Shown: piece by piece, positions 1-64,000 of the stretch
How the letters are laid out: every line of letters begins with the position of its first letter
Position numbering within the stretch: the first letter of the stretch is position 1
Source: an uncultured Parafilimonas sp.
GTDB taxonomy: Bacteria; Bacteroidota; Bacteroidia; Chitinophagales; Chitinophagaceae
Reading direction: 5' to 3'
Assembly (NCBI GenBank): GCA_903882935.1
Contig: CAIRZB010000012.1
Span: 62,001 to 126,000, forward strand
DNA length: 64,000 nt
The notes under the pieces: model-generated
The model's database searches: none
The model's input: the letters and a program-made list of their open reading frames with translations, nothing else
What the model was told of the DNA's origin: nothing
Program-made: the position numbers and the translations under genes

Positions 1-1173
1 TGCGATTTTGCCGTAGGGCTGTCCCGCCAATTATATGGGTTAACCATGCATAGCGAACGGCCAGGCCACCGCATGTACGAGCAGTGGCACCCAATGGGTA
101 TTACAGGTATAATATCGGCGTTCAACTTCCCGGTGGCGGTTTGGAGCTGGAACACTATGTTAGCATGGGTTTGCGGTAACGTATGCGTGTGGAAGCCCAG
201 CGAAAAAACACCGTTGTGCGGCATAGCCTGCCAAAACATTGTGGCAGAAGTGCTGGAAGCCAATGATATACCCGAAGGTGTTTGCTGCCTAGTACAGGGC
301 GGCAGGGATGTGGGCGAATGGATGTCGGCAGATGAGCGTATACCGCTGGTGTCGGCAACGGGTTCGACTCGTATGGGTAAGGCGCTGGCAAAAACAGTGG
401 CAGGCCGCTTGGGCAGGAGTATTTTAGAATTGGGCGGCAACAACGCCATTATCATCTCGCAACATGCTGATTTGGATATTGCGTTGATAGGTGCTGTGTT
501 TGGCGCGGTGGGCACAGCCGGCCAGCGTTGTACCACCACCCGCAGGTTGATTATACACGAAAGCGTATACGAATCGTTTAAGCAAAAATTGGTAAATGCA
601 TACAAGCAGCTAAAAATAGGCAACCCATTGTCGCCTGAAAACCATGTGGGCCCATTAATTGATAAAGATGCCGTAAATATGTATCTTGGCGCAATAGCCC
701 AGTGTAAGGAACAGGGGGGCACTTTTATTGTGGAGGGGGGCGTGTTGGAAGGTAATGGCTACGAAAGTGGGTGTTACGTAAAGCCGTGTATAGCAGAGGC
801 TAACAACCAAATGGCAGTTGTACAACACGAAACCTTTGCGCCCATTTTATACCTGTTGAAATATAACGATATAGAAGAGGCCATAGCCCAGCAAAACGGG
901 GTGCCACAGGGGCTTTCTTCTTCCATCATGTCGCTTAACCTGCGCGAAACAGAATTGTTTTTGTCAGCGGCGGGCAGCGATTGCGGCATTGCCAATGTTA
1001 ACATCGGTACCAGCGGCGCAGAAATTGGTGGTGCCTTTGGCGGGGAAAAAGAAACTGGCGGCGGTAGGGAAAGTGGCAGCGATGCTTGGAAGGGATATAT
1101 GAGGCGGCAAACCAATACCATTAATTATAGCACGCAGTTGCCGCTGGCCCAGGGTATACATTTTAACTTGTAG
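1..1173 (+). CDS. ALDH7-type aldehyde dehydrogenase, 5' end cut by window
   Basis: The reading frame is open from base 1, and the residues before the first ATG ([15 protein letters not shown]) already match the family, so the gene starts outside the window. It is an NAD(P)-dependent aldehyde dehydrogenase closest in wording to ALDH7A1/antiquitin and bacterial alpha-aminoadipate semialdehyde dehydrogenase. Visible family marks are the [14 protein letters not shown] segment, the ELGGNN motif with the general-base Glu, the catalytic Cys in [12 protein letters not shown], and ETFAPILY near the C-terminus. About 390 of the usual 500 residues are present. The likely role is oxidation of alpha-aminoadipate semialdehyde in lysine catabolism; the subfamily is read by eye and no lysine-pathway neighbour is visible. 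It ends at TAG 1171-1173, followed by 257 bases without a gene. Confidence 0.9.
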
Positions 1174-1430
1174 TAGTAAACTTATACTAAGAAAGATAGC
1201 CATAATACAGCCCTTTGCCTTTTTAAGGACGTAAGTGGGGCTGGAGCTAAAAAAAACATTGAAGGGACATTAACGAAAGCGAAAGATTTTAACGGTTGAT
1301 TTGGTACAGTACTTATACGTTGTTTAGCTAAACCTATAAAAAGCACTGGTTTTTATATTAAAATAATTATAAAAGTACCGGTTTGCGTATTGTTTATACG
1401 TTAAGTATAAGAAATTTGCAAACAGCCATT

Positions 1431-3134
1431 ATGAAAAGAATAGTCACATTACATCCTAAAGTCGTTTGCTGGGCGGCCATGGTGCTGCTGCCTTGCTTTG
1501 GTTTTGCACAAACCAACTTAAAATGTTGGTACCAGGGCGATATTGCCCAAGACAGCGTGTATGGCATAAGCCTAAACAAAGCATACAGTTTTTTGGCGGG
1601 GAAAAAAGCGCAGCCGGTTATTGTGGCCGTGATTGACTCCGGGATAGACACTGCCCACCAAAGCTTGAAAGGCGTTTTATGGACCAATACCAAGGAGATA
1701 CCCGGCAACGGCGTTGACGATGATGGCAACGGTTACATTGATGATGTGCATGGCTGGAATTTTTTGGGCAATAAGAACGGCACCGACCTTAGGAAGGATG
1801 TAGATGAAAGAAGCCGCCTATATTACCGCTACAAAAGCCGGTTTGTGGGGCAGGCCATAAACAGCGATAGCCTAAACGAAACGGATAAATGGTTGTACAG
1901 CCAATGGCAGAAAGCAGCCGCACAAATGAATATTTCCACCGACGAGCAGATGGAAATAGCCCTGCTCGATTTTACCTGCAAAGCCTTTAGGAAGCACGAG
2001 CAAGTAATCCGCCAGGAACTAAACAAGGATATATTTACAAACGGTGATGTTGAGAATTTTAAACCCGCCACCAGCAAAGGCAAGCAGGCCAAGCTTGGCT
2101 ATATTACCTGTTTAAAAATGTTTGGGGTTGACCAAAACAATGAAACCAATACGAATATTTTAAACGAGTTGAAGGACTATATTGAAGGTAAAAAACAAAG
2201 CCTTGAAGTAAAGAAAAGCCAGCCGGAAGATTACCGAAAGAGCATTATTAATGATAATTACCTTGATTTTAATGACCGCTTTTATGGCAACAACGATATT
2301 ATGGGGCCAGCACCCATGCACGGCACCCATGTAAGCGGTATAATTGCCGGTAAACAAGCAGATGCCAACGGGGGCGTGCACGGTGTTGCGGCTGGTGTGC
2401 AAATAATGATGATACGTGCCATACCCGACGGCGATGAGTACGATAAAGACGTGGCTTTGGCCATTCGCTATGCGGTGGATAACGGGGCTAAAGTTATTAA
2501 CATGAGTTTTGGTAAGAGTTTTTCGCCCGAAAAAAGATGGGTTGACGAAGCAGTGGAATACGCCGCCTCAAAAGATGTATTGTTGGTGCATGCGGCTGGC
2601 AACGAATCGCACGATATTGACACGGTGGAAAATTTTCCCAATAGCCAGTTAAAGGAATACAGTTCCAAGGCAGCCAACTTTATTACCGTGGGTGCCAGCG
2701 GCGACCCACATGTTGGCGACGGCCGTTTGGTGGCCGATTTTAGTAATTTTGGTGTTAACACCGTTGATATTATGGCCCCAGGGGTTAAAATTTATTCAAC
2801 ATTGCCGGGTGGAAGCCAGTACGGTTTTGAACAGGGTACCAGCATGAGCGCGCCTGTGGTTACAGGTGTGGCTGCGCTAATCCGTTCTTATTTTCCTGCA
2901 TTAACAGCCAGGCAGGTAAAATTTGCCATTGAGCGATCGGCCCTGCACCTGGTAGATTCAACAATAGAAGTAAAAGAGCCTGGTACTGGCCGGTTGGTAA
3001 ACCTTGCAAACCTGTGTACAACGGCAGGGCTGCTAAATGCATACAATGCTGTGCAATTGGCGGCTGAAATTAAACCAGAACAAGCCCATAATGACGCTGC
3101 GTTAAATGCGCAAAAAAGCATTATTAAACATTAA
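1431..3134 (+). CDS. Secreted S8 subtilisin-like serine protease with large inserted region
   Basis: The frame opens at TTG 1383, but ATG 1431 gives a clean signal peptide (MKRIVTLHPK, then a hydrophobic stretch ending FGFAQ), so the mature 567-codon product should be exported. The catalytic triad reads Asp69 in AVIDSGID, His297 in MHGTHVSG and Ser471 in GTSMSAPVV. Asp and His are about 228 residues apart, far more than in subtilisin; the intervening Lys-rich region is an insertion commonly seen in Bacteroidota S8 peptidases. No type IX C-terminal sorting domain is seen; the protein ends shortly after the catalytic domain. Thirteen bases separate it from the DinB gene, so co-transcription is likely. 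The substrate is unknown. Confidence 0.93.
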   Translation: MKRIVTLHPKVVCWAAMVLLPCFGFAQTNLKCWYQGDIAQDSVYGISLNKAYSFLAGKKAQPVIVAVIDSGIDTAHQSLKGVLWTNTKEIPGNGVDDDGNGYIDDVHGWNFLGNKNGTDLRKDVDERSRLYYRYKSRFVGQAINSDSLNETDKWLYSQWQKAAAQMNISTDEQMEIALLDFTCKAFRKHEQVIRQELNKDIFTNGDVENFKPATSKGKQAKLGYITCLKMFGVDQNNETNTNILNELKDYIEGKKQSLEVKKSQPEDYRKSIINDNYLDFNDRFYGNNDIMGPAPMHGTHVSGIIAGKQADANGGVHGVAAGVQIMMIRAIPDGDEYDKDVALAIRYAVDNGAKVINMSFGKSFSPEKRWVDEAVEYAASKDVLLVHAAGNESHDIDTVENFPNSQLKEYSSKAANFITVGASGDPHVGDGRLVADFSNFGVNTVDIMAPGVKIYSTLPGGSQYGFEQGTSMSAPVVTGVAALIRSYFPALTARQVKFAIERSALHLVDSTIEVKEPGTGRLVNLANLCTTAGLLNAYNAVQLAAEIKPEQAHNDAALNAQKSIIKH

Positions 3135-3146
3135 AGGATAACGTAC

Positions 3147-3668
3147 ATGCCCCGACCCCAACCAACCGATGCGGCGCAGTTTTACCACCATTATATTGGG
3201 CTGGTAAAGGCCGGTTCTGCTGCGGAGGCCGTGAAAAAACACTCTGCCGAAATATTGGACTTTTATTCCGGCCTGCCAGATGCTAAGGCTGATTTTGCGT
3301 ACGCCGAAGGCAAGTGGACCATCAAGGAATTACTGTTGCATGTAATTGATGCTGAACGTGTGTTTAGTTACCGTTGTATGCGCATTGCCCGTAATGATGC
3401 CACCCCTTTGCCCGGCTTTGACGAAAATGCTTACACGGCAAACGCACAAGCGGCTAACAGAACATTTGAATCGTTAAAAGAGGAATTTGCCGCCTTGCGC
3501 CGGGCATCAGATATTTTTGTTGCCACACTTAGTGAAGACCAATTGCAGCGTAACGGTACCGCAAGTAATAACCCAATTACCGCAAACGCGGTTGCATTTA
3601 TTATGTATGGGCATCTGCTGCACCATATTAATATTATTAGGGAACGGTATTTGCCGCCAAATAGTTAA
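3147..3668 (+). CDS. DinB-family protein (DinB_2 type)
   Basis: This 173-residue protein has the DinB/YfiT four-helix pattern. It includes KWTIKELLLHVIDAERVFSYR, where the His is a typical first metal ligand, and a second pair of His residues in GHLLHHINIIRERYL near the C-terminus. These three His sites usually bind a divalent metal. Family members range from thiol-dependent S-transferases to proteins of unknown role, so the reaction cannot be named. It follows the S8 protease gene by 13 bases and is closed by a hairpin terminator at 3690-3716. Confidence 0.88.
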   Translation: MPRPQPTDAAQFYHHYIGLVKAGSAAEAVKKHSAEILDFYSGLPDAKADFAYAEGKWTIKELLLHVIDAERVFSYRCMRIARNDATPLPGFDENAYTANAQAANRTFESLKEEFAALRRASDIFVATLSEDQLQRNGTASNNPITANAVAFIMYGHLLHHINIIRERYLPPNS

Positions 3669-3689
3669 ATGAAAAAGTATTGTACATAG

Positions 3690-3716
3690 AAAAGCCCCGT
3701 TTTAGTCGGGGCTTTT
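3690..3716. terminator. Bidirectional intrinsic terminator between DinB gene and trxA
   Basis: A 10-bp perfect stem (AAAAGCCCCG at 3690-3699 with CGGGGCTTTT at 3707-3716) and a 7-nt loop lie between two convergent genes. The A/T ends give a U-run in either direction. Confidence 0.85.
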
Positions 3717-3734
3717 CCATGTACATCTCAGAAG

Positions 3735-4052
3735 TTAAATGTGTGCGTGTATCTTTTTTTCCAAGATAGCCTTTGGTGCGGCACCAATTTGCTTATCAAC
3801 CACTGTACCGCCCTTTATAAACAAGATGGCTGGTATAGATGTTATGCCATACTTAATGCTAACATCGGGGTTATGGTCTACATTAAGCTTGCCAATGTTA
3901 ACCTTACCGTGGTAATCTTTCGCCAACTCTTCAATAACCGGCCCAATCGCACGGCAGGGGCCACACCATTCCGCCCAAAAGTCAACCACTGTTAACTTGT
4001 CGCTTTCCAAAACGCTATTTTGAAAATTTGCATCTGTGAATTCTAAAGCCAT
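3735..4052 (-). CDS. trxA: Thioredoxin
   Basis: A single-domain thioredoxin of about 105 residues. The active site is WAEWCGPCRAIGP, and the cis-Pro region is GITSIPAILFIKGG. The open frame extends upstream to 4139, but homology begins at MALEFTDANF, so ATG 4052 is chosen; the upstream part is probably 5' UTR. It would act as a general cytoplasmic disulfide reductase. A Bacteroidota-type -7 element (TAATTTTG on the minus strand) lies about 42 bases upstream. Confidence 0.95.
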   Translation of the reverse strand: MALEFTDANFQNSVLESDKLTVVDFWAEWCGPCRAIGPVIEELAKDYHGKVNIGKLNVDHNPDVSIKYGITSIPAILFIKGGTVVDKQIGAAPKAILEKKIHAHI

Positions 4053-4093
4053 AGTATATATATTTAAAATTAAAAGTTCTGTCGAAACATTAG

Positions 4094-4101
4094 CAAAATT
4101 A
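4094..4101 (-). promoter_or_regulatory. Candidate -7 element for trxA
   Basis: On the minus strand this reads TAATTTTG, matching the TAnnTTTG -7 element of Bacteroidota housekeeping promoters, with about 40 nt to the trxA start. No convincing -33 TTTG at the usual distance was found, so support is partial. Confidence 0.4.
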
Positions 4102-4370
4102 AATCCATTTTGTTGAAACCGCCCGTTTGACTTATCCACGAATGTTATTAGTGACGCAGGATGGTTTCAAACCTGACAAAAAGGATGGTTTGGTTGCAAT
4201 AAAAGTCAATAAGTCAGTAAATGGTTGGTTATTTGCCGACCCTTAAGTGTTTGGGCGACTATACAAATTGCCATAATAAGCTACCGATTGGGCATATGAT
4301 TAAACCCAGGCAGCTATTGTGGCTCAATGGCAACCGCAAGGGCTTTATATACCTACGATGCCTGCGTTTA
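4102..4370. other. Intergenic region upstream of trxA and downstream of the receiver gene
   Basis: Between the trxA promoter and the 3' end of the receiver gene I see no ORF with family support, no tRNA and no strong hairpin with a T-run. Confidence 0.5.
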
Positions 4371-4823
4371 TTAGCTTAATAGGCTTTGCCTTGCTAAAAA
4401 CTCAAGCTTTTTGTTGGCATCAATTAATTTTTCTGTAAGCTCAACATTTTCCTTGCGTAAATAATAAACCTCGTAAGCTTTCTCAATAAAAATTTTCACA
4501 TCTGTTTCGTTCCAAGGCTTAGTAAGGTATTTGTACACCTGGCCACGGTTAATGGCATCAATAACGGCATTAATATCGGTGTAGCCGGTTATCAATATGC
4601 GGATGGGATTGGGAAATGTTTGCAGAATTGACTCGAAAAACTCAATTCCGGTCATTTTAGGCATCCGCTGGTCGCTTAAAATTATCTGAATGTCGTTATT
4701 TTCTAATATCTTTCTACCTTCTTCCGCGCTTTCTGCGGTAAACACGTTATAATTGCGCCGGAAGGATGCTTTAAAAGCGAACAGATTATTCGGCTCATCA
4801 TCAATGTAAAGAATGTTTATCAT
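4371..4823 (-). CDS. Single-domain response regulator (receiver only)
   Basis: A CheY-like receiver of 150 residues with the acidic pair Asp8/Asp9, phospho-acceptor Asp51 in LSDQRMP, the switch Thr in ILITGYTD and conserved Lys102 in YLTKPWN. The DQRMP and TGYTD wording is typical of receivers found with HD-GYP or hybrid kinase proteins. Only about 30 residues with coiled-coil character follow the receiver and no output domain is visible, so it probably works by protein-protein contact or as a phosphate relay. It is divergent from the acyltransferase-fold gene at 4988 and is closely similar to the receiver half of the hybrid at 7950. This suggests a common signalling circuit with the sensor kinase at 5783. 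Confidence 0.92.
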   Translation of the reverse strand: MINILYIDDEPNNLFAFKASFRRNYNVFTAESAEEGRKILENNDIQIILSDQRMPKMTGIEFFESILQTFPNPIRILITGYTDINAVIDAINRGQVYKYLTKPWNETDVKIFIEKAYEVYYLRKENVELTEKLIDANKKLEFLARQSLLS

Positions 4824-4987
4824 GCGCTTAATGTGTAGGTTACTGGATTTTATGCAAATTACAATTTAACCGTCAGAAATATGAAGTAAGAAAGAAAAAA
4901 TGATATTTTTAACCTTTGGCATGCTTTATTTGTACGAGAATATTAAATAAAGGCTGCCCATAAAATAACCAATACCTATGCAAGACT

Positions 4988-5725
4988 ATGGAAAATGAAA
5001 TAAGGATTAGGGCTTTTAGGGCGCCTGACGACATTGAAACCTGCCGTAAGTTTATTATTGGCCATAAAAGGGTACTGGAAATTTACGGCATTTCCAATAT
5101 CAGCACCAATACTGAGGACTGGATATACAGCAGGTCAATTTTTGTGGTGGTGGTGGAAACATTGGACGGTGAAAAATTGTACGGTGGCGCACGCGTACAA
5201 GTTGCAGACGGTATAACACCCCTGCCAATAGAGGTAGCAACCGGCAAAATGGACCCCAGCATTTATAGCATTGTCCGTGACAAAGCACAGTACGGCACGG
5301 GCGAACTTTCTGGTTTATGGAATTCTAAAGAAGTAGCGGGTTTGGGCATCGGCAGTATTTTTCCTTCAAGGGTCTCTGTGGTAATAGCGGAGCAAATTGG
5401 CTTAACTTCCATGTTCTCCTTATGTTCTCCAACCACAGTACGTTTTAACCAATGGATCGGTAGCAAAGTATTAGAAACCGTTGGCAACGACGGCACTTTT
5501 TATTACCCTAAGCTCGACCTGGTGGCAACCGCCTGTTTTTTGGGAGATGTAACTACCCTAAAAGATGCCCATCCCAGAGAACGGGAAAAAATGCTTTTTC
5601 TCCGCAAAAACTTACAATGTGTTGTGCCTGAAAAATCGCCATTTAAAAACTTGTATGTAAACGTACACTATGATTTGAAAATAGCATCTGCTGACCCCAA
5701 TGAGTTTAAGATAAAAAAACTGTAG
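4988..5725 (+). CDS. GNAT/autoinducer-synthase-fold acyltransferase-like protein
   Basis: I do not recognise a named family with certainty. The 245-residue protein begins with MENEIRIRAFRAPDD, typical of N-acyltransferase folds. It contains GTGELSGLWNSKEVAGLGIG (about residues 101-120), which resembles the beta4-to-pyrophosphate-loop segment of GNAT and FeeM/LuxI-like enzymes (ELSRLWV...GxGxG). No signal peptide or membrane segment is seen. It sits 57 bases upstream of a 7TMR-DISM sensor kinase on the same strand and is divergent from a lone receiver protein. Inference: it may modify or make a small acylated molecule linked to this signalling locus. A degenerate GNAT acting as a binding protein is an alternative. 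Confidence 0.6.
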   Translation: MENEIRIRAFRAPDDIETCRKFIIGHKRVLEIYGISNISTNTEDWIYSRSIFVVVVETLDGEKLYGGARVQVADGITPLPIEVATGKMDPSIYSIVRDKAQYGTGELSGLWNSKEVAGLGIGSIFPSRVSVVIAEQIGLTSMFSLCSPTTVRFNQWIGSKVLETVGNDGTFYYPKLDLVATACFLGDVTTLKDAHPREREKMLFLRKNLQCVVPEKSPFKNLYVNVHYDLKIASADPNEFKIKKL

Positions 5726-5782
5726 ATAACCATACTGATTTCTAGATAAAGGCTCTATCTTTATTACTCTTCCAATATAAGT

Positions 5783-7933
5783 ATGAAATATATCAGGTTG
5801 CTTAGTTTTATATGGCTGTTTTTTCAATCAGCCAGTGTAAATGCACAACAGGCTATCGTATTAACCGGCAGCAATTACCCTATGCAAATAGGGAGGAATA
5901 CTGAAATACTGGTTGACTCGATCGGTGAGAATACGGAGAAAACCATCGTAAAAAGCACCCATTTTTTTGTAAATCCCAAACGCGTATTTGTCTCACTGCT
6001 GCCACAAAATAATCTGTGGATAAAATTCACCCTTGATAACAAAAGTAATTTATACAAGCATATTATCAGTTTACAATATGCCAATATAGCATCCATCGAC
6101 TTCTTTACGCAGCAAAAGTCAAACGGCAGCCTTCAGCTTGTTTCTTCTACGGGCAACATGTACGTATTTGACCATAGAGAAGATGAAAGTGTTGTTTTTA
6201 ATTTTTCAGTAAACCTGCCAAAGGACTCAGTAAAAACCTACTTTTTACATATAAAGAGTAACCACCCGGTAGAACTGCCGATTATTATCCATAGCGAAAC
6301 GTCGTTTGTTAATACTTCCCTCACGCAAACACTAATTATAGGGGCCTACACGGGGCTTATCCTATCCATCTTATTGTATAATCTATTCCTGTTTTTTGCG
6401 GTAAGGGACAGGAGCTACGTTTACTATGTTATTTACCTTTTTTTCCTATTACTGGCGCAGCTCACCATTACTGGCTGGACGTTTAAATACCTTTGGCCAT
6501 CCCATCCAGGCATTAACAGATACGCTTTATTATTTACATCATCATTTACAGGTGTTTCTGCAGCCATATTTGCCATTGCATTTTTGCATGTAAAAAGTTA
6601 TTCAAAATTATTGTACTATGCGCTTTTGGCACTTTTGGGGCTTTATGCCATTTCGTTCCTGTTGTCTTTCAGGGCACAAGTAAATACCGCCTACGTAATG
6701 CTTAATTACACCGGCTTGTTTGGGGGTGTGCTAATTCTAATTGCATCCGGGTATATTGCACGTAAGGGTTACCGGCCCGCCTATTATTATTTTTTCGCTT
6801 GGTTTGTTTTTGCCGTGGGCAGGCAGGTGCTCTCGCTTCGAAACCTAGATATACTGCCCTATAACAACTTTACCAGCTACATTTTGTACATCGGGTCGGC
6901 CATAGAAGCTATCATGCTTTCGCTGGCCCTGGCGGATAGGATTAACGTATACAAAAAAGAGAAAGAGCAGTCCCAACTGGAAGCCTTGAATATTTCGAAG
7001 GAGAACGAGCGTTTGGTAAAAGACCAAAACATTACGTTGGAAAAAAAGGTACAGGAGCGCACCGAAGAATTGAGTGCTGCCCTAGTAAGTTTAAAAGACG
7101 CACAAACCCAGTTGGTGGATGCCGAAAAAATGGCTTCACTTGGCCAACTTACCGCCGGTATAGCGCACGAAATAAACAACCCCATAAACTTTGTAAAGTC
7201 GAACATTAATCCGTTAAGATTGGATATAAAAGACGTGTTTGACGTTTTTAGCCAGTACAACAGCCTGCACAACGTTAATGGCGACGTGCCTGCCTATAAA
7301 ACCCAATTGCAGCAAATAGCCAAGTTTCAAAAAGACATTGACATAGATTTTATTAAAGAGGAAATTTTTCAGCTGATAAAGGGCATAGAAGACGGAGCCG
7401 AACGAACCGCTGAAATAGTTAGGGGCTTGCGTACTTTTAGCAGGCTTGATGAAAGCGAACTTAAAACAGTTAACATACACGATGGTATTGACAGCACCAT
7501 TGTTTTAATACGCAATAACATACCTTTTGACGTACACCTTATAAAAAATTTTGGTGCAAAAGGCGACATAGAATGTTACCCCGGAAAACTGAACCAGGTT
7601 TTTATGAACATAATAACCAACGGGTTACAAGCCATAAATGCCAAAGCAGTTAAAACGGAGCATGAATCGGTTACGATAACCACAAAAGACATAGAAGACG
7701 ACCGCATTGAAATTCGCATTGCTGACACCGGCATCGGGATGACCGAGGAAGTACGGCACCGCGTTTTTGAACCGTTTTTTACCACCAAGGATGTGGGGGA
7801 GGGAACAGGGCTGGGCATGGCCATTGTGTTTAAAATAATTGACAAACACCATGGCAAAATTGACATAGTTTCATCACCCGGAAATGGGGCCGAATTTATT
7901 TTAACGTTACCGCATTCGCAACCAATAACTTGA
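5783..7933 (+). CDS. 7TMR-DISM sensor histidine kinase
   Basis: This 716-residue membrane kinase starts with a signal peptide (cleavage near VNAQQ). It continues with an extracytoplasmic beta-rich domain (about 30-175, 7TMR-DISMED2 type), seven hydrophobic segments (about 183-390), a coiled coil (about 395-445) and the kinase core. The H-box is MASLGQLTAGIAHEINNP with His462. The ATPase domain shows an N-box (NIITNGLQAIN), G1 (DTGIGM) and G2 (GEGTGLGMA). DISM extracellular domains often bind carbohydrates or other small ligands, but the ligand here is unknown. Its gene is followed after 16 bases by a receiver-kinase hybrid, so the two are almost certainly co-expressed. Confidence 0.93.
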   Translation: MKYIRLLSFIWLFFQSASVNAQQAIVLTGSNYPMQIGRNTEILVDSIGENTEKTIVKSTHFFVNPKRVFVSLLPQNNLWIKFTLDNKSNLYKHIISLQYANIASIDFFTQQKSNGSLQLVSSTGNMYVFDHREDESVVFNFSVNLPKDSVKTYFLHIKSNHPVELPIIIHSETSFVNTSLTQTLIIGAYTGLILSILLYNLFLFFAVRDRSYVYYVIYLFFLLLAQLTITGWTFKYLWPSHPGINRYALLFTSSFTGVSAAIFAIAFLHVKSYSKLLYYALLALLGLYAISFLLSFRAQVNTAYVMLNYTGLFGGVLILIASGYIARKGYRPAYYYFFAWFVFAVGRQVLSLRNLDILPYNNFTSYILYIGSAIEAIMLSLALADRINVYKKEKEQSQLEALNISKENERLVKDQNITLEKKVQERTEELSAALVSLKDAQTQLVDAEKMASLGQLTAGIAHEINNPINFVKSNINPLRLDIKDVFDVFSQYNSLHNVNGDVPAYKTQLQQIAKFQKDIDIDFIKEEIFQLIKGIEDGAERTAEIVRGLRTFSRLDESELKTVNIHDGIDSTIVLIRNNIPFDVHLIKNFGAKGDIECYPGKLNQVFMNIITNGLQAINAKAVKTEHESVTITTKDIEDDRIEIRIADTGIGMTEEVRHRVFEPFFTTKDVGEGTGLGMAIVFKIIDKHHGKIDIVSSPGNGAEFILTLPHSQPIT

Positions 7934-7949
7934 TTAACTTTAGTATCCC

Positions 7950-9068
7950 ATGACCAGCCAGGACAAAAAAATTAGGGTGTTGTACATTGATGACGAAAAA
8001 AATAACCTGTTATCCTTTCAGGCAAGTTTTCGCCGAATGTACCAAGTATTTACGGCCTCCTCCGCCGCAGAAGGTATGGGCGTGCTAAATAATGAAAAGG
8101 TGCATGTTATTATTGCCGACCAGCGGATGCCACATTCTACCGGTGTGGAGTTTTTTCAGGTGGTGCGCAATGCCTACCCCGACCCTATACGCATGTTATT
8201 GACTGGTTATACCGATGCGGAAGCCATTATTGACGCAATAAACAAAGGAGAAATATACCGGTATATTAAAAAGCCTTGGGATGAGTTTGAGTTGCAGAAC
8301 GCCATACAAAACGCCTATGAAATTTACAGCACCAGGCTGTTACTAAAAAATAAGGTGTTTGAATTGGAGAAAACCAATGATGAGCTTAACCGTTTTGTGT
8401 ACAGCACCTCGCACGACCTCCGTTCGCCGCTGGCATCGGTAATGGGCATACTCAACCTTGCCAAAATGGAGAATTCCGTTACCGACCCCAACAATTACAT
8501 GGGTATGATTGAGACCTGTGTAAACCGGATGGATGTTTTTATACAAAAAATAATAGAATACTATAAAAGCATTCGGGTGGAGGACGAGAATAACAGCATT
8601 GAGTTTGTTAAGCTTATTGGTGAAAGCATTAGCATAGCACGTATGCAGAACCCCAATATTGACTTTTTGTTAGATATACAGCAGCCCGTAGAGTTTTTAA
8701 ACGATTCATTCCGCCTGTCAGTGATATTGGATAACCTTATTAGCAATGCCGTAAAATACCAGAAAAACGCAGAGGTTAACCCCGTGGTAAAAATACGGGC
8801 AATCGTTACCAGCGAAAAAGCCGAGATAGAAATTGAGGATAACGGCATAGGTATACTGGAGCAACACCTGAACAATATTTTTAAAATGTTTTTCCGCAGC
8901 AGCAATAATGTAACCGGCCTGGGCATTGGCTTGCACATTGTAAAGGAAGCCCTCAGCCGCCTTGGCGGCGAAATAAGCGTGCGCAGCACCTACGGCGTTG
9001 GCACCATATTTAAAATAATGGTCCCTAACCGCACCGGTGTGCCTATTACGGTAGTGGAAAATATTTAG
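7950..9068 (+). CDS. Receiver-histidine kinase hybrid (REC at N-terminus)
   Basis: A soluble 372-residue protein in which an N-terminal receiver (Asp57 in IADQRMP, Lys108 in YIKKPWD) precedes a kinase. The kinase has H-box His155 in YSTSHDLRSPLASVMG and ATPase motifs NLISNAVKYQ, EDNGIGI and GLGIGLHIVKEAL. REC-first architecture suggests the kinase is controlled by phosphorylation from another kinase, most simply the DISM kinase encoded 16 bases upstream. It could pass the signal to the lone receiver at 4371, which has a nearly parallel receiver sequence. No transmembrane or DNA-binding segment is visible. Confidence 0.92.
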   Translation: MTSQDKKIRVLYIDDEKNNLLSFQASFRRMYQVFTASSAAEGMGVLNNEKVHVIIADQRMPHSTGVEFFQVVRNAYPDPIRMLLTGYTDAEAIIDAINKGEIYRYIKKPWDEFELQNAIQNAYEIYSTRLLLKNKVFELEKTNDELNRFVYSTSHDLRSPLASVMGILNLAKMENSVTDPNNYMGMIETCVNRMDVFIQKIIEYYKSIRVEDENNSIEFVKLIGESISIARMQNPNIDFLLDIQQPVEFLNDSFRLSVILDNLISNAVKYQKNAEVNPVVKIRAIVTSEKAEIEIEDNGIGILEQHLNNIFKMFFRSSNNVTGLGIGLHIVKEALSRLGGEISVRSTYGVGTIFKIMVPNRTGVPITVVENI

Positions 9069-9711
9069 TGTACTGTACAAAAAATTGTCCTTGGTTGATA
9101 GTGCATAGTCCATGGCAGGAAGCTGCGTAGGTAAAACAGCACCATAAATAAAATTGTGCAAAAATGAGACAAAATGGTACACCACTTTTGCGTGTTTCGT
9201 TTTTCCGGAATGGTTAAAACAGCCAAAAGCGTGCAAATGCTTTGCAATATTTTTGCCAAGTTTTTAGCTGTGGGAGTTGCCCAAAGGGACATTTACGACA
9301 TTAGAGACTGGTAACGAAATTCTGCGGCCAGCAAGGACGATTCCCTGCCTATTTTTTGTTACTTGCCTGCTATTAACCTATAAAAACTCTCCCCCATTAT
9401 TGATATATTTTTTCCCACTAATATCGGCTATTTTGGGCGGATGTGGGAGTATGCAAGTTGCTTAAACTTGGAACACGATTTACCCAAAGTGCTGCTGCGG
9501 AGGGTGGATTTTTGGGATTAACGGGATGGGGATTTAAGCGGTCTATGGGCCATATATTAGCATTTGCCCCGCACCGGCTTAGTAAAAGCAACCTCACTCT
9601 TTCAGATTTTATTTTAAAATATCAAAACATATTATTATCTTTCTTAAACTAAATTGCGTCTCGGTAAAACACACGCCAAACGATTGATTTTCAAAATTCG
9701 ATATTAATAGG
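9069..9711. other. 643-base region without a convincing gene
   Basis: The longest frames have no recognisable domain and atypical composition. The only item with codon-like texture is a 34-residue frame at 9210-9314 (MVKTAKSVQ...YDIRDW), too short to support. The last 100 bases are A/T-rich and probably carry the hsdM promoter, although no exact TAnnTTTG was found. Confidence 0.5.
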
Positions 9712-11481
9712 ATGAACAATTTTAAAGAAAAGGCAAACCTCATTTGGAGTATTGCAGACTTACTGCGCGGGCATTATAAACAGGCTGATTATGGCAAGGT
9801 TATTTTACCGTTAACGGTCTTGCGCCGGCTTGACCTGGTATTAGCCCCTACAAAACCCGCCGTGCTGGAGGCTTACCAAAAACATAAAGACAAAAAGCCT
9901 GAGGTGCTGGAACCTATACTTAACAGCGTGGCAAGGGTTAAATTTCACAACAGAAGCAGGTTTGATTTTAAACTATTGGCATCCGACCCAAACAACATCG
10001 CCGCCAACCTCCGCAATTACATCAACGGCTTTAGCATAAGTGCAAAGGAAATTATTGATTATTTCAGCTTTGAAGACCAGATAAAAAAATTAGACGAATA
10101 CGACCTGCTGTATGTTATCATACAACGTTTTGCCGACCCGCAAACGGAGAAGAACTTTAAAGTGGACAACCCTTTGGACATGGGGTATGTTTTTGAAGAA
10201 CTGATAAGAAAGTTTGCCGAACTATCCAACGAAACCGCAGGGGAGCATTTCACGCCAAGGGAAGTGATACGGTTGATGGTGAACCTGCTGTTTGTAAACG
10301 ACCGGGATATTTTAAGGAAAGAAGGCATTGTAAAAACCCTGTACGACCCCGCCTGCGGCACCGGCGGCATGCTTTCAGTGGCAGAAGAGTACCTTTATGA
10401 GCTTAACCCCAATGCGAAACTTGAATTGTTCGGGCAGGAAATTAACCCCGAATCTTACGCCATCTGCAAATCGGATATGCTTATTAAAGGGCAGAACCCT
10501 GCCAATATAAAGTTTGGCAACACCTTTACCCAGGATGGTTTGGAAAGGGAAACTTTTGACTACATGCTTAGCAACCCGCCTTTTGGGGTTGATTGGAAAA
10601 AAGCCGAAAAATATATAAGGGATGAGTTTGCCAATAAAGGTTTTGGCGGCCGGTTTGGCGCAGGGGTGCCAGCCATAAGCGACGGCTCGCTGCTGTTTTT
10701 ACAGCACATGGTTAGCAAGATGAAGCGCAGCAGCGGTGGCAGCCGCATAGCCATAGTATTTAATGGCTCCCCGCTGTTTAGCGGCAGCGCGGGCAGCGGC
10801 CCCAGCGACATACGCAAATGGATTATGGAGAATGATATGCTGGAAGCCATTATTGCAATGCCCGACCAGTTGTTTTATAACACCGGCATAGGCACTTATA
10901 TTTGGATTGTTACGGACCGCAAAAACAAAGAGCGCAAAGGCAAGGTGCAGTTGATAAATGCCACCGGCAGCGACAAGGATGATAAAGACAACCCATACTA
11001 TATAAAAATGTTACGTAGCCTTGGCAACAAGCGCAAGGAAATTGGCGACGGCAAGGATGGCAAGCCCGATCAGGTTAAAGCCATAACCGAGCTATATGGG
11101 GCATTTAAGGAGAATGATTATTGTAAAATTTTTGACAACGCAGATTTTGGCTACAGCCGTATTACCGTTGAACGGCCAAAACGGAATGAAGCAGGGGATA
11201 TTGAAAAGGACCGCAAGGGCAACCCTGTACCCGACGCCGATCTGCGGGATTATGAAAACATACCGTTGAAAGAAGATATTGAAACCTATTTTAAACGCGA
11301 AGTATTGCCGCATTTGCCCGATGCATGGATTGACCACGGCAAAACCAAAATTGGCTATGAGATAAATTTTACAAAATATTTTTACAGGTACAAACCATTG
11401 CGCAGCCTGGAAGAAATACGCAAACAGATACTGGCATTGGAGAAAGAAACAGAGGGGATGATTGCGGAGGTGCTTAAATAA
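9712..11481 (+). CDS. hsdM: Type I restriction-modification DNA methyltransferase subunit
   Basis: This 589-residue N6-adenine methyltransferase subunit has an N-terminal helical HsdM_N region and the motif FTPREVIRLMVNLL before the catalytic domain. The SAM-binding DPACGTGGM starts at residue 212, and the catalytic NPPF is at residues 288-291. Length is normal to slightly long. It would methylate adenine with HsdS and, with HsdR, form the restriction complex. The usual order hsdM-hsdS-hsdR is kept, but a RAYT gene and REP palindromes lie between it and hsdS, so translation coupling with hsdS is lost. Confidence 0.97.
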   Translation: MNNFKEKANLIWSIADLLRGHYKQADYGKVILPLTVLRRLDLVLAPTKPAVLEAYQKHKDKKPEVLEPILNSVARVKFHNRSRFDFKLLASDPNNIAANLRNYINGFSISAKEIIDYFSFEDQIKKLDEYDLLYVIIQRFADPQTEKNFKVDNPLDMGYVFEELIRKFAELSNETAGEHFTPREVIRLMVNLLFVNDRDILRKEGIVKTLYDPACGTGGMLSVAEEYLYELNPNAKLELFGQEINPESYAICKSDMLIKGQNPANIKFGNTFTQDGLERETFDYMLSNPPFGVDWKKAEKYIRDEFANKGFGGRFGAGVPAISDGSLLFLQHMVSKMKRSSGGSRIAIVFNGSPLFSGSAGSGPSDIRKWIMENDMLEAIIAMPDQLFYNTGIGTYIWIVTDRKNKERKGKVQLINATGSDKDDKDNPYYIKMLRSLGNKRKEIGDGKDGKPDQVKAITELYGAFKENDYCKIFDNADFGYSRITVERPKRNEAGDIEKDRKGNPVPDADLRDYENIPLKEDIETYFKREVLPHLPDAWIDHGKTKIGYEINFTKYFYRYKPLRSLEEIRKQILALEKETEGMIAEVLK

Positions 11482-11602
11482 AAAATCCGGCTTCATCACC
11501 AGCATCTTATCTGGGACAGGAAAATCATGGACCGTATGATGTAAATACACAAATATTTAGCAAAGGTGAATACAATAATTTCATTAAAGACGATATAATA
11601 GG

Positions 11603-11634
11603 AAAGCCCCATCGGGGCGAAATTTTGGTAGCAG
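11603..11634 (+). repeat. REP palindrome, TTTTGGTAG type, forward
   Basis: GCCCC-ATC-GGGGC followed by GAAATTTTGGTAGCAGC. The same tail follows the other palindromes of the array downstream of the RAYT gene, so this is the upstream boundary element of the RAYT unit. Confidence 0.8.
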
Positions 11635-11659
11635 CAAGAAAAGTATAAAATTTCAAAAA

Positions 11660-11680
11660 GGCCCAGGGGGCCGACATTTT
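11660..11680 (+). repeat. REP palindrome, GACATTTT type, forward, abutting the RAYT start
   Basis: GGCCC-AGG-GGGCC followed by GACATTTT, ending four bases before the RAYT start codon. It replaces any normal ribosome binding site, so it may hold down RAYT translation. Confidence 0.75.
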
Positions 11681-11684
11681 CGTT

Positions 11685-12146
11685 ATGCCTAATACATATT
11701 CACAAATATCAATCCATAGCGTGTTTGCTGTACAAAACAGGGGTAATTTTATTGTAAGCGGTTGGCGCGACGATTTGCATAAATATATTGCCGGCATTAT
11801 TGCCGAAAAAGGGGCAAAACCCTTGGCGGTTGGCGGCTGGAAAGACCATGTGCATATATTTTTTGGCATGCCTGTTACCACCTGCATCTCCGATTTTGTG
11901 GGTGCCGTAAAAGCAAGCAGCAGTAAATGGGTTAACGACCAACAATTGGTTAAAGGCAAATTTCAGTGGCAATCGGGGTATGGTGCATTCTCTTATGCCA
12001 AAAGCCAAAGGGATGTTGTTATACAGTATATTATGAACCAGGAACAACACCATAAAACAAAAACATTTAAAGAAGAATACTTAAAAATGCTTACCGATTT
12101 TGAGGTGGATTACGAAGACAAATACCTGTTTGAGTTTTATGATTGA
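11685..12146 (+). mobile_element. REP-associated tyrosine transposase (IS200-like Y1, RAYT)
   Basis: A 153-residue HUH single-strand DNA transposase: the metal-binding His pair is His55/His57 in KDHVHIFFG and the nucleophile is Tyr115 in VIQYIMNQEQHHK. This matches IS200/Y1 enzymes domesticated as RAYTs. It is flanked on both sides by palindromes sharing TTTTGGTAG or GACATTTT tails, the expected substrate of such enzymes. The unit interrupts the hsdM-hsdS junction without breaking either ORF. The coding sequence appears intact, including both His and the Tyr, so the enzyme may be active. It would nick and rejoin REP hairpins rather than move as a classical IS, as no terminal inverted repeats were seen. 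Confidence 0.9.
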
Positions 12147-12152
12147 GGGTAT

Positions 12153-13095
12153 AAAAATGTCGCCCCGATGGGGCTTAGAGGTGTTTATGAGATAGAAACT
12201 TGGCTACCAAAATATCGACCCTATGGGCCTGAAAGACAGGCGGTTTTGATATAGTTTGGTTGCCAAGTGACGTTTTGCGACTGACTAATGGCATTATCAG
12301 AAAAAGTGATTACAGCAGGACAATCACTTTTGAAATCTGTTGCTTTTTTAAAGCCGCAGCGCGGCGGCATTTTGGTAGAAGCCGAGCAATCGATTATGGG
12401 AAAAAGCCCTCCGCGGCGGGGCTTGGTGAATGTGTATGAGATATAATTTGGCTACCAAAATATCGGCCCTATGGGCCTGAAATACAGGCGGATTTGTTAG
12501 CGTTTGGTTGCCAAGTGACGTTTTGCGACTGACTAATGGCATTACCAGAAAAAGTGATTACAGCAGGACAATCACTTTTGAAATCTGTTGCTTTTTTAAA
12601 GCCGCAGAGCGGCGGCATTTTGGTAGAAGCAGAGCAATCGATTCGGAAAAAAGCCCGGTAAGGGCGACATTTTTGGGTTGATTTTAAATTTTATGATTGA
12701 AGGTATAAAAATGGCGCCCAGATGGGGCTTGGTGAATGTGTATGAGATATAATTTGGCTACTACTACCAAAATATCGGCCCTATGGGCTTGAAAGGCTGG
12801 TGGATTTGCTATAGTTTGGTTGCGATATAAAGTTTTGCCGCCAAGGATGGCAGTGCCAGAAAAAAGGCAATTAACAACGAGAAATTACTTTTAAACTTGT
12901 AACTACATAAAGCCGCAGCGCGGCGGCATTTTGGTAGAAGCAGAGCAATCGATTAGGGGAAAAAGCCAGATAAGGGCGACATTTTTGGGTTGTTTGTCTC
13001 TTATGATTGAGGTGTAAAATGTCGCCCCTAAGGGGCTTCGGGATAACGATGAAATAAAAAATTGGCTACCAAAATATCGGCCCTATGGGCCTGAA
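12153..13095. repeat. REP/BIME array downstream of RAYT
   Basis: At least thirteen palindromes in alternating orientation fill the space between RAYT and hsdS. Reverse TTTTGGTAG copies begin at 12200, 12448, 12754 and 13062 (each with GGCCC-TAT-GGGCC). Forward copies are at 12351, 12599 and 12909 (GCCGC-nnn-GCGGC, then GCATTTTGGTAGAAGC). Copies with the GACATTTT tail lie at 12153 (rev), 12651 (fwd), 12705 (rev), 12963 (fwd) and 13013 (rev). Units of 248, 306 and 308 bases repeat almost exactly, including a non-palindromic core with AAAGTGATT/AATCACTTT at about 12301 and 12550. This is a RAYT-linked bacterial interspersed mosaic element. No gene lies in it. Confidence 0.88.
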
Positions 13096-13217
13096 AGACA
13101 GCCGGATTTGTTAGCGTTTAGATGCCATATAAAGCTTGTTTACTGAAGATAGCATCGCAATTGATGCTAACAACAAAACCTTTTATTGCAAAACAGCCAG
13201 TTGAAAAAAATGAAATA

Positions 13218-15089
13218 ATGAAGCGTTACGAAAAATATAAACAAACAGATATTGAATGGATTGGCGAAATACCGCAGCATTGGGAGGTGAAGAAATTGAA
13301 GTATTTGGCGTTGGTTCAGCCAAGTAATGTAAATAAAAAGTCTGTTGATGGCGAAACCCCGGTTTTACTATGCAATTATATGGATGTTTACAAAAATAAT
13401 TTTATTGATAGTTCAATAAAATTTATGGAAGCAACAGCCACCCAAAACGAAATAGAAAAATTTATTTTGAAGAAAGGCGATGTGTTGGTGACGAAGGATT
13501 CTGAAACCCCCGATGATATAGCCAATCCTGCTTATGTAGTTAGAAATTTCGAAAACGTAATATGCGGTTATCATTTAACCCAGATACGTGCAAATAAAGA
13601 CTTGGCGGGCAAATATTTGTTTAGGCTATTTCAAGAACACACATTTAAGGCACAGTTTGAGGTGGCAGCCAATGGCGTAACAAGGTACGCTTTGAGTGTT
13701 AATGATTTTGCCGATGCTTTTATACCCTTGCCCCCTTACAATGAACAAACCGCCATTGCCAATTATTTGGATGAAAAAACGGCACAAATAGATACATTGA
13801 TTGCCAATAAACAACGGCTAATTGAATTGTTGAAAGAAGAACGGATGGCGTTTATAAATGAGGCCGTAAGTGGGGAAGGCAAGAATTGGGAGAATAAGAA
13901 GTTATCTCATGGCTTTAAGAAGATAGGCAGCGGTACCACGCCTGCTTCGGGCAACGATATTTATTACAATGGCACAATAAATTGGCTGCAGACAGGTGAT
14001 TTAAACGACGGAGAAATAAATTCAACGAACAAAAAAATTACCGAAAAGGCAGTTGAAGATTATTCATCCCTAAGGGAATATCCAAAAGGGAGTTTAGTGA
14101 TTGCTATGTACGGAGCCACTATTGGAAAAGTCGGGATACTTAATATTGCTACAACAACAAATCAAGCGTGCTGCGTTCTTTCCGAGCCAACTTCTTTTAA
14201 TATTATGTTTGTTTTTTACTGGTTTTTGGGAAATAAAGATTTTATAGTTTCAAAATCATATGGAGGCGGCCAACCAAATATAAGTCAAGAACTTATAAGG
14301 GGGTTACGTTTACCTTGTCCAACCATAGTGCAGCAGGTTGTAATTGTTAAGAATATCCAAGCCGAAGTAAATCGTATCGACAGCATTATTTCAAAAATAG
14401 AGCAAGAGATAGAATTAATGCTTGAATACCGTACAGCATTAGTAAGTGAAATTTTAATGGGCAAAATAAGGGTAACTGACGTATCCACAGTTATCGAAAT
14501 GCCATCAAAGCAGGTGGCTTTGGCGGCAGAGATAATGAGCCAGTTGTATGAAGAAAAATCTTTCGGAAGGGTTAAATTTCAAAAGATTCTATATTTATGT
14601 GAATATGCCTGCAATTTGGAAGGCATGGAATCAAATTATTGTAAGGCGGCGGCGGGGCCATTGGACGAAGAACTGCTTACGAAAATTGAAAAAGAATTAA
14701 AACGACTGCAATGGGTTGATACTTCTTCATCCCCTTCAACTAAATTTAAAGAACGGATCAACTACTCGTTAATGCCTAAATTAAATGATTACAAAAAGTG
14801 GTACGCTAAATATTGGTCAGGCAATAACGAAAACATTCAGCATATTATTGGTCTTCTGCGTTTTGCGAATTCAGAAAATTGCGAAATGATAGCAACATTA
14901 TTTGCAGCATGGAACGATTTAATAATAAAAGCATATGGTGCCCCAAGTGACAGCTTGATTATAAAGGAAGTATTTGAATGGCATGAGCGTAAAAAACGCC
15001 TAACTAAGGAGCAATGGCAAAAGGAGCTTGATTTTATGCGTAAACAAAATATTATACCCAAGGGATTTGGAAAACTTACAATTGCTTGA
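13218..15089 (+). CDS. hsdS: Type I restriction specificity subunit with C-terminal Panacea/SocA-like extension
   Basis: The open frame reaches back to 13122 in REP sequence, but ATG 13218 (MKRYEKYKQTDIEWIGEIPQHW) is the standard HsdS N-terminus. TRD1 covers about residues 1-200 and ends in LPPYNEQTAIANYLDEKTAQID. TRD2 covers about 225-420 (GSGTTPASGN, GGGQPNISQELIRGL, LMEYRT-like helix LMLEYRTALVSEILMGKI). The two TRDs plus conserved helices define the bipartite target, which cannot be read from sequence. The protein is about 623 residues, some 190 longer than usual. The extra part (about 430-623) contains SFGRVKFQKILYLCEYACN and AAAGPLDEELL, like the KLxKLLYxx...GP signature of DUF4065/Panacea proteins. 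It overlaps hsdR by one base. Confidence 0.93.
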   Translation: MKRYEKYKQTDIEWIGEIPQHWEVKKLKYLALVQPSNVNKKSVDGETPVLLCNYMDVYKNNFIDSSIKFMEATATQNEIEKFILKKGDVLVTKDSETPDDIANPAYVVRNFENVICGYHLTQIRANKDLAGKYLFRLFQEHTFKAQFEVAANGVTRYALSVNDFADAFIPLPPYNEQTAIANYLDEKTAQIDTLIANKQRLIELLKEERMAFINEAVSGEGKNWENKKLSHGFKKIGSGTTPASGNDIYYNGTINWLQTGDLNDGEINSTNKKITEKAVEDYSSLREYPKGSLVIAMYGATIGKVGILNIATTTNQACCVLSEPTSFNIMFVFYWFLGNKDFIVSKSYGGGQPNISQELIRGLRLPCPTIVQQVVIVKNIQAEVNRIDSIISKIEQEIELMLEYRTALVSEILMGKIRVTDVSTVIEMPSKQVALAAEIMSQLYEEKSFGRVKFQKILYLCEYACNLEGMESNYCKAAAGPLDEELLTKIEKELKRLQWVDTSSSPSTKFKERINYSLMPKLNDYKKWYAKYWSGNNENIQHIIGLLRFANSENCEMIATLFAAWNDLIIKAYGAPSDSLIIKEVFEWHERKKRLTKEQWQKELDFMRKQNIIPKGFGKLTIA

Positions 15090-18000
15090 TGAATAACAAT
15101 ACCCACCTTGAAAGCACGTTTGAATCTGCGATTATTGACAGCCTTTGCAACAACGGCTGGGAGCATAGCGAGGCGTATGATTTCAGCAAAGATTTGGCGT
15201 TGGATAAAAAAGCAGTACTATCATTCATACAATTATCGCAACCCAAGGATTGGGCAAAATTAACGGCTTATTACAAAGAGGACGCCGAGAGCAAGTTTTT
15301 TCAAAGACTTTTTAAGGAGCTTGATTTACGCGGCATGCTGGATGTGTTGCGCCATGGTATTACGGACAGTGGCATAAAATTTAAACTGGCCTATTTTAAG
15401 CCAGACAGTACCCTTAACGCAGAAACTATAAAGCAATATAGATATAACAAACTATATGTAACAAGGCAGGTGTATTTCAGCACCAAAAACAATAAAAGCA
15501 TTGATTTGCTGTTGGCCCTTAACGGCCTGCCCGTGGCCACTATTGAACTTAAAAACCACTTTACCGGCCAAACAGTAAACGAGGCCATGGAGCAGTACCG
15601 CACTGCGCGTGATTCCCGGGAACTGTTATTCCTGTTTAAAAAAAGGGCGTTGGTGCATTTTACGGTTGACCCTGACGAGGTGTACCTTACCACCAAGTTG
15701 GATAATGTAAACACCCGTTTTATACCCTTTAACAAGGGCTTTAATAATGGCGCTGGAAACCCACCTGCCCAAAACTACTTAACGTACCGGGTGGCGTATT
15801 TTTACGAGGAGGTATTGCAGCCAGATAGTTGGTTAGAAATTATCGGGCGTTTTTTACACATACAAAAAAAAGCCTATAAGGTTGATGGCAAGGAATATTA
15901 CCGGGAGGAATTATTGTTCCCTCGGTACCATCAAATTGATGTGGTGCGCAGGCTTACCGCCAGTGCCAAAGCCATCGGCGCGGGGCATAATTACCTTATA
16001 CAGCACTCCGCAGGCAGCGGCAAAAGCAATTCCATCGCGTGGCTGGCCTATCGTTTAAGCAGCGTGTATAATGCTGACGATGCCCGCGTATTTGATTCTG
16101 TGATAGTGATTACCGACCGCAACGTGCTTGACCAGCAGCTACAAAACACCATATACCAGTTTGAGCATAAGCAGGGCGTGGTGCTACCCGTGGAAGACAA
16201 TGCCGAACAGTTAGCCAATGCCATAAAAAGCGGGGTGAATATTATCATCACCACCTTGCAAAAATTTCCGTTTGCCTTAAGGCACCTGTCCGAAATACCC
16301 GATAGAAACTATGCGGTTATTATTGACGAAGCCCATAGCAGCCAAGGCGGCGAGGCCAGCCGCAAAATGACGGAGGCATTGGCCGGCAAAAATGTAACAC
16401 CGGAGGAGGCAGAAACAATTGAAGCCACCATTGAGAACGAAGAAAAAGATGAAGAAGATATTATTAGGGAGGTAATACAAAAAAGGGGGCCGCAAAAAAA
16501 CATCAGTATTTTTGCCTTCACTGCCACACCTAAAGCCAAAACGTTGGAAGTGTTTGGCAACACGGATGCAGCAGGCAAGCCAAAGCCCTTCCATCTCTAC
16601 TCCATGCGGCAGGCCATTGAAGAAGGCTTCATATTGGATGTGTTGAAAAACTATACTTCTTACAAAGAATACTATCAGTTCTCCAAAGAAATTGAAGACG
16701 ACCCCTTGCTAAACAAAGGCAAGGCCGTTAAGGCCATCGGCAAGTTTAAATCGCTGCACCCGGTTAGCATCGCCCAAAAAACAGCCGTAATGGTGGAGCA
16801 TTTCAGGCATATCACCATGAAAAAAATAGGCGGCAAGGCAAAAGCCATGGTGGTAACAGCATCACGCAAGCATGCCCTGCGCTACTACTTGGAATTTATT
16901 GATTACATAAAAGAAAAAGGCTACGACCAAGAACCCAACAGGATAAGGGCACTGGTTGCTTTTTCAGGCTCATTGGTAGACGATTTTTACCCCGATGGGG
17001 TTACGGAGGCCGAACTGAACGGCTTTGGCGAGAGGGAGCTGCCTGAAAAATTTGAATCAGAAGACTACCAAGTGCTATTGGTGGCAGATAAATACCAAAC
17101 TGGTTTTGACCAGCCACTGCTGCACACCATGTATGTTGATAAAAAGCTGTCCGGGGTTAAAGCAGTGCAAACACTGTCGCGCCTAAACAGAACCTGCCCC
17201 GGTAAGGAAGATACGTTTATTTTAGACTTTGCTAACGACAGGGAAACGATTATCGAATCGTTCCAGCCCTATTACGAGCTGACCACCATGGTGGAAAAAA
17301 CCGACCCCAACCATTTGTACGACTTAAAGGGGAGGCTGGATGTTGCCAATGTGTATTACCAGTCGGAAGTTGATGCGTTTGCGAGAGTGTTTTACAAGCC
17401 CGGCAATACATCCATAAAAGACCAAGGCGAGATGTACGCCCACATTGACCCTGCCGTTGACCGGTTTAAGCTAATACCCGAAGAACCACAAGATGAATTT
17501 AAGAACGGGTTAACCGCATTTGTGCGCTTATATTCTTTTCTATCGCAAATAATGCCGTTCCAAGATGTGGATTTGGAAAAGCTTTATTCCTACGGGCGTT
17601 TTTTGTTGAACAAACTGCCCAAAAGCGATTATACGGAACGGCTGAAGTTAGACAATGAAGTGGCACTGGAATATTACCGGCTGCAAAAAATTGGAGAAGG
17701 TGATTTGGTATTAAAGGTGCAAGGCGAACAGGCACTTGACCCCACTACGGAGGCGGGATTGAGCAGGGCCAAAGAAGAAAAAGAAAAGCTTTCCAATATT
17801 ATCGGGGTGCTGAATAAAAAATATGGCACTGATTTTACCGATGCAGACAGGCTTTATTTTGCACAGTTAGAACAAGCTTTGTATGAGAACGACGATTTGA
17901 AAAAGCGTGCGCAAAACAATCCTATCGAAAATTTCAAATATGCTTTTGAGGATGTGTTTATACAAACCCTCATCGACCGCATGGAAGCCAACCAGGAAAT

Positions 18001-18100
18001 ATTTGATAAACTAATGGAAAACTCCGACTTTAAAACCGACGTGAAGGAATGGTTAACCAAAAAAATATACCAGCGTTTTAATGACAAAGAAGTTGCTTAA
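15089..18100 (+). CDS. hsdR: Type I restriction endonuclease, DNA translocase/nuclease subunit
   Basis: ATG 15089 overlaps the hsdS stop (TGATG), a translational-coupling arrangement; a TTG three bases upstream is in frame but not needed. The 1003-residue protein has an N-terminal PD-ExK nuclease (about residues 135-156, with Glu153 and Lys155 in VATIELKN). The SF2 translocase core has Walker A HSAGSGKSNSIAW (about 310), DEAH at 413 (VIIDEAHSSQGG), motif III FAFTATPKAKTLE, QTGFDQPLLHTMYVDK and LSRLNRT. A C-terminal helical domain follows. It translocates unmethylated DNA and cleaves at a distance with HsdM and HsdS. It appears complete, so the system should be functional. Confidence 0.97.
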   Translation: MNNNTHLESTFESAIIDSLCNNGWEHSEAYDFSKDLALDKKAVLSFIQLSQPKDWAKLTAYYKEDAESKFFQRLFKELDLRGMLDVLRHGITDSGIKFKLAYFKPDSTLNAETIKQYRYNKLYVTRQVYFSTKNNKSIDLLLALNGLPVATIELKNHFTGQTVNEAMEQYRTARDSRELLFLFKKRALVHFTVDPDEVYLTTKLDNVNTRFIPFNKGFNNGAGNPPAQNYLTYRVAYFYEEVLQPDSWLEIIGRFLHIQKKAYKVDGKEYYREELLFPRYHQIDVVRRLTASAKAIGAGHNYLIQHSAGSGKSNSIAWLAYRLSSVYNADDARVFDSVIVITDRNVLDQQLQNTIYQFEHKQGVVLPVEDNAEQLANAIKSGVNIIITTLQKFPFALRHLSEIPDRNYAVIIDEAHSSQGGEASRKMTEALAGKNVTPEEAETIEATIENEEKDEEDIIREVIQKRGPQKNISIFAFTATPKAKTLEVFGNTDAAGKPKPFHLYSMRQAIEEGFILDVLKNYTSYKEYYQFSKEIEDDPLLNKGKAVKAIGKFKSLHPVSIAQKTAVMVEHFRHITMKKIGGKAKAMVVTASRKHALRYYLEFIDYIKEKGYDQEPNRIRALVAFSGSLVDDFYPDGVTEAELNGFGERELPEKFESEDYQVLLVADKYQTGFDQPLLHTMYVDKKLSGVKAVQTLSRLNRTCPGKEDTFILDFANDRETIIESFQPYYELTTMVEKTDPNHLYDLKGRLDVANVYYQSEVDAFARVFYKPGNTSIKDQGEMYAHIDPAVDRFKLIPEEPQDEFKNGLTAFVRLYSFLSQIMPFQDVDLEKLYSYGRFLLNKLPKSDYTERLKLDNEVALEYYRLQKIGEGDLVLKVQGEQALDPTTEAGLSRAKEEKEKLSNIIGVLNKKYGTDFTDADRLYFAQLEQALYENDDLKKRAQNNPIENFKYAFEDVFIQTLIDRMEANQEIFDKLMENSDFKTDVKEWLTKKIYQRFNDKEVA

Positions 18101-18288
18101 ACATGCCGCCGCCTACGGAGCTTAGGGATACCCAATTTATTTTGTTCGCTGGCCTCTGCATCCTTTTCAATCGGTGCAGCCCATAGGACGGTGCTCCCAT
18201 GCTCCCCATTGTTCCAACCGCCCCAGTGAGTGACACAACTGCCGATGCTATGAAAAGCCACCGCCGGGTCGCCAAGTAATTAGCCAAC

Positions 18289-20010
18289 CTAATACCCCGC
18301 CAAACTATCATCCCCCCTAATATCTGCGGCGGCCTCGCGCTGGCCGTTGGGCAATATCTTTATTAGTTCTGTGCGGCCTATCCCTCCGCGGTTGCGTGTT
18401 TTGTAGCCCATAGCTTCTAAGGCGGCTTTTACCTCGGGCGAAAAACCTTTTTCAATCATCACTTCGTCTGGCAGCCACTGGTGGTGGAATTTTGGTTTGT
18501 TAACCGCATCTTGGGCACTCATGCCAAAATCAACCACATCCACAATGCTTTGGTATACCGATGTGGGTATGGTAGTGCCGCCGGGCGTGCCAACCACCAT
18601 AAAAGGTTTGTTGTTTTTTAGCACCAGCGTGGGCACCATGCTGCTTAACATACGCTTGCCCGGGGCTATGGCGTTGGCATCGCCGCCTAGGGCACCGTAC
18701 ATGTTGGGCACGCCGGGTTTAACGCTAAAATCGTCCATCTCGTCGTTAAGTAAAAAGCCCGCGCCGCCTACCACGGTTTTGCTGCCGTAGCTGTTGTTGA
18801 GGGTGGTGGTAACAGCCGCCATGTTGCCGTCGCCGTCAATAATACTTATGTGGGTAGTTTCCTCACTTTCGTGGGCTGTGCCGGCCTTTATGTCTGCGCT
18901 TTTTGATGCGTGGGCGCTGTCATAATCTTTCATACGGGTTGCCAAATAAGCGTCGCTCATCAACGTTTTTTGCGGCACTTTCCAAAAATCGGGGTCACCC
19001 ATGTGTTCGGCGCGGTCGGCATAGGCGCGGCGTTCGGCTTCTATCATCAACTGGGTACTGCGCACGCTTTCAAAACCGTATTGGTTCATGGGGTATTTTT
19101 CAACCATCTTCAACATCTGGGCTATCAATATGCCGCCGCTGCTCGGTGGCGGAAAACTCACCACATCATACCCACGGTACTTAAACGTAATGGGTGTGCG
19201 TGCCTTGGCCACGTAGTTCTTAAGGTCGTCGTAGCTCAATATGCCGTTGCCGCGCTGCATTTCCTCCACAATCAATTTGGCTGTTTCGCCTTCATAAAAA
19301 CCTTTTGCGCCGTTATCCCTTATGCGGGTTAGTGTGGCTGCCAGTTCAGGTTGGTACAGTGTGTCGCCCTCCTTCCAAGGGGTGTTTTTAACAAACGCTG
19401 TGGGGCGCGTGTTGAACTTTAAAAACTCCCCCTTCAGCTCGTTAAACTCTTTGGCCTGCCGGGCAGAAATCACATACCCCTTCTCGGCCAGGTCAATGGC
19501 AGGCTGTATCAGTTCGGCAAAAGGCAGTTTGGCAAATTTATGGGTGGCAAACACGCCGCCCACGGTGCCAGGCACGCCGCTTGAAAGATGCCCGTCTTGC
19601 GATAGGGCCATTTGTGGGTTGCCGTTTTTATCCAGGTACATGTCGCGCGTGGCCTTTGCAGAGGCCATTTCGCGGTAATCGATGGTAATTAGTTTGCCGT
19701 CGCTTTTGCGGGCGGTTAAAAAGCCACCGCCGCCAAGGTTGCCTGCTGCGGGGTGTACCACCGCCAAGGTTAATTGCGTGGCTATCATTGCATCAAAGGC
19801 ATTGCCGCCACGCCGCATTACCGCCACGCCCACCTGGCTGGCCAACGGGTGCGCACTGGCTACACAGGCCTTGCTGAAAGTAACCGACTTTACGCTTTGG
19901 TAATGGTAGGGGTCAACCTGCTTGCCGGGGCCCACAATGCCGCTTTTGTTTTGTGCGATGCTGAAAAAGCCCGCCAGTAACAGGGGGGCAATTATATACA
20001 ATGGCTTCAT
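18289..20010 (-). CDS. ggt: Gamma-glutamyltranspeptidase
   Basis: ATG 20010 starts a signal peptide (MKPLYIIAPLLLAGFFSIAQ); the longer frame to 20142 lacks homology. The 573-residue precursor has a large-subunit region with GGNAFDAMIATQLTLAVVHP and GGGGFLTAR. The autoprocessing/catalytic Thr is in ESEETTHISIID, followed by the small subunit with NNSYGSKTVV, MDDFS and GTPGGTTIPTSV. It would be periplasmic or surface-bound and hydrolyse glutathione or other gamma-glutamyl compounds. It is convergent with hsdR, with 188 bases between them holding no gene. Confidence 0.96.
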   Translation of the reverse strand: MKPLYIIAPLLLAGFFSIAQNKSGIVGPGKQVDPYHYQSVKSVTFSKACVASAHPLASQVGVAVMRRGGNAFDAMIATQLTLAVVHPAAGNLGGGGFLTARKSDGKLITIDYREMASAKATRDMYLDKNGNPQMALSQDGHLSSGVPGTVGGVFATHKFAKLPFAELIQPAIDLAEKGYVISARQAKEFNELKGEFLKFNTRPTAFVKNTPWKEGDTLYQPELAATLTRIRDNGAKGFYEGETAKLIVEEMQRGNGILSYDDLKNYVAKARTPITFKYRGYDVVSFPPPSSGGILIAQMLKMVEKYPMNQYGFESVRSTQLMIEAERRAYADRAEHMGDPDFWKVPQKTLMSDAYLATRMKDYDSAHASKSADIKAGTAHESEETTHISIIDGDGNMAAVTTTLNNSYGSKTVVGGAGFLLNDEMDDFSVKPGVPNMYGALGGDANAIAPGKRMLSSMVPTLVLKNNKPFMVVGTPGGTTIPTSVYQSIVDVVDFGMSAQDAVNKPKFHHQWLPDEVMIEKGFSPEVKAALEAMGYKTRNRGGIGRTELIKILPNGQREAAADIRGDDSLAGY

Positions 20011-20207
20011 AGGTAACAAATTTATGGGTTTGGGCGGCTTTTGGGGCAAAAAATTGTGTAGCGGCTGTTTTTTTGGAAAGGCCTCGCTCCTCAATTGTAA
20101 AAAGCAATCGGTTAACGTACAGTACCCTCCAAGCCAGCACATAAAAAATCCGGGCAGCCAGCATAAAGCCAGCCACCCGGATGAAAACTCACATTAATCA
20201 AACCTAT

Positions 20208-21092
20208 CTACTTGGCTGGTATTATATCAATAATAACCGTCCTGTTGTAAAATCGTTTTTCGGGAAAGTCATTTTCAAACGGCGCTAGGTTTTCGTCTTC
20301 GCCAAAACCGTATGTTTCAAATGTAACCCCCTGTTTACCTGCGGCCAACAATGCGCGTTCAATAATTTTTTGCGCACCGTTCGCCCTTTCGCGGCTTAGG
20401 CTGAGGTTATGTCAACCCGGCGGTCGCCTTCGGGCAGCAATGCCAGCTCTTTGGTGCCACCCGGCTGTTCACTGGGTATCAGTGGCTTGTCGCGGCCTTC
20501 GGTGCTTATGCGTGCGCCGTCAATGCCAAAGTTAGTTACTAGGTAGGCTTTAACATTCTCAGCCAACAACTTGCCTTCCACAGGGTTTTTGTTAGATGCG
20601 CCAGCCAATTCGATGGTGCTTTGGGGGTTTGTGCGCAGCCTGTCGCCTACAATGTTCAGTATGTTGTAATAAACAGCCATTTGCCTTGCTGAACGGCCAT
20701 AGTTTAAATTAATGGGCTGGCCTTGTTGTAACTGTGCTTCTTTAAACGCAGTGGCATCTGGCTGGCTTAGCACTACATAACGCGTTGGTATATCGGTTGA
20801 ACCCATGTCGAAAAACACCGAGTTACGCAACGGAAAGGTTTCTTTAACCTGCCTGTTAAGCGGTACCACCTTGGGGCCGCGCACAGAAAACTGCAGGCTT
20901 TTTTCAACAATGGTCACTGGTGGCGGTGGGGCCAATATGCCCGTGGCGATAGGGGTAAATGGCGCAGGCGGTTTTGGGCCCGTGCCAAGTTTTAGCGCAA
21001 TGCCCGTGCGCAGGGTGGCAAGAGACCAAGACTCAAAGGAGCCCAAAGTCGGTTTGGAAGGAAGCAAAAGGCGACAGGGTTAGCTTTTTGTT
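20208..21092 (-). pseudogene. Decayed OmpA-family outer membrane protein gene
   Basis: Three pieces of one OmpA-type protein lie in different frames. Near 21045-21092 the frame reads KKLTLSPFASFQTDFG; it joins in sense to SFESWSLATLRTGIALKLG in the next frame if one G of a GGG run is removed. The middle piece (20409-21045) contains an OmpA-like domain (NSVFFDMGSTDIP, RSARQMAVYYNILNIV, GDRRVDI). It stops at 20396, while the last piece (20208-20408) in a third frame reads NLSLSRERANGAQKIIERALL and FYNRTVIIDIIPAK. The N-terminal signal peptide and most of the barrel are missing, with a stop directly upstream. I therefore call it a truncated, twice-frameshifted remnant. Two single-base sequencing errors could explain the shifts but not the missing start. 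Confidence 0.75.
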
Positions 21093-21161
21093 TCAACGGG
21101 CCATTTTTATAGCTTACATTAGCCTGTTACAAATTTTGCGTTTATACAAAAAAACATCTAT

Positions 21162-22139
21162 ATGATTACCCTTTTAGTATTGTTTGCAGTGTTACTTGTC
21201 GCCTCCCTTGTTGCCAGGGCCCGGTTTATTAAAAATTTTAAACAAAACGGCCACGACTACCTAACCAGTTGGATAAAGGCTGCGGGCATCGCCGCTTGGT
21301 TATGTTTGGCATTGATTGTTATTACCGCCGCTTCAAATGCCTTTTATTCGGTTAACTCGGGCAATATCGGCGTAGAAAAACTGTTTGGCAAGGTGCTGGA
21401 TGAAAGAGTACCCGAGGGGCTGAACACCATCAACCCGTTTGTTACCGTGGAAGAGATGACACTGCGCACCCAAAGCTATACGATGAGTGCCGTTTCAAAC
21501 GAAGGGCAGGTAAAGGGCAACGATGCCATCGACATTATTACCTCCGACGGGTTAACGGTTACCGTGGAGCTGTCTGTGCTGTTCAGGCTTAACCCCAACG
21601 CGGCATCCTGGGTGTTTAGAAGTTTTGGGCCCGATTACGTAAGCCAGATTGTACGGCCCGCCATACGAAGCAGCGTACGCGACATATTTTCCAAATACAA
21701 CTCACAGGACCTTTATTCCACCAAACGCGAGGAAGCCACCCAAAAAGCCCAGCAGCATTTGCAGGATGCCATTGACCAGCTGACCAAACGCAGCGGATAC
21801 GGCCTTGAGGCAATTTTAGTGGAAAACGTGCTTACGCGGGATATTAAGCTGCCCGATGCCGTAAAAAATGCTATTGAAAACAAAATAGCTGCGCAACAGC
21901 AGGCTGAGCAGATGGAGTATGTGATTCAGAAAGAGCAAAAAGAAGCGGAAAGGAAAAGAGTGGAGGCCCAGGGCATTCGCGATTTTCAAACAACGGTATC
22001 GCAAGGCATCAGCCCGCAATTGTTGCAGTGGAAGGGTATTGAAGCCACTACGGAACTGGCAAAATCGGCCAATGCAAAAGTGGTTGTGATAGGGAGCGGA
22101 AAAGACGGGCTGCCCATAATATTTGACTCAAAGCAGTAA
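21162..22139 (+). CDS. SPFH/prohibitin-family membrane protein
   Basis: A 325-residue protein with two N-terminal hydrophobic segments (about 1-17 and 37-57) and a prohibitin-like SPFH domain (SVNSGNIGVEKLFGKV, TSDGLTVTVELSVLFRLNP, IRPAIRSSVRDIFSKYN-like segment). A long Glu/Gln/Lys-rich helix (KIAAQQQAEQMEYVIQKEQ) and a C-terminal VVVIGSGKDGLPIIF follow. SPFH proteins form large membrane-attached rings and scaffold membrane microdomains or control proteases. No protease partner (HflC/NfeD) is adjacent, so the partner is unknown. A strong terminator follows at 22189. Confidence 0.9.
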   Translation: MITLLVLFAVLLVASLVARARFIKNFKQNGHDYLTSWIKAAGIAAWLCLALIVITAASNAFYSVNSGNIGVEKLFGKVLDERVPEGLNTINPFVTVEEMTLRTQSYTMSAVSNEGQVKGNDAIDIITSDGLTVTVELSVLFRLNPNAASWVFRSFGPDYVSQIVRPAIRSSVRDIFSKYNSQDLYSTKREEATQKAQQHLQDAIDQLTKRSGYGLEAILVENVLTRDIKLPDAVKNAIENKIAAQQQAEQMEYVIQKEQKEAERKRVEAQGIRDFQTTVSQGISPQLLQWKGIEATTELAKSANAKVVVIGSGKDGLPIIFDSKQ

Positions 22140-22188
22140 CTGGCGCAAGGTTTTACCGGGTGTGTTTTAAAAAACTTGCTTCATAAAT

Positions 22189-22213
22189 AAAGCCCCGCTT
22201 AGGCGGGGTTTTT
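22189..22213 (+). terminator. Intrinsic terminator of the SPFH gene
   Basis: AAGCCCCGC-TTA-GGCGGGG-like hairpin (AGCCCCGC at 22191-22198, GCGGGG at 22203-22208) followed by TTTTTC. Confidence 0.85.
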
Positions 22214-22338
22214 CTTTGGGTTTATACCGTGCCTATTGGATAAACGGTTGCTTAAAAAAGATTACCCTGCGGCAGTTAAGCAAAGCGATAATTGCATAAA
22301 TTGTGCAGCTTCGTTACCCCGAAGCCACCATTATTACC

Positions 22339-23568
22339 ATGAAACAATTGCTTATCGCCAGCCTGCTGTGTGTTGTTGCCTTTAGCTGCAAGCAGCAGCC
22401 CCAGCCAACCAACAAAGTAACCATAGGCACCATAGACAGTATTTATTCGCCAGTGCTGAAAGAATATAGAAAAATTTGGGTGTACGTGCCAGACCAAGGC
22501 AGCACGGCAAATAATAACAAACAAAAATACCCGGTATTGTACCTGCTTGATGGTGATGCACATTTTTCATCGGTAGTGGGTATGTTGGAGCATTTGAGCA
22601 ACAGTGCCGTTTGCCCAAAAATGATTGTGGTGGCCATACCCAACACCGACCGCACACGCGACCTTACCCCCACCCATGTGGTTGGCGGCCTTTATATGGA
22701 CAGTGCTTCGTCCAAAACTTCCGGCGGCGGCGAGGCTTTTTTGCAGTTTATTGAAAAAGAACTGATGCCGCATATTGATTCGGCCTACCCTACCGCGCCC
22801 TACAAAATGCTGGTGGGGCATAGCTTTGGCGGCTTAACAGTGATGAACACTTTTGTACACCACAATAACCTTTTTAATGCCTATGTGGCCATAGACCCCA
22901 GCATGTGGTGGGACAAGCAAAAGCTGCTTAACGAAGCCCAACAGGCCCTGCAAAAAAACAATTACAAAGGCAAAAGCCTTTATCTAGGCATAGCCAATAC
23001 GATGGAGGAGGGGATGGATACCGCACGCGTGAAATTAGATACCACCGACGGCACCATGCACATACGAAGCATATTAAAACTGCGCGACTACTTTGTACAA
23101 ACCCAAGCAAAAAACGGCCTGCATTTTAGCTACAAATATTATGGGGATGACAACCATGGCTCGGTGCCGCTGATTACCGAATATGAAGGCCTGCGCTCCA
23201 TTTTTAATTTTTATAAATTAACCCTGCGCAACATCTACTTTTTTGACTCAACGGTTCGGCTAGATTCCATCATTGACGCACATTACAAAAACATATCTGC
23301 GCAATTTGGTTTTACCGTTAAACCACCGGAGGATTTAGTGAATGAATTAGGTAACAATTTTTTGCAACAAAAACAACTTGGCAAAGCCGGCCGTTTGTTG
23401 GCACTAAATGTAGCCAATTACCCCGAAAGCTTTAACGTGTATGACTCGCAGGGCGACTACTACGTGGCCATTGGCAACAAAGCCAACGCCGCCGAGTGTT
23501 ATAAAAAATCGCTCGCCATAAAACAAACACCTGAGACCAAAAAGAAATTAGATGGGTTGGGGAAATGA
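22339..23568 (+). CDS. Lipoprotein esterase of the IroE/Fes-like alpha/beta hydrolase family
   Basis: ATG 22339 gives an SPII signal (MKQLLIASLLCVVAFSC, lipid-anchored Cys17). The body matches esterase-D/siderophore-esterase-like hydrolases: KYPVLYLLDGDAHF, the nucleophile elbow LVGHSFGGLTVM, and the His near DDNHGSVPLITEYEG. About 95 C-terminal residues form a TPR-like helical pair (GRLLALNVANYPESFNVYDSQGDYY). Such proteins cleave esters such as trilactone siderophores or acylated compounds; the substrate is not known here. It stands alone between the SPFH and DUF1801 genes. Confidence 0.88.
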   Translation: MKQLLIASLLCVVAFSCKQQPQPTNKVTIGTIDSIYSPVLKEYRKIWVYVPDQGSTANNNKQKYPVLYLLDGDAHFSSVVGMLEHLSNSAVCPKMIVVAIPNTDRTRDLTPTHVVGGLYMDSASSKTSGGGEAFLQFIEKELMPHIDSAYPTAPYKMLVGHSFGGLTVMNTFVHHNNLFNAYVAIDPSMWWDKQKLLNEAQQALQKNNYKGKSLYLGIANTMEEGMDTARVKLDTTDGTMHIRSILKLRDYFVQTQAKNGLHFSYKYYGDDNHGSVPLITEYEGLRSIFNFYKLTLRNIYFFDSTVRLDSIIDAHYKNISAQFGFTVKPPEDLVNELGNNFLQQKQLGKAGRLLALNVANYPESFNVYDSQGDYYVAIGNKANAAECYKKSLAIKQTPETKKKLDGLGK

Positions 23569-23726
23569 TGGAGGGGCTGGCTGCAGTATGCAGGTTGCTG
23601 GGTAAAGAGCGAAAAAGGCTGAAGGTAAAATACACGGCACGTTGAAGTGTGCCTGTACAAATAAAGCGAAGCAGGTTACTACCGATCTTGTAAAACCAAA
23701 CATTGCATTTACCATTTAAAATAAGT

Positions 23727-24146
23727 ATGGATACCAGCGAGCAATACATAGCATGCCAGCCTGCCGAAAGGCAAGCCTTGTTATCGGGCCTTCACCGGGT
23801 GATAGTTGAAAACGATACCACGGTTACGCCAGTTGTTGAGCCAATGATGGGCAAGGAAATGATTATTTATAAAGGCCGGGGGATGATGAAATACGCTTTG
23901 GCAAGTGTAAAAAATTACATGTCGTTACATGTGCTGCCTATGTATGGCTCGGCGGTATTGTATGCCAAATACAAAGCCCTTTTACCCGAGGCTAATTTTC
24001 AAAAAGGCTGCATCAACTTTAAGAATGCCAGTGAAATATCCGTAGAAGAAATAAAACATTTAATAATCGATTGCTCTACGATTGACATGGTTAAGATACG
24101 TGAAGACTACCTGGCTAGTAAAAAAACAACCCTTGTAAAAAAATAG
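23727..24146 (+). CDS. DUF1801-family protein
   Basis: Starts at ATG 23727 (MDTSEQYIACQPAERQALLSG); the in-frame TTG 23703 is less likely. The segment GKEMIIYKGRGMMKYA followed by KNYMSLHVLPMYG and FQKGCINFKNASEI is the DUF1801/YdhG pattern. No catalytic residues are assigned in this family and the role is unknown. About 139 residues and no signal peptide, so cytoplasmic. Confidence 0.85.
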   Translation: MDTSEQYIACQPAERQALLSGLHRVIVENDTTVTPVVEPMMGKEMIIYKGRGMMKYALASVKNYMSLHVLPMYGSAVLYAKYKALLPEANFQKGCINFKNASEISVEEIKHLIIDCSTIDMVKIREDYLASKKTTLVKK

Positions 24147-24260
24147 TATTGGTATTTTAGCATAGGCGTAATTTTTTCATCGGCTGTAAGCCATAGTCGC
24201 ATAATTCGTTTTGGTCATTCGCTGCAACACTAGGCCCCCGAATGCAGGCCTAAAAGTAAC

Positions 24261-25487
24261 TTATAGCCCTTCCAGCTTTTGTCGCAATGCCAGTTTATCT
24301 GCCTGTGTCTTTGCCAGTGCAATGGCATTTTCAAATCCCATTTTCGCTTTGGCCGTGTCAATGCCTGTATACAGGTACCCTAACAAGGCGTAGTAAAAGG
24401 CGTTAGTGTTCAATTGCAGCTTTTCGGCTTCAATAATGGCAGCGTGCTTGCTGTTGGCCTTAGCCAACGCATAGGTTCTGTTTAACGCCGCAATAGGCGA
24501 GTATTCAACCTGCAGCAGATGGTTGTGTAATTGCAGTATGTTTTCCCATTTATCGGGGGTGTCGGCTTTTACGGTATACCAGTAGGCGATATTGGCCTCA
24601 ATATGGTATTTTGTAAGGGCGTTGCCTTGGGATGCTTTGCGAAGGTAACGCGCGCCTTTTTCAACCAGCGTAGCATCCCAAAGCGTTTCATTCTGGTCAT
24701 CGTAAAACACCAACCCACTCGGGTTTGTTTTACGGGCCTTAAACCGCGATGATTGGAAACACATTAGCGCCAACAATGCATTTACGGCGGGCAGGTTGGT
24801 GGTCTCGTTTCCAAGCAATAAATACGTTAGCCGCATGGCTTCCAAGCATAGGTCTTCACGCAGCACCTCATCGTGGCTTTCGGAGTAATAGCCTTCGCTG
24901 TATAGTAGGTATAGCGTAATCAGCACCCCGCCAATTCTTTTGGGTATTTCGGCCTCTCTTGGAAATTCGATGTCCACTTTTTCATCCCGCAGCTTCTCTT
25001 TGGCTCTAAAAAGCCGTTTGTTAATGGTTTCTTTATTGGTTAAAAAGGCGGTGGCAATTTCATCTATGCCAAAGCCGCATAGCACACGCAGGGCAAGGCC
25101 TACTTGTGCTTCGGTTGGTATGGCCGGGTGGCAAACGGCAAACAACATTTGCAACTGGCTGTCAGTGATGTTTTTTTCGGTAAGGTCAATGTGTATGCCA
25201 TCATCACGCTGCATCGCCTTTTGTAGCCCAGGTGCTACTTTTACCGTAAACGCTTTGCTTCGGGCTATGTGGCTGGCAGCCTTGTTTTTTGCCACGGCAT
25301 ATAGCCATGCCACTGGGTTTTCGGGCACGCCACGGTAAGGCCAGGTTTCCAAGGCCGCCAGAAAGGTATCGCTGGCAATGTCTTCCGCAACTTGCAGCTG
25401 GGCTATGCCAAAAAGCTTGCATAAAACGGCCGTTATTTTGGTAAATTCCGTCCTAAACAAATTTGGTATCAATGGCTGCTGATGCAT
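24261..25487 (-). CDS. ECF42-type RNA polymerase sigma factor
   Basis: A 408-residue sigma factor. Region 2 (DIASDTFLAALETWPYRGVPENPVAWL) and region 4 (VCHPAIPTEAQVGLALRVLCGFGIDEIATAFL) occupy the first 180 residues, followed by a long C-terminal TPR-like extension (RTYALAKANSKHAAI, ALLGYLYTGIDTAKAKMGF). This extension (DUF6596 plus helical repeats) is the signature of ECF42, where it replaces an anti-sigma factor. A YciI/DGPF protein encoded 181 bases upstream on the same strand is the typical ECF42 neighbour and likely target. Confidence 0.93.
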   Translation of the reverse strand: MHQQPLIPNLFRTEFTKITAVLCKLFGIAQLQVAEDIASDTFLAALETWPYRGVPENPVAWLYAVAKNKAASHIARSKAFTVKVAPGLQKAMQRDDGIHIDLTEKNITDSQLQMLFAVCHPAIPTEAQVGLALRVLCGFGIDEIATAFLTNKETINKRLFRAKEKLRDEKVDIEFPREAEIPKRIGGVLITLYLLYSEGYYSESHDEVLREDLCLEAMRLTYLLLGNETTNLPAVNALLALMCFQSSRFKARKTNPSGLVFYDDQNETLWDATLVEKGARYLRKASQGNALTKYHIEANIAYWYTVKADTPDKWENILQLHNHLLQVEYSPIAALNRTYALAKANSKHAAIIEAEKLQLNTNAFYYALLGYLYTGIDTAKAKMGFENAIALAKTQADKLALRQKLEGL

Positions 25488-25668
25488 GGCATATGAGGCA
25501 GGTAACAGTTAACAAAAAGGTTGAATTTGCAAACAAGGCATTGGCCTACAAACCTTTGGTGTAAGCTTGCCAAAGCCCAGTAAATCGGCTGCTCGTTAGT
25601 GCATGTATAGGTTCAGCGTTAGGTATAGCACCCCTGAAAAAAAGGCTGCCTTCAACCCTCGCTTGTGT

Positions 25669-26022
25669 TTATTGGGTGCTTTGTGTCCGGGCAATTTTGC
25701 GCACTTCTACGCTGTTGCCTGCGCCTTGCAAAACGGGGCTGCCTTTGGCAAATTCAACCGCTTCCTCCACGCTGTCGGCTTTTACAATAATAAAGCCGCC
25801 AATGGTTTCTTTTATGGCACCAAACGGGCCGTTTGTTACCACGTTATTGTGCCACACCACGCGTGCATCGTCAAAGGGTAAACCTGTGCCGCTGGTAAAT
25901 TTGTTTTGGGCGGCAATGCCGCCAATCCAATCCATGGTTTGTTTCATCCATACTTGTATCTGTTCGGGGGATGCAACCTTGCCGCCGTCTTCATGCCTGA
26001 AGATTAAGATAAATTCGTCCAT
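25669..26022 (-). CDS. YciI-like (DGPF) protein, ECF42 partner
   Basis: A 117-residue ferredoxin-like alpha/beta protein: MDEFILIFRHEDGGKVASPEQIQ, then FDDARVVWHNNVVTNGPFGAIKETIGGFIIVKADS and VRKIA. The NGPF box is the DGPF motif variant and the E near IGG is conserved. Proteins of this family are usually encoded beside ECF42 sigma factors, as here (the sigma gene lies downstream on the same strand). The molecular role is not settled. Confidence 0.9.
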   Translation of the reverse strand: MDEFILIFRHEDGGKVASPEQIQVWMKQTMDWIGGIAAQNKFTSGTGLPFDDARVVWHNNVVTNGPFGAIKETIGGFIIVKADSVEEAVEFAKGSPVLQGAGNSVEVRKIARTQSTQ

Positions 26023-26238
26023 TTTTTTGTGTTTTATTGCTGGCCATATGGCCGCTGGTGATTGAATGTAAACATTTCAATCTATACGTCAATTGGCATG
26101 GGCAGAATTGGACAAGTTTTCGTAATTTTTTTTCTGGCTTGTGTTTGCCCAAAAGCAGTAATTGCCTGGTTCCAGATTAAGATAAAGGGCATAGAAAACA
26201 CCAACAATGATTTCTGGGGTTTATATTGGTAACAGCGG

Positions 26239-26889
26239 CTAACCCTTTATCAAGTGCTTGTTAAACCCAGCCGCCACCAATTGTTCATAGGCATCCCAAA
26301 CATCATCGGGGATGGTCTGGTAAATTTGAAAGCCCATTGCAGGGTATATTTTTATGCGTTGCAGGTCGCCCACCATAATATTCACCAGGTAATCCAACGG
26401 GATTTCTTCGGTGGCATAATCTCCAAAAGCTATCTGCGGGCTGGTGACGGCTATTTTTTTGCCAGGCCAGTTTTTTTCAAAAGTGGCATAGGTACGGCGT
26501 TCCATATATGGCTTTTGCACCAAAATGAACGATTCGGGCTGCAAGCCCTTTTGGGCCAGCAGGGCCTGCGTGAACTGCACATTTTCACCCGTGTTGGTCG
26601 ACATGTTTTCTATTAAAATATCTTCCGGCGGAACACCCATTTTTACTGCGATGGCAGCAAATTTATCAGCTTCTTTTTCGGTCCAAACGTCTTTGGTAAA
26701 ATTGCCCAGCCCACCGGAGAATATTAGCAAGGGTGCCCAGCCTTGCAGGTAAAGCTCGGCTGCGCGCTCTGCAACGCGCAGGTCATGGCTGCCCAAGGCC
26801 ATAATGCAATCAGCCTTGGCCAAGGCGTGGTTCATGTGCATATAATCCCACAGCTTTTCGGCCAGCAGTTCTATGTTGTTGGGTATCAT
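26239..26889 (-). CDS. YdcF/DUF218-family protein
   Basis: A 216-residue soluble member of the DUF218 (YdcF/SanA/ElyC) superfamily: DCIMALGSHDLRVAERAAELYL, LIFSGGLGN, AIKMGVPPEDILIENMSTNTGENV-like segment, and VQKPYMERRTYATFEK. YdcF binds SAM in Escherichia coli, but the reaction of the family is not settled. No transmembrane segment is seen, unlike SanA/ElyC. It is monocistronic. Confidence 0.88.
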   Translation of the reverse strand: MIPNNIELLAEKLWDYMHMNHALAKADCIMALGSHDLRVAERAAELYLQGWAPLLIFSGGLGNFTKDVWTEKEADKFAAIAVKMGVPPEDILIENMSTNTGENVQFTQALLAQKGLQPESFILVQKPYMERRTYATFEKNWPGKKIAVTSPQIAFGDYATEEIPLDYLVNIMVGDLQRIKIYPAMGFQIYQTIPDDVWDAYEQLVAAGFNKHLIKG

Positions 26890-26917
26890 ACTAACGAATT
26901 TAGTGCAACATTCGCAA

Positions 26918-26963
26918 AACCCCGGAGGGGTTGATTGTGAATAGCCCCGGATGGAATCCGGGC
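26918..26963. repeat. Dispersed palindromic pair
   Basis: AACCCCGGAGGGGTT (26918-26932) and GCCCCGGATGGAATCCGGGC (26944-26963) form two adjacent hairpins upstream of the YdcF gene. This double palindrome is a common type of dispersed Bacteroidota repeat; no further copy was noticed in this window. Confidence 0.6.
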
Positions 26964-27097
26964 GAAATAAAGTTCAACTTTACCAAGTCTAAGCATTGTA
27001 TACGCCTGTTGGTGTTACGAAGTGTGTATATACGTTTATTGCCGCAATTATACCACAATGCCTTTTCCAAATAGCCAAACGCGGCTCAATACGGCAA

Positions 27098-28360
27098 TTA
27101 TTTGCCGTACTGTATGCGGTAAATGTAGCCACCGCCGTCATCTGCTACATAAATGGCACCGTCTGGCCCTTGCGCAAGGCCGCAAGGTTTGTGCTTGGGG
27201 CCTGTGGTGGCATTTTCATAGCCTGCACCGGCAAAATCATCGGCAAAAATTTCCCATTTGGGGGAGGGCTTGCCGTTTACAAACGGCACAAACGCAATAA
27301 GGTAGCCCTTTTTAAGTTCAGGCGATTTACCGTGGAAGGCAATAAAGGCACCGTTTTTATACCGTGCAGGAAAGGTGCTGCCGGTGTAAAACAGCAGGCC
27401 GTCTGCCGCCAAGTGCGCGGGGAAGGCCGCCACGGGGTCCTGCGCGTTGGCGCCGCCAGTTTTTTTACCATCGCCGCCGTACTCGGGGGCTAGTATTTTT
27501 TTATGCTGGTATTGGTCGTAATACACGTAGGGCCAGCCTCCGTTGCTGCCTTGGTGCAGCTCATACATGGTTTCGGCAGGCAGCAGGCTGGCCTGTTGTT
27601 CCGTGTACAGTTGGGGATATAAATCGTGCAATTGGTCGCGGTTGTGCTGCATTACAAACAGGCTGTTTGTGTGGGTGTTCCAGTTAATGCCCACTATGTT
27701 TTTAAGGCCGGTAGCATAACGCACACCGTCTTTGTACGTTTGGCCAGGTTTGCTGGCACTAAACTGCCACACGCCGCCAGCGGAATCTAACACAGGGCAG
27801 GGGTTGGGTGCCACTAGGGATTTGCCGGCTAAACACGCATTTACATACGAGCCTACCACCACGTATATGTGGCCGTTATTGTCCAACGTGATGGCTTTGG
27901 CATTGTCCCTGTCCCTATCAAGCAGGCCGGTGATGATTTTTTCGGGTGCCTCAGTATTTTTAACCTCGCCTTTCTCATCCAAGGCATACCGGAACACCTC
28001 GCTGTTGGAGGAGGCGTACAAGTAGCCCTCTTTCACAAACACGCCGGTGCCGGGGTAGTTGGCAAAACCGTTCTCGGCATCAAAGCCGCCGTTTTTTTCT
28101 GTGGCTGCCATATGCCATATGCCTTTGCCATTTTTAAGCCAGCCCAGCTTTACATATATGCTGCCTTGCTTGGTAACGGCAATATGGCGTGCACCGTCAA
28201 CACCTGTTGCCAGTACGCTGGCCGTAAAGCCCGACGGCAGTTTTAAGCCTGCCTCAGGCAGGGGTTTAACTGCCGCTTTCTTTTTTGTGGCACCGCCGCC
28301 CGCAAAAACCATACCTGTGCACACTAACGCAACGCTGGCCGAAAGGAATAATTTTTTCAT
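27098..28360 (-). CDS. Secreted glucose/sorbosone dehydrogenase-like beta-propeller (PQQ-type)
   Basis: A 420-residue exported protein with a signal peptide ending near FAGGG. The repeated blade motifs include GARHIAVTKQGSIYVKLG, GHIYVVVGSYVNACL, KNIVGINWNTHTNSLFVMQHNRDQL, NGGWPYVYYDQYQHK and HKPCGLAQGPDGAIYVADDGGGYIYRI. This is the NHL/sorbosone dehydrogenase (GSDH) family, which often uses PQQ. The catalytic His cannot be assigned with certainty. The likely role is oxidation of a sugar or polyol in the periplasm. The gene is divergent from the DUF3500 gene at 28532. Confidence 0.85.
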   Translation of the reverse strand: MKKLFLSASVALVCTGMVFAGGGATKKKAAVKPLPEAGLKLPSGFTASVLATGVDGARHIAVTKQGSIYVKLGWLKNGKGIWHMAATEKNGGFDAENGFANYPGTGVFVKEGYLYASSNSEVFRYALDEKGEVKNTEAPEKIITGLLDRDRDNAKAITLDNNGHIYVVVGSYVNACLAGKSLVAPNPCPVLDSAGGVWQFSASKPGQTYKDGVRYATGLKNIVGINWNTHTNSLFVMQHNRDQLHDLYPQLYTEQQASLLPAETMYELHQGSNGGWPYVYYDQYQHKKILAPEYGGDGKKTGGANAQDPVAAFPAHLAADGLLFYTGSTFPARYKNGAFIAFHGKSPELKKGYLIAFVPFVNGKPSPKWEIFADDFAGAGYENATTGPKHKPCGLAQGPDGAIYVADDGGGYIYRIQYGK

Positions 28361-28531
28361 AATGGTTACACCTTATATGTTGCGGTAAAGATAATAGCTG
28401 TTGACTAACATAGGCTTACCAAAATGCACTCACAATATAAAAAGCGGAATAATGGTGAAAATATGCATGTATATTTACGGCGTACGGCGCGTTGTGCCGG
28501 ATATTCCAATTTATTTTGTAATGCCCCAAGT

Positions 28532-29548
28532 ATGAAAAAAACGATTGTTGCAGCCCTATGTTATTTTGTGTTCGCCATTGCAGGCCACGCGCAGGGGATG
28601 GCCGGTGCCGCAGAAAAGTTTATTAACAGCCTTGACACCACCCAAAAACTAAAGGCGTTGTACCCATTTGATATTGACGAGCGGTATAATTTTAACTATG
28701 TGCCGTTGGATAACCGCAAGGGTATTGAGATGAATGCACTTACCGATGCACAAAAGGCAGCGGCCTTTGATTTGCTGAAAACCTGCTTGAGCACCGAAAC
28801 TGTTACTAAAGCCAAAAGCATTATGATGCTTGATTCGATATTGAAAAGGCTGGAAAACCGCAAACCCGACGACCACTTCCGTGATACCGGCAAATATTTT
28901 ATTACCATATTTGGCATACCGGCACCTAAAACCATTTGGGGTTGGAAGCTGGAAGGGCACCATGTGGCCTTTAATTTTTATGCCGATAAAAATGTACTGG
29001 TAGCCGGCACGCCCGGTTTTTTAGGTGCCAACCCGGCGGTAGTGCAGGACGGCCCCCAAAAGGGTGAGCAGGTGCTGAAGGATGAAACCGCTATGGGTTT
29101 TGCACTGCTGCATGCCTTGCAAGCTGTGCAATTGAAGGTTGCGGTGGTTGACACTACAGCCCCTGGGGAAATGATTACCAGTAACAAACGTGCGGTGATG
29201 GCGATAAACCCGCCGGGCGTTGGTTACGGCCAACTTACCCCAAACCAGCAGCAGCTTTTTTTGCAGTTGGTCCGTTTGTATGTTAACCGGTACACAAGGC
29301 TGTTTGCCAATAAAATGTTGAAGGATATTGAGGCTGGGGGGCTAAACAACCTTTATTTTGCATGGGCCGGGTTTACTGACGGGCCAGGTTTGGGCCACCC
29401 GCATTATTACCGCATACAGGGGCCAACCCTTATAATTGAGTACGATAATACCCAAACAAATGCCAACCATGTGCACACTGTTGTGCGCGACCTTAAACAC
29501 GATTTTGGTGGCGACCTTTTGCTGCAGCACTACCGTGCGGCGCATTAA
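28532..29548 (+). CDS. Exported DUF3500 protein
   Basis: ATG 28532 gives a signal peptide (MKKTIVAALCYFVFAIAGHAQ). The body shows the DUF3500 order: FDIDERYNFNYVPLDNRKGI, LTDAQKAAAFDLLKTCLS, YFITIFGIPAPKTIWGWKLEGHHVAFNF, PAVVQDGPQKGEQVLKDE and a C-terminal HTVVRDLKHDFGGDLLLQHY. The family is widespread in Bacteroidota and Planctomycetota and has no established function. The conserved GHHVAFN and acidic/His residues suggest a metal-dependent enzyme, which is inference. About 338 residues. Confidence 0.9.
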   Translation: MKKTIVAALCYFVFAIAGHAQGMAGAAEKFINSLDTTQKLKALYPFDIDERYNFNYVPLDNRKGIEMNALTDAQKAAAFDLLKTCLSTETVTKAKSIMMLDSILKRLENRKPDDHFRDTGKYFITIFGIPAPKTIWGWKLEGHHVAFNFYADKNVLVAGTPGFLGANPAVVQDGPQKGEQVLKDETAMGFALLHALQAVQLKVAVVDTTAPGEMITSNKRAVMAINPPGVGYGQLTPNQQQLFLQLVRLYVNRYTRLFANKMLKDIEAGGLNNLYFAWAGFTDGPGLGHPHYYRIQGPTLIIEYDNTQTNANHVHTVVRDLKHDFGGDLLLQHYRAAH

Positions 29549-29836
29549 TGTTGGTAGTGGCAGCTGGTTTGGCTTTACAAAATGGCAAAGCCGGTGTTTA
29601 TTTGACATTGCCGAAAACTTACGCACAACAAATATTTCCGCAAACGATTCCGCTGAAATAGGTGGGGGTAACGCCTTTCTATGCCTTGGTGCCTCATTAA
29701 CTTTACACTTGTAAGGCAGCAAATTAATAACATTGACAATATTGTATAGCTTTTGCGCCGCGTGATGTTGTAAGAAAGTGTTTGTAAAAGCTATTGTAAG
29801 TAGTCTCATAAGCAGGTTTTAAAAAATGCTTATTCC

Positions 29837-29863
29837 GGGCTTCCTTTTAAGGAGGCCCTTTTT
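29837..29863 (+). terminator. Intrinsic terminator, plus strand
   Basis: GGGCTTCC (29837-29844), loop TTTTAA, GGAGGCCC (29851-29858), then five T. A short stem AAGCA/TGCTT (29810/29827) precedes it. It lies 290 bases after the DUF3500 stop, so it ends either that transcript or a short RNA. Confidence 0.7.
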
Positions 29864-29990
29864 GCCGCCGGGTTTCTAGTGTTTTTGTGTAAACCGGCTA
29901 AAAAGTATCCACAACAACTGTTACCGCAAACGTTTTCGGTGGCGGCGGGTCAGGAAATTGACATTGGTAAGGTACCCCAGTATTAACTTT

Positions 29991-30131
29991 AGTTAGTAGA
30001 TAGAATCAGATATTATCAGCAGTAAGTTTTTGGTTACCTGGTTGTACAGTTATATGCTAAAGCAAATTTTTTACGTGCTTGTTTTATAAAATTTGCTGAT
30101 TGTGGCTTCCTTTTCAGGAAGCCTTTTTTTT
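29991..30131 (+). ncRNA. Candidate small structured RNA ending in an intrinsic terminator
   Basis: No ORF lies here. A possible promoter (TTGG 29964, N17, TAACTTTA 29984) is followed by a perfect 10-bp stem AGCAAATTTT (30061-30070)/AAAATTTGCT (30088-30097). A terminator hairpin follows, GGCTTCC/GGAAGCC at 30104-30123, with eight T to 30131. The T-run is on the plus strand, so the element cannot serve the minus-strand LacI gene that ends at 30134. The 5' end is a guess and no RNA family was recognised. Confidence 0.4.
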
Positions 30132-30133
30132 GG

Positions 30134-31132
30134 CTACAACGATCCCCCTTCCACCAATGTGGCTGGTATTGACAGTTCACGCACAAAAGTTTTGCCGTCA
30201 AAAACTTCTTGTAACCTTTTAAATGCTAGCCTGCCCAGCTTGTTGCCGTTGGTTTCTACAAATGTTACGGCAGGGTTGTAAAGTGTAGGTAACATGCCGT
30301 TGCTAATGGCTATTAGGCCAATATCCGCCGGCATTGTCAGTTTGCTTTTTTGTATGGCCCGCATGGCAGGTATTAAAATATTGTCGCCATTGCAAAAAAT
30401 GGCATCGGGCGGGTTGGGTGTTTGCAATTCATGCATTGTTATCGGTTCAAAGTCTTGCACACTGTCCGAAAACCTTATGTCTAAGATAGTTTTGGGTGAT
30501 AGTTGTTTGATGGTATTTTCAAATGCAGCGGCTCTTTTTTGGTTAACGCTCAGGCTTGGTTTGCCCCAAAACAGGCAAAGCACGTGCTTTTTGTTGCTTT
30601 GTACCAGCCGCTTTGCTGCCAGTGTGGCTGCCTCGTGGTCGGCAAAGCAAATCTTATCGCAGGCTTCAAACTCGGGCACCCGGTCGAAAAATATAATGGG
30701 TATGCCAATTTCGGGCAGTTTTAAAAAAGGTTTTATGTCAACGGTGTTTTCCGTAACGGAAACAAAGAGGCCGTCCACCCGGTTTTTCTTCATGATGTGT
30801 AGGTTGCGGGCTTCGGTTTCTGCGCTTTCGCCCGACTGTAACACCAATAGCGAGTAGCCGGCTTTGCCAACTTCCTCATCCAGCGCGGCGATAAAATACT
30901 CGTAAAACAGGTTTTGGAAATAAGGCACAATCACACCAAGTATCTTGCTTTTGTTGGTACGCAGGTTAACGGCAAACGTATTGGGTTCGTATTCGGTAAG
31001 TTCGGCCAGTTCTTTAACCCTTTGCCGGGTGGCGGGTGAAATATCGGGGTGGTCCTTCAGCGCCCGCGAAACGGTTGAAACGCTCAGGCCCAATTTTTCT
31101 GCAAGCTTTTTTAGGGTACTAAACTGTTTCAT
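30134..31132 (-). CDS. LacI-family transcriptional regulator
   Basis: A 332-residue regulator with an N-terminal HTH (TLKKLAEKLGLSVSTVSRALKDHPDISPATR) and hinge (YEPNTFAVNLRTNKSKILGVIVPY). The periplasmic-binding-like effector domain includes VDGLFVSVTENT, IPIIFFDRVPE and GLIAISNGMLPTLYNPAVTFV. It is the usual CcpA/sugar-responsive type, but no carbohydrate operon is adjacent, so the target and ligand are unknown. An A/T-rich region with TACATTTG upstream may hold its own promoter and operator. Confidence 0.95.
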   Translation of the reverse strand: MKQFSTLKKLAEKLGLSVSTVSRALKDHPDISPATRQRVKELAELTEYEPNTFAVNLRTNKSKILGVIVPYFQNLFYEYFIAALDEEVGKAGYSLLVLQSGESAETEARNLHIMKKNRVDGLFVSVTENTVDIKPFLKLPEIGIPIIFFDRVPEFEACDKICFADHEAATLAAKRLVQSNKKHVLCLFWGKPSLSVNQKRAAAFENTIKQLSPKTILDIRFSDSVQDFEPITMHELQTPNPPDAIFCNGDNILIPAMRAIQKSKLTMPADIGLIAISNGMLPTLYNPAVTFVETNGNKLGRLAFKRLQEVFDGKTFVRELSIPATLVEGGSL

Positions 31133-31170
31133 CCATTTGCGTTTATGGGGTGCTGGCGGTATCGCTCAAC

Positions 31171-31178
31171 CAAATGTA
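31171..31178 (-). promoter_or_regulatory. Candidate -7 element for the LacI gene
   Basis: On the minus strand this reads TACATTTG, an exact TAnnTTTG match, 39 bases before the start. The neighbouring repeat of ACATTTG (also at about 31180-31186) could be part of an autoregulatory operator. Confidence 0.45.
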
Positions 31179-31390
31179 AACAAATGTTTTGGAAAATTTG
31201 GGGGTTGCTGAAAACTAGAAAGTCATGCAAGCGAAACACTTAATGCTTGTATTGGTTTTTGTTTGAGTGTATAGAAACCAACCAGTTGCAAAGGAATGGC
31301 AACAGGCTTGGCCGCTGAGCCAATAAATGGTAGGCTGGTATTACATTTTCAAATTCTCAAATCATCAAATTTTCAAATTCCGAGCAAATT

Positions 31391-33067
31391 TCACTTACCA
31401 TAGCCCGGCCCTTTTATAAACCTGCCGGGTTTGGCACCGGTATGGTCGCCGTCTTTCAATACCTGCACACCGTTTACAAATACATGCAATACACCTGTGG
31501 CATATTGGAAAGGTTTGTCATAAGTGGAGTGGTCGCTAATGGTGGCGGGGTTAAACACCACCACATCCGCATAATTGCCCACAGCAAGTTCGCCACGTTT
31601 TTGCAGTTTTAGGTTGGTGGCGGGCAGTTTGGCCAGCTTATGGATGGCTTGTTGCAAGGTTAACACTTTTTCATCACGCACATAATGGCCTATAACCCGC
31701 ACAAAATTGCCAAAGGCGCGCGGGTGTTCGCTTGATTTTAGAAAAGCACTGTCTGTAATGTTTAGCGATGCCGCGTCGCTGCCGAAGCTCACCCATGGCT
31801 GGGCTACCTGCTTTTTCACATTGTCTTCATTCATTAAAAAATAGGCCACTTCCACACGGGTGCTGTCTTCCACAATAAGGTTCATGGCGGTTTCTTCGGG
31901 GGTGCTGTTGCGCAATTTTGCTACCTCGGCCAGTGTTTTGCCGTTGTATTTCTTTAACGAGTCAAGCCTAAAGCCCAGCATCAACACTTTGTCTGGACTG
32001 CCTGCGCCATAATATAGGTTTTCCCAGCCGTTGCCGGGGCTGTTCATGGCTTTTTTCATTTCGGCGCGAATTGCAGGGTCGTGCAGCCGCTGCCACAGTT
32101 TGCCAAAGCCGCCGTCCTGCAGGGTAGGGGGGAAGGCTGCCGTCATGCCTGTCGCGCCTGCCAGATAGGTGTACATGTCGGCGGTTATGTGCAGTCCCGC
32201 TTTATTGGCGGAATCAACTTTCTTAATCACCAGGTCCATCTTGGGCCAGTTGTCCTTGCCGCCCGCTTTCAGATGGAAAATTTCCGCGTGAATATTGGCC
32301 TGTTTGGCAATGGTAATCAGTTCGTCAACCGCCTGCAGCAGGTTGTTGCCTTCGCTGCGCATGTGGCTGATGTACATGCCGTTGTATGCGCTGGCAACTT
32401 TGCTTAATGCCACCAGTTCATCTGTTTTCGCAAAAAAGCCCGGCGGGTAAATAAGCGCCGTGCTTACGCCCATGGCACCCTCGCGCATAGCAAGCGCCAC
32501 CTGCGCCTTCATGCTGTCCAGTTCGGCGGGGGTGGGGGCGCGGTTGTCTTCACCCATCACATAATCGCGTACCTCGGCGGCGCCAACAAATGAGGTCACG
32601 TTGCAGGATACGCCTTTCTTCTCCAGCCCGGTTAGGTATTCGCCCAGCGTGTTCCAGTCAACCGCGAATTTTATATCTCCCCAGGCGCCGGTTTGGGCTT
32701 CCTGTTTCATTCGGGCATTAAGCGGGCCCGCGCTGCCGCCCTCGCCCATCACTTCAAGGGTTACGCCCTGGCGTATGTCGCCCTGGCTGGTACCATCGTG
32801 CAGCAACGCAACATCGCTTTGGCTAAGCATGTTAACAAAGCCAGGTGCCACGGCCTGCCCCTTGGCATCGGTTTCGGTTTTCCCGGATGCTTTTGACAGG
32901 TCACCGATAAAAGCAATGGTATCGGCATTGATGCCGATGTCGGCTTTATACGGCTCGCCCCCGTTGCCGTCGTAAACAACGCCGTTACGGATGATGGTAT
33001 CGTATTGCTGTTTTTGCGAACAGGCAAAAAGCGTGAACAGGTAAACTGTAAGTATAATATTTTTCAT
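31391..33067 (-). CDS. N-acyl-D-amino-acid deacylase-like lipoprotein (amidohydrolase)
   Basis: A 558-residue lipoprotein (lipobox LFTLFAC) of the D-aminoacylase branch of amidohydrolases. Family marks are DTIIRNGVVYDGNGG, VAPGFVNML, RQGVTLEVMGEGGSAGPL, GVSTALIYPPG, GMYISHMRSEG (His), AEIFHLKAGG (His) and SFGSDAAS (Asp). The first metal pair HxH that normally follows PGF-hydrophobic is absent: the segment reads NMLSQSD. The usual Cys ligand position reads EVMGEG. This matches a known divergent subgroup, so either metal binding is reduced to one site or the substrate differs. It is followed downstream by glutaminyl cyclase and an FAD oxidoreductase only in the sense of nearby same-strand genes; a shared transcript is not proven. 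Confidence 0.88.
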   Translation of the reverse strand: MKNIILTVYLFTLFACSQKQQYDTIIRNGVVYDGNGGEPYKADIGINADTIAFIGDLSKASGKTETDAKGQAVAPGFVNMLSQSDVALLHDGTSQGDIRQGVTLEVMGEGGSAGPLNARMKQEAQTGAWGDIKFAVDWNTLGEYLTGLEKKGVSCNVTSFVGAAEVRDYVMGEDNRAPTPAELDSMKAQVALAMREGAMGVSTALIYPPGFFAKTDELVALSKVASAYNGMYISHMRSEGNNLLQAVDELITIAKQANIHAEIFHLKAGGKDNWPKMDLVIKKVDSANKAGLHITADMYTYLAGATGMTAAFPPTLQDGGFGKLWQRLHDPAIRAEMKKAMNSPGNGWENLYYGAGSPDKVLMLGFRLDSLKKYNGKTLAEVAKLRNSTPEETAMNLIVEDSTRVEVAYFLMNEDNVKKQVAQPWVSFGSDAASLNITDSAFLKSSEHPRAFGNFVRVIGHYVRDEKVLTLQQAIHKLAKLPATNLKLQKRGELAVGNYADVVVFNPATISDHSTYDKPFQYATGVLHVFVNGVQVLKDGDHTGAKPGRFIKGPGYGK

Positions 33068-33199
33068 GCAAATAGTTGTTGTTACACCAAACAGGTTTTT
33101 ATAGCACTACCGGCCCGGTGGGTGGTTACTGCACGAAAGTTAGGCAATAGTTTTAATGCCAGCCAAGATTTTGTAATTATTAGCGGCCAGGGTTACTAT

Positions 33200-34021
33200 T
33201 TAATTCAATTTCATTTCAAAAATCAGCGGCCAATTTTTCCCGGTTATATAAAAGCTGTTTTTGGCTGCGTCATAGGCTATTCCGTTCAGCACGTCGTTGC
33301 CTTGGTCCCAGTCTTCGGGGTAGGTTACCCCAGCCTTGTCGAGCAAGCCGGTTAAGTCAAGCCTACCCAATACCTTTCCGCTAACAGGGTCAATTTTTAT
33401 AATCGTGTTGGTTTCCCAAATATTGGCATACACAATGCCGTTTACATATTCCAACTCATTAATGCGGGTTACCGGCCCGTACTCGTCAGTAACGCCGGTA
33501 ATGCGTTTAATATTAAACGATTCTGGGTCAACAAAATATAGGTTGCTGCTGCCAGTGCTAATAACCAATTCGGTGTCGTTGTGTGTCATGCCCCAGCCTT
33601 CGCCCGTTGTCCATTCAAACTCTTTTATTTTTTTAAAATTCACCGGGTCATACACAAAAACCTTTTGTTCTTTATAGGTTAGCTGGTATAGTTTGTTGTT
33701 GAGTATGGATATGCCTTCGCCAAAATACTGCTTGTCTAGTTTTATCAGCTTGTCGGCCTTGCCCGTGGTAAGCTCATTGATGCGCAGGGTGCTTTCACCA
33801 TAGTTACCGGTGCTTTCGTACAGTTTGTTGTTTAGCAAAAACAGCCCCTCTGTATAGCTGGTGGTATCGTGCGGGTATGTTTTTATGATGGTATAAGTTA
33901 TGGCGGGCGGCACCGGGTTGGGGTTAGCGGCCGGCTTTGGGTCGCTGGTGGGGTTACCGCAACTATAAAACATGGTTGCCAAAAACAACAGGGCTGGTAC
34001 TAATTTTTTTATGTTGTGCAT
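33200..34021 (-). CDS. Glutaminyl-peptide cyclotransferase, lipoprotein
   Basis: A 273-residue lipoprotein (lipobox LATMFYSC) of the bacterial/plant-type glutamine cyclotransferase family, a five-bladed propeller. Motifs are YPHDTTSYTEGLFLLNNKLYESTGNYGESTLR, FGEGISILNNKLYQLTYKE, EGWGMTHNDTELVISTGSSNLYFVDPE, RINELEYVNGIVYANIWETN and DVLNGIAYD. It converts N-terminal Gln of exported peptides to pyroglutamate. It acts outside the inner membrane and may protect exported proteins whose first residue after signal cleavage is Gln, which is frequent in this phylum. Confidence 0.93.
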   Translation of the reverse strand: MHNIKKLVPALLFLATMFYSCGNPTSDPKPAANPNPVPPAITYTIIKTYPHDTTSYTEGLFLLNNKLYESTGNYGESTLRINELTTGKADKLIKLDKQYFGEGISILNNKLYQLTYKEQKVFVYDPVNFKKIKEFEWTTGEGWGMTHNDTELVISTGSSNLYFVDPESFNIKRITGVTDEYGPVTRINELEYVNGIVYANIWETNTIIKIDPVSGKVLGRLDLTGLLDKAGVTYPEDWDQGNDVLNGIAYDAAKNSFYITGKNWPLIFEMKLN

Positions 34022-34075
34022 GTTAATGCCGGTATTTGCCGCGAATATAGCAAGCGCGGTGTAAAAGTTTTGTTA

Positions 34076-35206
34076 TTACCCTAAAACCAGGTCGGCTGCT
34101 TTTTCGGCCATTATGGGTGCCAACGCAACACCCATGCCATTGCAGGTAACCATAGCGTAGGTGTTGGGCCCAATTTGTTTAGCCACTGGCTGTTTGTTTT
34201 CGGTAAAACCCATAATACCGCTCCAGCGTTGTTCAATGGCAAAAGGCTGCCCGGCCAAAATGTGGGTTCGTAAAAAACGCTCCAATTCGCCTTGTATGTT
34301 TTCCGTTGTTTCCAACGTGTTGGTAGTTTCCTGCGCCACGGCCATGTTTCTGGCGCCGCCCAGCAATACCCGGTTACCCACGTTACGAAAATAATAAAAG
34401 CCCTCGTCGTAGTGGAAGGTGCCGCTCAACGGCAGGTTTTCTATGGGGGCTGTAAGTAAAATCTGCCCCCGGGCAGGCGTAACTGTCATGTTATTTACCA
34501 AACCGCCGGTAAAAGCGTTGGTGCAAAACAAAAGCCTGCCTGCGGTTAAGGTTATGCCGTTGCCTGTAATTACGGTAACGCCATTTTCATCGCTCTGCCA
34601 AGTTGCAACGGTTGTAGCGTACAATATATCTATGCCCAGCGATAATACTTTTTGCGTAAGTGCTTGTACCAGTTTGCCGCTGTGTATGCCGGCCTCCAAG
34701 GTGTTTTCAACCAAAGCCGCAAAGCCTGTTAAATTAAACTGCGCCAGCTTATCGTTACGGCGCATGAAAGTTTCGGGCTGGCCGGTTATTTTTTCCATGC
34801 CTTTGTTTAGCCATGCTAGGTTTTCCTGTAAGTCCGCTATAATTTCGTTTTCTTGGTTAAGCAGCTCATAACCGCCGCAGCTATCCCAATCAATTATTTT
34901 GGCGTTGAACTGGGCCCTTATTTTTTCCAGCCCTTTGTAGCGCATCTCTGCCACCCTCAACATGGCGTCTTCACCCTGTAGGTGGTAATCCGCCAACAGC
35001 TCCGTGGGGCTGCCAAAGCAAGCAAAACCTGCGTTGCGGGTAGATGCACCGCAGGGTATCGGGCTTTTTTCCAGCAAAAGTATTTTTACGTGGGGTTGCC
35101 GTTTATGCAGCTCTACAGCACTCCACAACCCGGCCAACCCGGCACCTACAATTATAACATCACGTTTTGCATAAAAGCTGTTGTTTTCCCAAAATGAAAT
35201 CTGCAT
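34076..35206 (-). CDS. FAD-dependent amino-acid oxidase-like oxidoreductase (DAO family)
   Basis: A 376-residue flavoprotein. The Rossmann dinucleotide motif VIIVGAGLAGLWSAVEL is followed by LLLEKSPIPCGASTRNAGFACFG, where the TRNAGF box is typical of the glycine/sarcosine oxidase-like DAO family. C-terminal marks are GHF-like WSGIMGFTENKQPVAKQIG and YAMVTCNGMGVALAPIMAEKAADLVLG. It oxidises an amine or amino acid; the substrate cannot be stated. Cytoplasmic. It is divergent from the OmpA gene at 35414. Confidence 0.88.
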   Translation of the reverse strand: MQISFWENNSFYAKRDVIIVGAGLAGLWSAVELHKRQPHVKILLLEKSPIPCGASTRNAGFACFGSPTELLADYHLQGEDAMLRVAEMRYKGLEKIRAQFNAKIIDWDSCGGYELLNQENEIIADLQENLAWLNKGMEKITGQPETFMRRNDKLAQFNLTGFAALVENTLEAGIHSGKLVQALTQKVLSLGIDILYATTVATWQSDENGVTVITGNGITLTAGRLLFCTNAFTGGLVNNMTVTPARGQILLTAPIENLPLSGTFHYDEGFYYFRNVGNRVLLGGARNMAVAQETTNTLETTENIQGELERFLRTHILAGQPFAIEQRWSGIMGFTENKQPVAKQIGPNTYAMVTCNGMGVALAPIMAEKAADLVLG

Positions 35207-35237
35207 GTAATCATATGTTTTTTTAAGAAATGTTCAT

Positions 35238-35245
35238 TACATTTG
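35238..35245 (+). promoter_or_regulatory. Candidate -7 element upstream of the OmpA gene
   Basis: TACATTTG, an exact TAnnTTTG match. It would imply a 5' UTR of about 165 nt; no -33 TTTG at standard spacing was found. Confidence 0.35.
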
Positions 35246-35413
35246 TCGCAACTTAAGTTTTTTTATCTATATGCCGTACTGCTGTGGGGCCTTCCCTCAT
35301 TAAAAATGTTTGGTTATAGCAATTGTATCAAATTGAATGTAACACAAACCTCTGTACCGGTTATACTTATAAAGACTTTGAGCAACTTACAAACTAACAT
35401 TAAACCTCATCCA

Positions 35414-36637
35414 ATGAAACTGAAATTGCTATTAACGTCAGCAGTGTTTCTACTTTTTTGCTTCGCCGCCTCTGCACAGGAGGACACCTCTTTAGCAAAC
35501 GTGTATTTCGTGAAAAGTAAGTTCTACCTTTTACCTGAAGGAAAGGACACGTTGAAAGCATTTATCGACCGGCATAAAAACGACCGCCACTTATGGGTAG
35601 TTGCCCGTTGCGACAAATGGGGCGGCAATACTTACAACGACTGGCTTTCCATCCAACGTGCCAACACTGTTACCAATTTTTTAATTGCCAATGGTTTTCC
35701 GAAAGAAAATATTGACACTATAAGAGGGTACGGTAAGCGTAGACAATTGGCCATTAATGGCTCACCTAAAATAGTGGATGATAAAAACAGGGTGGCCACT
35801 ATTACAGGCTCGTTTGCTGTTGTACAGCAACTGATTGAAACAAAAGACAGGGTGCCTGACCAATTTGCCGTTAAACAAAGGCCAGCGCATATTGATACCA
35901 GTTACATTAGGGACACTATCTATTTGAAGATGCCCTATGCCCCAGAGCTGTTGGTTACCAACAAGTTTCCGCACAAGGGTGATATCTTGAAAACGACCAC
36001 AGATTTCTTTATACAGAACGATTCTCCTTTCCTGTCAAAGAAACTGTACGTGGCGTCTGAAACAATGGAAGAGCCTAGGCCAGCAGAAGTTGCTGTTGCG
36101 CCTGCACCAGCGCCAACTCCTGCTCCTGTACAAGCACCGCCAACACCAACACCAGCCCCTGTTGTAAAAACAACCACAGCGCCACCTGCCGCTGCTGAGG
36201 TTGCTGACAATAGCGATGCTGATGAGGTTGGTAGGCAAGTAAAGGAACATTTGCAAAATGGCAAAATTGGTGAAAGCCTGATTATAAGGGGTATTAACTT
36301 TGACTTTGGCTATCACAGGATAGTTAAGAAAAGCAAAATTCAATTAGAAGCGGTTGTATATGCCATGACGCAAATACCTACCCTGAAATTAGAAATCCAA
36401 GGGCATATTTGCTGCTGGCCATTAGGGCAGGAAGGTTTTGACAGAGATACTAAAGAATACAACCTTTCTTTCAACAGGGCCAAAGAGGTGTTTGATTATT
36501 TGGTTAAAGCCGGTATTGCCGCAGACCGCCTTACCTACAATGGTTATGGCATGAAGCGCCCAATGGTTTTTCCTGAAAAAAGCAAAGACGACGAGTATAA
36601 AAACCGTAGGGTTGAGTTTAAAATAGTTAGCAAATAA
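35414..36637 (+). CDS. OmpA-family outer membrane/periplasmic protein
   Basis: ATG 35414 starts a signal peptide (MKLKLLLTSAVFLLFCFAASAQ). The 407-residue protein has two OmpA-like regions. A first one (about 28-150, RWVVARCDKWGG-like and NDWLSIQRANTVTNFLIANGFPKENI) is followed by a Pro/Ala/Thr-rich linker of (PAP)n type at about 220-255. The C-terminal OmpA domain (IIRGINFDFGYHRI, GHICCWPLGQEGFDRD, YNLSFNRAKEVFDYLVKAGI, YKNRRVEFKI) binds peptidoglycan in the family. No beta-barrel domain is present. A 12-bp palindrome follows the gene. Confidence 0.9.
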   Translation: MKLKLLLTSAVFLLFCFAASAQEDTSLANVYFVKSKFYLLPEGKDTLKAFIDRHKNDRHLWVVARCDKWGGNTYNDWLSIQRANTVTNFLIANGFPKENIDTIRGYGKRRQLAINGSPKIVDDKNRVATITGSFAVVQQLIETKDRVPDQFAVKQRPAHIDTSYIRDTIYLKMPYAPELLVTNKFPHKGDILKTTTDFFIQNDSPFLSKKLYVASETMEEPRPAEVAVAPAPAPTPAPVQAPPTPTPAPVVKTTTAPPAAAEVADNSDADEVGRQVKEHLQNGKIGESLIIRGINFDFGYHRIVKKSKIQLEAVVYAMTQIPTLKLEIQGHICCWPLGQEGFDRDTKEYNLSFNRAKEVFDYLVKAGIAADRLTYNGYGMKRPMVFPEKSKDDEYKNRRVEFKIVSK

Positions 36638-36665
36638 CATTGCAACCAATCACTGGTTTTACCCA

Positions 36666-36697
36666 ACGGGCCGCCTATTTTACATTAGGCGGCCCGT
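36666..36697. terminator. Perfect 12-bp palindrome after the OmpA gene
   Basis: ACGGGCCGCCTA (36666-36677) pairs perfectly with TAGGCGGCCCGT (36686-36697). No T-run follows, so it is a weak intrinsic terminator or an mRNA 3'-end stabiliser. Confidence 0.6.
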
Positions 36698-36778
36698 GGT
36701 ATTATAGGGTTTGGGGGTACCAAATTTTATTACGCGGTTTCGTATAAACTAACGCTTGTTTATTTGTTTGTAAAAAAA

Positions 36779-36809
36779 TTTGTTGCGTATTGCAATGTGC
36801 CTATATTTG
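36779..36809 (+). promoter_or_regulatory. Consensus Bacteroidota promoter of the aromatic operon
   Basis: TTTG at 36779-36782, exactly 19 bases, then TATATTTG at 36802-36809. Both boxes and the spacing fit the TTTG-N19-TAnnTTTG consensus. Transcription would start around 36814-36816, only a few bases before the leader ORF start at 36818, so the leader mRNA is predicted to have almost no 5' UTR. Confidence 0.75.
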
Positions 36810-36817
36810 ACACCGAA

Positions 36818-36910
36818 ATGAACAAAGCAAATACATACAGCTATTTTTTTTACTTTTTCTTTTATTACTTTTTTACCAAAGTAACCGGGGTTGTATTTGC
36901 CAAAGCGTAA
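36818..36910 (+). CDS. pheL: Phe/Tyr leader peptide of the aromatic operon attenuator
   Basis: A 30-codon ORF that begins MNKANTYS and then has eleven consecutive aromatic codons (YFFYFFFYYFF, codons 9-19 at 36842-36874), ending with VVFAKA and TAA. Of 30 residues, eight are Phe and five Tyr. Its stop is 23 bases before an intrinsic terminator and 90 bases before the prephenate dehydratase gene. Composition, length and position are those of a leader peptide for transcription attenuation: scarcity of charged tRNA-Phe or tRNA-Tyr would stall the ribosome in the run. Mixed Phe and Tyr codons suit an operon that includes both pheA and tyrA. The symbol is given by analogy. Confidence 0.88.
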   Translation: MNKANTYSYFFYFFFYYFFTKVTGVVFAKA

Positions 36911-36964
36911 CAAACACAAATAATCAACATACAGTCCCGGTCTAACAGGCCGGGACTTTTTTTT
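36884..36964 (+). promoter_or_regulatory. Transcription attenuator: anti-terminator segment and terminator hairpin
   Basis: The terminator is AGTCCCGGTC (36933-36942), loop TAACA, GGCCGGGACT (36948-36957), continuing as eight T (to 36964). The segment ACCGGGG (36884-36890), inside the 3' part of the leader ORF, can pair with TCCCGGT (36935-36941) of the terminator's 5' arm (six Watson-Crick pairs and one G-U). A ribosome stalled in the aromatic run leaves this segment free, so the anti-terminator can form. A ribosome reaching the stop at 36908 covers it and the terminator folds. Pairings are read directly from sequence; the regulatory behaviour is inferred from the classical his/phe model. 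Confidence 0.85.
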
Positions 36965-36999
36965 GCCCCTGTGCAATACACAAGGGCAGCAAAAACAAC

Positions 37000-37914
37000 A
37001 TGATGGGTAAAAGCACAACAGCACAGGTTAGCACCAAAGCAAGCGCCACAGCGGCGGGCGGCATTGCCATACAAGGTTTTGAGGGTTGTTTTCACCAAGT
37101 GGCCGCCAGGCAGTACTTTGGCAAAGACGTAGACGTGATTACCTGCGGCACATTTAGGGAGGTTATAAAAAAGGCACTTAACAAAAAGGAAAGTGCCGGT
37201 GCCGTAATGGCCATCGAAAACTCCATAGCAGGCAGTATTTTGCCCAACTATACCCTGCTGCAAAACAGCGGTTTAAAAATTACAGGCGAAGTATACCTGC
37301 CTATAAAACAGCACTTGCTGGCCAACCCCGGCGTAAAGCTGGAAGACATAAAGGAAGTACACAGCCACCACATGGCTATACAGCAGTGCATGCAGTATTT
37401 AACCAAGTATAACTGGAAGCATGTTGAAACAGAAGACACTGCATTAAGCGCTAAACATATTCACCAACATAAAAGCAAACATATTGCCGGCATAGCAGGC
37501 AAACTTGCCGCCGATTTGTTTGAGCTGGAGATACTTGCCCCCAACATACACACCATGAAAAACAACTACACCCGTTTTTTGGTGCTGCAAAGGGAAGAAG
37601 TGGCAGTACAGGCCGAGGGTGCCGACAAAGCCTCGGTTAATTTTCATACCGACCACTCAAGGGGCAGCCTGGCAAGGGTATTAACAACCATTGCTGAAGG
37701 CGGTATAAACCTTAGCAAGCTGCAAAGTTTCCCCATTGCGGGCACCAATTTTAAATATAGTTTTCATGCAGATATGGAGTTTGATGATTTGGCTGTGTTT
37801 AACCAGGTGATTAATGCCATAAAACCCTTAACCGAGGAGGTAAAGGTGTATGGCATTTATAGGAACGGGAAAGTTGAACCCCCATTGCCCCCATCCCCTA
37901 AAGGGGGGCAATAA
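37000..37914 (+). CDS. pheA: Prephenate dehydratase
   Basis: A monofunctional prephenate dehydratase without an N-terminal chorismate mutase (304 residues; two ATGs at 37000 and 37003). The catalytic domain shows IQGFEGCFHQVAARQYFG, AVMAIENSIAGSI and NNYTRFLVLQRE (TRF motif with catalytic Thr). The ACT domain has the regulatory segments HSRGSLARVLTTIAEGGINLSKLQSFP (GALV and ESRP equivalents), so Phe feedback is expected. It makes phenylpyruvate. The last eight residues (PPSPKGGQ) are encoded by a CCCCTAAAGGGG repeat, meaning the stop has been placed inside a dispersed element. First gene after the attenuator. Confidence 0.96.
   Translation: MMGKSTTAQVSTKASATAAGGIAIQGFEGCFHQVAARQYFGKDVDVITCGTFREVIKKALNKKESAGAVMAIENSIAGSILPNYTLLQNSGLKITGEVYLPIKQHLLANPGVKLEDIKEVHSHHMAIQQCMQYLTKYNWKHVETEDTALSAKHIHQHKSKHIAGIAGKLAADLFELEILAPNIHTMKNNYTRFLVLQREEVAVQAEGADKASVNFHTDHSRGSLARVLTTIAEGGINLSKLQSFPIAGTNFKYSFHADMEFDDLAVFNQVINAIKPLTEEVKVYGIYRNGKVEPPLPPSPKGGQ
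37877..37911. repeat. CCCCTAAAGGGG dispersed palindrome at the pheA 3' end
   Basis: CCCCATCCCCTAAAGGGGGG lies in the last codons of pheA. It is the first copy in a series spread along the aromatic cluster. Confidence 0.7.
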
Positions 37915-37997
37915 GAGAGGTGTAACTTTGATTATAAGGGTTTACCGATGGAACAATTTACAACGGGATTACAACAAAACAAGGGCTGCTACTTATA

Positions 37998-38025
37998 GCC
38001 CCGTCTCCGCGGGGAGAGGGGGAAG
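37998..38025. repeat. Palindrome of the same G/C-rich type before the aminotransferase gene
   Basis: GCCCCGTCTCCGCGGGGAGAG followed by a G-run: CTCCGCGGGGAG pairs with itself. It sits 20-50 bases before the aminotransferase start. Confidence 0.55.
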
Positions 38026-38048
38026 CGAAAATGCGAAAAAAGAAATGT

Positions 38049-39248
38049 ATGATAACAACGGCAACACGTTTGGACGGCATTGGCGAATATTATTTCTCCC
38101 AAAAATTGCGGGAGATTGAGGGGCTTAACAAACAGGGCAAAAACATCATCAATCTTGGTATTGGCAGCCCCGACCTGCCGCCGCACCCCGACGTGATTAA
38201 AGTGTTGCAGGAGGAAAGCGCAAAGCCCAATGTGCATGCCTACCAAAGCTACAAAGGCTCGCAGGTGCTGCGCCAGGCATTTGCCCACTGGTACAAACAA
38301 TGGTATAACGTGCAACTGGATGCAGACACGGAAATATTGCCTTTAATCGGCAGTAAGGAAGGCATCATGCACATTTGCATGACCTACTTAAACGAAGGCG
38401 ATATTGTGCTGGTACCCAACCCAGGCTACCCCACTTACAGCAGCGCGGCCAAACTTGCAGGTGGTGCTATAATGCATTACGAACTGAAGGAAGAAAACAA
38501 CTGGCTGCCCGACTTCAACGCGTTGGATGACCAACTCGCGAGGGTTAAAAGCCTCCCTAGCGGGGAGGTTTGGAGGGGGCCTGCCAAGCTGATGTTTGTA
38601 AACTACCCGCAAATGCCCACTGGGCAGCTGCCTTCGGTGGAGATGTACCAGCAACTGGTGGCTTTTGCAAAAAAGCACAACCTATTGGTGGTGCACGACA
38701 ACCCCTACAGTTTTATTTTGAACGACAACCCCATGAGTCTGTTAGCTGTGGAAGGAGCAAAGGATGTAGTGATTGAGTTGAACTCCCTAAGCAAATCGCA
38801 AAACATGGCGGGCTGGCGCGTGGGTGTTTTATGCGGCGCAAAGCAGCGTATTGACGAAGTATTACGGTTTAAAAGTAACATGGACAGCGGCATGTTCCTG
38901 CCCCTGCAACTGGCGGCAGCCAAGGCTTTGGGCCTTGGCAAGGATTGGTACGACAGTGTAAACGAAGTATACAAGGCAAGGCGGGAAAAAGTGTACGAGT
39001 TGCTGGATGTGCTGGGCTGTGTGTATTCAAAACAACAGGCAGGCATGTTTATGTGGGCTAAAATACCTGCGGGATACAAAGACGGTTATGCGCTAAGTGA
39101 CGAGGTGTTGTATAACAGCAATGTGTTTATAACACCTGGCGGCATATTTGGCAGCGCGGGTGAAAAATACATTCGGGTAAGCCTTTGCGGCAGTGTGGAA
39201 AGGTTTGCGGAGGCGATAAAAAGAATAGCACACCCCCCAACCCCCTAA
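38049..39248 (+). CDS. Class I aminotransferase (aromatic operon)
   Basis: A fold type I PLP aminotransferase: INLGIGSPDLPPHPDVIKVL, LIGSKEGIMHI, LVPNPGYPTYSSAAKLAGG, VVHDNPYSFI, the PLP lysine in ELNSLSKSQNMAGWRVG, and GSAGEKYIRVSLCGS. ATG 38049 (MITTATRLDGIGEYYFS) fits homologues; an in-frame ATG at 38031 is the alternative. Similar enzymes are annotated aspartate or LL-diaminopimelate aminotransferase. Placed between pheA and tyrA, it probably transaminates phenylpyruvate, hydroxyphenylpyruvate or prephenate. Residues around 168-180 (SLPSGEVWRGP) are encoded by a G/C-rich repeat inserted in frame. Confidence 0.92.
   Translation: MITTATRLDGIGEYYFSQKLREIEGLNKQGKNIINLGIGSPDLPPHPDVIKVLQEESAKPNVHAYQSYKGSQVLRQAFAHWYKQWYNVQLDADTEILPLIGSKEGIMHICMTYLNEGDIVLVPNPGYPTYSSAAKLAGGAIMHYELKEENNWLPDFNALDDQLARVKSLPSGEVWRGPAKLMFVNYPQMPTGQLPSVEMYQQLVAFAKKHNLLVVHDNPYSFILNDNPMSLLAVEGAKDVVIELNSLSKSQNMAGWRVGVLCGAKQRIDEVLRFKSNMDSGMFLPLQLAAAKALGLGKDWYDSVNEVYKARREKVYELLDVLGCVYSKQQAGMFMWAKIPAGYKDGYALSDEVLYNSNVFITPGGIFGSAGEKYIRVSLCGSVERFAEAIKRIAHPPTP
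38551..38583. repeat. Repeat inserted in frame in the aminotransferase gene
   Basis: GCCTCCCTAGCGGGGAGG then TTTGGAGGGGGCC: CCTCCC-TAGC-GGGGAGG hairpin with the GG-rich tail seen at 39231, 44143 and 48580. It adds about 11 residues to the enzyme without shifting the frame. Confidence 0.65.
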
Positions 39249-39256
39249 AGGGGCTT
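39231..39256. repeat. CCCCTAAAGGGG palindrome at the aminotransferase 3' end
   Basis: CACCCCCCAACCCCCTAAAG with GGGC tail; it encodes the last residues (HPPTP) of the aminotransferase and contains its stop. Confidence 0.7.
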
Positions 39257-39307
39257 AGAAGCAGGGTGAGGTTATTTTAGCATTAATAAATTTTAAGTTG
39301 GCAATAT

Positions 39308-40207
39308 ATGGATGACGTTAAAAATAACACGGATTTGGAAGCCCCCTTTAGTGGGTTTGGGGGCACCCTCGCCATCATCGGCGTGGGCTTAATAAGCGGC
39401 TCGTTTGCATTAGCGTTAAAGGATAAGGGCTATGCAAAACATGTTATAGGTGTTAGCCGTACCAAGGCCAGCGAGAAAAAAGCCCTAGAACTGGGCTTGA
39501 TTGACGAGGCGTTGCCCTTGGAAGAGGCCGTGCGCAAAAGCGATTTTATTTATGTGGCCATACCTGTTGACGCTACTATACCGACGATGCAGCGGATTAT
39601 GGACTTGGTGACAGACAAACAAATTGTTGCAGATGCGGGCAGTACAAAATTTGCGTTGTGCGATGCGTTGAAAAACCACACGATGCGCAACCGTTTTGTG
39701 GCCACGCACCCCATGTGGGGCACGGAATACAGCGGGCCCGATGCGGCTGTAAAGAACGCCTTTGTAGGCCGTGCTTGTGTTATTTGCGAGAAGGAAAAAT
39801 CAAACCCGGGGGCTGTTGCACTGGTTGAACATATTTACCGGCAGTTGGGCATGAATATTATTTACATGGATGCCCTTAACCACGATGTGCATGCCGCGTA
39901 CGTAAGCCATATATCGCACATTACTTCGTTTGCGTTGGCCAACACGGTGTTGGAAAAGGAAAAGGAAGAAAACACGATTTTTGAGCTGGCAGGCGGTGGT
40001 TTTGAAAGCACTGTGCGCCTCGCGAAAAGCAGCCCCGCCATGTGGGCACCCATCTTTATGCAAAACCGAGAGAACGTGCTGGATGTGTTGAACGAGCATA
40101 TAACCCAATTACGCAAGTTTAAAGCCTCCCTGGAGAAAGAGAACATGGATTATTTATACGAACTGATGGAGAATGCGAATAAAATAAGGAAGGTGTTGGA
40201 TAAGTAG
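39308..40207 (+). CDS. tyrA: Prephenate dehydrogenase
   Basis: A 299-residue NAD(P)-dependent TyrA: nucleotide-binding LAIIGVGLISGSFALAL, then IGVSRTKASEKKALELGLID, YVAIPVDATIPTM, VADAGSTKFALCDAL, VATHPMWGTEYSGPDAA (catalytic His), and HDVHAAYVSHISHITSFAL. It converts prephenate to 4-hydroxyphenylpyruvate. No ACT or chorismate mutase domain is fused. Residues 12-20 (EAPFSGFGG) are encoded by another copy of the dispersed repeat, between the start codon and the Rossmann fold, so the N-terminus has been extended by it. Confidence 0.95.
   Translation: MDDVKNNTDLEAPFSGFGGTLAIIGVGLISGSFALALKDKGYAKHVIGVSRTKASEKKALELGLIDEALPLEEAVRKSDFIYVAIPVDATIPTMQRIMDLVTDKQIVADAGSTKFALCDALKNHTMRNRFVATHPMWGTEYSGPDAAVKNAFVGRACVICEKEKSNPGAVALVEHIYRQLGMNIIYMDALNHDVHAAYVSHISHITSFALANTVLEKEKEENTIFELAGGGFESTVRLAKSSPAMWAPIFMQNRENVLDVLNEHITQLRKFKASLEKENMDYLYELMENANKIRKVLDK
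39339..39364. repeat. Repeat copy inside the tyrA N-terminus
   Basis: AGCCCCCTTTAGTGGGTTTG then GGGGC: the CCCCTTTAGnGGG-TT-GGGGG pattern in frame after tyrA codon 11. Confidence 0.65.
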
Positions 40208-40506
40208 AACCGTTGCAGCTTTTAATGATAACATTGTAAACAGTTAGCAGTATAGTGTGGCTTCTGCTAGTTTTGGGGGGGATTTTACATCTAATTCTGA
40301 TGAAGTGATTACTTTATCGACGCGACAAATAAAAAGAGGATGCTTGATTACTGGGAAATCAGATCAATCCACGCTCAAAATCAAATAAATCGTGGTAAAG
40401 AAATCAAGATAATCAGTGAAATAGGATAAATCTTGGTCAATAATCAGTAAAATCCCGTAAATCGTGGTCCAGACTGGTTACCTTTGCGGCAAAATTAGCG
40501 AACAGA
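40208..40506. other. tyrA-helicase gap with short imperfect repeats
   Basis: No gene. Between 40355 and 40475 a motif of the form (C)(G)TAAATCNTGGTCNA recurs three times (near 40390, 40426 and 40456), a low-complexity dispersed type. A probable promoter element, TACCTTTG, is at 40479. Confidence 0.55.
40479..40486 (+). promoter_or_regulatory. Candidate -7 element for the DEAD-box helicase gene
   Basis: TACCTTTG is an exact TAnnTTTG match 21 bases before the start. No clear -33 box. It suggests the helicase has its own promoter within the aromatic cluster. Confidence 0.45.
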
Positions 40507-42198
40507 ATGACAACATTTGAAGATTTGGGATTGGATGAGCGGTTGGTAAAGGCTACCACCGAGCTGGGTTATGTGTCACCTACAGAGATACAGGAAAAGG
40601 GCATTCCTGTGTTATTGAGCGGCACGAAAGACTTTATAGGCCTGGCGCAAACAGGCACCGGCAAAACAGCCGCGTTTGGCCTGCCTTTGTTGCAGGTTAT
40701 TGATGAGGAGAAAAAGCACCCGCAGGCATTGGTGGTTTGCCCAACAAGGGAACTGTGCATGCAGATTGTAAACGAAGTAGAACTGTTTAAAAAACATATA
40801 CGCGGGGTGCATGTAGTAGCCGTATATGGCGGTGCAAGCATCGGCGCACAAATTAGGGACCTTAAGCGTGGCGTACAAATTGTGGTGGCAACACCCGGCA
40901 GGCTGATTGACCTTATTGAGCGTAAGGCTATTAACCTTGACGAAATTAAGTATGTGGTTTTGGATGAGGCCGATGAGATGCTGAACATGGGTTTTCAAGA
41001 CGACATCGAGTTTATTTTGCAAAACACGCCCAAGCGCGAAAGCACTTGGTTGTTTAGCGCAACCATGCCGCCCGAAATACGCAAGGTAAGCAAGCGTTAC
41101 ATGAAGGACCCTGTGGAAGTTACCGTAGGTAAAGTAAACACCGGCAACAAAAACATCGACCACCAGTTTTACGTGGCCGCTGCACAGCACCGGTACGAGG
41201 CATTAAAAAGGTTGATTGACTTTAACCCCGGTATTTACGGCATCATATTCACGCGCACCAAGATTGATGCGCAGGATATTGCCGAAAAACTTACCCGCGA
41301 AGGGTACGACATTGATGCCCTGCATGGCGACCTTACCCAGCAACAGCGTGACAAGGTAATGGGCCAGTTTAGGGACAAGAGCCTGCAACTGCTTATTGCG
41401 ACAGATGTGGCCGCACGTGGTATTGACGTAAAGGAAATAACACACGTTATAAACTACGAACTGCCCGATGATGTGGAAGTGTACACACACCGCAGCGGCC
41501 GTACCGGCCGCGCAGGCAGCACTGGTATTTGTATGAGTATTGTGCATACGCGTGAAATGTTTAAGCTTAAGCAGATTGAAAGAATGGTTCAGCAGCCGTT
41601 CCACAAGTTTGAGATACCGTCGGGCAAGGATGTGTGCCGCAAGCAATTCTTCTTCTTTATGGAGAAATTGCTGCAAACAGACATAAGCCATGGCGATTAT
41701 GAAAGCTATGTGCCTATGATCACCGAGAAATTTGCCGACATAAGCAAAGAAGAAATATTAAAGCGTGTGGCAGCCAGTGAGTTTGACCGCTTTTTGAAAT
41801 ATTACGAAAACGCCGGCGACCTGAACATTAGGGAAGAAAGGCGCGAACGCCGCGACCAAGGCTCGCCAAGGGATGCAGGCAGGCGCAGGGAAGTAGGCGG
41901 CCGCGAAGAAGGCAGGGCCCGTGAACCGCGTGATTTTGGCGGCGGTGCCAGCGATGGCGATTACAAAAGGCTGTTTGTTAACCTTGGCACGAAAGACGGG
42001 TTTTACAAAGCCAGCTTCCTACAGTTTATACTGGACATGAGCGACCTGAAGAAGGACGTGCTGGGCAGGATTGACATGAAGGAAATGAACAGTTGGGTGG
42101 AAGTAGAAAGCAGCGCGGCCAACCAAATGATACGTGCAATGGACGGTAAGAACTACAAGGGCAGAAGGATAAGAATGAATGACGCGAACAGTAGATAG
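40507..42198 (+). CDS. DEAD-box ATP-dependent RNA helicase with DbpA-type RNA-binding domain
   Basis: A 563-residue helicase: Q-motif (YVSPTEIQEKGIP), Walker A AQTGTGKT (47-54), PTRELCMQ, TPGRLIDL, VVLDEADEMLNMG, FSATMP, GIIFTRTKIDAQ, ATDVAARGIDV and HRSGRTGRAG. After an Arg/Gly/Glu-rich linker (EERRERRDQGSPRDAGRRRE) comes a DbpA/CsdA RNA-binding fold (RLFVNLGTKDGF, MSWVEVESS-like, MDGKNYKGRRIRM). It acts in ribosome assembly or cold-shock RNA unwinding and is not part of aromatic synthesis, so its position is a guest in the cluster. Confidence 0.95.
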   Translation: MTTFEDLGLDERLVKATTELGYVSPTEIQEKGIPVLLSGTKDFIGLAQTGTGKTAAFGLPLLQVIDEEKKHPQALVVCPTRELCMQIVNEVELFKKHIRGVHVVAVYGGASIGAQIRDLKRGVQIVVATPGRLIDLIERKAINLDEIKYVVLDEADEMLNMGFQDDIEFILQNTPKRESTWLFSATMPPEIRKVSKRYMKDPVEVTVGKVNTGNKNIDHQFYVAAAQHRYEALKRLIDFNPGIYGIIFTRTKIDAQDIAEKLTREGYDIDALHGDLTQQQRDKVMGQFRDKSLQLLIATDVAARGIDVKEITHVINYELPDDVEVYTHRSGRTGRAGSTGICMSIVHTREMFKLKQIERMVQQPFHKFEIPSGKDVCRKQFFFFMEKLLQTDISHGDYESYVPMITEKFADISKEEILKRVAASEFDRFLKYYENAGDLNIREERRERRDQGSPRDAGRRREVGGREEGRAREPRDFGGGASDGDYKRLFVNLGTKDGFYKASFLQFILDMSDLKKDVLGRIDMKEMNSWVEVESSAANQMIRAMDGKNYKGRRIRMNDANSR

Positions 42199-42330
42199 TT
42201 TGTTGATGGAACGCAGATTGTAAGGATTTTTAGGATTCCCGCAGATTTTAGTTGAAATGCAATTTTAGCAGTTACTACTGTGGTTTTTTTTCGCCAGCAG
42301 CGAATTTGTAAATAGGAATTTCGATTTTTT

Positions 42331-42645
42331 ATGCCGTCAAAAGAGGACAGAGAGAAAAGAAAGCAATTACGCAGCAGCGCGAATGAACAGGCAAAAGCTG
42401 ATTTTGAAAACAGCTTGCCCGTTCGGAGCGAGATATTTAAAAAGTTGTTCAATTTTCTTGATGTTGAGTTTGGCGAAAAGGGTTGCGATCATACATTGGT
42501 TTTAACTGAAGGCTTTTTGAAGCAGCTTGGTATCACAGATATTGAAGCTGTAAAGCAATGGTTAAAGGGGCATAGCGGGTACTTTGATTGTGAATTGATG
42601 GCCAATGTTGAAGAGAAATTTGAAGGCAACAATTTTTTGCTGTAG
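42331..42645 (+). CDS. DUF2695-family protein
   Basis: A 104-residue cytoplasmic protein: a Lys/Arg/Gln-rich start (SKEDREKRKQLRSSANEQAK), a helical part, and the family signature KGCDHTLVLTEGFLKQLGI followed by WLKGHSGYFDCELMANVEE. The paired Cys-Asp-His and Cys residues suggest a structural or metal role. Function unknown. It follows the helicase by 132 bases. Confidence 0.8.
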   Translation: MPSKEDREKRKQLRSSANEQAKADFENSLPVRSEIFKKLFNFLDVEFGEKGCDHTLVLTEGFLKQLGITDIEAVKQWLKGHSGYFDCELMANVEEKFEGNNFLL

Positions 42646-42698
42646 CAAGGTTCATCGGGTTTATTGAGAGCGTACTCTAAAGCAAAGTGTTTTTTCGC

Positions 42699-42785
42699 CG
42701 TTGTTGGTGTTTTCACCAACAACGAAAATAAAATTGCATAATAAAAAAGTGATTTGATACTTTGTTGGTGAAAATACCAACAAAG
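42699..42785. other. Two related hairpins upstream of the DAHP synthase gene
   Basis: CGTTGTTGGTG-TTTT-CACCAACAACG (42699-42724, 11-bp perfect stem) and CTTTGTTGGT-GAAAAT-ACCAACAAAG (42760-42785, 10-bp perfect stem). Both carry TTGTTGGT and its complement, so each arm could also pair across the two hairpins. Neither has a T-run. They lie 104 bases before the DAHP synthase start. Confidence 0.6.
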
Positions 42786-42888
42786 GCGGAAAAGGCGAAA
42801 ATGCACAAAACAAAGAACGTAGGATTTTTTATACAATAACAAACCATATGAAATGCTTCCGCAAGAGGAAGTTTGGAGGATGACTTTT

Positions 42889-43980
42889 ATGCAGGTAACT
42901 GAAACAGTAAGCGCCAAAGAACTGGTGCAGGAAAAATGGAACAAACGTCCGTTGATTATCGCTGGTCCCTGTAGCGCAGAGACCGAAGAGCAGGTGATGG
43001 AAACCGCTGTGCAGCTACAAAAAACCGGCCAGGTTGATATAATGCGTGCCGGTATTTGGAAACCGCGTACCCGCCCCGGCAGCTTTGAAGGCATCGGTAC
43101 AAAAGGACTGCCTTGGCTGCAAACTGCTAAAAAAGTAACAGGTATACCCTGGGCTGTTGAAGTGGCTACCGCCAAACAGGTAGAAGATGCTTTGCATTTT
43201 GACGTGGATGTGCTTTGGATAGGCGCCCGTACAACGGTAAACCCATTTAGTGTGCAAGAAGTGGCAGACGCGCTTCGTGGCGTGGATGTACCCGTGTTGA
43301 TTAAAAACCCCATCAATCCCGATATAGAACTTTGGATAGGCGCAGTGGAGCGCGTGGCGAAGGCCGGTATTAAACAAATTGGTTTAATACACCGTGGCTT
43401 TAGCAGCTACGGTAACACCGAGTACCGCAATGCACCCATGTGGCACCTGGCCATAGAAATGAAGCGCCGCAACCCGGGGTTGATGATGATTAACGACCCA
43501 TCGCACATTTGCGGCCGTAGGGATATATTGCTGGATGTTGCCCAAAAAGCCATCGATTTGGACTTTGACGGTTTGATTATTGAAAGCCATATTGACCCCG
43601 ACAAAGCATGGAGTGATGCCAAACAACAAGTTACACCTGCGCGTTTGGCAGAAATGCTGAGCAGCATTAAATGGCGTAAGGAAGACGTTGCTTCACCAGA
43701 ATACCATGCCGCTTTGGAAAAACTGCGCCAGCAGATTGACCAGTTGGATGACGAGCTGCTGCAAGTGGTGGGCCAGCGTATGAAAATATCTGAAAAGATA
43801 GGCCAATACAAAAAGGATAATAACATTACCATTTTGCAAACCAACCGTTGGAACGATATTTTGGAAAGGGCTTTCTTGAAAGGCGACAAGCTTGACCTTA
43901 GCAAGGAGTTTATAACCAAGTATTTTGATGCCATGCACATGGAAAGCATCAACCACCAAAACAGGGTGTTGAATTCATAG
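42889..43980 (+). CDS. Bifunctional DAHP synthase / chorismate mutase
   Basis: The start at ATG 42889 (MQVTETVSAKEL) has GGAGG nine bases upstream; ATG 42880 and 42853 are in frame but less well placed. The first 265 residues are a KDPG-type (AroG/KdsA-like, type I-beta) DAHP synthase: IIAGPCSAETEEQV, MRAGIWKPRTRPGSFEG, DVLWIGARTTVNPF, GLIHRGFSSYGNT, NDPSHICGRRD and IIESHIDPDKAWSDAKQQVTP. The last 85 residues are an AroQ chorismate mutase: LRQQIDQLDDELLQVVGQRMKISEKIGQYK. The fusion joins the first step of the shikimate pathway to the branch-point enzyme, which lets prephenate or chorismate control entry. Typical for Bacteroidota. Confidence 0.95.
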   Translation: MQVTETVSAKELVQEKWNKRPLIIAGPCSAETEEQVMETAVQLQKTGQVDIMRAGIWKPRTRPGSFEGIGTKGLPWLQTAKKVTGIPWAVEVATAKQVEDALHFDVDVLWIGARTTVNPFSVQEVADALRGVDVPVLIKNPINPDIELWIGAVERVAKAGIKQIGLIHRGFSSYGNTEYRNAPMWHLAIEMKRRNPGLMMINDPSHICGRRDILLDVAQKAIDLDFDGLIIESHIDPDKAWSDAKQQVTPARLAEMLSSIKWRKEDVASPEYHAALEKLRQQIDQLDDELLQVVGQRMKISEKIGQYKKDNNITILQTNRWNDILERAFLKGDKLDLSKEFITKYFDAMHMESINHQNRVLNS

Positions 43981-44094
43981 AAACCGCTATCGCAACTCCA
44001 GGCCTAAAGGGATTAGAGAGCTGCGATATGTTTCTCATCAACAGTGTGTTTTGGGCATGAATATTTTTTAACAAAATGCTTTTACTCGAAGTTA

Positions 44095-44131
44095 ATTCTT
44101 ACCCCTCGGCCGCAAGCAGAGGGGTAAGAAT
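44095..44131. repeat. 13-bp hairpin before the acidic protein gene
   Basis: ATTCTTACCCCTC (44095-44107) pairs perfectly with GAGGGGTAAGAAT (44119-44131). No T-run. A second, CCCCTTTAGGGGG, repeat follows at 44143. Confidence 0.65.
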
Positions 44132-44142
44132 GAGGCGTTTAA

Positions 44143-44168
44143 AACTCCCCTTTAGGGGGTGGGGGCTT
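44143..44168. repeat. CCCCTTTAGGGG palindrome abutting the next start codon
   Basis: CTCCCCTTTAGGGGGTGGGG then GCTTT, ending at the ATG at 44170. Its G-rich end occupies the ribosome binding position. Confidence 0.7.
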
Positions 44169-44169
44169 T

Positions 44170-45669
44170 ATGGCACAGTTATCTCCAAAACAATATATCC
44201 AAACAAAGGCACGCAGCCTGCCCATTTACAAAACAGTTGTAAATAAAGACTGGGAGTCTGCTAAAATGGCGCAGATAATTGTTATGCGCAAGCATGTTAA
44301 CGGCAATATAACCGCCGGTGTTTACTTGGTTGACCTTTTATGCCTTGGCATAAAAGACACCATGTTTATTTTTAACGAAACCCAAGCAGAGCTTGATGAA
44401 CGGTTTGGGGTGGAGTTTGAAAAAGTGTTTGAGGAGGTTGATTACAATTTAGCCCATAACATTGTGTACGCAGGACATGATTTTGCGTTGGATTTTGAAA
44501 TAAAGCCCCATGCCGATTTTGCCATAACCAAATTTATTTTGGAGGATGATAACGATGCCATACCCATTATAGATATTGAAGTGGGGCAAGACGACAAGCC
44601 GCACCTGATAGTAAAACAACCGGGCCAATACGGTGATGCACTTGCCAAGCTTAAAAAAATAGCCGGCGAAGGAAATTATTATTATACCATAGCCAGTGAC
44701 TTTGAGGACGAGGACGACAACGAAGACGATGAGTTTGGTGATGATGGTGAGGACGAGGACGACGATAGCGATGAATCGTTTTACGACATGGATGAATTTG
44801 ACTTGGGTGAAATAACACCTTTGCAGGCGCGGTATATTTACACCGATGATTTGTTGGACGAAGAAAAGGTTGCCCAACGGGCTGCCAACGAAATTTTGAC
44901 GCTTCAAACCGAAATTGCGTTGCGTTCCTTGCTAGAAGCCGCCCCATCGTTTTATGAGCATGATGATGACTACGAAGGGGTTGTGGCTGCTACTATCACC
45001 AACGAATACTATGCATCTGGTGTTACCGAGCAGCTACAGGACGAGTTTTTGAAGGCGCAAGAAGGCATACTAAAAGCATTTGCTGACGAAACCAGCGAAG
45101 CGCCAGAAGGGTTTACAGATGCCTTAACGCGGATATTGTTGGCAACGCTGGAGCAACACCAGCAAAACCCTTTGGTAGTAGCCAATATTTTTGAATGTGC
45201 CTTTTTTAGCCAGGAAACCCAGCTAACCAGCGTAGCCGAAGAGTATTTAAAGAGCCTCGCAGCAGTTTACCCCATTGCACAGCTTACGCTGGCGTTTGCG
45301 GCAATTGTTACCGGAGAAGGCATGGATGCATTTGAAGCTATTTATAACAGCGAAAGCCTTGCCGAAGTATACCCAGACAAAAACGATTTGGGTGCCTGCG
45401 AAATAGCCACCTATAGTCTTTTACACACTTTGGTAAGTTTGGGCGATGAGGATTTAAATACTGCCATCAGGAACTATTACATAGCAGCCGAAACTGAAAT
45501 ATTCAGTTGGATGCTGCCCGCCATTCAGGTGGCATTGGCTGACGCTATTAACAATGTAATTGCCGCTACGGAGACAGTAGTAGATGAAGTTGAAAAAGAG
45601 AACGGCGATGAAACAGGCGATGACGCAGACAGTGTTGATGATGGCGAACCTACTTTGAGAATTGTTTAA
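44170..45669 (+). CDS. Large acidic protein of unknown function in the aromatic cluster
   Basis: I do not recognise a family. The 499 residues have a compact N-terminal part (about 1-175; QYIQTKARSLPIYKTVVNKDWE, ITAGVYLVDLLCLGIKD). A highly acidic linker follows (about 178-213, mostly Asp and Glu). The C-terminal region is all-helical with HEAT/TPR-like spacing (about 220-480), ending again in an acidic tail. No signal peptide, membrane segment or catalytic motif is seen. It is 15 bases upstream of aroB, so co-transcription is nearly certain; a link to aromatic synthesis is only positional. The acidic linker may be a flexible hinge or a protein-binding surface. Confidence 0.75.
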   Translation: MAQLSPKQYIQTKARSLPIYKTVVNKDWESAKMAQIIVMRKHVNGNITAGVYLVDLLCLGIKDTMFIFNETQAELDERFGVEFEKVFEEVDYNLAHNIVYAGHDFALDFEIKPHADFAITKFILEDDNDAIPIIDIEVGQDDKPHLIVKQPGQYGDALAKLKKIAGEGNYYYTIASDFEDEDDNEDDEFGDDGEDEDDDSDESFYDMDEFDLGEITPLQARYIYTDDLLDEEKVAQRAANEILTLQTEIALRSLLEAAPSFYEHDDDYEGVVAATITNEYYASGVTEQLQDEFLKAQEGILKAFADETSEAPEGFTDALTRILLATLEQHQQNPLVVANIFECAFFSQETQLTSVAEEYLKSLAAVYPIAQLTLAFAAIVTGEGMDAFEAIYNSESLAEVYPDKNDLGACEIATYSLLHTLVSLGDEDLNTAIRNYYIAAETEIFSWMLPAIQVALADAINNVIAATETVVDEVEKENGDETGDDADSVDDGEPTLRIV

Positions 45670-45683
45670 GCCAACCTTTATAC

Positions 45684-46730
45684 ATGACGAAAAAGGTACT
45701 GAATTTTAGCACTGCCACCACCACCTTTTATTTTGATGCGGCTTTCGACCAGCTTGAAACGTTGGTGCCCAAAGAGAGTACCTTCATTATAACAGATGAG
45801 CATGTGTTTGCCAAAAACACAAAAAAATTCAAGGCATGGAAAACCATTGTAGTGCCTGCCGGGGAGCAGCATAAACACCAAGGCACGGTAGACAGTATTA
45901 TAGAAAAGTTGGTTACCTACGGTGCAGACAGAAAGTCGTACATAGTGGGTGTGGGCGGCGGTGTGGTTACCGATATGGCGGGGTATGTTGCCGGCATTTA
46001 CATGCGCGGCGTAAAGTTTGGTTTTGTGCCAACCAGCATACTGGCCATGGTTGATGCTTCAATAGGTGGCAAAAACGGTGTTGATGTGGGCATTTACAAA
46101 AACATGGTGGGGCTAATACGCCAACCCGAGTTTTTATTGTACGACTACAGCTTGTTAAAAACATTGCCTAAAGAAGAATGGATAAACGGTTTTGCCGAAA
46201 TTATAAAACATGCCTGCATTAAAGATGCAGCCATGTTTAAGCTACTAGCTGAGCATAAACCGGTCGATTTTCAGAAAGATAAAGTATTGCTCAACAAACT
46301 TATACAGCGGAATGCCCTGCTGAAAAGCAAAGTAGTGCAAGGCGATGAGTTTGAACAGGGGGAGCGCAAACTGCTAAATTTTGGCCACACGCTCGGCCAT
46401 GCCATTGAAAATACTTACCAGTTGCCCCACGGGCATGCGGTAGCCATTGGTATGGTAGCAGCTGCATACATCAGTGCCGACCTGCTTAAACTAAAGGGGG
46501 CGGAAAAAATAGCCTCGCTAATAGTTAAATACGGCCTGCCCGCATTTTTTAAGTTTGATGCCGACAAAGCGGTAGAAACAATGCGCGCTGACAAAAAAAG
46601 AATTAACAACGATATACACTACGTGTTGCTTGAAAAAATTGGTAAAGGTGTGGTAAAACCGCTGGCCATTGACGATATTAAGCCGGTTATAAAGCACCTG
46701 GCACAAAGCAAAACCCCAAACACCACGTAA
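45684..46730 (+). CDS. aroB: 3-Dehydroquinate synthase
   Basis: A 348-residue NAD- and Zn-dependent enzyme: TFIITDEHVFA, VPAGEQHKH, the NAD loop VGVGGGVVTDMAGYVAGIYMRG, VPTSILAMVDASIGGKNGVD, ELGFAE-equivalent WINGFAEIIKHACI, and the Zn His in LLNFGHTLGHAIE and LPHGHAVAIGMVAA. It converts DAHP to 3-dehydroquinate, the second shikimate step. Length is close to the family norm. Confidence 0.96.
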   Translation: MTKKVLNFSTATTTFYFDAAFDQLETLVPKESTFIITDEHVFAKNTKKFKAWKTIVVPAGEQHKHQGTVDSIIEKLVTYGADRKSYIVGVGGGVVTDMAGYVAGIYMRGVKFGFVPTSILAMVDASIGGKNGVDVGIYKNMVGLIRQPEFLLYDYSLLKTLPKEEWINGFAEIIKHACIKDAAMFKLLAEHKPVDFQKDKVLLNKLIQRNALLKSKVVQGDEFEQGERKLLNFGHTLGHAIENTYQLPHGHAVAIGMVAAAYISADLLKLKGAEKIASLIVKYGLPAFFKFDADKAVETMRADKKRINNDIHYVLLEKIGKGVVKPLAIDDIKPVIKHLAQSKTPNTT

Positions 46731-46762
46731 GGGCACCACCTTAGAGGCATAAAACACATGGC

Positions 46763-47104
46763 ATGGCCACAAAAACTTTACACCGGCCTGTAGGCCCAGA
46801 AGAACTTAAAAAAATTGAAGAAGCGGGGTGGACGAAGTTTCCGCTGAGATTGCTACAACAGCCCATTTTCTATCCCGTATTGAATGAGGAATATGCCATC
46901 CAAATTGCCCGGGGCTGGAATGTACCTGCCAGCGGCAGCGGCTTTGTAACAAAGTTTGAGGTAAACGCCGAGTATCTGTCAAAATTCGAGAGGCAAGTGG
47001 TGGACAACGAGGTACATGAAGAGTTATGGGTGCCGGCCGAGGAATTAGAAGAACTCAACAACAATATTGTTGGCCTTATTGAGATAACCAAAGAATTTCA
47101 TTAG
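46763..47104 (+). CDS. Small ADP-ribosylation/crystallin J1-like protein
   Basis: A 113-residue protein: TLHRPVGPEELKKIEEAGW, FPLRLLQQPIFYPVLNEEYA, GSGFVTKFEVNAEYLSKFERQ and HEELWVPAEELEELNNNIVG. Similar proteins are commonly labelled ADP-ribosylation/crystallin J1, but they are much shorter than true ADP-ribosylhydrolases and lack their Asp-rich metal motif, so no enzyme function should be assumed. It is packed between aroB (32 bases) and aroA (4 bases). Confidence 0.75.
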   Translation: MATKTLHRPVGPEELKKIEEAGWTKFPLRLLQQPIFYPVLNEEYAIQIARGWNVPASGSGFVTKFEVNAEYLSKFERQVVDNEVHEELWVPAEELEELNNNIVGLIEITKEFH

Positions 47105-47108
47105 CTAT

Positions 47109-48464
47109 ATGCAAGTTTCCATAACACCGTCGGCCATACAGGGCGAAATTTTTGCGGCAGCGTCCAAAAGCTCCATGCAGCGGGCATGTGCAGCTTCATT
47201 GGTTAAAAAAGGGGTGAGTATTGTGCACAATCCCGGCACATCCAACGACGACAAGGCCGCCATCGGCGTTATTAAAGCGATGGGTGCGACGGTAGAACAG
47301 TTGGGTGACGGCTCCTTCAAAATAAATTCAAAAGGCTTTCTCAATACATCTGCAGACGGGTTAACCGTAAATTGTGGGGAGAGCGGCCTCGGTATACGTA
47401 TGTTTACCCCGGTAATATCGTTAAACCAAGGCACCGTAACCATTAACGGAGAGGGTAGCTTGCTTACCCGCCCGATGGATTTTTTTGACGAAGTGCTGCC
47501 GCAGTTGGGTGTGCAAATAACCTCCAATGCAGGCAAACTCCCTTTAAGATTAAACGGGCCTTTGCTACCCAAGGATATTACGATTGACGGCTCATTGAGT
47601 TCGCAGTTTTTAACTGGCTTGTTGCTGGCGTACGCAGCGGCTGGCGCAAGTGGTGTTGGCATAAAGGTGATTGACCTTAAAAGCAAACCCTATGTTGACC
47701 TTACGCTGAAAGTGATGCGTGATTTTGGTTTACAGGTTCCCGAGAACAGGAATTATGAGGAATTTTATTTCGGAAGTCGTGAAACGGGAGACGAGAATCG
47801 TGAAAAGGCAAACGAGAAACGTGAAACGGGAATCGTGAATGATGGAACATTGGTGACGGATTATACTGTTGAAGGTGATTGGAGTGGAGGCGCTTTCCTG
47901 TTGGTGGCTGGTGCCATAGCGGGTGATATTACCGTGAAAGGGCTGGATACATCTTCCACGCAGGCTGATAAAGCGGTTTTGCAGGCGTTGCAGGATTGCG
48001 GCTGCGCATTACAAATAGGAGACGGGGTGATTAACATCGGCCCCGGTAATTTAACGGCCTTCAGGTTTGATGCAACGGATTGTCCTGACTTGTTTCCCCC
48101 GCTGGTTGCACTGGCCGCATACTGCATTGGCACAACGGTAATAAAAGGTGTGCAACGCCTAACTCACAAGGAAAGCAACCGCGCATTAACCCTGCAGGAT
48201 GAATTTGGCAAATTGGGTATTGACATATTGTTGGAGGATGACGAGATGCTTATAATCGGCGGTACAGGCGTTAAGTCTGCCCAGGTACATTCCCGGCACG
48301 ACCACCGCATAGCCATGGCTTGCGCGGTTGCTGCCCTAAAGGCGGATGGGGATGTGCTGATTGATGAAGCGCAGGCCATCAATAAATCGTACCCCGATTT
48401 TTACAAGCACATTGAACGTTTGGGGGCAGTGGTTGTTTTGAGCGAAGTGGAACTGCATTCATGA
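47109..48464 (+). CDS. aroA: 5-Enolpyruvylshikimate-3-phosphate synthase with repeat-derived insertion
   Basis: EPSP synthase of 451 residues: ASKSSMQRACAASL (shikimate-phosphate/PEP Lys20), NPGTSNDDKAAIG, NCGESGLGIRMFTPV, DGSLSSQFLTGLLLA, YTVEGDWSGGAFLLVAGA, ATDCPDLFPPLVALAAY, LTHKESNRA and HSRHDHRIAMACAVA. All expected active-site segments are present. Between a conserved YEEFYF and the YTVEGDWSGG strand it carries about 23 extra residues rich in Arg, Glu and Asn (GSRETGDENREKANEK...). These are encoded by a direct-repeat element also seen near 58.4 kb. The insert lies in a surface loop position, so activity is probably kept. Confidence 0.94.
   Translation: MQVSITPSAIQGEIFAAASKSSMQRACAASLVKKGVSIVHNPGTSNDDKAAIGVIKAMGATVEQLGDGSFKINSKGFLNTSADGLTVNCGESGLGIRMFTPVISLNQGTVTINGEGSLLTRPMDFFDEVLPQLGVQITSNAGKLPLRLNGPLLPKDITIDGSLSSQFLTGLLLAYAAAGASGVGIKVIDLKSKPYVDLTLKVMRDFGLQVPENRNYEEFYFGSRETGDENREKANEKRETGIVNDGTLVTDYTVEGDWSGGAFLLVAGAIAGDITVKGLDTSSTQADKAVLQALQDCGCALQIGDGVINIGPGNLTAFRFDATDCPDLFPPLVALAAYCIGTTVIKGVQRLTHKESNRALTLQDEFGKLGIDILLEDDEMLIIGGTGVKSAQVHSRHDHRIAMACAVAALKADGDVLIDEAQAINKSYPDFYKHIERLGAVVVLSEVELHS
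47775..47843. repeat. In-frame repeat insertion in aroA
   Basis: The core CGTGAAACGGGA occurs twice (47778 and 47820), separated by GAGAATCGTGAAAAGGC and followed by ATCGTGAA. The complement of this wording (TCCCGTTTCACGATTCCCG) is present at 58369-58387. The insert is a multiple of three and has no stop in the aroA frame. Confidence 0.7.
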
Positions 48465-48579
48465 GGAAAATAAAATTGCAATAGTTGAAAATGCTAAAGT
48501 CGCATGTTAGATTTCATAAGTTTACAGCGATATCAGCCATTATAACTTCGTTTTACAATAAAAATAGTAGGTTTTTAAT

Positions 48580-48602
48580 CTCCCCTTTAGGGGTTGGGGG
48601 TA
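48580..48602. repeat. CCCCTTTAGGGG palindrome before aroC
   Basis: CTCCCCTTTAGGGGTTGGGG plus GTA, ending five bases before the aroC start. Same wording as the copy at 44143. Confidence 0.7.
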
Positions 48603-48606
48603 CAGT

Positions 48607-49614
48607 ATGAACAGTTTTGGACGCATATTCAAGGTAAACATTTTCGGTGAATCGCACGGCGAAAGCGCAGGCGTTAATATTGACGGCATACCCGCGGGCT
48701 TGCCATTAACGGTGGATGATTTTTTGGCAGACATAGAACGCCGCAAAGGTGGCACCCAAAAAGGTACTACCCCCCGGCAGGAAAGCGACCTGCCCATTTT
48801 TAAAAGCGGTGTGTTTAACAACACAACCACCGGCGCGCCATTAACGATACTTTTTGAGAATAACAATACCCGTAGTGGCGACTACCAAAAGCAGCGCGCC
48901 GTGCCAAGGCCGGGCCACGCTGATTTTGTGGCCAGCAAAAAATTTGGCGGTTTTGAAGATTATAGGGGCGGCGGCCATTTTAGCGGCAGGCTAACCGTAT
49001 GTCTGGTGGCTGTAGGGGTGATAGCCAAAAAAATGCTCGCTTACAGCGGTATTAACATAGCAGCCGCCATTTTGGAGATTGGCGGGGAACCCGACCTTGA
49101 AAAAGGCCTGCAAAAAGCCATTGATGCCAAGGATACTATCGGCGGCATTGTGGAGTGCCGTGTAAACGGACTGCCCCTGGGTTTGGGCGAGCCTTTTTTT
49201 GACAGTGCTGAATCATTACTCGCCCATGCAGCCTTTGCCATACCTGCCGTGCGCGGTGTGGAATTTGGCACCGGCTTTGCGGCTGCCAAAATGTTTGGCA
49301 CGCAGCACAACGATGCCATCGCTGATATAAGCGGCAAGACTGTAACGAACCATGCGGGTGGTGTTGTGGGCGGCATAACCAACGGCAACGAATTGGTATA
49401 CCGCCTTGCCATAAAGCCTACCTCTAGCACACCCAAGGACCAGTTTACCCTTAACTGGGAAACCGGCGAAATGGAAACTTTCTCCGTTAAAGGCAGGCAC
49501 GACCTTTGCATAGCACTGCGGGTACCAGTGGTGATGGAGGCGGTAACCGCCATGGTGCTGGCAGATTTAATGATGCTGGAACAAAGGATACCAAGGGTGA
49601 TCGCGGCCCAATAG
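48607..49614 (+). CDS. aroC: Chorismate synthase
   Basis: A 335-residue FMN-dependent enzyme: NSFGRIFKVNIFGESHGES, GIPAGLPL, RRKGGTQKGTTPRQESD-like segment, RPGHADFVASKKFG, YRGGGHFSGRLT, FGTGFAAAKMFGTQHND, HAGGVVGGITNGNEL and KGRHDLCIALRVPVVMEAVTAMVLAD. It makes chorismate and closes the set of shikimate genes here; aroD, aroE and aroK are not in the window. Slightly short of the usual 350-360 residues, with no missing motif. Confidence 0.96.
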   Translation: MNSFGRIFKVNIFGESHGESAGVNIDGIPAGLPLTVDDFLADIERRKGGTQKGTTPRQESDLPIFKSGVFNNTTTGAPLTILFENNNTRSGDYQKQRAVPRPGHADFVASKKFGGFEDYRGGGHFSGRLTVCLVAVGVIAKKMLAYSGINIAAAILEIGGEPDLEKGLQKAIDAKDTIGGIVECRVNGLPLGLGEPFFDSAESLLAHAAFAIPAVRGVEFGTGFAAAKMFGTQHNDAIADISGKTVTNHAGGVVGGITNGNELVYRLAIKPTSSTPKDQFTLNWETGEMETFSVKGRHDLCIALRVPVVMEAVTAMVLADLMMLEQRIPRVIAAQ

Positions 49615-49638
49615 CAGTCCCAACCATGCCTCCATCCT

Positions 49639-49675
49639 CCCGATGTGACATCGGGACGGGCTCTAAAGGGGCAAT
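49639..49675. repeat. Palindrome CCCGATGTGACATCGGG plus TCTAAAGGGGC
   Basis: CCCGATGT-G-ACATCGGG (49639-49655) is a perfect palindrome, followed by ACGGGCTCTAAAGGGGCAA, which resembles half of the CCCCTAAAGGGG element. It lies 24 bases after aroC. Confidence 0.6.
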
Positions 49676-49709
49676 AAGACCCGTTATTACTTAATTGAGG
49701 ATGTTAACT

Positions 49710-50012
49710 ATGAGCAATATCATTTATCATATTACTACCAAGGCTGAATGGGATGTGGCTAACCAACATGGCTTTTACGAGGCGGCATCGCTGCCTGCGG
49801 AGGGATTTATACATTGCAGCGATGCGCACCAGGTAGCCGGTGTGCTTAAAAGGTATTTCACGGGCAAAGGCCCGTTGGTAAAGCTAACCATTGACAGTAA
49901 CAAGCTGCATAGCCGTATGCAGTATGATTATTCACCCTCCATGAATGAGGCATTTCCGCATATTTACGGCAGGATAAACATGGAAAGTGTGCTGGAGGTG
50001 GAGGAATTGTAG
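49710..50012 (+). CDS. DUF952-family protein
   Basis: Starts at ATG 49710 (MSNIIYHITTKAEWDVANQHG) with GAGG about nine bases upstream; the TTG at 49695 is less likely. The signature EGFIHCSDAHQVAGVLKRYF, LVKLTIDSNKL and AFPHIYGRINMESVLEV is DUF952, a small ADP-ribosyltransferase-like fold of unproven activity. About 100 residues, cytoplasmic. Confidence 0.88.
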   Translation: MSNIIYHITTKAEWDVANQHGFYEAASLPAEGFIHCSDAHQVAGVLKRYFTGKGPLVKLTIDSNKLHSRMQYDYSPSMNEAFPHIYGRINMESVLEVEEL

Positions 50013-50081
50013 GGTTGCTATATAATATTGCATCGTTTTTTTATAGATAAATATAATAGCAGCACCGCACGGCTATATAAT

Positions 50082-50429
50082 ATGATTGACCAAATATTTT
50101 GCGATGCACTTGAGTTAGCAATAAGCGGTGGCTTAGCAAACTCATCCGAAAAAACGGTACGGAATGTATGTACTGACGGCATTTTGTTTGACCCTTCAGA
50201 TAGATGTTTCGCCCGCAAATTTGTAAGCGACCATAAATATGTGGCGATAAACCTATATGCAATAACAGGCCCAGTTGCCATGTATCAAGTTGTGTTACTG
50301 TTTGGCAACGAGGCCTTGAGCAGGTATGCGCGCGGCTTGGACTTGCTTGGTTGCATACCGGCCAACCTCGATGAAAGCAACATGCAGGTTAGCTTTAAAA
50401 AAGCCGAAATATTGGTGGCGCTTTTGTAA
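50082..50429 (+). CDS. Hypothetical protein
   Basis: The open frame extends to TTG 50028, but ATG 50082 (MIDQIFCDALELAISGGLANSS) is a more natural start. About 115 residues with no signal peptide and no family that I recognise. There are Cys and Arg/Asp residues (DGILFDPSDRCFARKFVSDHK) and a hydrophobic helix (YAITGPVAMYQVVLLFG). Coding is supported only by reading-frame length and balanced composition. Confidence 0.5.
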   Translation: MIDQIFCDALELAISGGLANSSEKTVRNVCTDGILFDPSDRCFARKFVSDHKYVAINLYAITGPVAMYQVVLLFGNEALSRYARGLDLLGCIPANLDESNMQVSFKKAEILVALL

Positions 50430-50847
50430 GGTGTTATAGATAACGGAGAGTGCGAAAGTTTTTATTTTGTTTCCGTGCTGTCGTCAACAATCGCGCAAAG
50501 CGTTATAATCAATTTATTTTTTTCAACCAAAACCTCAAGTCTGCTTCAAACTTAAAATTATCAATAACGTCTTGCCACTGAAATCAATAGTTAATTCCAA
50601 TGGCAAGTTTCGTTTAACGGCCAACTTTTAGTTTTTTGTACGCGAAAATTTTCGGGTTAACGGAAAATAATCACCTTTATTCAATGTGATGTCGAATGAA
50701 CTTTATATAACGCTAAAGCAAAGGTTAAAGAAGCCTGCGGCCTCAAACAAGTTTGTCAGTGGGCTTTTGGAATGGACTTGTGTTTGTTTTGTTTCCAAAT
50801 ACCTTTCGGTAAGGCTATTGTGCAGTCCCTACGCACACCTTCCCAGT
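50430..50847. other. Gene-free region
   Basis: A/T-rich, with GTTTT/TTAACGG words and no supported ORF. The frame at 50686-50886 starts well (MMSNELYITLKQRLKK) but has no family match and runs into the convergent lipoprotein gene; it is left out. Confidence 0.4.
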
Positions 50848-51408
50848 TTACTTCGCATACAAAGTCACCACGGCTTTAATTATTAGTGCTTTTGACGTAG
50901 TTTTTCTTATGTTACCATACACCACATTACTTACATTGGTGCCATGCAGATAGCTTACAATATTGGCGGCATCTGTAGGGCTGGTAGAAAATGATGAATA
51001 AGTGTAGGCCGGAATATTTATGCTGAACATATTGCCAGCTGTTGTATTGCTGCTTGACGTGATGGTAACCAATAACCGTTTAAGGGCAGATAGGTTGTTG
51101 GACGCATCAGCATTGGTAACCGTTAGGGCGATGTTGCTAACTTTTATACTGCTAACATCGTTAATGTTGTAAGATCCGCCAGTTTGCGCCCGTACAAGAC
51201 TATCTGTATTTACGTAGGTAGTAAAACTGCCACTGTTGAATTGTATAGTGCTGTCAGAAAAAGGTATTTCTGGAACTGTAATGGTATACGCGGGCAACAC
51301 GATGCTTTGCCCCCCAAAAAGTGAAGCTGCGAGTTTTTTGCATGAAAAGCCCCCTGCAAGTAGTAATGTTAAGCAAAAAAATAGGGTTAGCCGTGTAGTG
51401 TTAAGCAT
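50848..51408 (-). CDS. Hypothetical lipoprotein
   Basis: ATG 51408 gives an SPII signal (MLNTTRLTLFFCLTLLLAGGFSC). About 186 residues. The mature part is Ser/Thr/Asn-rich with beta-type patterning (TITVPEIPFSDSTIQFNSGSF, IKVSNIALTVTNADASNN, NVVYGNIRKTTSKALIIKAVVTL). No family is recognised with confidence. Likely outer-membrane anchored. Confidence 0.7.
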   Translation of the reverse strand: MLNTTRLTLFFCLTLLLAGGFSCKKLAASLFGGQSIVLPAYTITVPEIPFSDSTIQFNSGSFTTYVNTDSLVRAQTGGSYNINDVSSIKVSNIALTVTNADASNNLSALKRLLVTITSSSNTTAGNMFSINIPAYTYSSFSTSPTDAANIVSYLHGTNVSNVVYGNIRKTTSKALIIKAVVTLYAK

Positions 51409-51759
51409 GGTTAATCTTGTTTTTTGGCTAAATACTGGTTGGTGTTCTTTAAAATTGAGCATATTATTGTTGGATGCAGATGGTTTGCAATATAACGGAA
51501 TGCTGTAGCTATAGCGTATTTAATGGGGGTTGTTTTATGAATAATTTAAGATTGTTGCGGCAGGCATCTACCCGTTCTTTGCCAAATTTAGTTATTTCAA
51601 TTCCATGGCCAGTTGGTATTGTTGGTAAAGCTTGGCAAGGCGATGCCAGCTGGTTAGTACAAGCCTTTGCAAATTGGTAGCGTACCAGAAATAAATTACC
51701 GGAAAAAAAAACAAATTGGGTAACATTGTACCCTTATTCATTAACGCTAAAAAAGCCAT
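51409..51759. other. Divergent intergenic region
   Basis: Lies between a minus-strand lipoprotein and the plus-strand cytochrome gene and should hold both promoters. The frame at 51474-51680 has no recognisable domain. No hairpin or exact TAnnTTTG element is evident. Confidence 0.4.
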
Positions 51760-52746
51760 ATGGCAAGGTATAAACAGTGGCGGGTTTTTACTGCTGTATT
51801 GTTGGTTGCTGCAATGGCGATTGCAGTTTTTGCATTACTAAAGCCGCAGCAACATGTAAAGCCCGTGGCACCCACAAAGGTTGCGCCTGACAATGCATGG
51901 GTAGCCCCCGAGATTAACAATGATTCCAGCCTTGCGCCGGAAACAAAGACCTTGTTGTTGTATGGGGAGGAACTTATTACCCACACCGCAAAATATTTTG
52001 GACCCAAGGGCATTGTAAGCAATACCTCAAACGGCATGAACTGCCAAAACTGCCATTTGGATGCCGGCCGCAAAAGCTGGGGTAATAATTTTGGGGCCGT
52101 GGCAGCCAACTACCCACGGTTTAACCCAAGGGCAGGCCGTTTGCAAACCATTTATGGCCGCATAAACGATTGCTTTCAACGGAGTTTAAACGGCCACCCG
52201 GTTGAAACGGCCACCCGTGAAATGCAGGCGATGTTTGCGTACATTGCATGGCTTGGGCGCACCGTCGCGCTAAATAGCAAGCCGGTGGGCAGCGGGGTGG
52301 AAAAAATAGCCTTTATCAACAGGGCTGCTTCGCCAGACAGTGGTAAGTTGGTATATGCTGCAAAATGTGCCGTATGCCATGGCAAAAGCGGTGGCGGGTT
52401 GTTAACGGCTACCGGCATGGAATATGCCTACCCACCGTTGTGGGGGGCAAATAGCTATAACACAGGCGCAGGGCTTTACCGATTGTCGGGCTTTGCGGGC
52501 TTTGTAAAAAATAACATGCCCTATTTGCAGGCCACCCACTCATCTCCGCTGTTAACCATAAGCCAGGCATGGGATGTTGCTGCATTTGTAAACACCCAAC
52601 CTAGACCTAGCTATGACCAGCAGAATGATTGGAAGGATATTAAACGAAAGCCGTTCGACTTTCCTTTTGGGCCTTATGCGGATACCTTTAGCCAGCAACA
52701 ACATAAATATGGGCCTTTCCAGGCATTTGCAATGGTAAAAAAATAA
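51760..52746 (+). CDS. Dihaem c-type cytochrome, TsdA (thiosulfate dehydrogenase)-like
   Basis: The 328-residue protein has an N-terminal membrane anchor (about residues 9-27) and two haem c sites: CQNCH at residues 95-99 (MNCQNCHLDAGRKSWG) and CAVCH at 203-207. The segments YPRFNPRAGRLQTIYGRINDC and FQRSLNGHPVETATREMQAM between the haems match TsdA. TsdA oxidises two thiosulfate to tetrathionate or works in reverse. The distal ligand of the active-site haem (Cys in TsdA) corresponds to the NDC Cys here by position, which is inference. The next gene is DsrE-like, which supports a sulfur link. Confidence 0.85.
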   Translation: MARYKQWRVFTAVLLVAAMAIAVFALLKPQQHVKPVAPTKVAPDNAWVAPEINNDSSLAPETKTLLLYGEELITHTAKYFGPKGIVSNTSNGMNCQNCHLDAGRKSWGNNFGAVAANYPRFNPRAGRLQTIYGRINDCFQRSLNGHPVETATREMQAMFAYIAWLGRTVALNSKPVGSGVEKIAFINRAASPDSGKLVYAAKCAVCHGKSGGGLLTATGMEYAYPPLWGANSYNTGAGLYRLSGFAGFVKNNMPYLQATHSSPLLTISQAWDVAAFVNTQPRPSYDQQNDWKDIKRKPFDFPFGPYADTFSQQQHKYGPFQAFAMVKK

Positions 52747-52820
52747 CTTGGCTGGCTTTCAACAGTGGTTGCCAATTTTTTGGCTTTATATTGCATATAC
52801 TTTCAAGTAAAAACATTTGT

Positions 52821-53282
52821 ATGAAGAAAATATGTCTGCCCATTTTTTTGTTCGTTGCTTGCATCGCATTTACCAAAAAAATCAACGCCCAGCAGGCCGA
52901 CACGGCTGCATACACAGGTGCGGTGCCAACCAAAGCCTTGTATTTGGCTGCTTACCAGCTTGATAATGGCGACAGTGCCAAAATTAGGGGTACCCTGCAC
53001 AATATTGCCAACGCGCTGGGTGATATTAGGCTTGCCGGCAAGCTTAAGGTTGAACTGGTTGTACATGGCGAGGGTGTTAAAGCGTTAATGAAGGACGGTA
53101 TTTTTGAGCAAGACCTGTTGGCTTTGAAAAAGAAAGGTGTGATTATTGCCGAATGCCTTAATACGATGCGGGCCAGAAATATTACTAAAGAGCAGTTATA
53201 CGATTTTGTGTCGTTTGTGCCTAGCGGTAACGGGGAGCTGATTATACTCGCCCAACAAGGTTGGTCAGTGATACACCCTTAA
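52821..53282 (+). CDS. Exported DsrE-like protein
   Basis: ATG 52821 starts a signal peptide (MKKICLPIFLFVACIAFTKKINAQ). The mature part resembles DsrE/DsrF-like proteins: KALYLAAYQLDNGDSAKIRGTLHNIANAL, KVELVVHGEGVKALMKDG, KKKGVIIAECLNTMRARNI and GELIILAQQGWSVIHP. Cytoplasmic DsrE proteins carry sulfur on a Cys; the Cys in AECLNTM is at the usual place. Export is unusual for the family but common in Bacteroidota. It lies 74 bases after the TsdA-like gene. Confidence 0.85.
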   Translation: MKKICLPIFLFVACIAFTKKINAQQADTAAYTGAVPTKALYLAAYQLDNGDSAKIRGTLHNIANALGDIRLAGKLKVELVVHGEGVKALMKDGIFEQDLLALKKKGVIIAECLNTMRARNITKEQLYDFVSFVPSGNGELIILAQQGWSVIHP

Positions 53283-53311
53283 ACAATAGCCAAAAAGCGA
53301 AAACTGTATTT

Positions 53312-54268
53312 ATGGATGAAAGCGGCATGCTATTTATTGGCGCAGATTTTATTAGCAGGCATACAGACTACCCAGCGTTGGCGCAGCAACTACAAGCGGC
53401 TTTTGCAGCCAATGATGTACATGTACCTAACAGGCACCACCATGATTTTAAAAACGAGGGCAACCGACCCGACAGTACGCTGTTGCTGATGCCTGCATGG
53501 AATAGTGGTAAGGATGGTGGCGTTAAAATTGTGACGGTTAACCCCGATAATGGCCAGCTTGGCCTGCCGGCCATACAGGGTACGTATATTTATTTGGATG
53601 CCCAAACCGGAACAATAAGGGCCTTTATGGAGGCAAAGGCGTTGACTGCAAAAAGAACGGCGGCGGTTTCTGCGATGGCATCGTCTTTTTTATCTAGGCC
53701 CGAAGCTTCTTCAATGCTAATGATAGGTACGGGTGCATTGAGTACAAACCTTATTAATGCCCATGCATCGGTAAGGCCCATTGGGCAGGTGTATGTTTGG
53801 GGACGCGATTTTACCAAAGCCCAAGCCGTTGCAAACGGGTTTGAAAGCGCAACTTTTAAGGTAGAGGCCATTGAAAAAATAGAGGATGTTATTGGTAGGG
53901 TAGATATTATTTCTTGCGCCACACTCTCCAAAACGCCATTGGTATTGGGAAAAAATTTGGTGGCGGGGCAGCATATTGACTTGGTGGGGTCGTACCGGAA
54001 AGACATGCGAGAAGCAGACGATGAAACAATACTGCGCTCATCTATTTTTGTGGATACGTATTATGGGGCCTTGCACGAAACTGGGGATATTGTTATACCC
54101 ATCAAAAATAGCATTATTAACCAGGAAAGCATAAAGGCCGACCTGTTTGAACTTTGTGCAGGAAATAGGCCCGGCAGAACCTCATCCGAGGAAGTGACAC
54201 TGTTTAAATCAGTCGGCCATTCGTTGGAAGATTTGGTGGCGGCAAGGTATTATTTTGGTATGTTATAA
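53312..54268 (+). CDS. Ornithine cyclodeaminase / mu-crystallin family protein
   Basis: ATG 53312 (MDESGMLFIGADFI) is 29 bases after the DsrE-like gene; the frame reaches an overlapping TTG at 53261, which is less likely. Family marks are LLLMPAWNSGKDGGVKIVTV, QGTYIYLDAQTGTIRAFMEAKALTAKRTAAVSAMAS, the NAD site LMIGTGALSTNLINAHASV and GQHIDLVGSYRKDMRE. About 318 residues, near normal. Members include ornithine cyclodeaminases, alanine dehydrogenases and ketimine reductases, so the reaction is uncertain. Its position after a sulfur-type pair is unexplained. Confidence 0.88.
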   Translation: MDESGMLFIGADFISRHTDYPALAQQLQAAFAANDVHVPNRHHHDFKNEGNRPDSTLLLMPAWNSGKDGGVKIVTVNPDNGQLGLPAIQGTYIYLDAQTGTIRAFMEAKALTAKRTAAVSAMASSFLSRPEASSMLMIGTGALSTNLINAHASVRPIGQVYVWGRDFTKAQAVANGFESATFKVEAIEKIEDVIGRVDIISCATLSKTPLVLGKNLVAGQHIDLVGSYRKDMREADDETILRSSIFVDTYYGALHETGDIVIPIKNSIINQESIKADLFELCAGNRPGRTSSEEVTLFKSVGHSLEDLVAARYYFGML

Positions 54269-54448
54269 ATTGTACAATTGCACAGCTTCATGGGGCTGGG
54301 TGGCATTTATTATTAGAAGGCACGGTCAGCCATGGACAAACCCTAACTGGCATTATGTTGTGTTCTGCATTGCTTTTTTTGCAATGGCCTTGTCTCTGCT
54401 ATTTGGCTGCCTGCTGAATTTCCACGTTATATTACGTCAGTACCTAAA

Positions 54449-56005
54449 TTACTGTAACCGTTTGAAATTTAGGTCCTGAAAATCAAAGCTGAAGTCAGTG
54501 AGCGGGGAAATTGGTTTCATGGTTATACCTGCCGCTTTGCCTGTTTCATCAAACGTAAATGTAACATAGGCATCAGCATCCATGCTGCGGTCGCGCCATT
54601 TCACTAAAAAGGTATTGCCTTTGTAAAAAAACAGTTGGCCGGTAAGCTTAGGCGAGCGTTTGGCATCTAACCATGGCAGTCCATTTTTTAGCGACACGGT
54701 TATGTTGCCAAACCACGGGTCTTGGTAGGTGCCTGAGTAAATGGACAAATCCACTTTATCCAATCCCTTGTTGCCGACTATGGCTGCCTCAGCCCAAACA
54801 GCGTTGGCTATTTTGCTACCGTTGCCAAAGGCCTGCTGGCGGTACCCAGCGTATTCTTTAACGCGGTCAGTGCCTTTTATGCCAAAATAGGCATCTTTAA
54901 TTTGGTCGGTAATGCACTGGAAAGCACCCCCTTCCTGCTGGTTGGTAAGCACAATAATGCCCAGCTTTAATTCGGGTATCATCGTAATTTCGGTAACCAT
55001 GCCTTCCAATCCGCCGGTATGGGTTACTTCCTTGTACCCCTTTACATCTGAGAGGCCAAAACCAAACCCGTAGGAGGCAAAATGGGTGTTATAGGGGCCT
55101 GGGTTATGCACGGGTATAATGGTTTGCGGTGTCCACATCTCTTCATGCACCTCGTGGCTAAACAGCTGTTTGTCCATTTTATCTCCATATTTGCCGTCTG
55201 CCAAATGAAGCATCACCCATTTGCTCAGGTCTGCTATGCTGGAGTTGATACCACCGGCAGAATGCCCCACTTTCATAGTACTGCGGGCTATTACTGTTAC
55301 CCGGCCTTCCACTGGTGCGTGTGCATCAATGATGTCTGTAGTGTCGTTCAGCCTGTCGAATGAGGTGGCTGTGTGCGTCATGCCGAGCGGTGTAAGTATT
55401 TTCTGCTGCACAAAATCATCCCAACTTATACCGCTTACCCGTTTAACCACCTCCCCGGCTACAATATATAGGTTGTTATCGTAATCGTATTTGGTGCGGA
55501 AACTGGAGACGGGTTTTAAAAAACGCAGGTTAAATATTACATCCTTCAAAGTAAAGTCGCTGGAGTCGGGGAAGAACATCAAGTCGCCCGCGCCCAAGCC
55601 CATACCGCTGCGGTGCGTAAGCAGGTCGCGCACGGTAAACTGCTCGGTAACCCAAGGGTCGTACAATTTAAACTCGGGTATAATATCGCGTACCTTGTCG
55701 TCCCATGTCAATTTGCCTTCATCCACCAGTATGCCCAAGGCTGCTGCGGTAAACGCTTTGCTGTTGCTGGCAATGCCGAAAAGGGTGTTTTCATCCGTGG
55801 GCTGCCCGGTTCTTAATGAACGCACGCCGTACCCCTTTGAATGGATGACTTTACCATCTTTTATCACCGCCACAGCAATGCCGGGCACATCAAAAGCCTT
55901 CATGCTCCGCGCAACCAGCGTATCAATGGCTTTGCTGGTCAAGCCTTGGCAATAGCTTGCTAGGGTAAAGGTTATAAGGACAATAGAACAGATTAGTTTT
56001 TTCAT
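54449..56005 (-). CDS. Class C beta-lactamase-family serine hydrolase with C-terminal DUF3471
   Basis: ATG 56005 gives a signal peptide (MKKLICSIVLITFTLASYCQ); the longer frame to 56110 lacks homology. The catalytic SxxK is Ser80-Asn-Ser-Lys83 (FGIASNSKAFTAAAL). The YxN is in KYDYDNNLYIVAGEVV and the third motif is THTGGLEGMVTEI. The C-terminal 120 residues (DLSIYSGTYQDPWFGNITVSLKNG...) form a DUF3471 lipocalin-like domain. Such proteins are periplasmic peptidases or esterases rather than antibiotic-resistance enzymes. The preferred substrate is unknown. Confidence 0.92.
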   Translation of the reverse strand: MKKLICSIVLITFTLASYCQGLTSKAIDTLVARSMKAFDVPGIAVAVIKDGKVIHSKGYGVRSLRTGQPTDENTLFGIASNSKAFTAAALGILVDEGKLTWDDKVRDIIPEFKLYDPWVTEQFTVRDLLTHRSGMGLGAGDLMFFPDSSDFTLKDVIFNLRFLKPVSSFRTKYDYDNNLYIVAGEVVKRVSGISWDDFVQQKILTPLGMTHTATSFDRLNDTTDIIDAHAPVEGRVTVIARSTMKVGHSAGGINSSIADLSKWVMLHLADGKYGDKMDKQLFSHEVHEEMWTPQTIIPVHNPGPYNTHFASYGFGFGLSDVKGYKEVTHTGGLEGMVTEITMIPELKLGIIVLTNQQEGGAFQCITDQIKDAYFGIKGTDRVKEYAGYRQQAFGNGSKIANAVWAEAAIVGNKGLDKVDLSIYSGTYQDPWFGNITVSLKNGLPWLDAKRSPKLTGQLFFYKGNTFLVKWRDRSMDADAYVTFTFDETGKAAGITMKPISPLTDFSFDFQDLNFKRLQ

Positions 56006-56247
56006 GCCGCTTGTGTTGTGGTATTGCAATATGGTGGTCGTATATTCAAGGGATTCGTGAAAACACAAATTCGGGCGAATGCGTCTGGTTATGTCCCCAC
56101 AACCGAACATAGGCCCCTAATTTAACAACCTTGGTTGCAATATAGGTATAATGCGCTGTAATTTATACAGTTGGTAAGGCAATTTGCAAAATGAGGTATA
56201 CTGGTGAATGTCAATAGATTTCTGTTATTTTGGCAAACGATACAACT

Positions 56248-56667
56248 ATGATGCACATACCCATCAAAAGCTTTCAGCACCTTGGCGTGCCGGTTACGGA
56301 TATTAAAGTTTCAGAATTGTTTTATGAAAGCCTTGGTTTTAAGAATGTTATGGCTACTACCTTTCAATTAAACGGAGGAACGGGTTATGTGGCCATGATG
56401 CAGCGCGATACTATGGTTATTGAAATTTACCAATTGCCCGAGCCTGAACTTGCTGAGATAAGGACACGCGGTAACGGGCATATGGACCATATGGCTTTTG
56501 ATGTGGACGATGTGGATACACTTTTTCACCAAATGAAAGAAGCTGGCTTTAATGTAGTAGAACCTGCGCCTGTTTTTCTATCATTCTGGCAGCATGGCTG
56601 CAAGTTTTTTAACATCACCGGCCCAGATGGCGAACGGTTGGAGTTTAACGAGATTGTGAAGGGGTAG
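56248..56667 (+). CDS. VOC-superfamily (glyoxalase-like) protein
   Basis: ATG 56248 (MMHIPIKSFQHLGVPVTDIK). A 139-residue single VOC domain with the two beta-alpha-beta-beta-beta halves: FQHLGVPVTDIKVSELFYESLGF, then GHMDHMAFDVDDVDTLFHQMKEAGF and FFNITGPDGERLEFNEIV. The His in SFQHLG, the Glu in VIEIYQLP, the His in MDHMAF and the Glu in LEFNE can form the usual metal site. The reaction (glyoxalase, dioxygenase or binding) is unknown. Confidence 0.88.
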   Translation: MMHIPIKSFQHLGVPVTDIKVSELFYESLGFKNVMATTFQLNGGTGYVAMMQRDTMVIEIYQLPEPELAEIRTRGNGHMDHMAFDVDDVDTLFHQMKEAGFNVVEPAPVFLSFWQHGCKFFNITGPDGERLEFNEIVKG

Positions 56668-56737
56668 GGGGGCAACTATCCTGTTTGTTAACGTCATATC
56701 AATAGAATACCAGTTATTTTGTGCCAAATAAAGATAT

Positions 56738-57265
56738 ATGCTGAAACCATTTATTATAATTTCCGCTTTTTGTTTCCTTACATTTTCTGTGCATGCCCAA
56801 AGTACTGAATCTTTGTTTATGCAGGCTGCAGTAGCCAAACTGGAAGGTTCCAAGGCTTATACTTTGCTAGTTGCCAACGCAATGCCCGCAGACAAATTTG
56901 AGTTTAAGGCTACCCCAGAGGAAATGAGTTTTAGGGAGCAGGCGTTGCATCTCGCCCAAAATACTGGTTGGCTGTGTTCATCTTACCTGCAACCAGGTAT
57001 AAACCCAGTAACGGACGCGGATGGGTTGCTTACTGATAAGGCCGCCATACTCACATTGCTTGAGAAAACGTACGATTATGCAATACAGGTTTTGCAAAGT
57101 TTTAGCGCAGTACATTTAAAAGACACGGTAAGTTTTTTTGCCGGCCCCAAAACTACATTGCAGATCATAAATCTGATTAACGACCACCAAACCCACCACC
57201 GTGCCCAGATGATTGTTTATTTAAGACTAAATGGTATAAAGCCCCCAGACTATGTTGGTTGGTAG
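56738..57265 (+). CDS. Exported DinB-family protein
   Basis: A 175-residue protein with signal peptide MLKPFIIISAFCFLTFSVHAQ. The DinB fold shows in KFEFKATPEEMSFREQALHLAQNTGWL, where the His is the first metal ligand, and NDHQTHHRAQMIVYLRLNGIKPPDYVGW, whose His pair is the second site. Secreted DinB proteins are common in Bacteroidota and their role is unknown. It follows the VOC gene by 70 bases. Confidence 0.9.
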   Translation: MLKPFIIISAFCFLTFSVHAQSTESLFMQAAVAKLEGSKAYTLLVANAMPADKFEFKATPEEMSFREQALHLAQNTGWLCSSYLQPGINPVTDADGLLTDKAAILTLLEKTYDYAIQVLQSFSAVHLKDTVSFFAGPKTTLQIINLINDHQTHHRAQMIVYLRLNGIKPPDYVGW

Positions 57266-57527
57266 GTTTATAAAGTTCCGGAGTTTAGCATACTCATGGC
57301 CCCAACAAAAGCCCCCTTATGGATAAAATTCTTCTTCAAATTTGGATATTTCTTTAGTTCATTTTGGACAATATTGTTGCAAAACATCCCCTTTATTTTG
57401 CTCACCGGCATTATGGGCTGCTTTTATGGCACTAATTATGTAAACCCATAGGCTTTGCAGTGCATTTTTGTTCCTGGAATTTTGATGAAACTAAAATGGT
57501 TAACTTTCAAAAGCCATTGAAGTTTTT

Positions 57528-58223
57528 TTAAGCCTTTTCTTTTTCTAAGGTTGTTATATCCTCCGACAGCCGTTGCATTTCCAAAGGCAGGGTGCCGTTG
57601 TAAACGCCGCGTATGCGCCGGTGCCTGTCAATCAGCAAAAAGTTTTCGGTGTGTAAAAACTCGTTTCCTGTTTGGTAGTAGCCCACGGTGTCGCCCGCAT
57701 AATACTGCTTTTTGGCGAGTGCGTAAATTTCGGTGAGGCTGCCTGTTACCACATGCCATTTACCGCTGATGATGCCTTTTTTGATGGCGTATTGTTTTAA
57801 CACCGGCACGCTGTCCATTTCAGGCGTAACGGAGTGGGAGAGGAATAGCACCCCTGTGTCGTTCTTAAATTTCTGTTGCAAAGTGCCCATGTTATCGGTC
57901 ATTTTTGGGCAAATGCCGCCGCAGCGGGTAAATATAAAATCGGCCACGTATATTTTACCTTCCACGGTTTTTTCGGTCACACGCTGCCCGTCTTGGTCGG
58001 TGAAAGAGAATGCAGGTATTGTATGTATATTCGGGTAGGCGGTGTCGTTTTTGTCAATCCACTCGGGTGTAAAGTCAGGCCTGTTGTAAAACGGCAATGA
58101 CAGTTCCGCAGGCTTATTTTTGCAAGCAGTTAGCAGGGCAATCGCAATGTATAGACATGACATTCCCAATTTAATGTTGGAAATGCTCCGGCCACTATTT
58201 TGATATTGATTTTTGTCTGTCAT
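57528..58223 (-). CDS. SCO1/SenC-family copper chaperone lipoprotein
   Basis: The thioredoxin fold with the SCO copper site: FIFTRCGGICPKMTDNMGTL (CxxxC) and the His in TENFLLIDRHRRIRG with HTENF. An SPII signal lies at residues 20-34 counted from ATG 58223 (SCLYIAIALLTAC); ATG 58163 is an alternative start. It would deliver Cu to the CuA site of cytochrome oxidase or act as a thiol reductase. About 231 residues. No oxidase gene is adjacent. Confidence 0.9.
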   Translation of the reverse strand: MTDKNQYQNSGRSISNIKLGMSCLYIAIALLTACKNKPAELSLPFYNRPDFTPEWIDKNDTAYPNIHTIPAFSFTDQDGQRVTEKTVEGKIYVADFIFTRCGGICPKMTDNMGTLQQKFKNDTGVLFLSHSVTPEMDSVPVLKQYAIKKGIISGKWHVVTGSLTEIYALAKKQYYAGDTVGYYQTGNEFLHTENFLLIDRHRRIRGVYNGTLPLEMQRLSEDITTLEKEKA

Positions 58224-58368
58224 ATTAGAAATATTTTGAAAGTGGGAAAGGCCTACATGTTGGTTGCCCCCCACGCAGTTAGGGCGGGGTCAAACATTTT
58301 AAGCACTCTTTAAAAGGCTTTAGCCCAAATACGCACTATAGTTTTCTAGGCTTAAAAATTTACCCGTT

Positions 58369-58385
58369 TCCCGTTTCACGATTCC
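58369..58385. repeat. TTTCCCGTTTCACGATTCC direct-repeat flank
   Basis: The reverse complement contains GAATCGTGAAACGGGAAA, the wording of the aroA insertion at 47775-47843. Confidence 0.5.
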
Positions 58386-58473
58386 CGTTTATCGTTTCGC
58401 GATTCAACGTTTATCGTTTCGCGATTCAACGTTTATCGTTTCGCGATTCAACGTTTATCGTTTCGCGATTCCC
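58386..58473. repeat. 22-bp tandem repeat, four copies
   Basis: CGTTTATCGTTTCGCGATTC plus AA, 22 bp, begins at 58386, 58408, 58430 and 58452; the last copy ends in CC instead of AA. The array overlaps the 3' end of the YwqK-like gene, whose last 16 codons are inside it. Because 22 is not a multiple of three, copy-number change would alter that protein's tail. Confidence 0.8.
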
Positions 58474-59094
58474 GTTTCTAATCGAATCAATGGGGTTTGC
58501 GCAAAGTTTCATGCCTAGCAGCCCATAACGCTTGCCGTTGTGTATAACATAGTTGGCACGTATACTGCCGTCGGGCCACCACATTTTTTGGCTGCCTTCT
58601 TCTTGCCCGTTGGTATAATTAAAATCCCGGTACAGCATGCCTTTTTCATCCCATTCCTTTAACACACCGTTGTACGCATCGTCTTTCGCGGTATACACAA
58701 ACCGTTGGCGGCCATTGGGCCACCAGCTTTTCTGTACCCCTTGCTTTTTACCGGCTGTATAAACCCGCAGTTCGGCCAATTGCCGGTTGGCGTGCCAGCT
58801 TTTTTGTACGCCTTCTTCCAACCCGTTTACAAAGCCTTTTACAAACTCAGTGTCACCGTTTGGGAAAAGTTGGTAAACATGGCCACTAAATAGCTGATTG
58901 GCAGCATATAACGTATCCTGATGAGCATTAAAATTAGGGTCGGTTGTTGCAACATATACTGGTGGTACTTGCTTGGCGTTGCTGCCAAACTGTATATTGC
59001 AGCCCGTAACTAGTAGGCAGAGCAGTAACGCATAGCCATCCAGAGTTGTTTTTCTCGGTAAATGCAACAACATTGTATCCGCCATTTTAACCAT
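58426..59094 (-). CDS. YwqK/MORN-repeat lipoprotein
   Basis: A 222-residue lipoprotein (lipobox LLVTGC at about residue 32) with at least five MORN-variant repeats of the form GxxKxWxxNGQ (e.g. GVQKSWHANRQLAELRVY, GVQKSWWPNGRQRFVY, GSQKMWWPDGSIRANYVI). These are labelled YwqK toxin-antitoxin-like in databases, but no toxin neighbour is seen here, so that role should not be assumed. The last residues (NGNRETINVESRNDKR) come from the tandem repeat, so the natural end is uncertain. ATG 59094 has alternatives at the fourth and eighth codons. Confidence 0.85.
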   Translation of the reverse strand: MVKMADTMLLHLPRKTTLDGYALLLCLLVTGCNIQFGSNAKQVPPVYVATTDPNFNAHQDTLYAANQLFSGHVYQLFPNGDTEFVKGFVNGLEEGVQKSWHANRQLAELRVYTAGKKQGVQKSWWPNGRQRFVYTAKDDAYNGVLKEWDEKGMLYRDFNYTNGQEEGSQKMWWPDGSIRANYVIHNGKRYGLLGMKLCANPIDSIRNGNRETINVESRNDKR

Positions 59095-59120
59095 TTGTAT
59101 AGTGCGCTTTTGGGAGTTTT

Positions 59121-59876
59121 TTATTGCGATACCGTGCCCGCAGTACCATAAAACCCGTCGCCGTTAATATAGGGTGCTGCAGCCGAAATATGGTAATGGT
59201 ATATGCCGTTGGGGTAATCGGCCGTTGCACTGGTATGGCCATGGTAGGCATCAAGGCTGTCGGAGGGTACAACGGCACCATTTTCGTTAGGCCCGTATAC
59301 AGGAAAGCCGTCCAGCAAAAAGCCCAGCAGCGCGTCTTTGCCCTTGGCCTCGGTAAGCTTTAACGGCTCCACGTGGTAATGGTAATGCGAGCCTGGGTCG
59401 GGGTGGGCCCAGCCTTGGTCAAAGCTGGCAATTTCAACCGTAAGGGGGTTGTTGCTGGCATTGTACTGGTTATAAAAGGGCACGCCGTTGATGGAAACAC
59501 CTATCGGCCCCAATGGGGTGGACGAATGGGTGGATGCTGCCGTGGGGTTAAGTGGTATTTTAAACGTGTAACTGGCAGAGGCTATGCTGTTGGAGTTTTT
59601 TGAGAAGGTAACGTTGTTAAACGTAGTGCCACTAAAGGCCTCGTACAAGGAATTGCTGGTGGGGTAGTAGCAGCTTTTATGGTCAGGCAGCCCGGTGGAT
59701 TTGATGGTTATCCAAGTGCCGTCTGACGTGATGCTGGTGGCCCCGTATATTTTTTTATACACATCAGGCACGGCGGTGCTGCCTGTGGTGGTGGTACTGG
59801 TAGCCGTTTTGCCGCAGCCACAACCGAATAAAAACGCACAAGAGGCCAGGGTAAATAATAACCTTAATTTTAGCAT
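59121..59876 (-). CDS. YHYH-domain lipoprotein
   Basis: ATG 59876 gives an SPII signal (MLKLRLLFTLASCAFLFGC). The YHYH domain shows KSCYYPTSN, IPLNPTAAS, IGVSINGVPFYNQYNA, DPGSHYHYHVEPL, GFLLDGFPVYGPNENG and GIYHYHISAAAPYINGDGFYG. The two YHYH boxes are a likely metal site. About 251 residues. The molecular role of the family is not known. A Thr/Ser-rich linker (TATSTTTTGST) follows the lipid anchor. Confidence 0.9.
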   Translation of the reverse strand: MLKLRLLFTLASCAFLFGCGCGKTATSTTTTGSTAVPDVYKKIYGATSITSDGTWITIKSTGLPDHKSCYYPTSNSLYEAFSGTTFNNVTFSKNSNSIASASYTFKIPLNPTAASTHSSTPLGPIGVSINGVPFYNQYNASNNPLTVEIASFDQGWAHPDPGSHYHYHVEPLKLTEAKGKDALLGFLLDGFPVYGPNENGAVVPSDSLDAYHGHTSATADYPNGIYHYHISAAAPYINGDGFYGTAGTVSQ

Positions 59877-60064
59877 GGTAATGGTTTTGTATACTATATT
59901 GGATGCCATTGCTTGCAAAAACCTTCGGTTGGTGTCGGTTTATTTTTTGTGTGGCTTTGCCAATGGGGTGTTCGTTGCGACAGGCGACAACTTAGTACTC
60001 CGAAGCTGAAAGTTCCAGCGTACTATACTTTTTGACCTATGACTTAACGACCCAATGACTATCT

Positions 60065-62575
60065 TTAGTCAAACAAGCCCGGTGCTGCATTGTCCGCCGG
60101 TTTCTTTTCCCAACTCATTTCAACTGACTTGCTGTAATCCATCAGTTTGGCGCCCAAGGCTTTCCAGCCCATCACCTCTACCATTTTGGCAATCTTAAAT
60201 TTCGCGCTGCGTGCCTGCTGGCCTTTGCCTGTTTGCACCGCCAGTATGGGTTCGGGTTCGGTGGTAACTGCTTCCAGCCTGTTGCCGTCGCCCTCCTTAA
60301 TAAACATAAACTTGTTGTTTAAGGTGGTGGTTTCAATGTTAAACCGCTTTACCGTAAACTGGTTCTTGTCTGCGTCAAGGTAAATGGCTGAGATGGTTTT
60401 TTTGGGGTCAAACTGCTCAATCAGCAATATTTTGTCTGGGTCAAACCGCTGGGTAATCTCCGTGTCGGTTATTTCGTAGGTGCCGTCAGTGTAGATCACC
60501 AATATTTTTTCATCCTCAAAGCTGCCGAGGTATTGGCCTTTTTCCTCGGTGTTTAAACGGCCAAACTTATCGTCAAACCAAAGTTTACGGCCGGCCAAGG
60601 TGCTACGGCCTTTCTCCTTAAACTTAACGGTGCGTATGCTGTGTTTGCTAACCTGGTTACCCATGCTGCCACGGCCCTTAATGTCTAGCTCCTCAAACGG
60701 AAAGTCAAATTCTTTTATGCGGGATGCGCTGCTGGGGCTAAGCAAAACCTTAACCAGCTCGGCCTCGCCGTTGGGGTTGGCGCTAAAATAATGCACTTTG
60801 CTTTTATCGCTGCCCTTGGTAAGGTCATACTCCTTGTCGCGCGTAATGCCAGTAACATTAAAGCGTTTGGCGTAGCTGATGCCCGTTTCGCCGTCCACAT
60901 AAATCATGTTGTAGGTGGTACGCTCGTCGTTTTTTTGGAACACGGCGGCGTGTATAATATCCTTGCCGATGAATGTTTTGTCGGCCACCCGCACCACTTT
61001 CATCATACCGCGCTTGGTAAACACTATTAGGTCGTCCAAATCGCTGCATTCGGCCAAAAACTCGTCTTTTTTTAGGTTTGAGCCGATAAAGCCCTCTGTG
61101 CGGTTTAGGTATACTTTGGTATTGGCAATGGCTACCTGTTTGGCTTGTATGGTGTCAAACACCTTTATTTCTGTTTTGCGTTCGCGCCCCTTGCCAAACT
61201 TTTTCAACAGGTTGTCAAAATAGGCCACCGCAAAATCAGTAAGGTGCTCTAAGTCGTAGTTTACCTGTTTTATGGCTTCTTCAATGCCTTTAATCTGGGC
61301 ATTCAGTTCGTCAATGTCAAGCCTATAAATCCGGCGCACCGGTTTTTCGGTTAGCTTTAAAATATCATCGCGGGTTATATCGCGTTTCAGGCGGCTTTTA
61401 AAGGGGTTAAACCCTCTGTCAATGGCTTCAATTACTTTTTCCCAGGTTTCGTGCCGTTGTTCAAGCTCTTTGTATATTTTTTCCTCGAAAAATATTTTTT
61501 CTAGGCTGGTGTAGTGCCATTTGTCCTCCAACTCGGCCAGCTTTATCTCCAATTCGCGCTTTAATAAAGCCTTGGTGTTGTCAACGGAAATACGCAATAG
61601 TTCATGCGCCCCAAGAAACTGTGGTTTTTGGTCAACAATAACGCAGGCGTTGGGGCTTATGCTTACTTCGCAGTCGGTAAAGGCATACAGTGCGTCAATG
61701 GTAATGTCGGGTGAGATGCCGGGGGCGAGGTCAATCACCACTTCCACGTTCTTGCTTGTGTACTCAGATACCTTTTTTATTTTTATTTTGCCCTGGTCGT
61801 TGGCCTTTACGATGCTGTCGCACAGGGATGACACAGTTACGCCAAAAGGCACGTCGCGGATGACCAGGCTTTTTTTGTCCAGCTCCTCAATATAGCAACG
61901 TACGCGCACCTTGCCGCCGCGTTTACCGTCGTTGTAATTGCTAATATCTACCATGCCACCCGTTTGAAAATCGGGGTACAGGTCAAAGTTTTTGCCACGC
62001 AGGTATTTTATAGAGGCATCGCAAAGCTCGTTAAAGTTATGGGGCAGTATTTTGGTGGAAAGGCCCACCGCAATACCCTCTGCGCCCTGTGCCAGCAGCA
62101 AGGGGAATTTCATGGGCAGTGTAACCGGCTCGTCCTTACGGCCGTCGTAACTCAACTGCCAGTTGGTGGTTTTGGCGTTAAACGCAATTTCCAGCGCCAG
62201 TTTGCTCAACCGTGCCTCAATATACCTTGGGGCAGCCGCATCGTCGCCGGTGCGCACGTCGCCCCAGTTACCTTGTGTTTCAATCAACAGGTCTTTCTGG
62301 CCCATGTTCACCAAGGCTTCGCCAATGCTGGCGTCGCCATGGGGGTGGTACTGCATGCTTTGGCCTATAATGTTGGCCACTTTGTTAAAACGGCCGTCAT
62401 CCATCTCCTTCATGGCGTGCAATATGCGCCGTTGCACGGGTTTTAACCCGTCTTCAATGGCAGGCACGGCACGTTCTAATATAACGTAGGATGCATAGTC
62501 TAAAAACCAGTTGCGGTACTGGCCCTGTACACCGGTTTGGTTGGTAAGGTCTATTTCTTTCTTCTCTTTTGCCAT
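60065..62575 (-). CDS. parC: DNA topoisomerase IV subunit A
   Basis: An 836-residue type IIA topoisomerase breakage-reunion subunit: YASYVILERAVPAIEDGLKPVQRR, QYHPHGDASIGEALVNM and the catalytic Tyr118 in AAAPRYIEARLSKLALEI. The C-terminal beta-pinwheel domain has repeated RG(M/S)...KVR blades (FTKRGMMKVVRVADKTF, KGRSTLAGRKLWFDDKF). It lacks an obvious GyrA-box (QRRGGKG), and this fits ParC/topoisomerase IV rather than GyrA. Partner parE is not in the window. A minus-strand TACTTTTG at 62632-62639 may be the promoter. Confidence 0.93.
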   Translation of the reverse strand: MAKEKKEIDLTNQTGVQGQYRNWFLDYASYVILERAVPAIEDGLKPVQRRILHAMKEMDDGRFNKVANIIGQSMQYHPHGDASIGEALVNMGQKDLLIETQGNWGDVRTGDDAAAPRYIEARLSKLALEIAFNAKTTNWQLSYDGRKDEPVTLPMKFPLLLAQGAEGIAVGLSTKILPHNFNELCDASIKYLRGKNFDLYPDFQTGGMVDISNYNDGKRGGKVRVRCYIEELDKKSLVIRDVPFGVTVSSLCDSIVKANDQGKIKIKKVSEYTSKNVEVVIDLAPGISPDITIDALYAFTDCEVSISPNACVIVDQKPQFLGAHELLRISVDNTKALLKRELEIKLAELEDKWHYTSLEKIFFEEKIYKELEQRHETWEKVIEAIDRGFNPFKSRLKRDITRDDILKLTEKPVRRIYRLDIDELNAQIKGIEEAIKQVNYDLEHLTDFAVAYFDNLLKKFGKGRERKTEIKVFDTIQAKQVAIANTKVYLNRTEGFIGSNLKKDEFLAECSDLDDLIVFTKRGMMKVVRVADKTFIGKDIIHAAVFQKNDERTTYNMIYVDGETGISYAKRFNVTGITRDKEYDLTKGSDKSKVHYFSANPNGEAELVKVLLSPSSASRIKEFDFPFEELDIKGRGSMGNQVSKHSIRTVKFKEKGRSTLAGRKLWFDDKFGRLNTEEKGQYLGSFEDEKILVIYTDGTYEITDTEITQRFDPDKILLIEQFDPKKTISAIYLDADKNQFTVKRFNIETTTLNNKFMFIKEGDGNRLEAVTTEPEPILAVQTGKGQQARSAKFKIAKMVEVMGWKALGAKLMDYSKSVEMSWEKKPADNAAPGLFD

Positions 62576-62631
62576 TGGTTGTTAAAAGCCTGTTTCTTGT
62601 GTATGCTGCGGATGCAAAAAAACTAGAACCC

Positions 62632-62639
62632 CAAAAGTA
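62632..62639 (-). promoter_or_regulatory. Candidate -7 element for parC
   Basis: On the minus strand TACTTTTG matches TAnnTTTG, 56 bases before the parC start. No -33 box found. Confidence 0.35.
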
Positions 62640-62713
62640 ACAAAACGCTACATATTTTAGTAGGTTGGTGGATAAGATGTTTTTGGGGGAGGGGGTAAAA
62701 CACCAAAAACGAT

Positions 62714-62721
62714 TATCTTTG
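62714..62721 (+). promoter_or_regulatory. Candidate -7 element for the lipoprotein gene at 62760
   Basis: TATCTTTG matches TAnnTTTG, giving a 5' UTR of about 34 nt. No -33 box at normal spacing. Confidence 0.4.
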
Positions 62722-62759
62722 GGTAGACGAACAATTGAATCAACCATAATCCCCTTTTT

Positions 62760-63278
62760 ATGACAAAAAGACTTTTTTCGCTTGTAGCCATATTGGTTCT
62801 GTTGGGTTGTAGCAGTAATTCAGCCCAAAAACGCACTTTTTTCCTGCGGTCGTTTACTAATAAAGCTGAGTTATTGGCAAATGGATTTACGCAGTCATTC
62901 GCGGTTTTTGAGAAGGCTGGTAAAAAGCAAAAAGTAATGATGGACCATTTATATTGGAAGCAAGTTGGCGATACCACCTTACTTTGCGGTTTAAACAATG
63001 ACAATACCGTAAAACTTTTAACAATCGCCTTGCCGCTTAAGAAAACAGATACAATTGCCCTGTACGGCTTTCTTAATAAAATGGGTTTTGAGAAAGAATA
63101 TCGCGGTGCGCTGAAACCATCCCTTTTTATAACAAGCAAAAAAGAAGGGATTGAATACCAGGTTATGGAGGGCAAGGACAAACTTTATTTTGAAAGATGG
63201 CTTGATACAACTAAGCATCCTTCCAAATATCCCGTACGAATTGACACGGTCAATGCAGTACCCCATCAACGCAAATAA
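62760..63278 (+). CDS. Hypothetical lipoprotein
   Basis: A 172-residue lipoprotein with lipobox LVLLGC (MTKRLFSLVAILVLLGC). The mature part is basic, and a hydrophobic/beta pattern is visible (DTTLLCGLNNDNTVKLLTIALPL, PSLFITSKKEGIEYQVMEGKDKLYFERWL). No known family recognised. Its 3' end overlaps the convergent glycosyltransferase gene by 13 bases. Confidence 0.75.
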   Translation: MTKRLFSLVAILVLLGCSSNSAQKRTFFLRSFTNKAELLANGFTQSFAVFEKAGKKQKVMMDHLYWKQVGDTTLLCGLNNDNTVKLLTIALPLKKTDTIALYGFLNKMGFEKEYRGALKPSLFITSKKEGIEYQVMEGKDKLYFERWLDTTKHPSKYPVRIDTVNAVPHQRK

Positions 63279-64000
63279 TCCCGGTTAAACTTAATATGCC
63301 GGTATATATCCCGCACAAACGCAATAAAAGGGTTGCCGGTGGTGCGCCAGGTTTCGCGGGTCATGGTACTTGGCTCGTCGCTGGAGTTTTTTTGGAAAAA
63401 CAGGCCTTGGTAGTCATCATAATAAATACCCTTTCCTTTTTTCTTTAAAAAGGCCATCATCACGGTATATTCGGTAACATCACCCTTAAGCCCCTCGGGG
63501 TATCGGCCAAATTTTTGCAAAAAATTACTACGGCGCACGTGGGGGTGGTCGCTGTAGTAATAAAATTTTTTGTAACCGGGGTACCACAATTTAAACATCA
63601 TTTCAGAAAAGCCATCGCGCAACGGCTTAAGGTAGGGGTATTTAAAGTAGGCGTAAAAGCGCGCCATGTCAATATCGGGCCGTTCAAATAAAATGCTTAA
63701 GGCATTACCAAAATGCAACGGAAAGTCTTGGGCTGGCTCAAAGTCTTCCTGCACGTAAAGGGTAAATGGGGCCGTAACGGCATCTTGGCCTTTGTTTATA
63801 TTATTACCCAGCCCTTTGTTAACAGGGGTGGTTATTAGCTTATAATTGAATTTAGGCTGTAATTCCCTTAAGTATTCTTGGTGTTCGGGTTTGCTGCCGT
63901 CGTCACTTACCACTATTTCATCAAACACACAGCCTATGTTAGCAAACGAATTAAGCAACCGCTCCAACGATTTGCTGCGGTTGTAATGGGTAATTAGTAA
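63266..64000 (-). CDS. Family 2 glycosyltransferase, 5' end outside the window
   Basis: The minus-strand frame is open to the window edge, and the residues before the first internal start (LLITHYNRSKSLERLL) are the canonical GT2 N-terminus, so the start lies beyond 64000. The GT-A fold shows FDEIVVSDDGSKPEHQEYL (nucleotide-sugar Asp), NKGLGNNINKGQDA and the QEDFEP box in place of the usual DxD metal site. A C-terminal region of aromatic residues follows. It probably adds a sugar to a surface polysaccharide or glycolipid. About 245 codons are visible. Confidence 0.88.
   Translation of the reverse strand, partial: LLITHYNRSKSLERLLNSFANIGCVFDEIVVSDDGSKPEHQEYLRELQPKFNYKLITTPVNKGLGNNINKGQDAVTAPFTLYVQEDFEPAQDFPLHFGNALSILFERPDIDMARFYAYFKYPYLKPLRDGFSEMMFKLWYPGYKKFYYYSDHPHVRRSNFLQKFGRYPEGLKGDVTEYTVMMAFLKKKGKGIYYDDYQGLFFQKNSSDEPSTMTRETWRTTGNPFIAFVRDIYRHIKFNRDYLR

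Follow-up and report, generated by a model that had tools for sequence, protein, structure and literature searches.

A probable leader-peptide attenuator for phenylalanine and tyrosine upstream of pheA in Chitinophagaceae and other Bacteroidota

Ribosome-mediated attenuation is a textbook mechanism in enteric bacteria. To our knowledge, attenuation has hardly been characterised in the Bacteroidota, whose mRNAs, as far as we know, lack Shine-Dalgarno sequences. The leader of pheL-pheA in Escherichia coli (Rfam Phe_leader, RF01859) has in common with the locus reported here an aromatic leader peptide, alternative 1:2, 2:3 and 3:4 helices, and a terminator ahead of pheA. For the same gene in the same phylum, PMC9723704 describes a 5′ element that precedes pheA in Flavobacterium psychrophilum and is conserved within the Flavobacteriaceae, together with clues to attenuation (leader peptides) ahead of amino-acid operons; in the passages considered here, the pheA element is presented without a peptide, dual sensing or a structure. 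The original prediction called such leaders little described in the phylum, which is a fair statement apart from these Flavobacterium reports. Neither a dual Phe/Tyr leader nor a Chitinophaga attenuator was found in the papers searched, and an earlier prediction may be contained in the comparative genomics of Lopatovskaya et al. 2010.

The locus lies in a window of 64,000 nucleotides from an uncultured Parafilimonas sp., and the coordinates of its features within that window are collected in Table 1. ORF, helices, conservation and covariation all agree with the Phe/Tyr leader-peptide attenuator that had been predicted ahead of pheA, an aminotransferase gene and tyrA, and it is very likely that this leader acts as a ribosome-mediated transcription attenuator sensing charged tRNA-Phe and tRNA-Tyr. 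Although it resembles the E. coli leader in its presumed working, it is not classed in RF01859, because it scores 26.9 bits against that model and the gathering cut-off is 55.

Table 1. Features of the predicted attenuator and of the genes downstream (positions in the window)
Feature	Positions	Strand	Remarks
Candidate -33 element, TTTG	36779..36782	+	19 nt ahead of the -7 box; sigma-ABfr consensus
-7 box TATATTTG (TAnnTTTG)	36802..36809	+	Predicted transcription start ~36814, 5′ UTR ~4 nt
Leader ORF MNKANTYSYFFYFFFYYFFTKVTGVVFAKA	36818..36910	+	30 codons; ATG 36818, TAA 36908-36910; kept in relatives
Segment 1 GCAAATACA	36827..36835	+	Codons 4-6; partner 36892-36900; covariation
Aromatic codon run, proposed sensor	36842..36874	+	Codons 9-19, 4 Tyr and 7 Phe
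Segment 2, within the 3′ end of the ORF	36884..36900	+	36892-36900 with segment 1 or 36884-36899 with segment 3
Segment 3, antiterminator partner	36926..36941	+	36933-36941 doubles as terminator 5′ arm
Intrinsic terminator, stem and T8	36933..36964	+	36933-36943 / 36947-36957 (segment 4); covariation
pheA, prephenate dehydratase	37000..37914	+	NCBIfam
Class I/II aminotransferase, LL-diaminopimelate aminotransferase-like	38031..39248	+	NCBIfam (class I); after pheA in 66/68 relatives
tyrA, prephenate dehydrogenase	39308..40207	+	NCBIfam
DAHP synthase-chorismate mutase (DAHPS-CM)	42853..43980	+	NCBIfam; downstream in 64/68 loci
aroB 45684-46730, aroA 47109-48464, aroC 48607-49614	45684..49614	+	NCBIfam

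An OmpA-like gene ends at 36637 and pheA starts at 37000; in between sits the leader ORF, whose coordinates and translation bear out the original description of 30 codons with eleven successive Phe/Tyr codons. The run reads YFFYFFFYYFF, is preceded two codons earlier by an extra Tyr7, and is the only stretch of at least seven F/Y residues in six frames of 158.5 kb of the window genome. Directly 3′ of the OmpA-like gene, a perfect 12-bp hairpin occupies 36666-36697 (ACGGGCCGCCTA / TAGGCGGCCCGT), with no T run. Downstream, NCBIfam agrees with the predicted order of pheA, aminotransferase and tyrA; the aminotransferase is probably an aromatic aminotransferase. Between tyrA and the DAHPS/aroB/aroA/aroC part of the cluster lie a gap of 299 bp and a gene for a helicase, and attenuator control possibly extends past tyrA to DAHPS-CM and the later aro genes. 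Just upstream of the DAHPS-CM gene, the palindromes TTGTTGGTGTTTTCACCAACAA and TTGTTGGTGAAAATACCAACAA, related in sequence and separated by 61 nt (42690-42793), jointly form a 32-nt inverted repeat that is 91% complementary; the pair may serve as an operator or as an RNA control element of its own.

As in leaders of the trp/his/phe type, an upstream ORF is rich in codons for the product, a terminator lies between this ORF and the first gene, the 5′ arm of the terminator is also part of the antiterminator, which reaches into the end of the ORF, and a 1:2 helix overlaps the antiterminator. The intrinsic terminator with eight T expected after the ORF was found as an 11-bp stem (36933-36957) with the loop AAC and T8 at 36957-36964 (-18.7 kcal/mol). 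A 7-bp pairing of 36884-36890 with 36935-36941 had also been proposed; it exists, but is the core of an antiterminator in which 36884-36896 pairs with 36929-36941 over 13 bp, including two G-U pairs, and which runs on past a one-base bulge for three more base pairs to 36899/36926 (13-16 bp overall). Helix 1:2, absent from the original prediction, comprises 9 bp. Since the layout is the classical one of three helices (1:2, 2:3, 3:4), with a 1:2 helix that exists and covaries, the description of a compact two-state design was wrong. The folding optimum is 2:3 before segment 4 exists, and 1:2 plus 3:4 for the full leader RNA without a ribosome.

These structures suggest the following course of events, in which transcription start, ribosome stalling and the change in readthrough are steps that we infer. 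RNA polymerase would start some 4 nt upstream of the leader AUG, and translation of the leader would therefore begin at, or almost at, the 5′ end of the mRNA. With ample Phe and Tyr, the ribosome would clear the eleven aromatic codons, reach the stop codon at 36908 and cover or disrupt segment 2, so that the 3:4 terminator could fold ahead of pheA. With Phe or Tyr scarce, the ribosome would stall at the start of the run and mask segment 1, leaving segment 2 to pair with segment 3; no terminator would form, and pheA, the aminotransferase gene and tyrA, perhaps also the later aro genes, would be transcribed. Without translation, 1:2 and 3:4 would form and lead to termination. One point speaks against this scheme, as a ribosome at the stop codon, with the usual footprints, would barely reach 36884-36890 to block 2:3.

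Conservation was examined at 90 pheA loci, 30 from a PheA search in the family and order of the window and 60 upstream regions from the family. An F/Y-dense leader ORF was present in 86 of the 90 and a terminator in 85. A search of named genomes, in which the close relatives were Chitinophagaceae (Niastella, Filimonas, Chitinophaga, Sediminibacterium), recovered the leader at 75 of 77 loci with upstream sequence, among them Chitinophagaceae, Hymenobacter, Alistipes and Flavobacterium. In a phylum-wide draw, 37 of 39 loci with a close PheA (mostly >40% identical) carried the leader, and none of 26 with a distant PheA did. A covariance model built on 47 leaders usually gave one strong match per genome, just upstream of pheA wherever the place of pheA was listed.

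Covariation among these sequences supports each of the three helices, 1:2 more weakly than 2:3 and 3:4. Cognate 2:3 duplexes had a mean of -21.0 kcal/mol, as compared to -17.3 kcal/mol for swapped partners, and cognate 1:2 duplexes -10.5 as compared to -8.7 kcal/mol; in both tests, 0 of 2000 permutations were as strong. Of the three leader classes, each gave a significant result for 2:3 and two did so for 1:2; in the largest class, cognate 1:2 pairing was no better than swapped, which makes 1:2 the weakest helix. Eleven leaders with divergent terminators lack the usual CCCGG, and their cognate match also exceeded that of swapped partners (0/2000), as segment 2 has in most of them changed to match (e.g. 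CCGGAGG/CCTCCGG and CCAGG/CCTGG). For each of 2:3, 3:4 and 1:2, pair counts in the alignment were higher than in shuffles and in slid controls, with kinship only partly controlled. The comparison with relatives proposed at the outset, for conservation of the aromatic run and covariation of the stems, was thus borne out for the run and for all helices.

Phe codons arise easily in a T-rich stretch, and the ORF might be a chance product of such a stretch beside an unrelated, ordinary intergenic terminator. There is next to no likelihood of this: the leader is conserved, the gaps in its coding part are codon-sized (124 of 146 are multiples of 3, which is not so in the 3′ non-coding part), and segment 2 within the ORF covaries with the terminator arm. 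Chance was accordingly rejected on the ground of conservation. It is also very improbable, if slightly less so, that a T-box, riboswitch or protein-binding attenuator carries the ORF as a passenger. T-boxes or TRAP control aromatic operons in some phyla, but what is conserved here is chiefly the ORF together with the three helices, and the window and four relatives matched no curated Rfam family at its cut-off, on which the T-box or riboswitch reading was dropped.

Within the preferred reading of a ribosome-mediated attenuator, a sensor for Phe only, with Tyr codons incidental because Phe and Tyr codons alike are rich in T and lie close to a U-rich run, deserves somewhat more weight and is still unlikely. 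E. coli pheL uses Phe codons, and most leaders have more Phe than Tyr (502 to 310). Yet at least two Tyr and at least three Phe codons were present in all 85 leaders of the family and order set, and the run translates to F/Y in frame 0 only (89%), the other frames being rich in T/I/S/L. A mixed run suits an operon that makes both amino acids, as pheA is followed by the aminotransferase gene in 66 of 68 loci and by tyrA in 66 of the 68 with enough downstream sequence. Loci whose operon no longer holds both halves of the pathway bear on the same question. A genome without pheA by profile search (G094) carries the leader MTQYSKYYYWYYLNRITG directly before tyrA, with 6 Tyr, 1 Trp and 0 Phe codons; a second genome without pheA (G100) has the order leader, aminotransferase, tyrA and a leader with 5 Tyr and 2 Phe, and a third with the same order has pheA on a different contig and a leader with 5 Tyr and 3 Phe (G075). 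Conversely, in a metagenome-assembled genome labelled Verrucomicrobiota (L241), pheA is followed by DAHPS-CM and the leader has 7 Phe and 0 Tyr, at a contig edge, and a pheA-DAHPS-aroB-aroA-aroC locus without tyrA (L207) has 7 Phe and 2 Tyr. The median Tyr share is 0.375 in 56 operons that contain pheA as well as tyrA; compared with these, the loci with tyrA and without pheA in the operon (n=3) gave P = 0.002 and the loci with pheA and without tyrA (n=2) P = 0.010, several of these five loci being metagenome-assembled or at contig ends. G381, with a mixed leader and no tyrA by tblastn, had been taken for a counterexample and was set aside, as a divergent prephenate dehydrogenase ends the same gene row. 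These few cases support the view that the codon mix follows operon content, Tyr-rich without pheA and Phe-rich without tyrA, and with it the claim that both amino acids are sensed; since samples are small and L241 lies at a contig edge, they are support rather than proof.

The putative promoter points to an unusual start of translation. The sigma-ABfr consensus has TTTG at about -33, and 5′ UTRs under 10 nt make up 3.7% in Bacteroides thetaiotaomicron (PMC7366714); for Flavobacterium, PMC9723704 places the -7 box at -12 to -5 and counts only 5.5% leaderless mRNAs. Among 86 relatives, the end of TAnnTTTG lies 4-10 nt from the leader ATG in 63, with a sharp peak at 7. In a control of ~358 kb from two of these genomes, with rough gene starts taken as the longest ORFs, ~8 of 38 boxes lay equally near a gene start (Fisher P about 5e-12). 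From a spacing of 4-10 nt and a box at -12 to -5, a 5′ UTR of 0-6 nt is predicted, and the Chitinophagaceae sensor ORF is, judging by this promoter spacing, probably nearly leaderless. The close spacing is specific to the order of the window, as leaders outside it, where a box exists, mostly have it 17-29 nt from the ATG. His-rich leader ORFs were also seen upstream of hisG, in the window's genome (L271, G000:C70; MHIHHRHHFLYNR) and at L258-L270; in several hisG leaders of the family a -7 box precedes the start by 4-10 nt, akin to the Phe/Tyr leaders, and they look like a second type of attenuator with similar near-leaderless spacing. No leader was found in the upstream regions of ilvB, perhaps because other genes precede ilvB in its operon.

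Two F/Y leaders stand in tandem before pheA in Chitinophaga (L224, L225, L229, L231) and Hymenobacter (L230, L233, L234, L245, L254), and also in another family of the window's order (L027), mostly with a terminator for each. The first tandem leader of Chitinophaga includes a Trp. At L093 (G467), L096 (G332) and L117/L315 (G381), the leader is found with a PheA 43-56% identical to that of the window; these genomes share only the phylum with it, and their sampled family members mostly carry a distant PheA. Horizontal transfer of the operon together with its attenuator is possible at these loci. At L341 (G298), pheA lies beside the helicase gene, and adjacent aminotransferase, tyrA and leader were not found; break-up of the operon may thus entail loss of the attenuator. 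We incline, by a modest margin, to a broader picture of a Bacteroidota-specific attenuator that would be an ancestral sensor of Phe or Tyr, leaderless in Chitinophagaceae, present as a tandem pair in Chitinophaga and Hymenobacter, and re-tuned in its codons when pheA or tyrA leaves, with a leaderless start that may be general for the amino-acid attenuators of the family, his included.

A single conserved element for a joint Phe/Tyr operon would make two-amino-acid sensing and leaderless ribosome-polymerase coupling directly testable, with natural gene losses serving as specificity mutants, and would allow a regulator and a small gene to be annotated across very many genomes. Compared with E. 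coli pheL-pheA, which reads Phe only, the leader in the window mixes Phe and Tyr in a longer ORF, has no Shine-Dalgarno sequence and a predicted 5′ UTR near zero, and would govern pheA, the aminotransferase gene and tyrA jointly. Leader mRNAs that begin at or near the AUG are described for trpL of Sinorhizobium meliloti (PMC7298713) and ilvB of Corynebacterium glutamicum (PMC11857589), each in another phylum and for another amino acid, whereas the leaderless start in the window is predicted from promoter spacing only. The predicted mechanism is the known one of a classical attenuator; probably new is its distinctive lineage, with a putative sensor of two amino acids whose codons track operon content and with what is likely a leaderless start in the family of the window.
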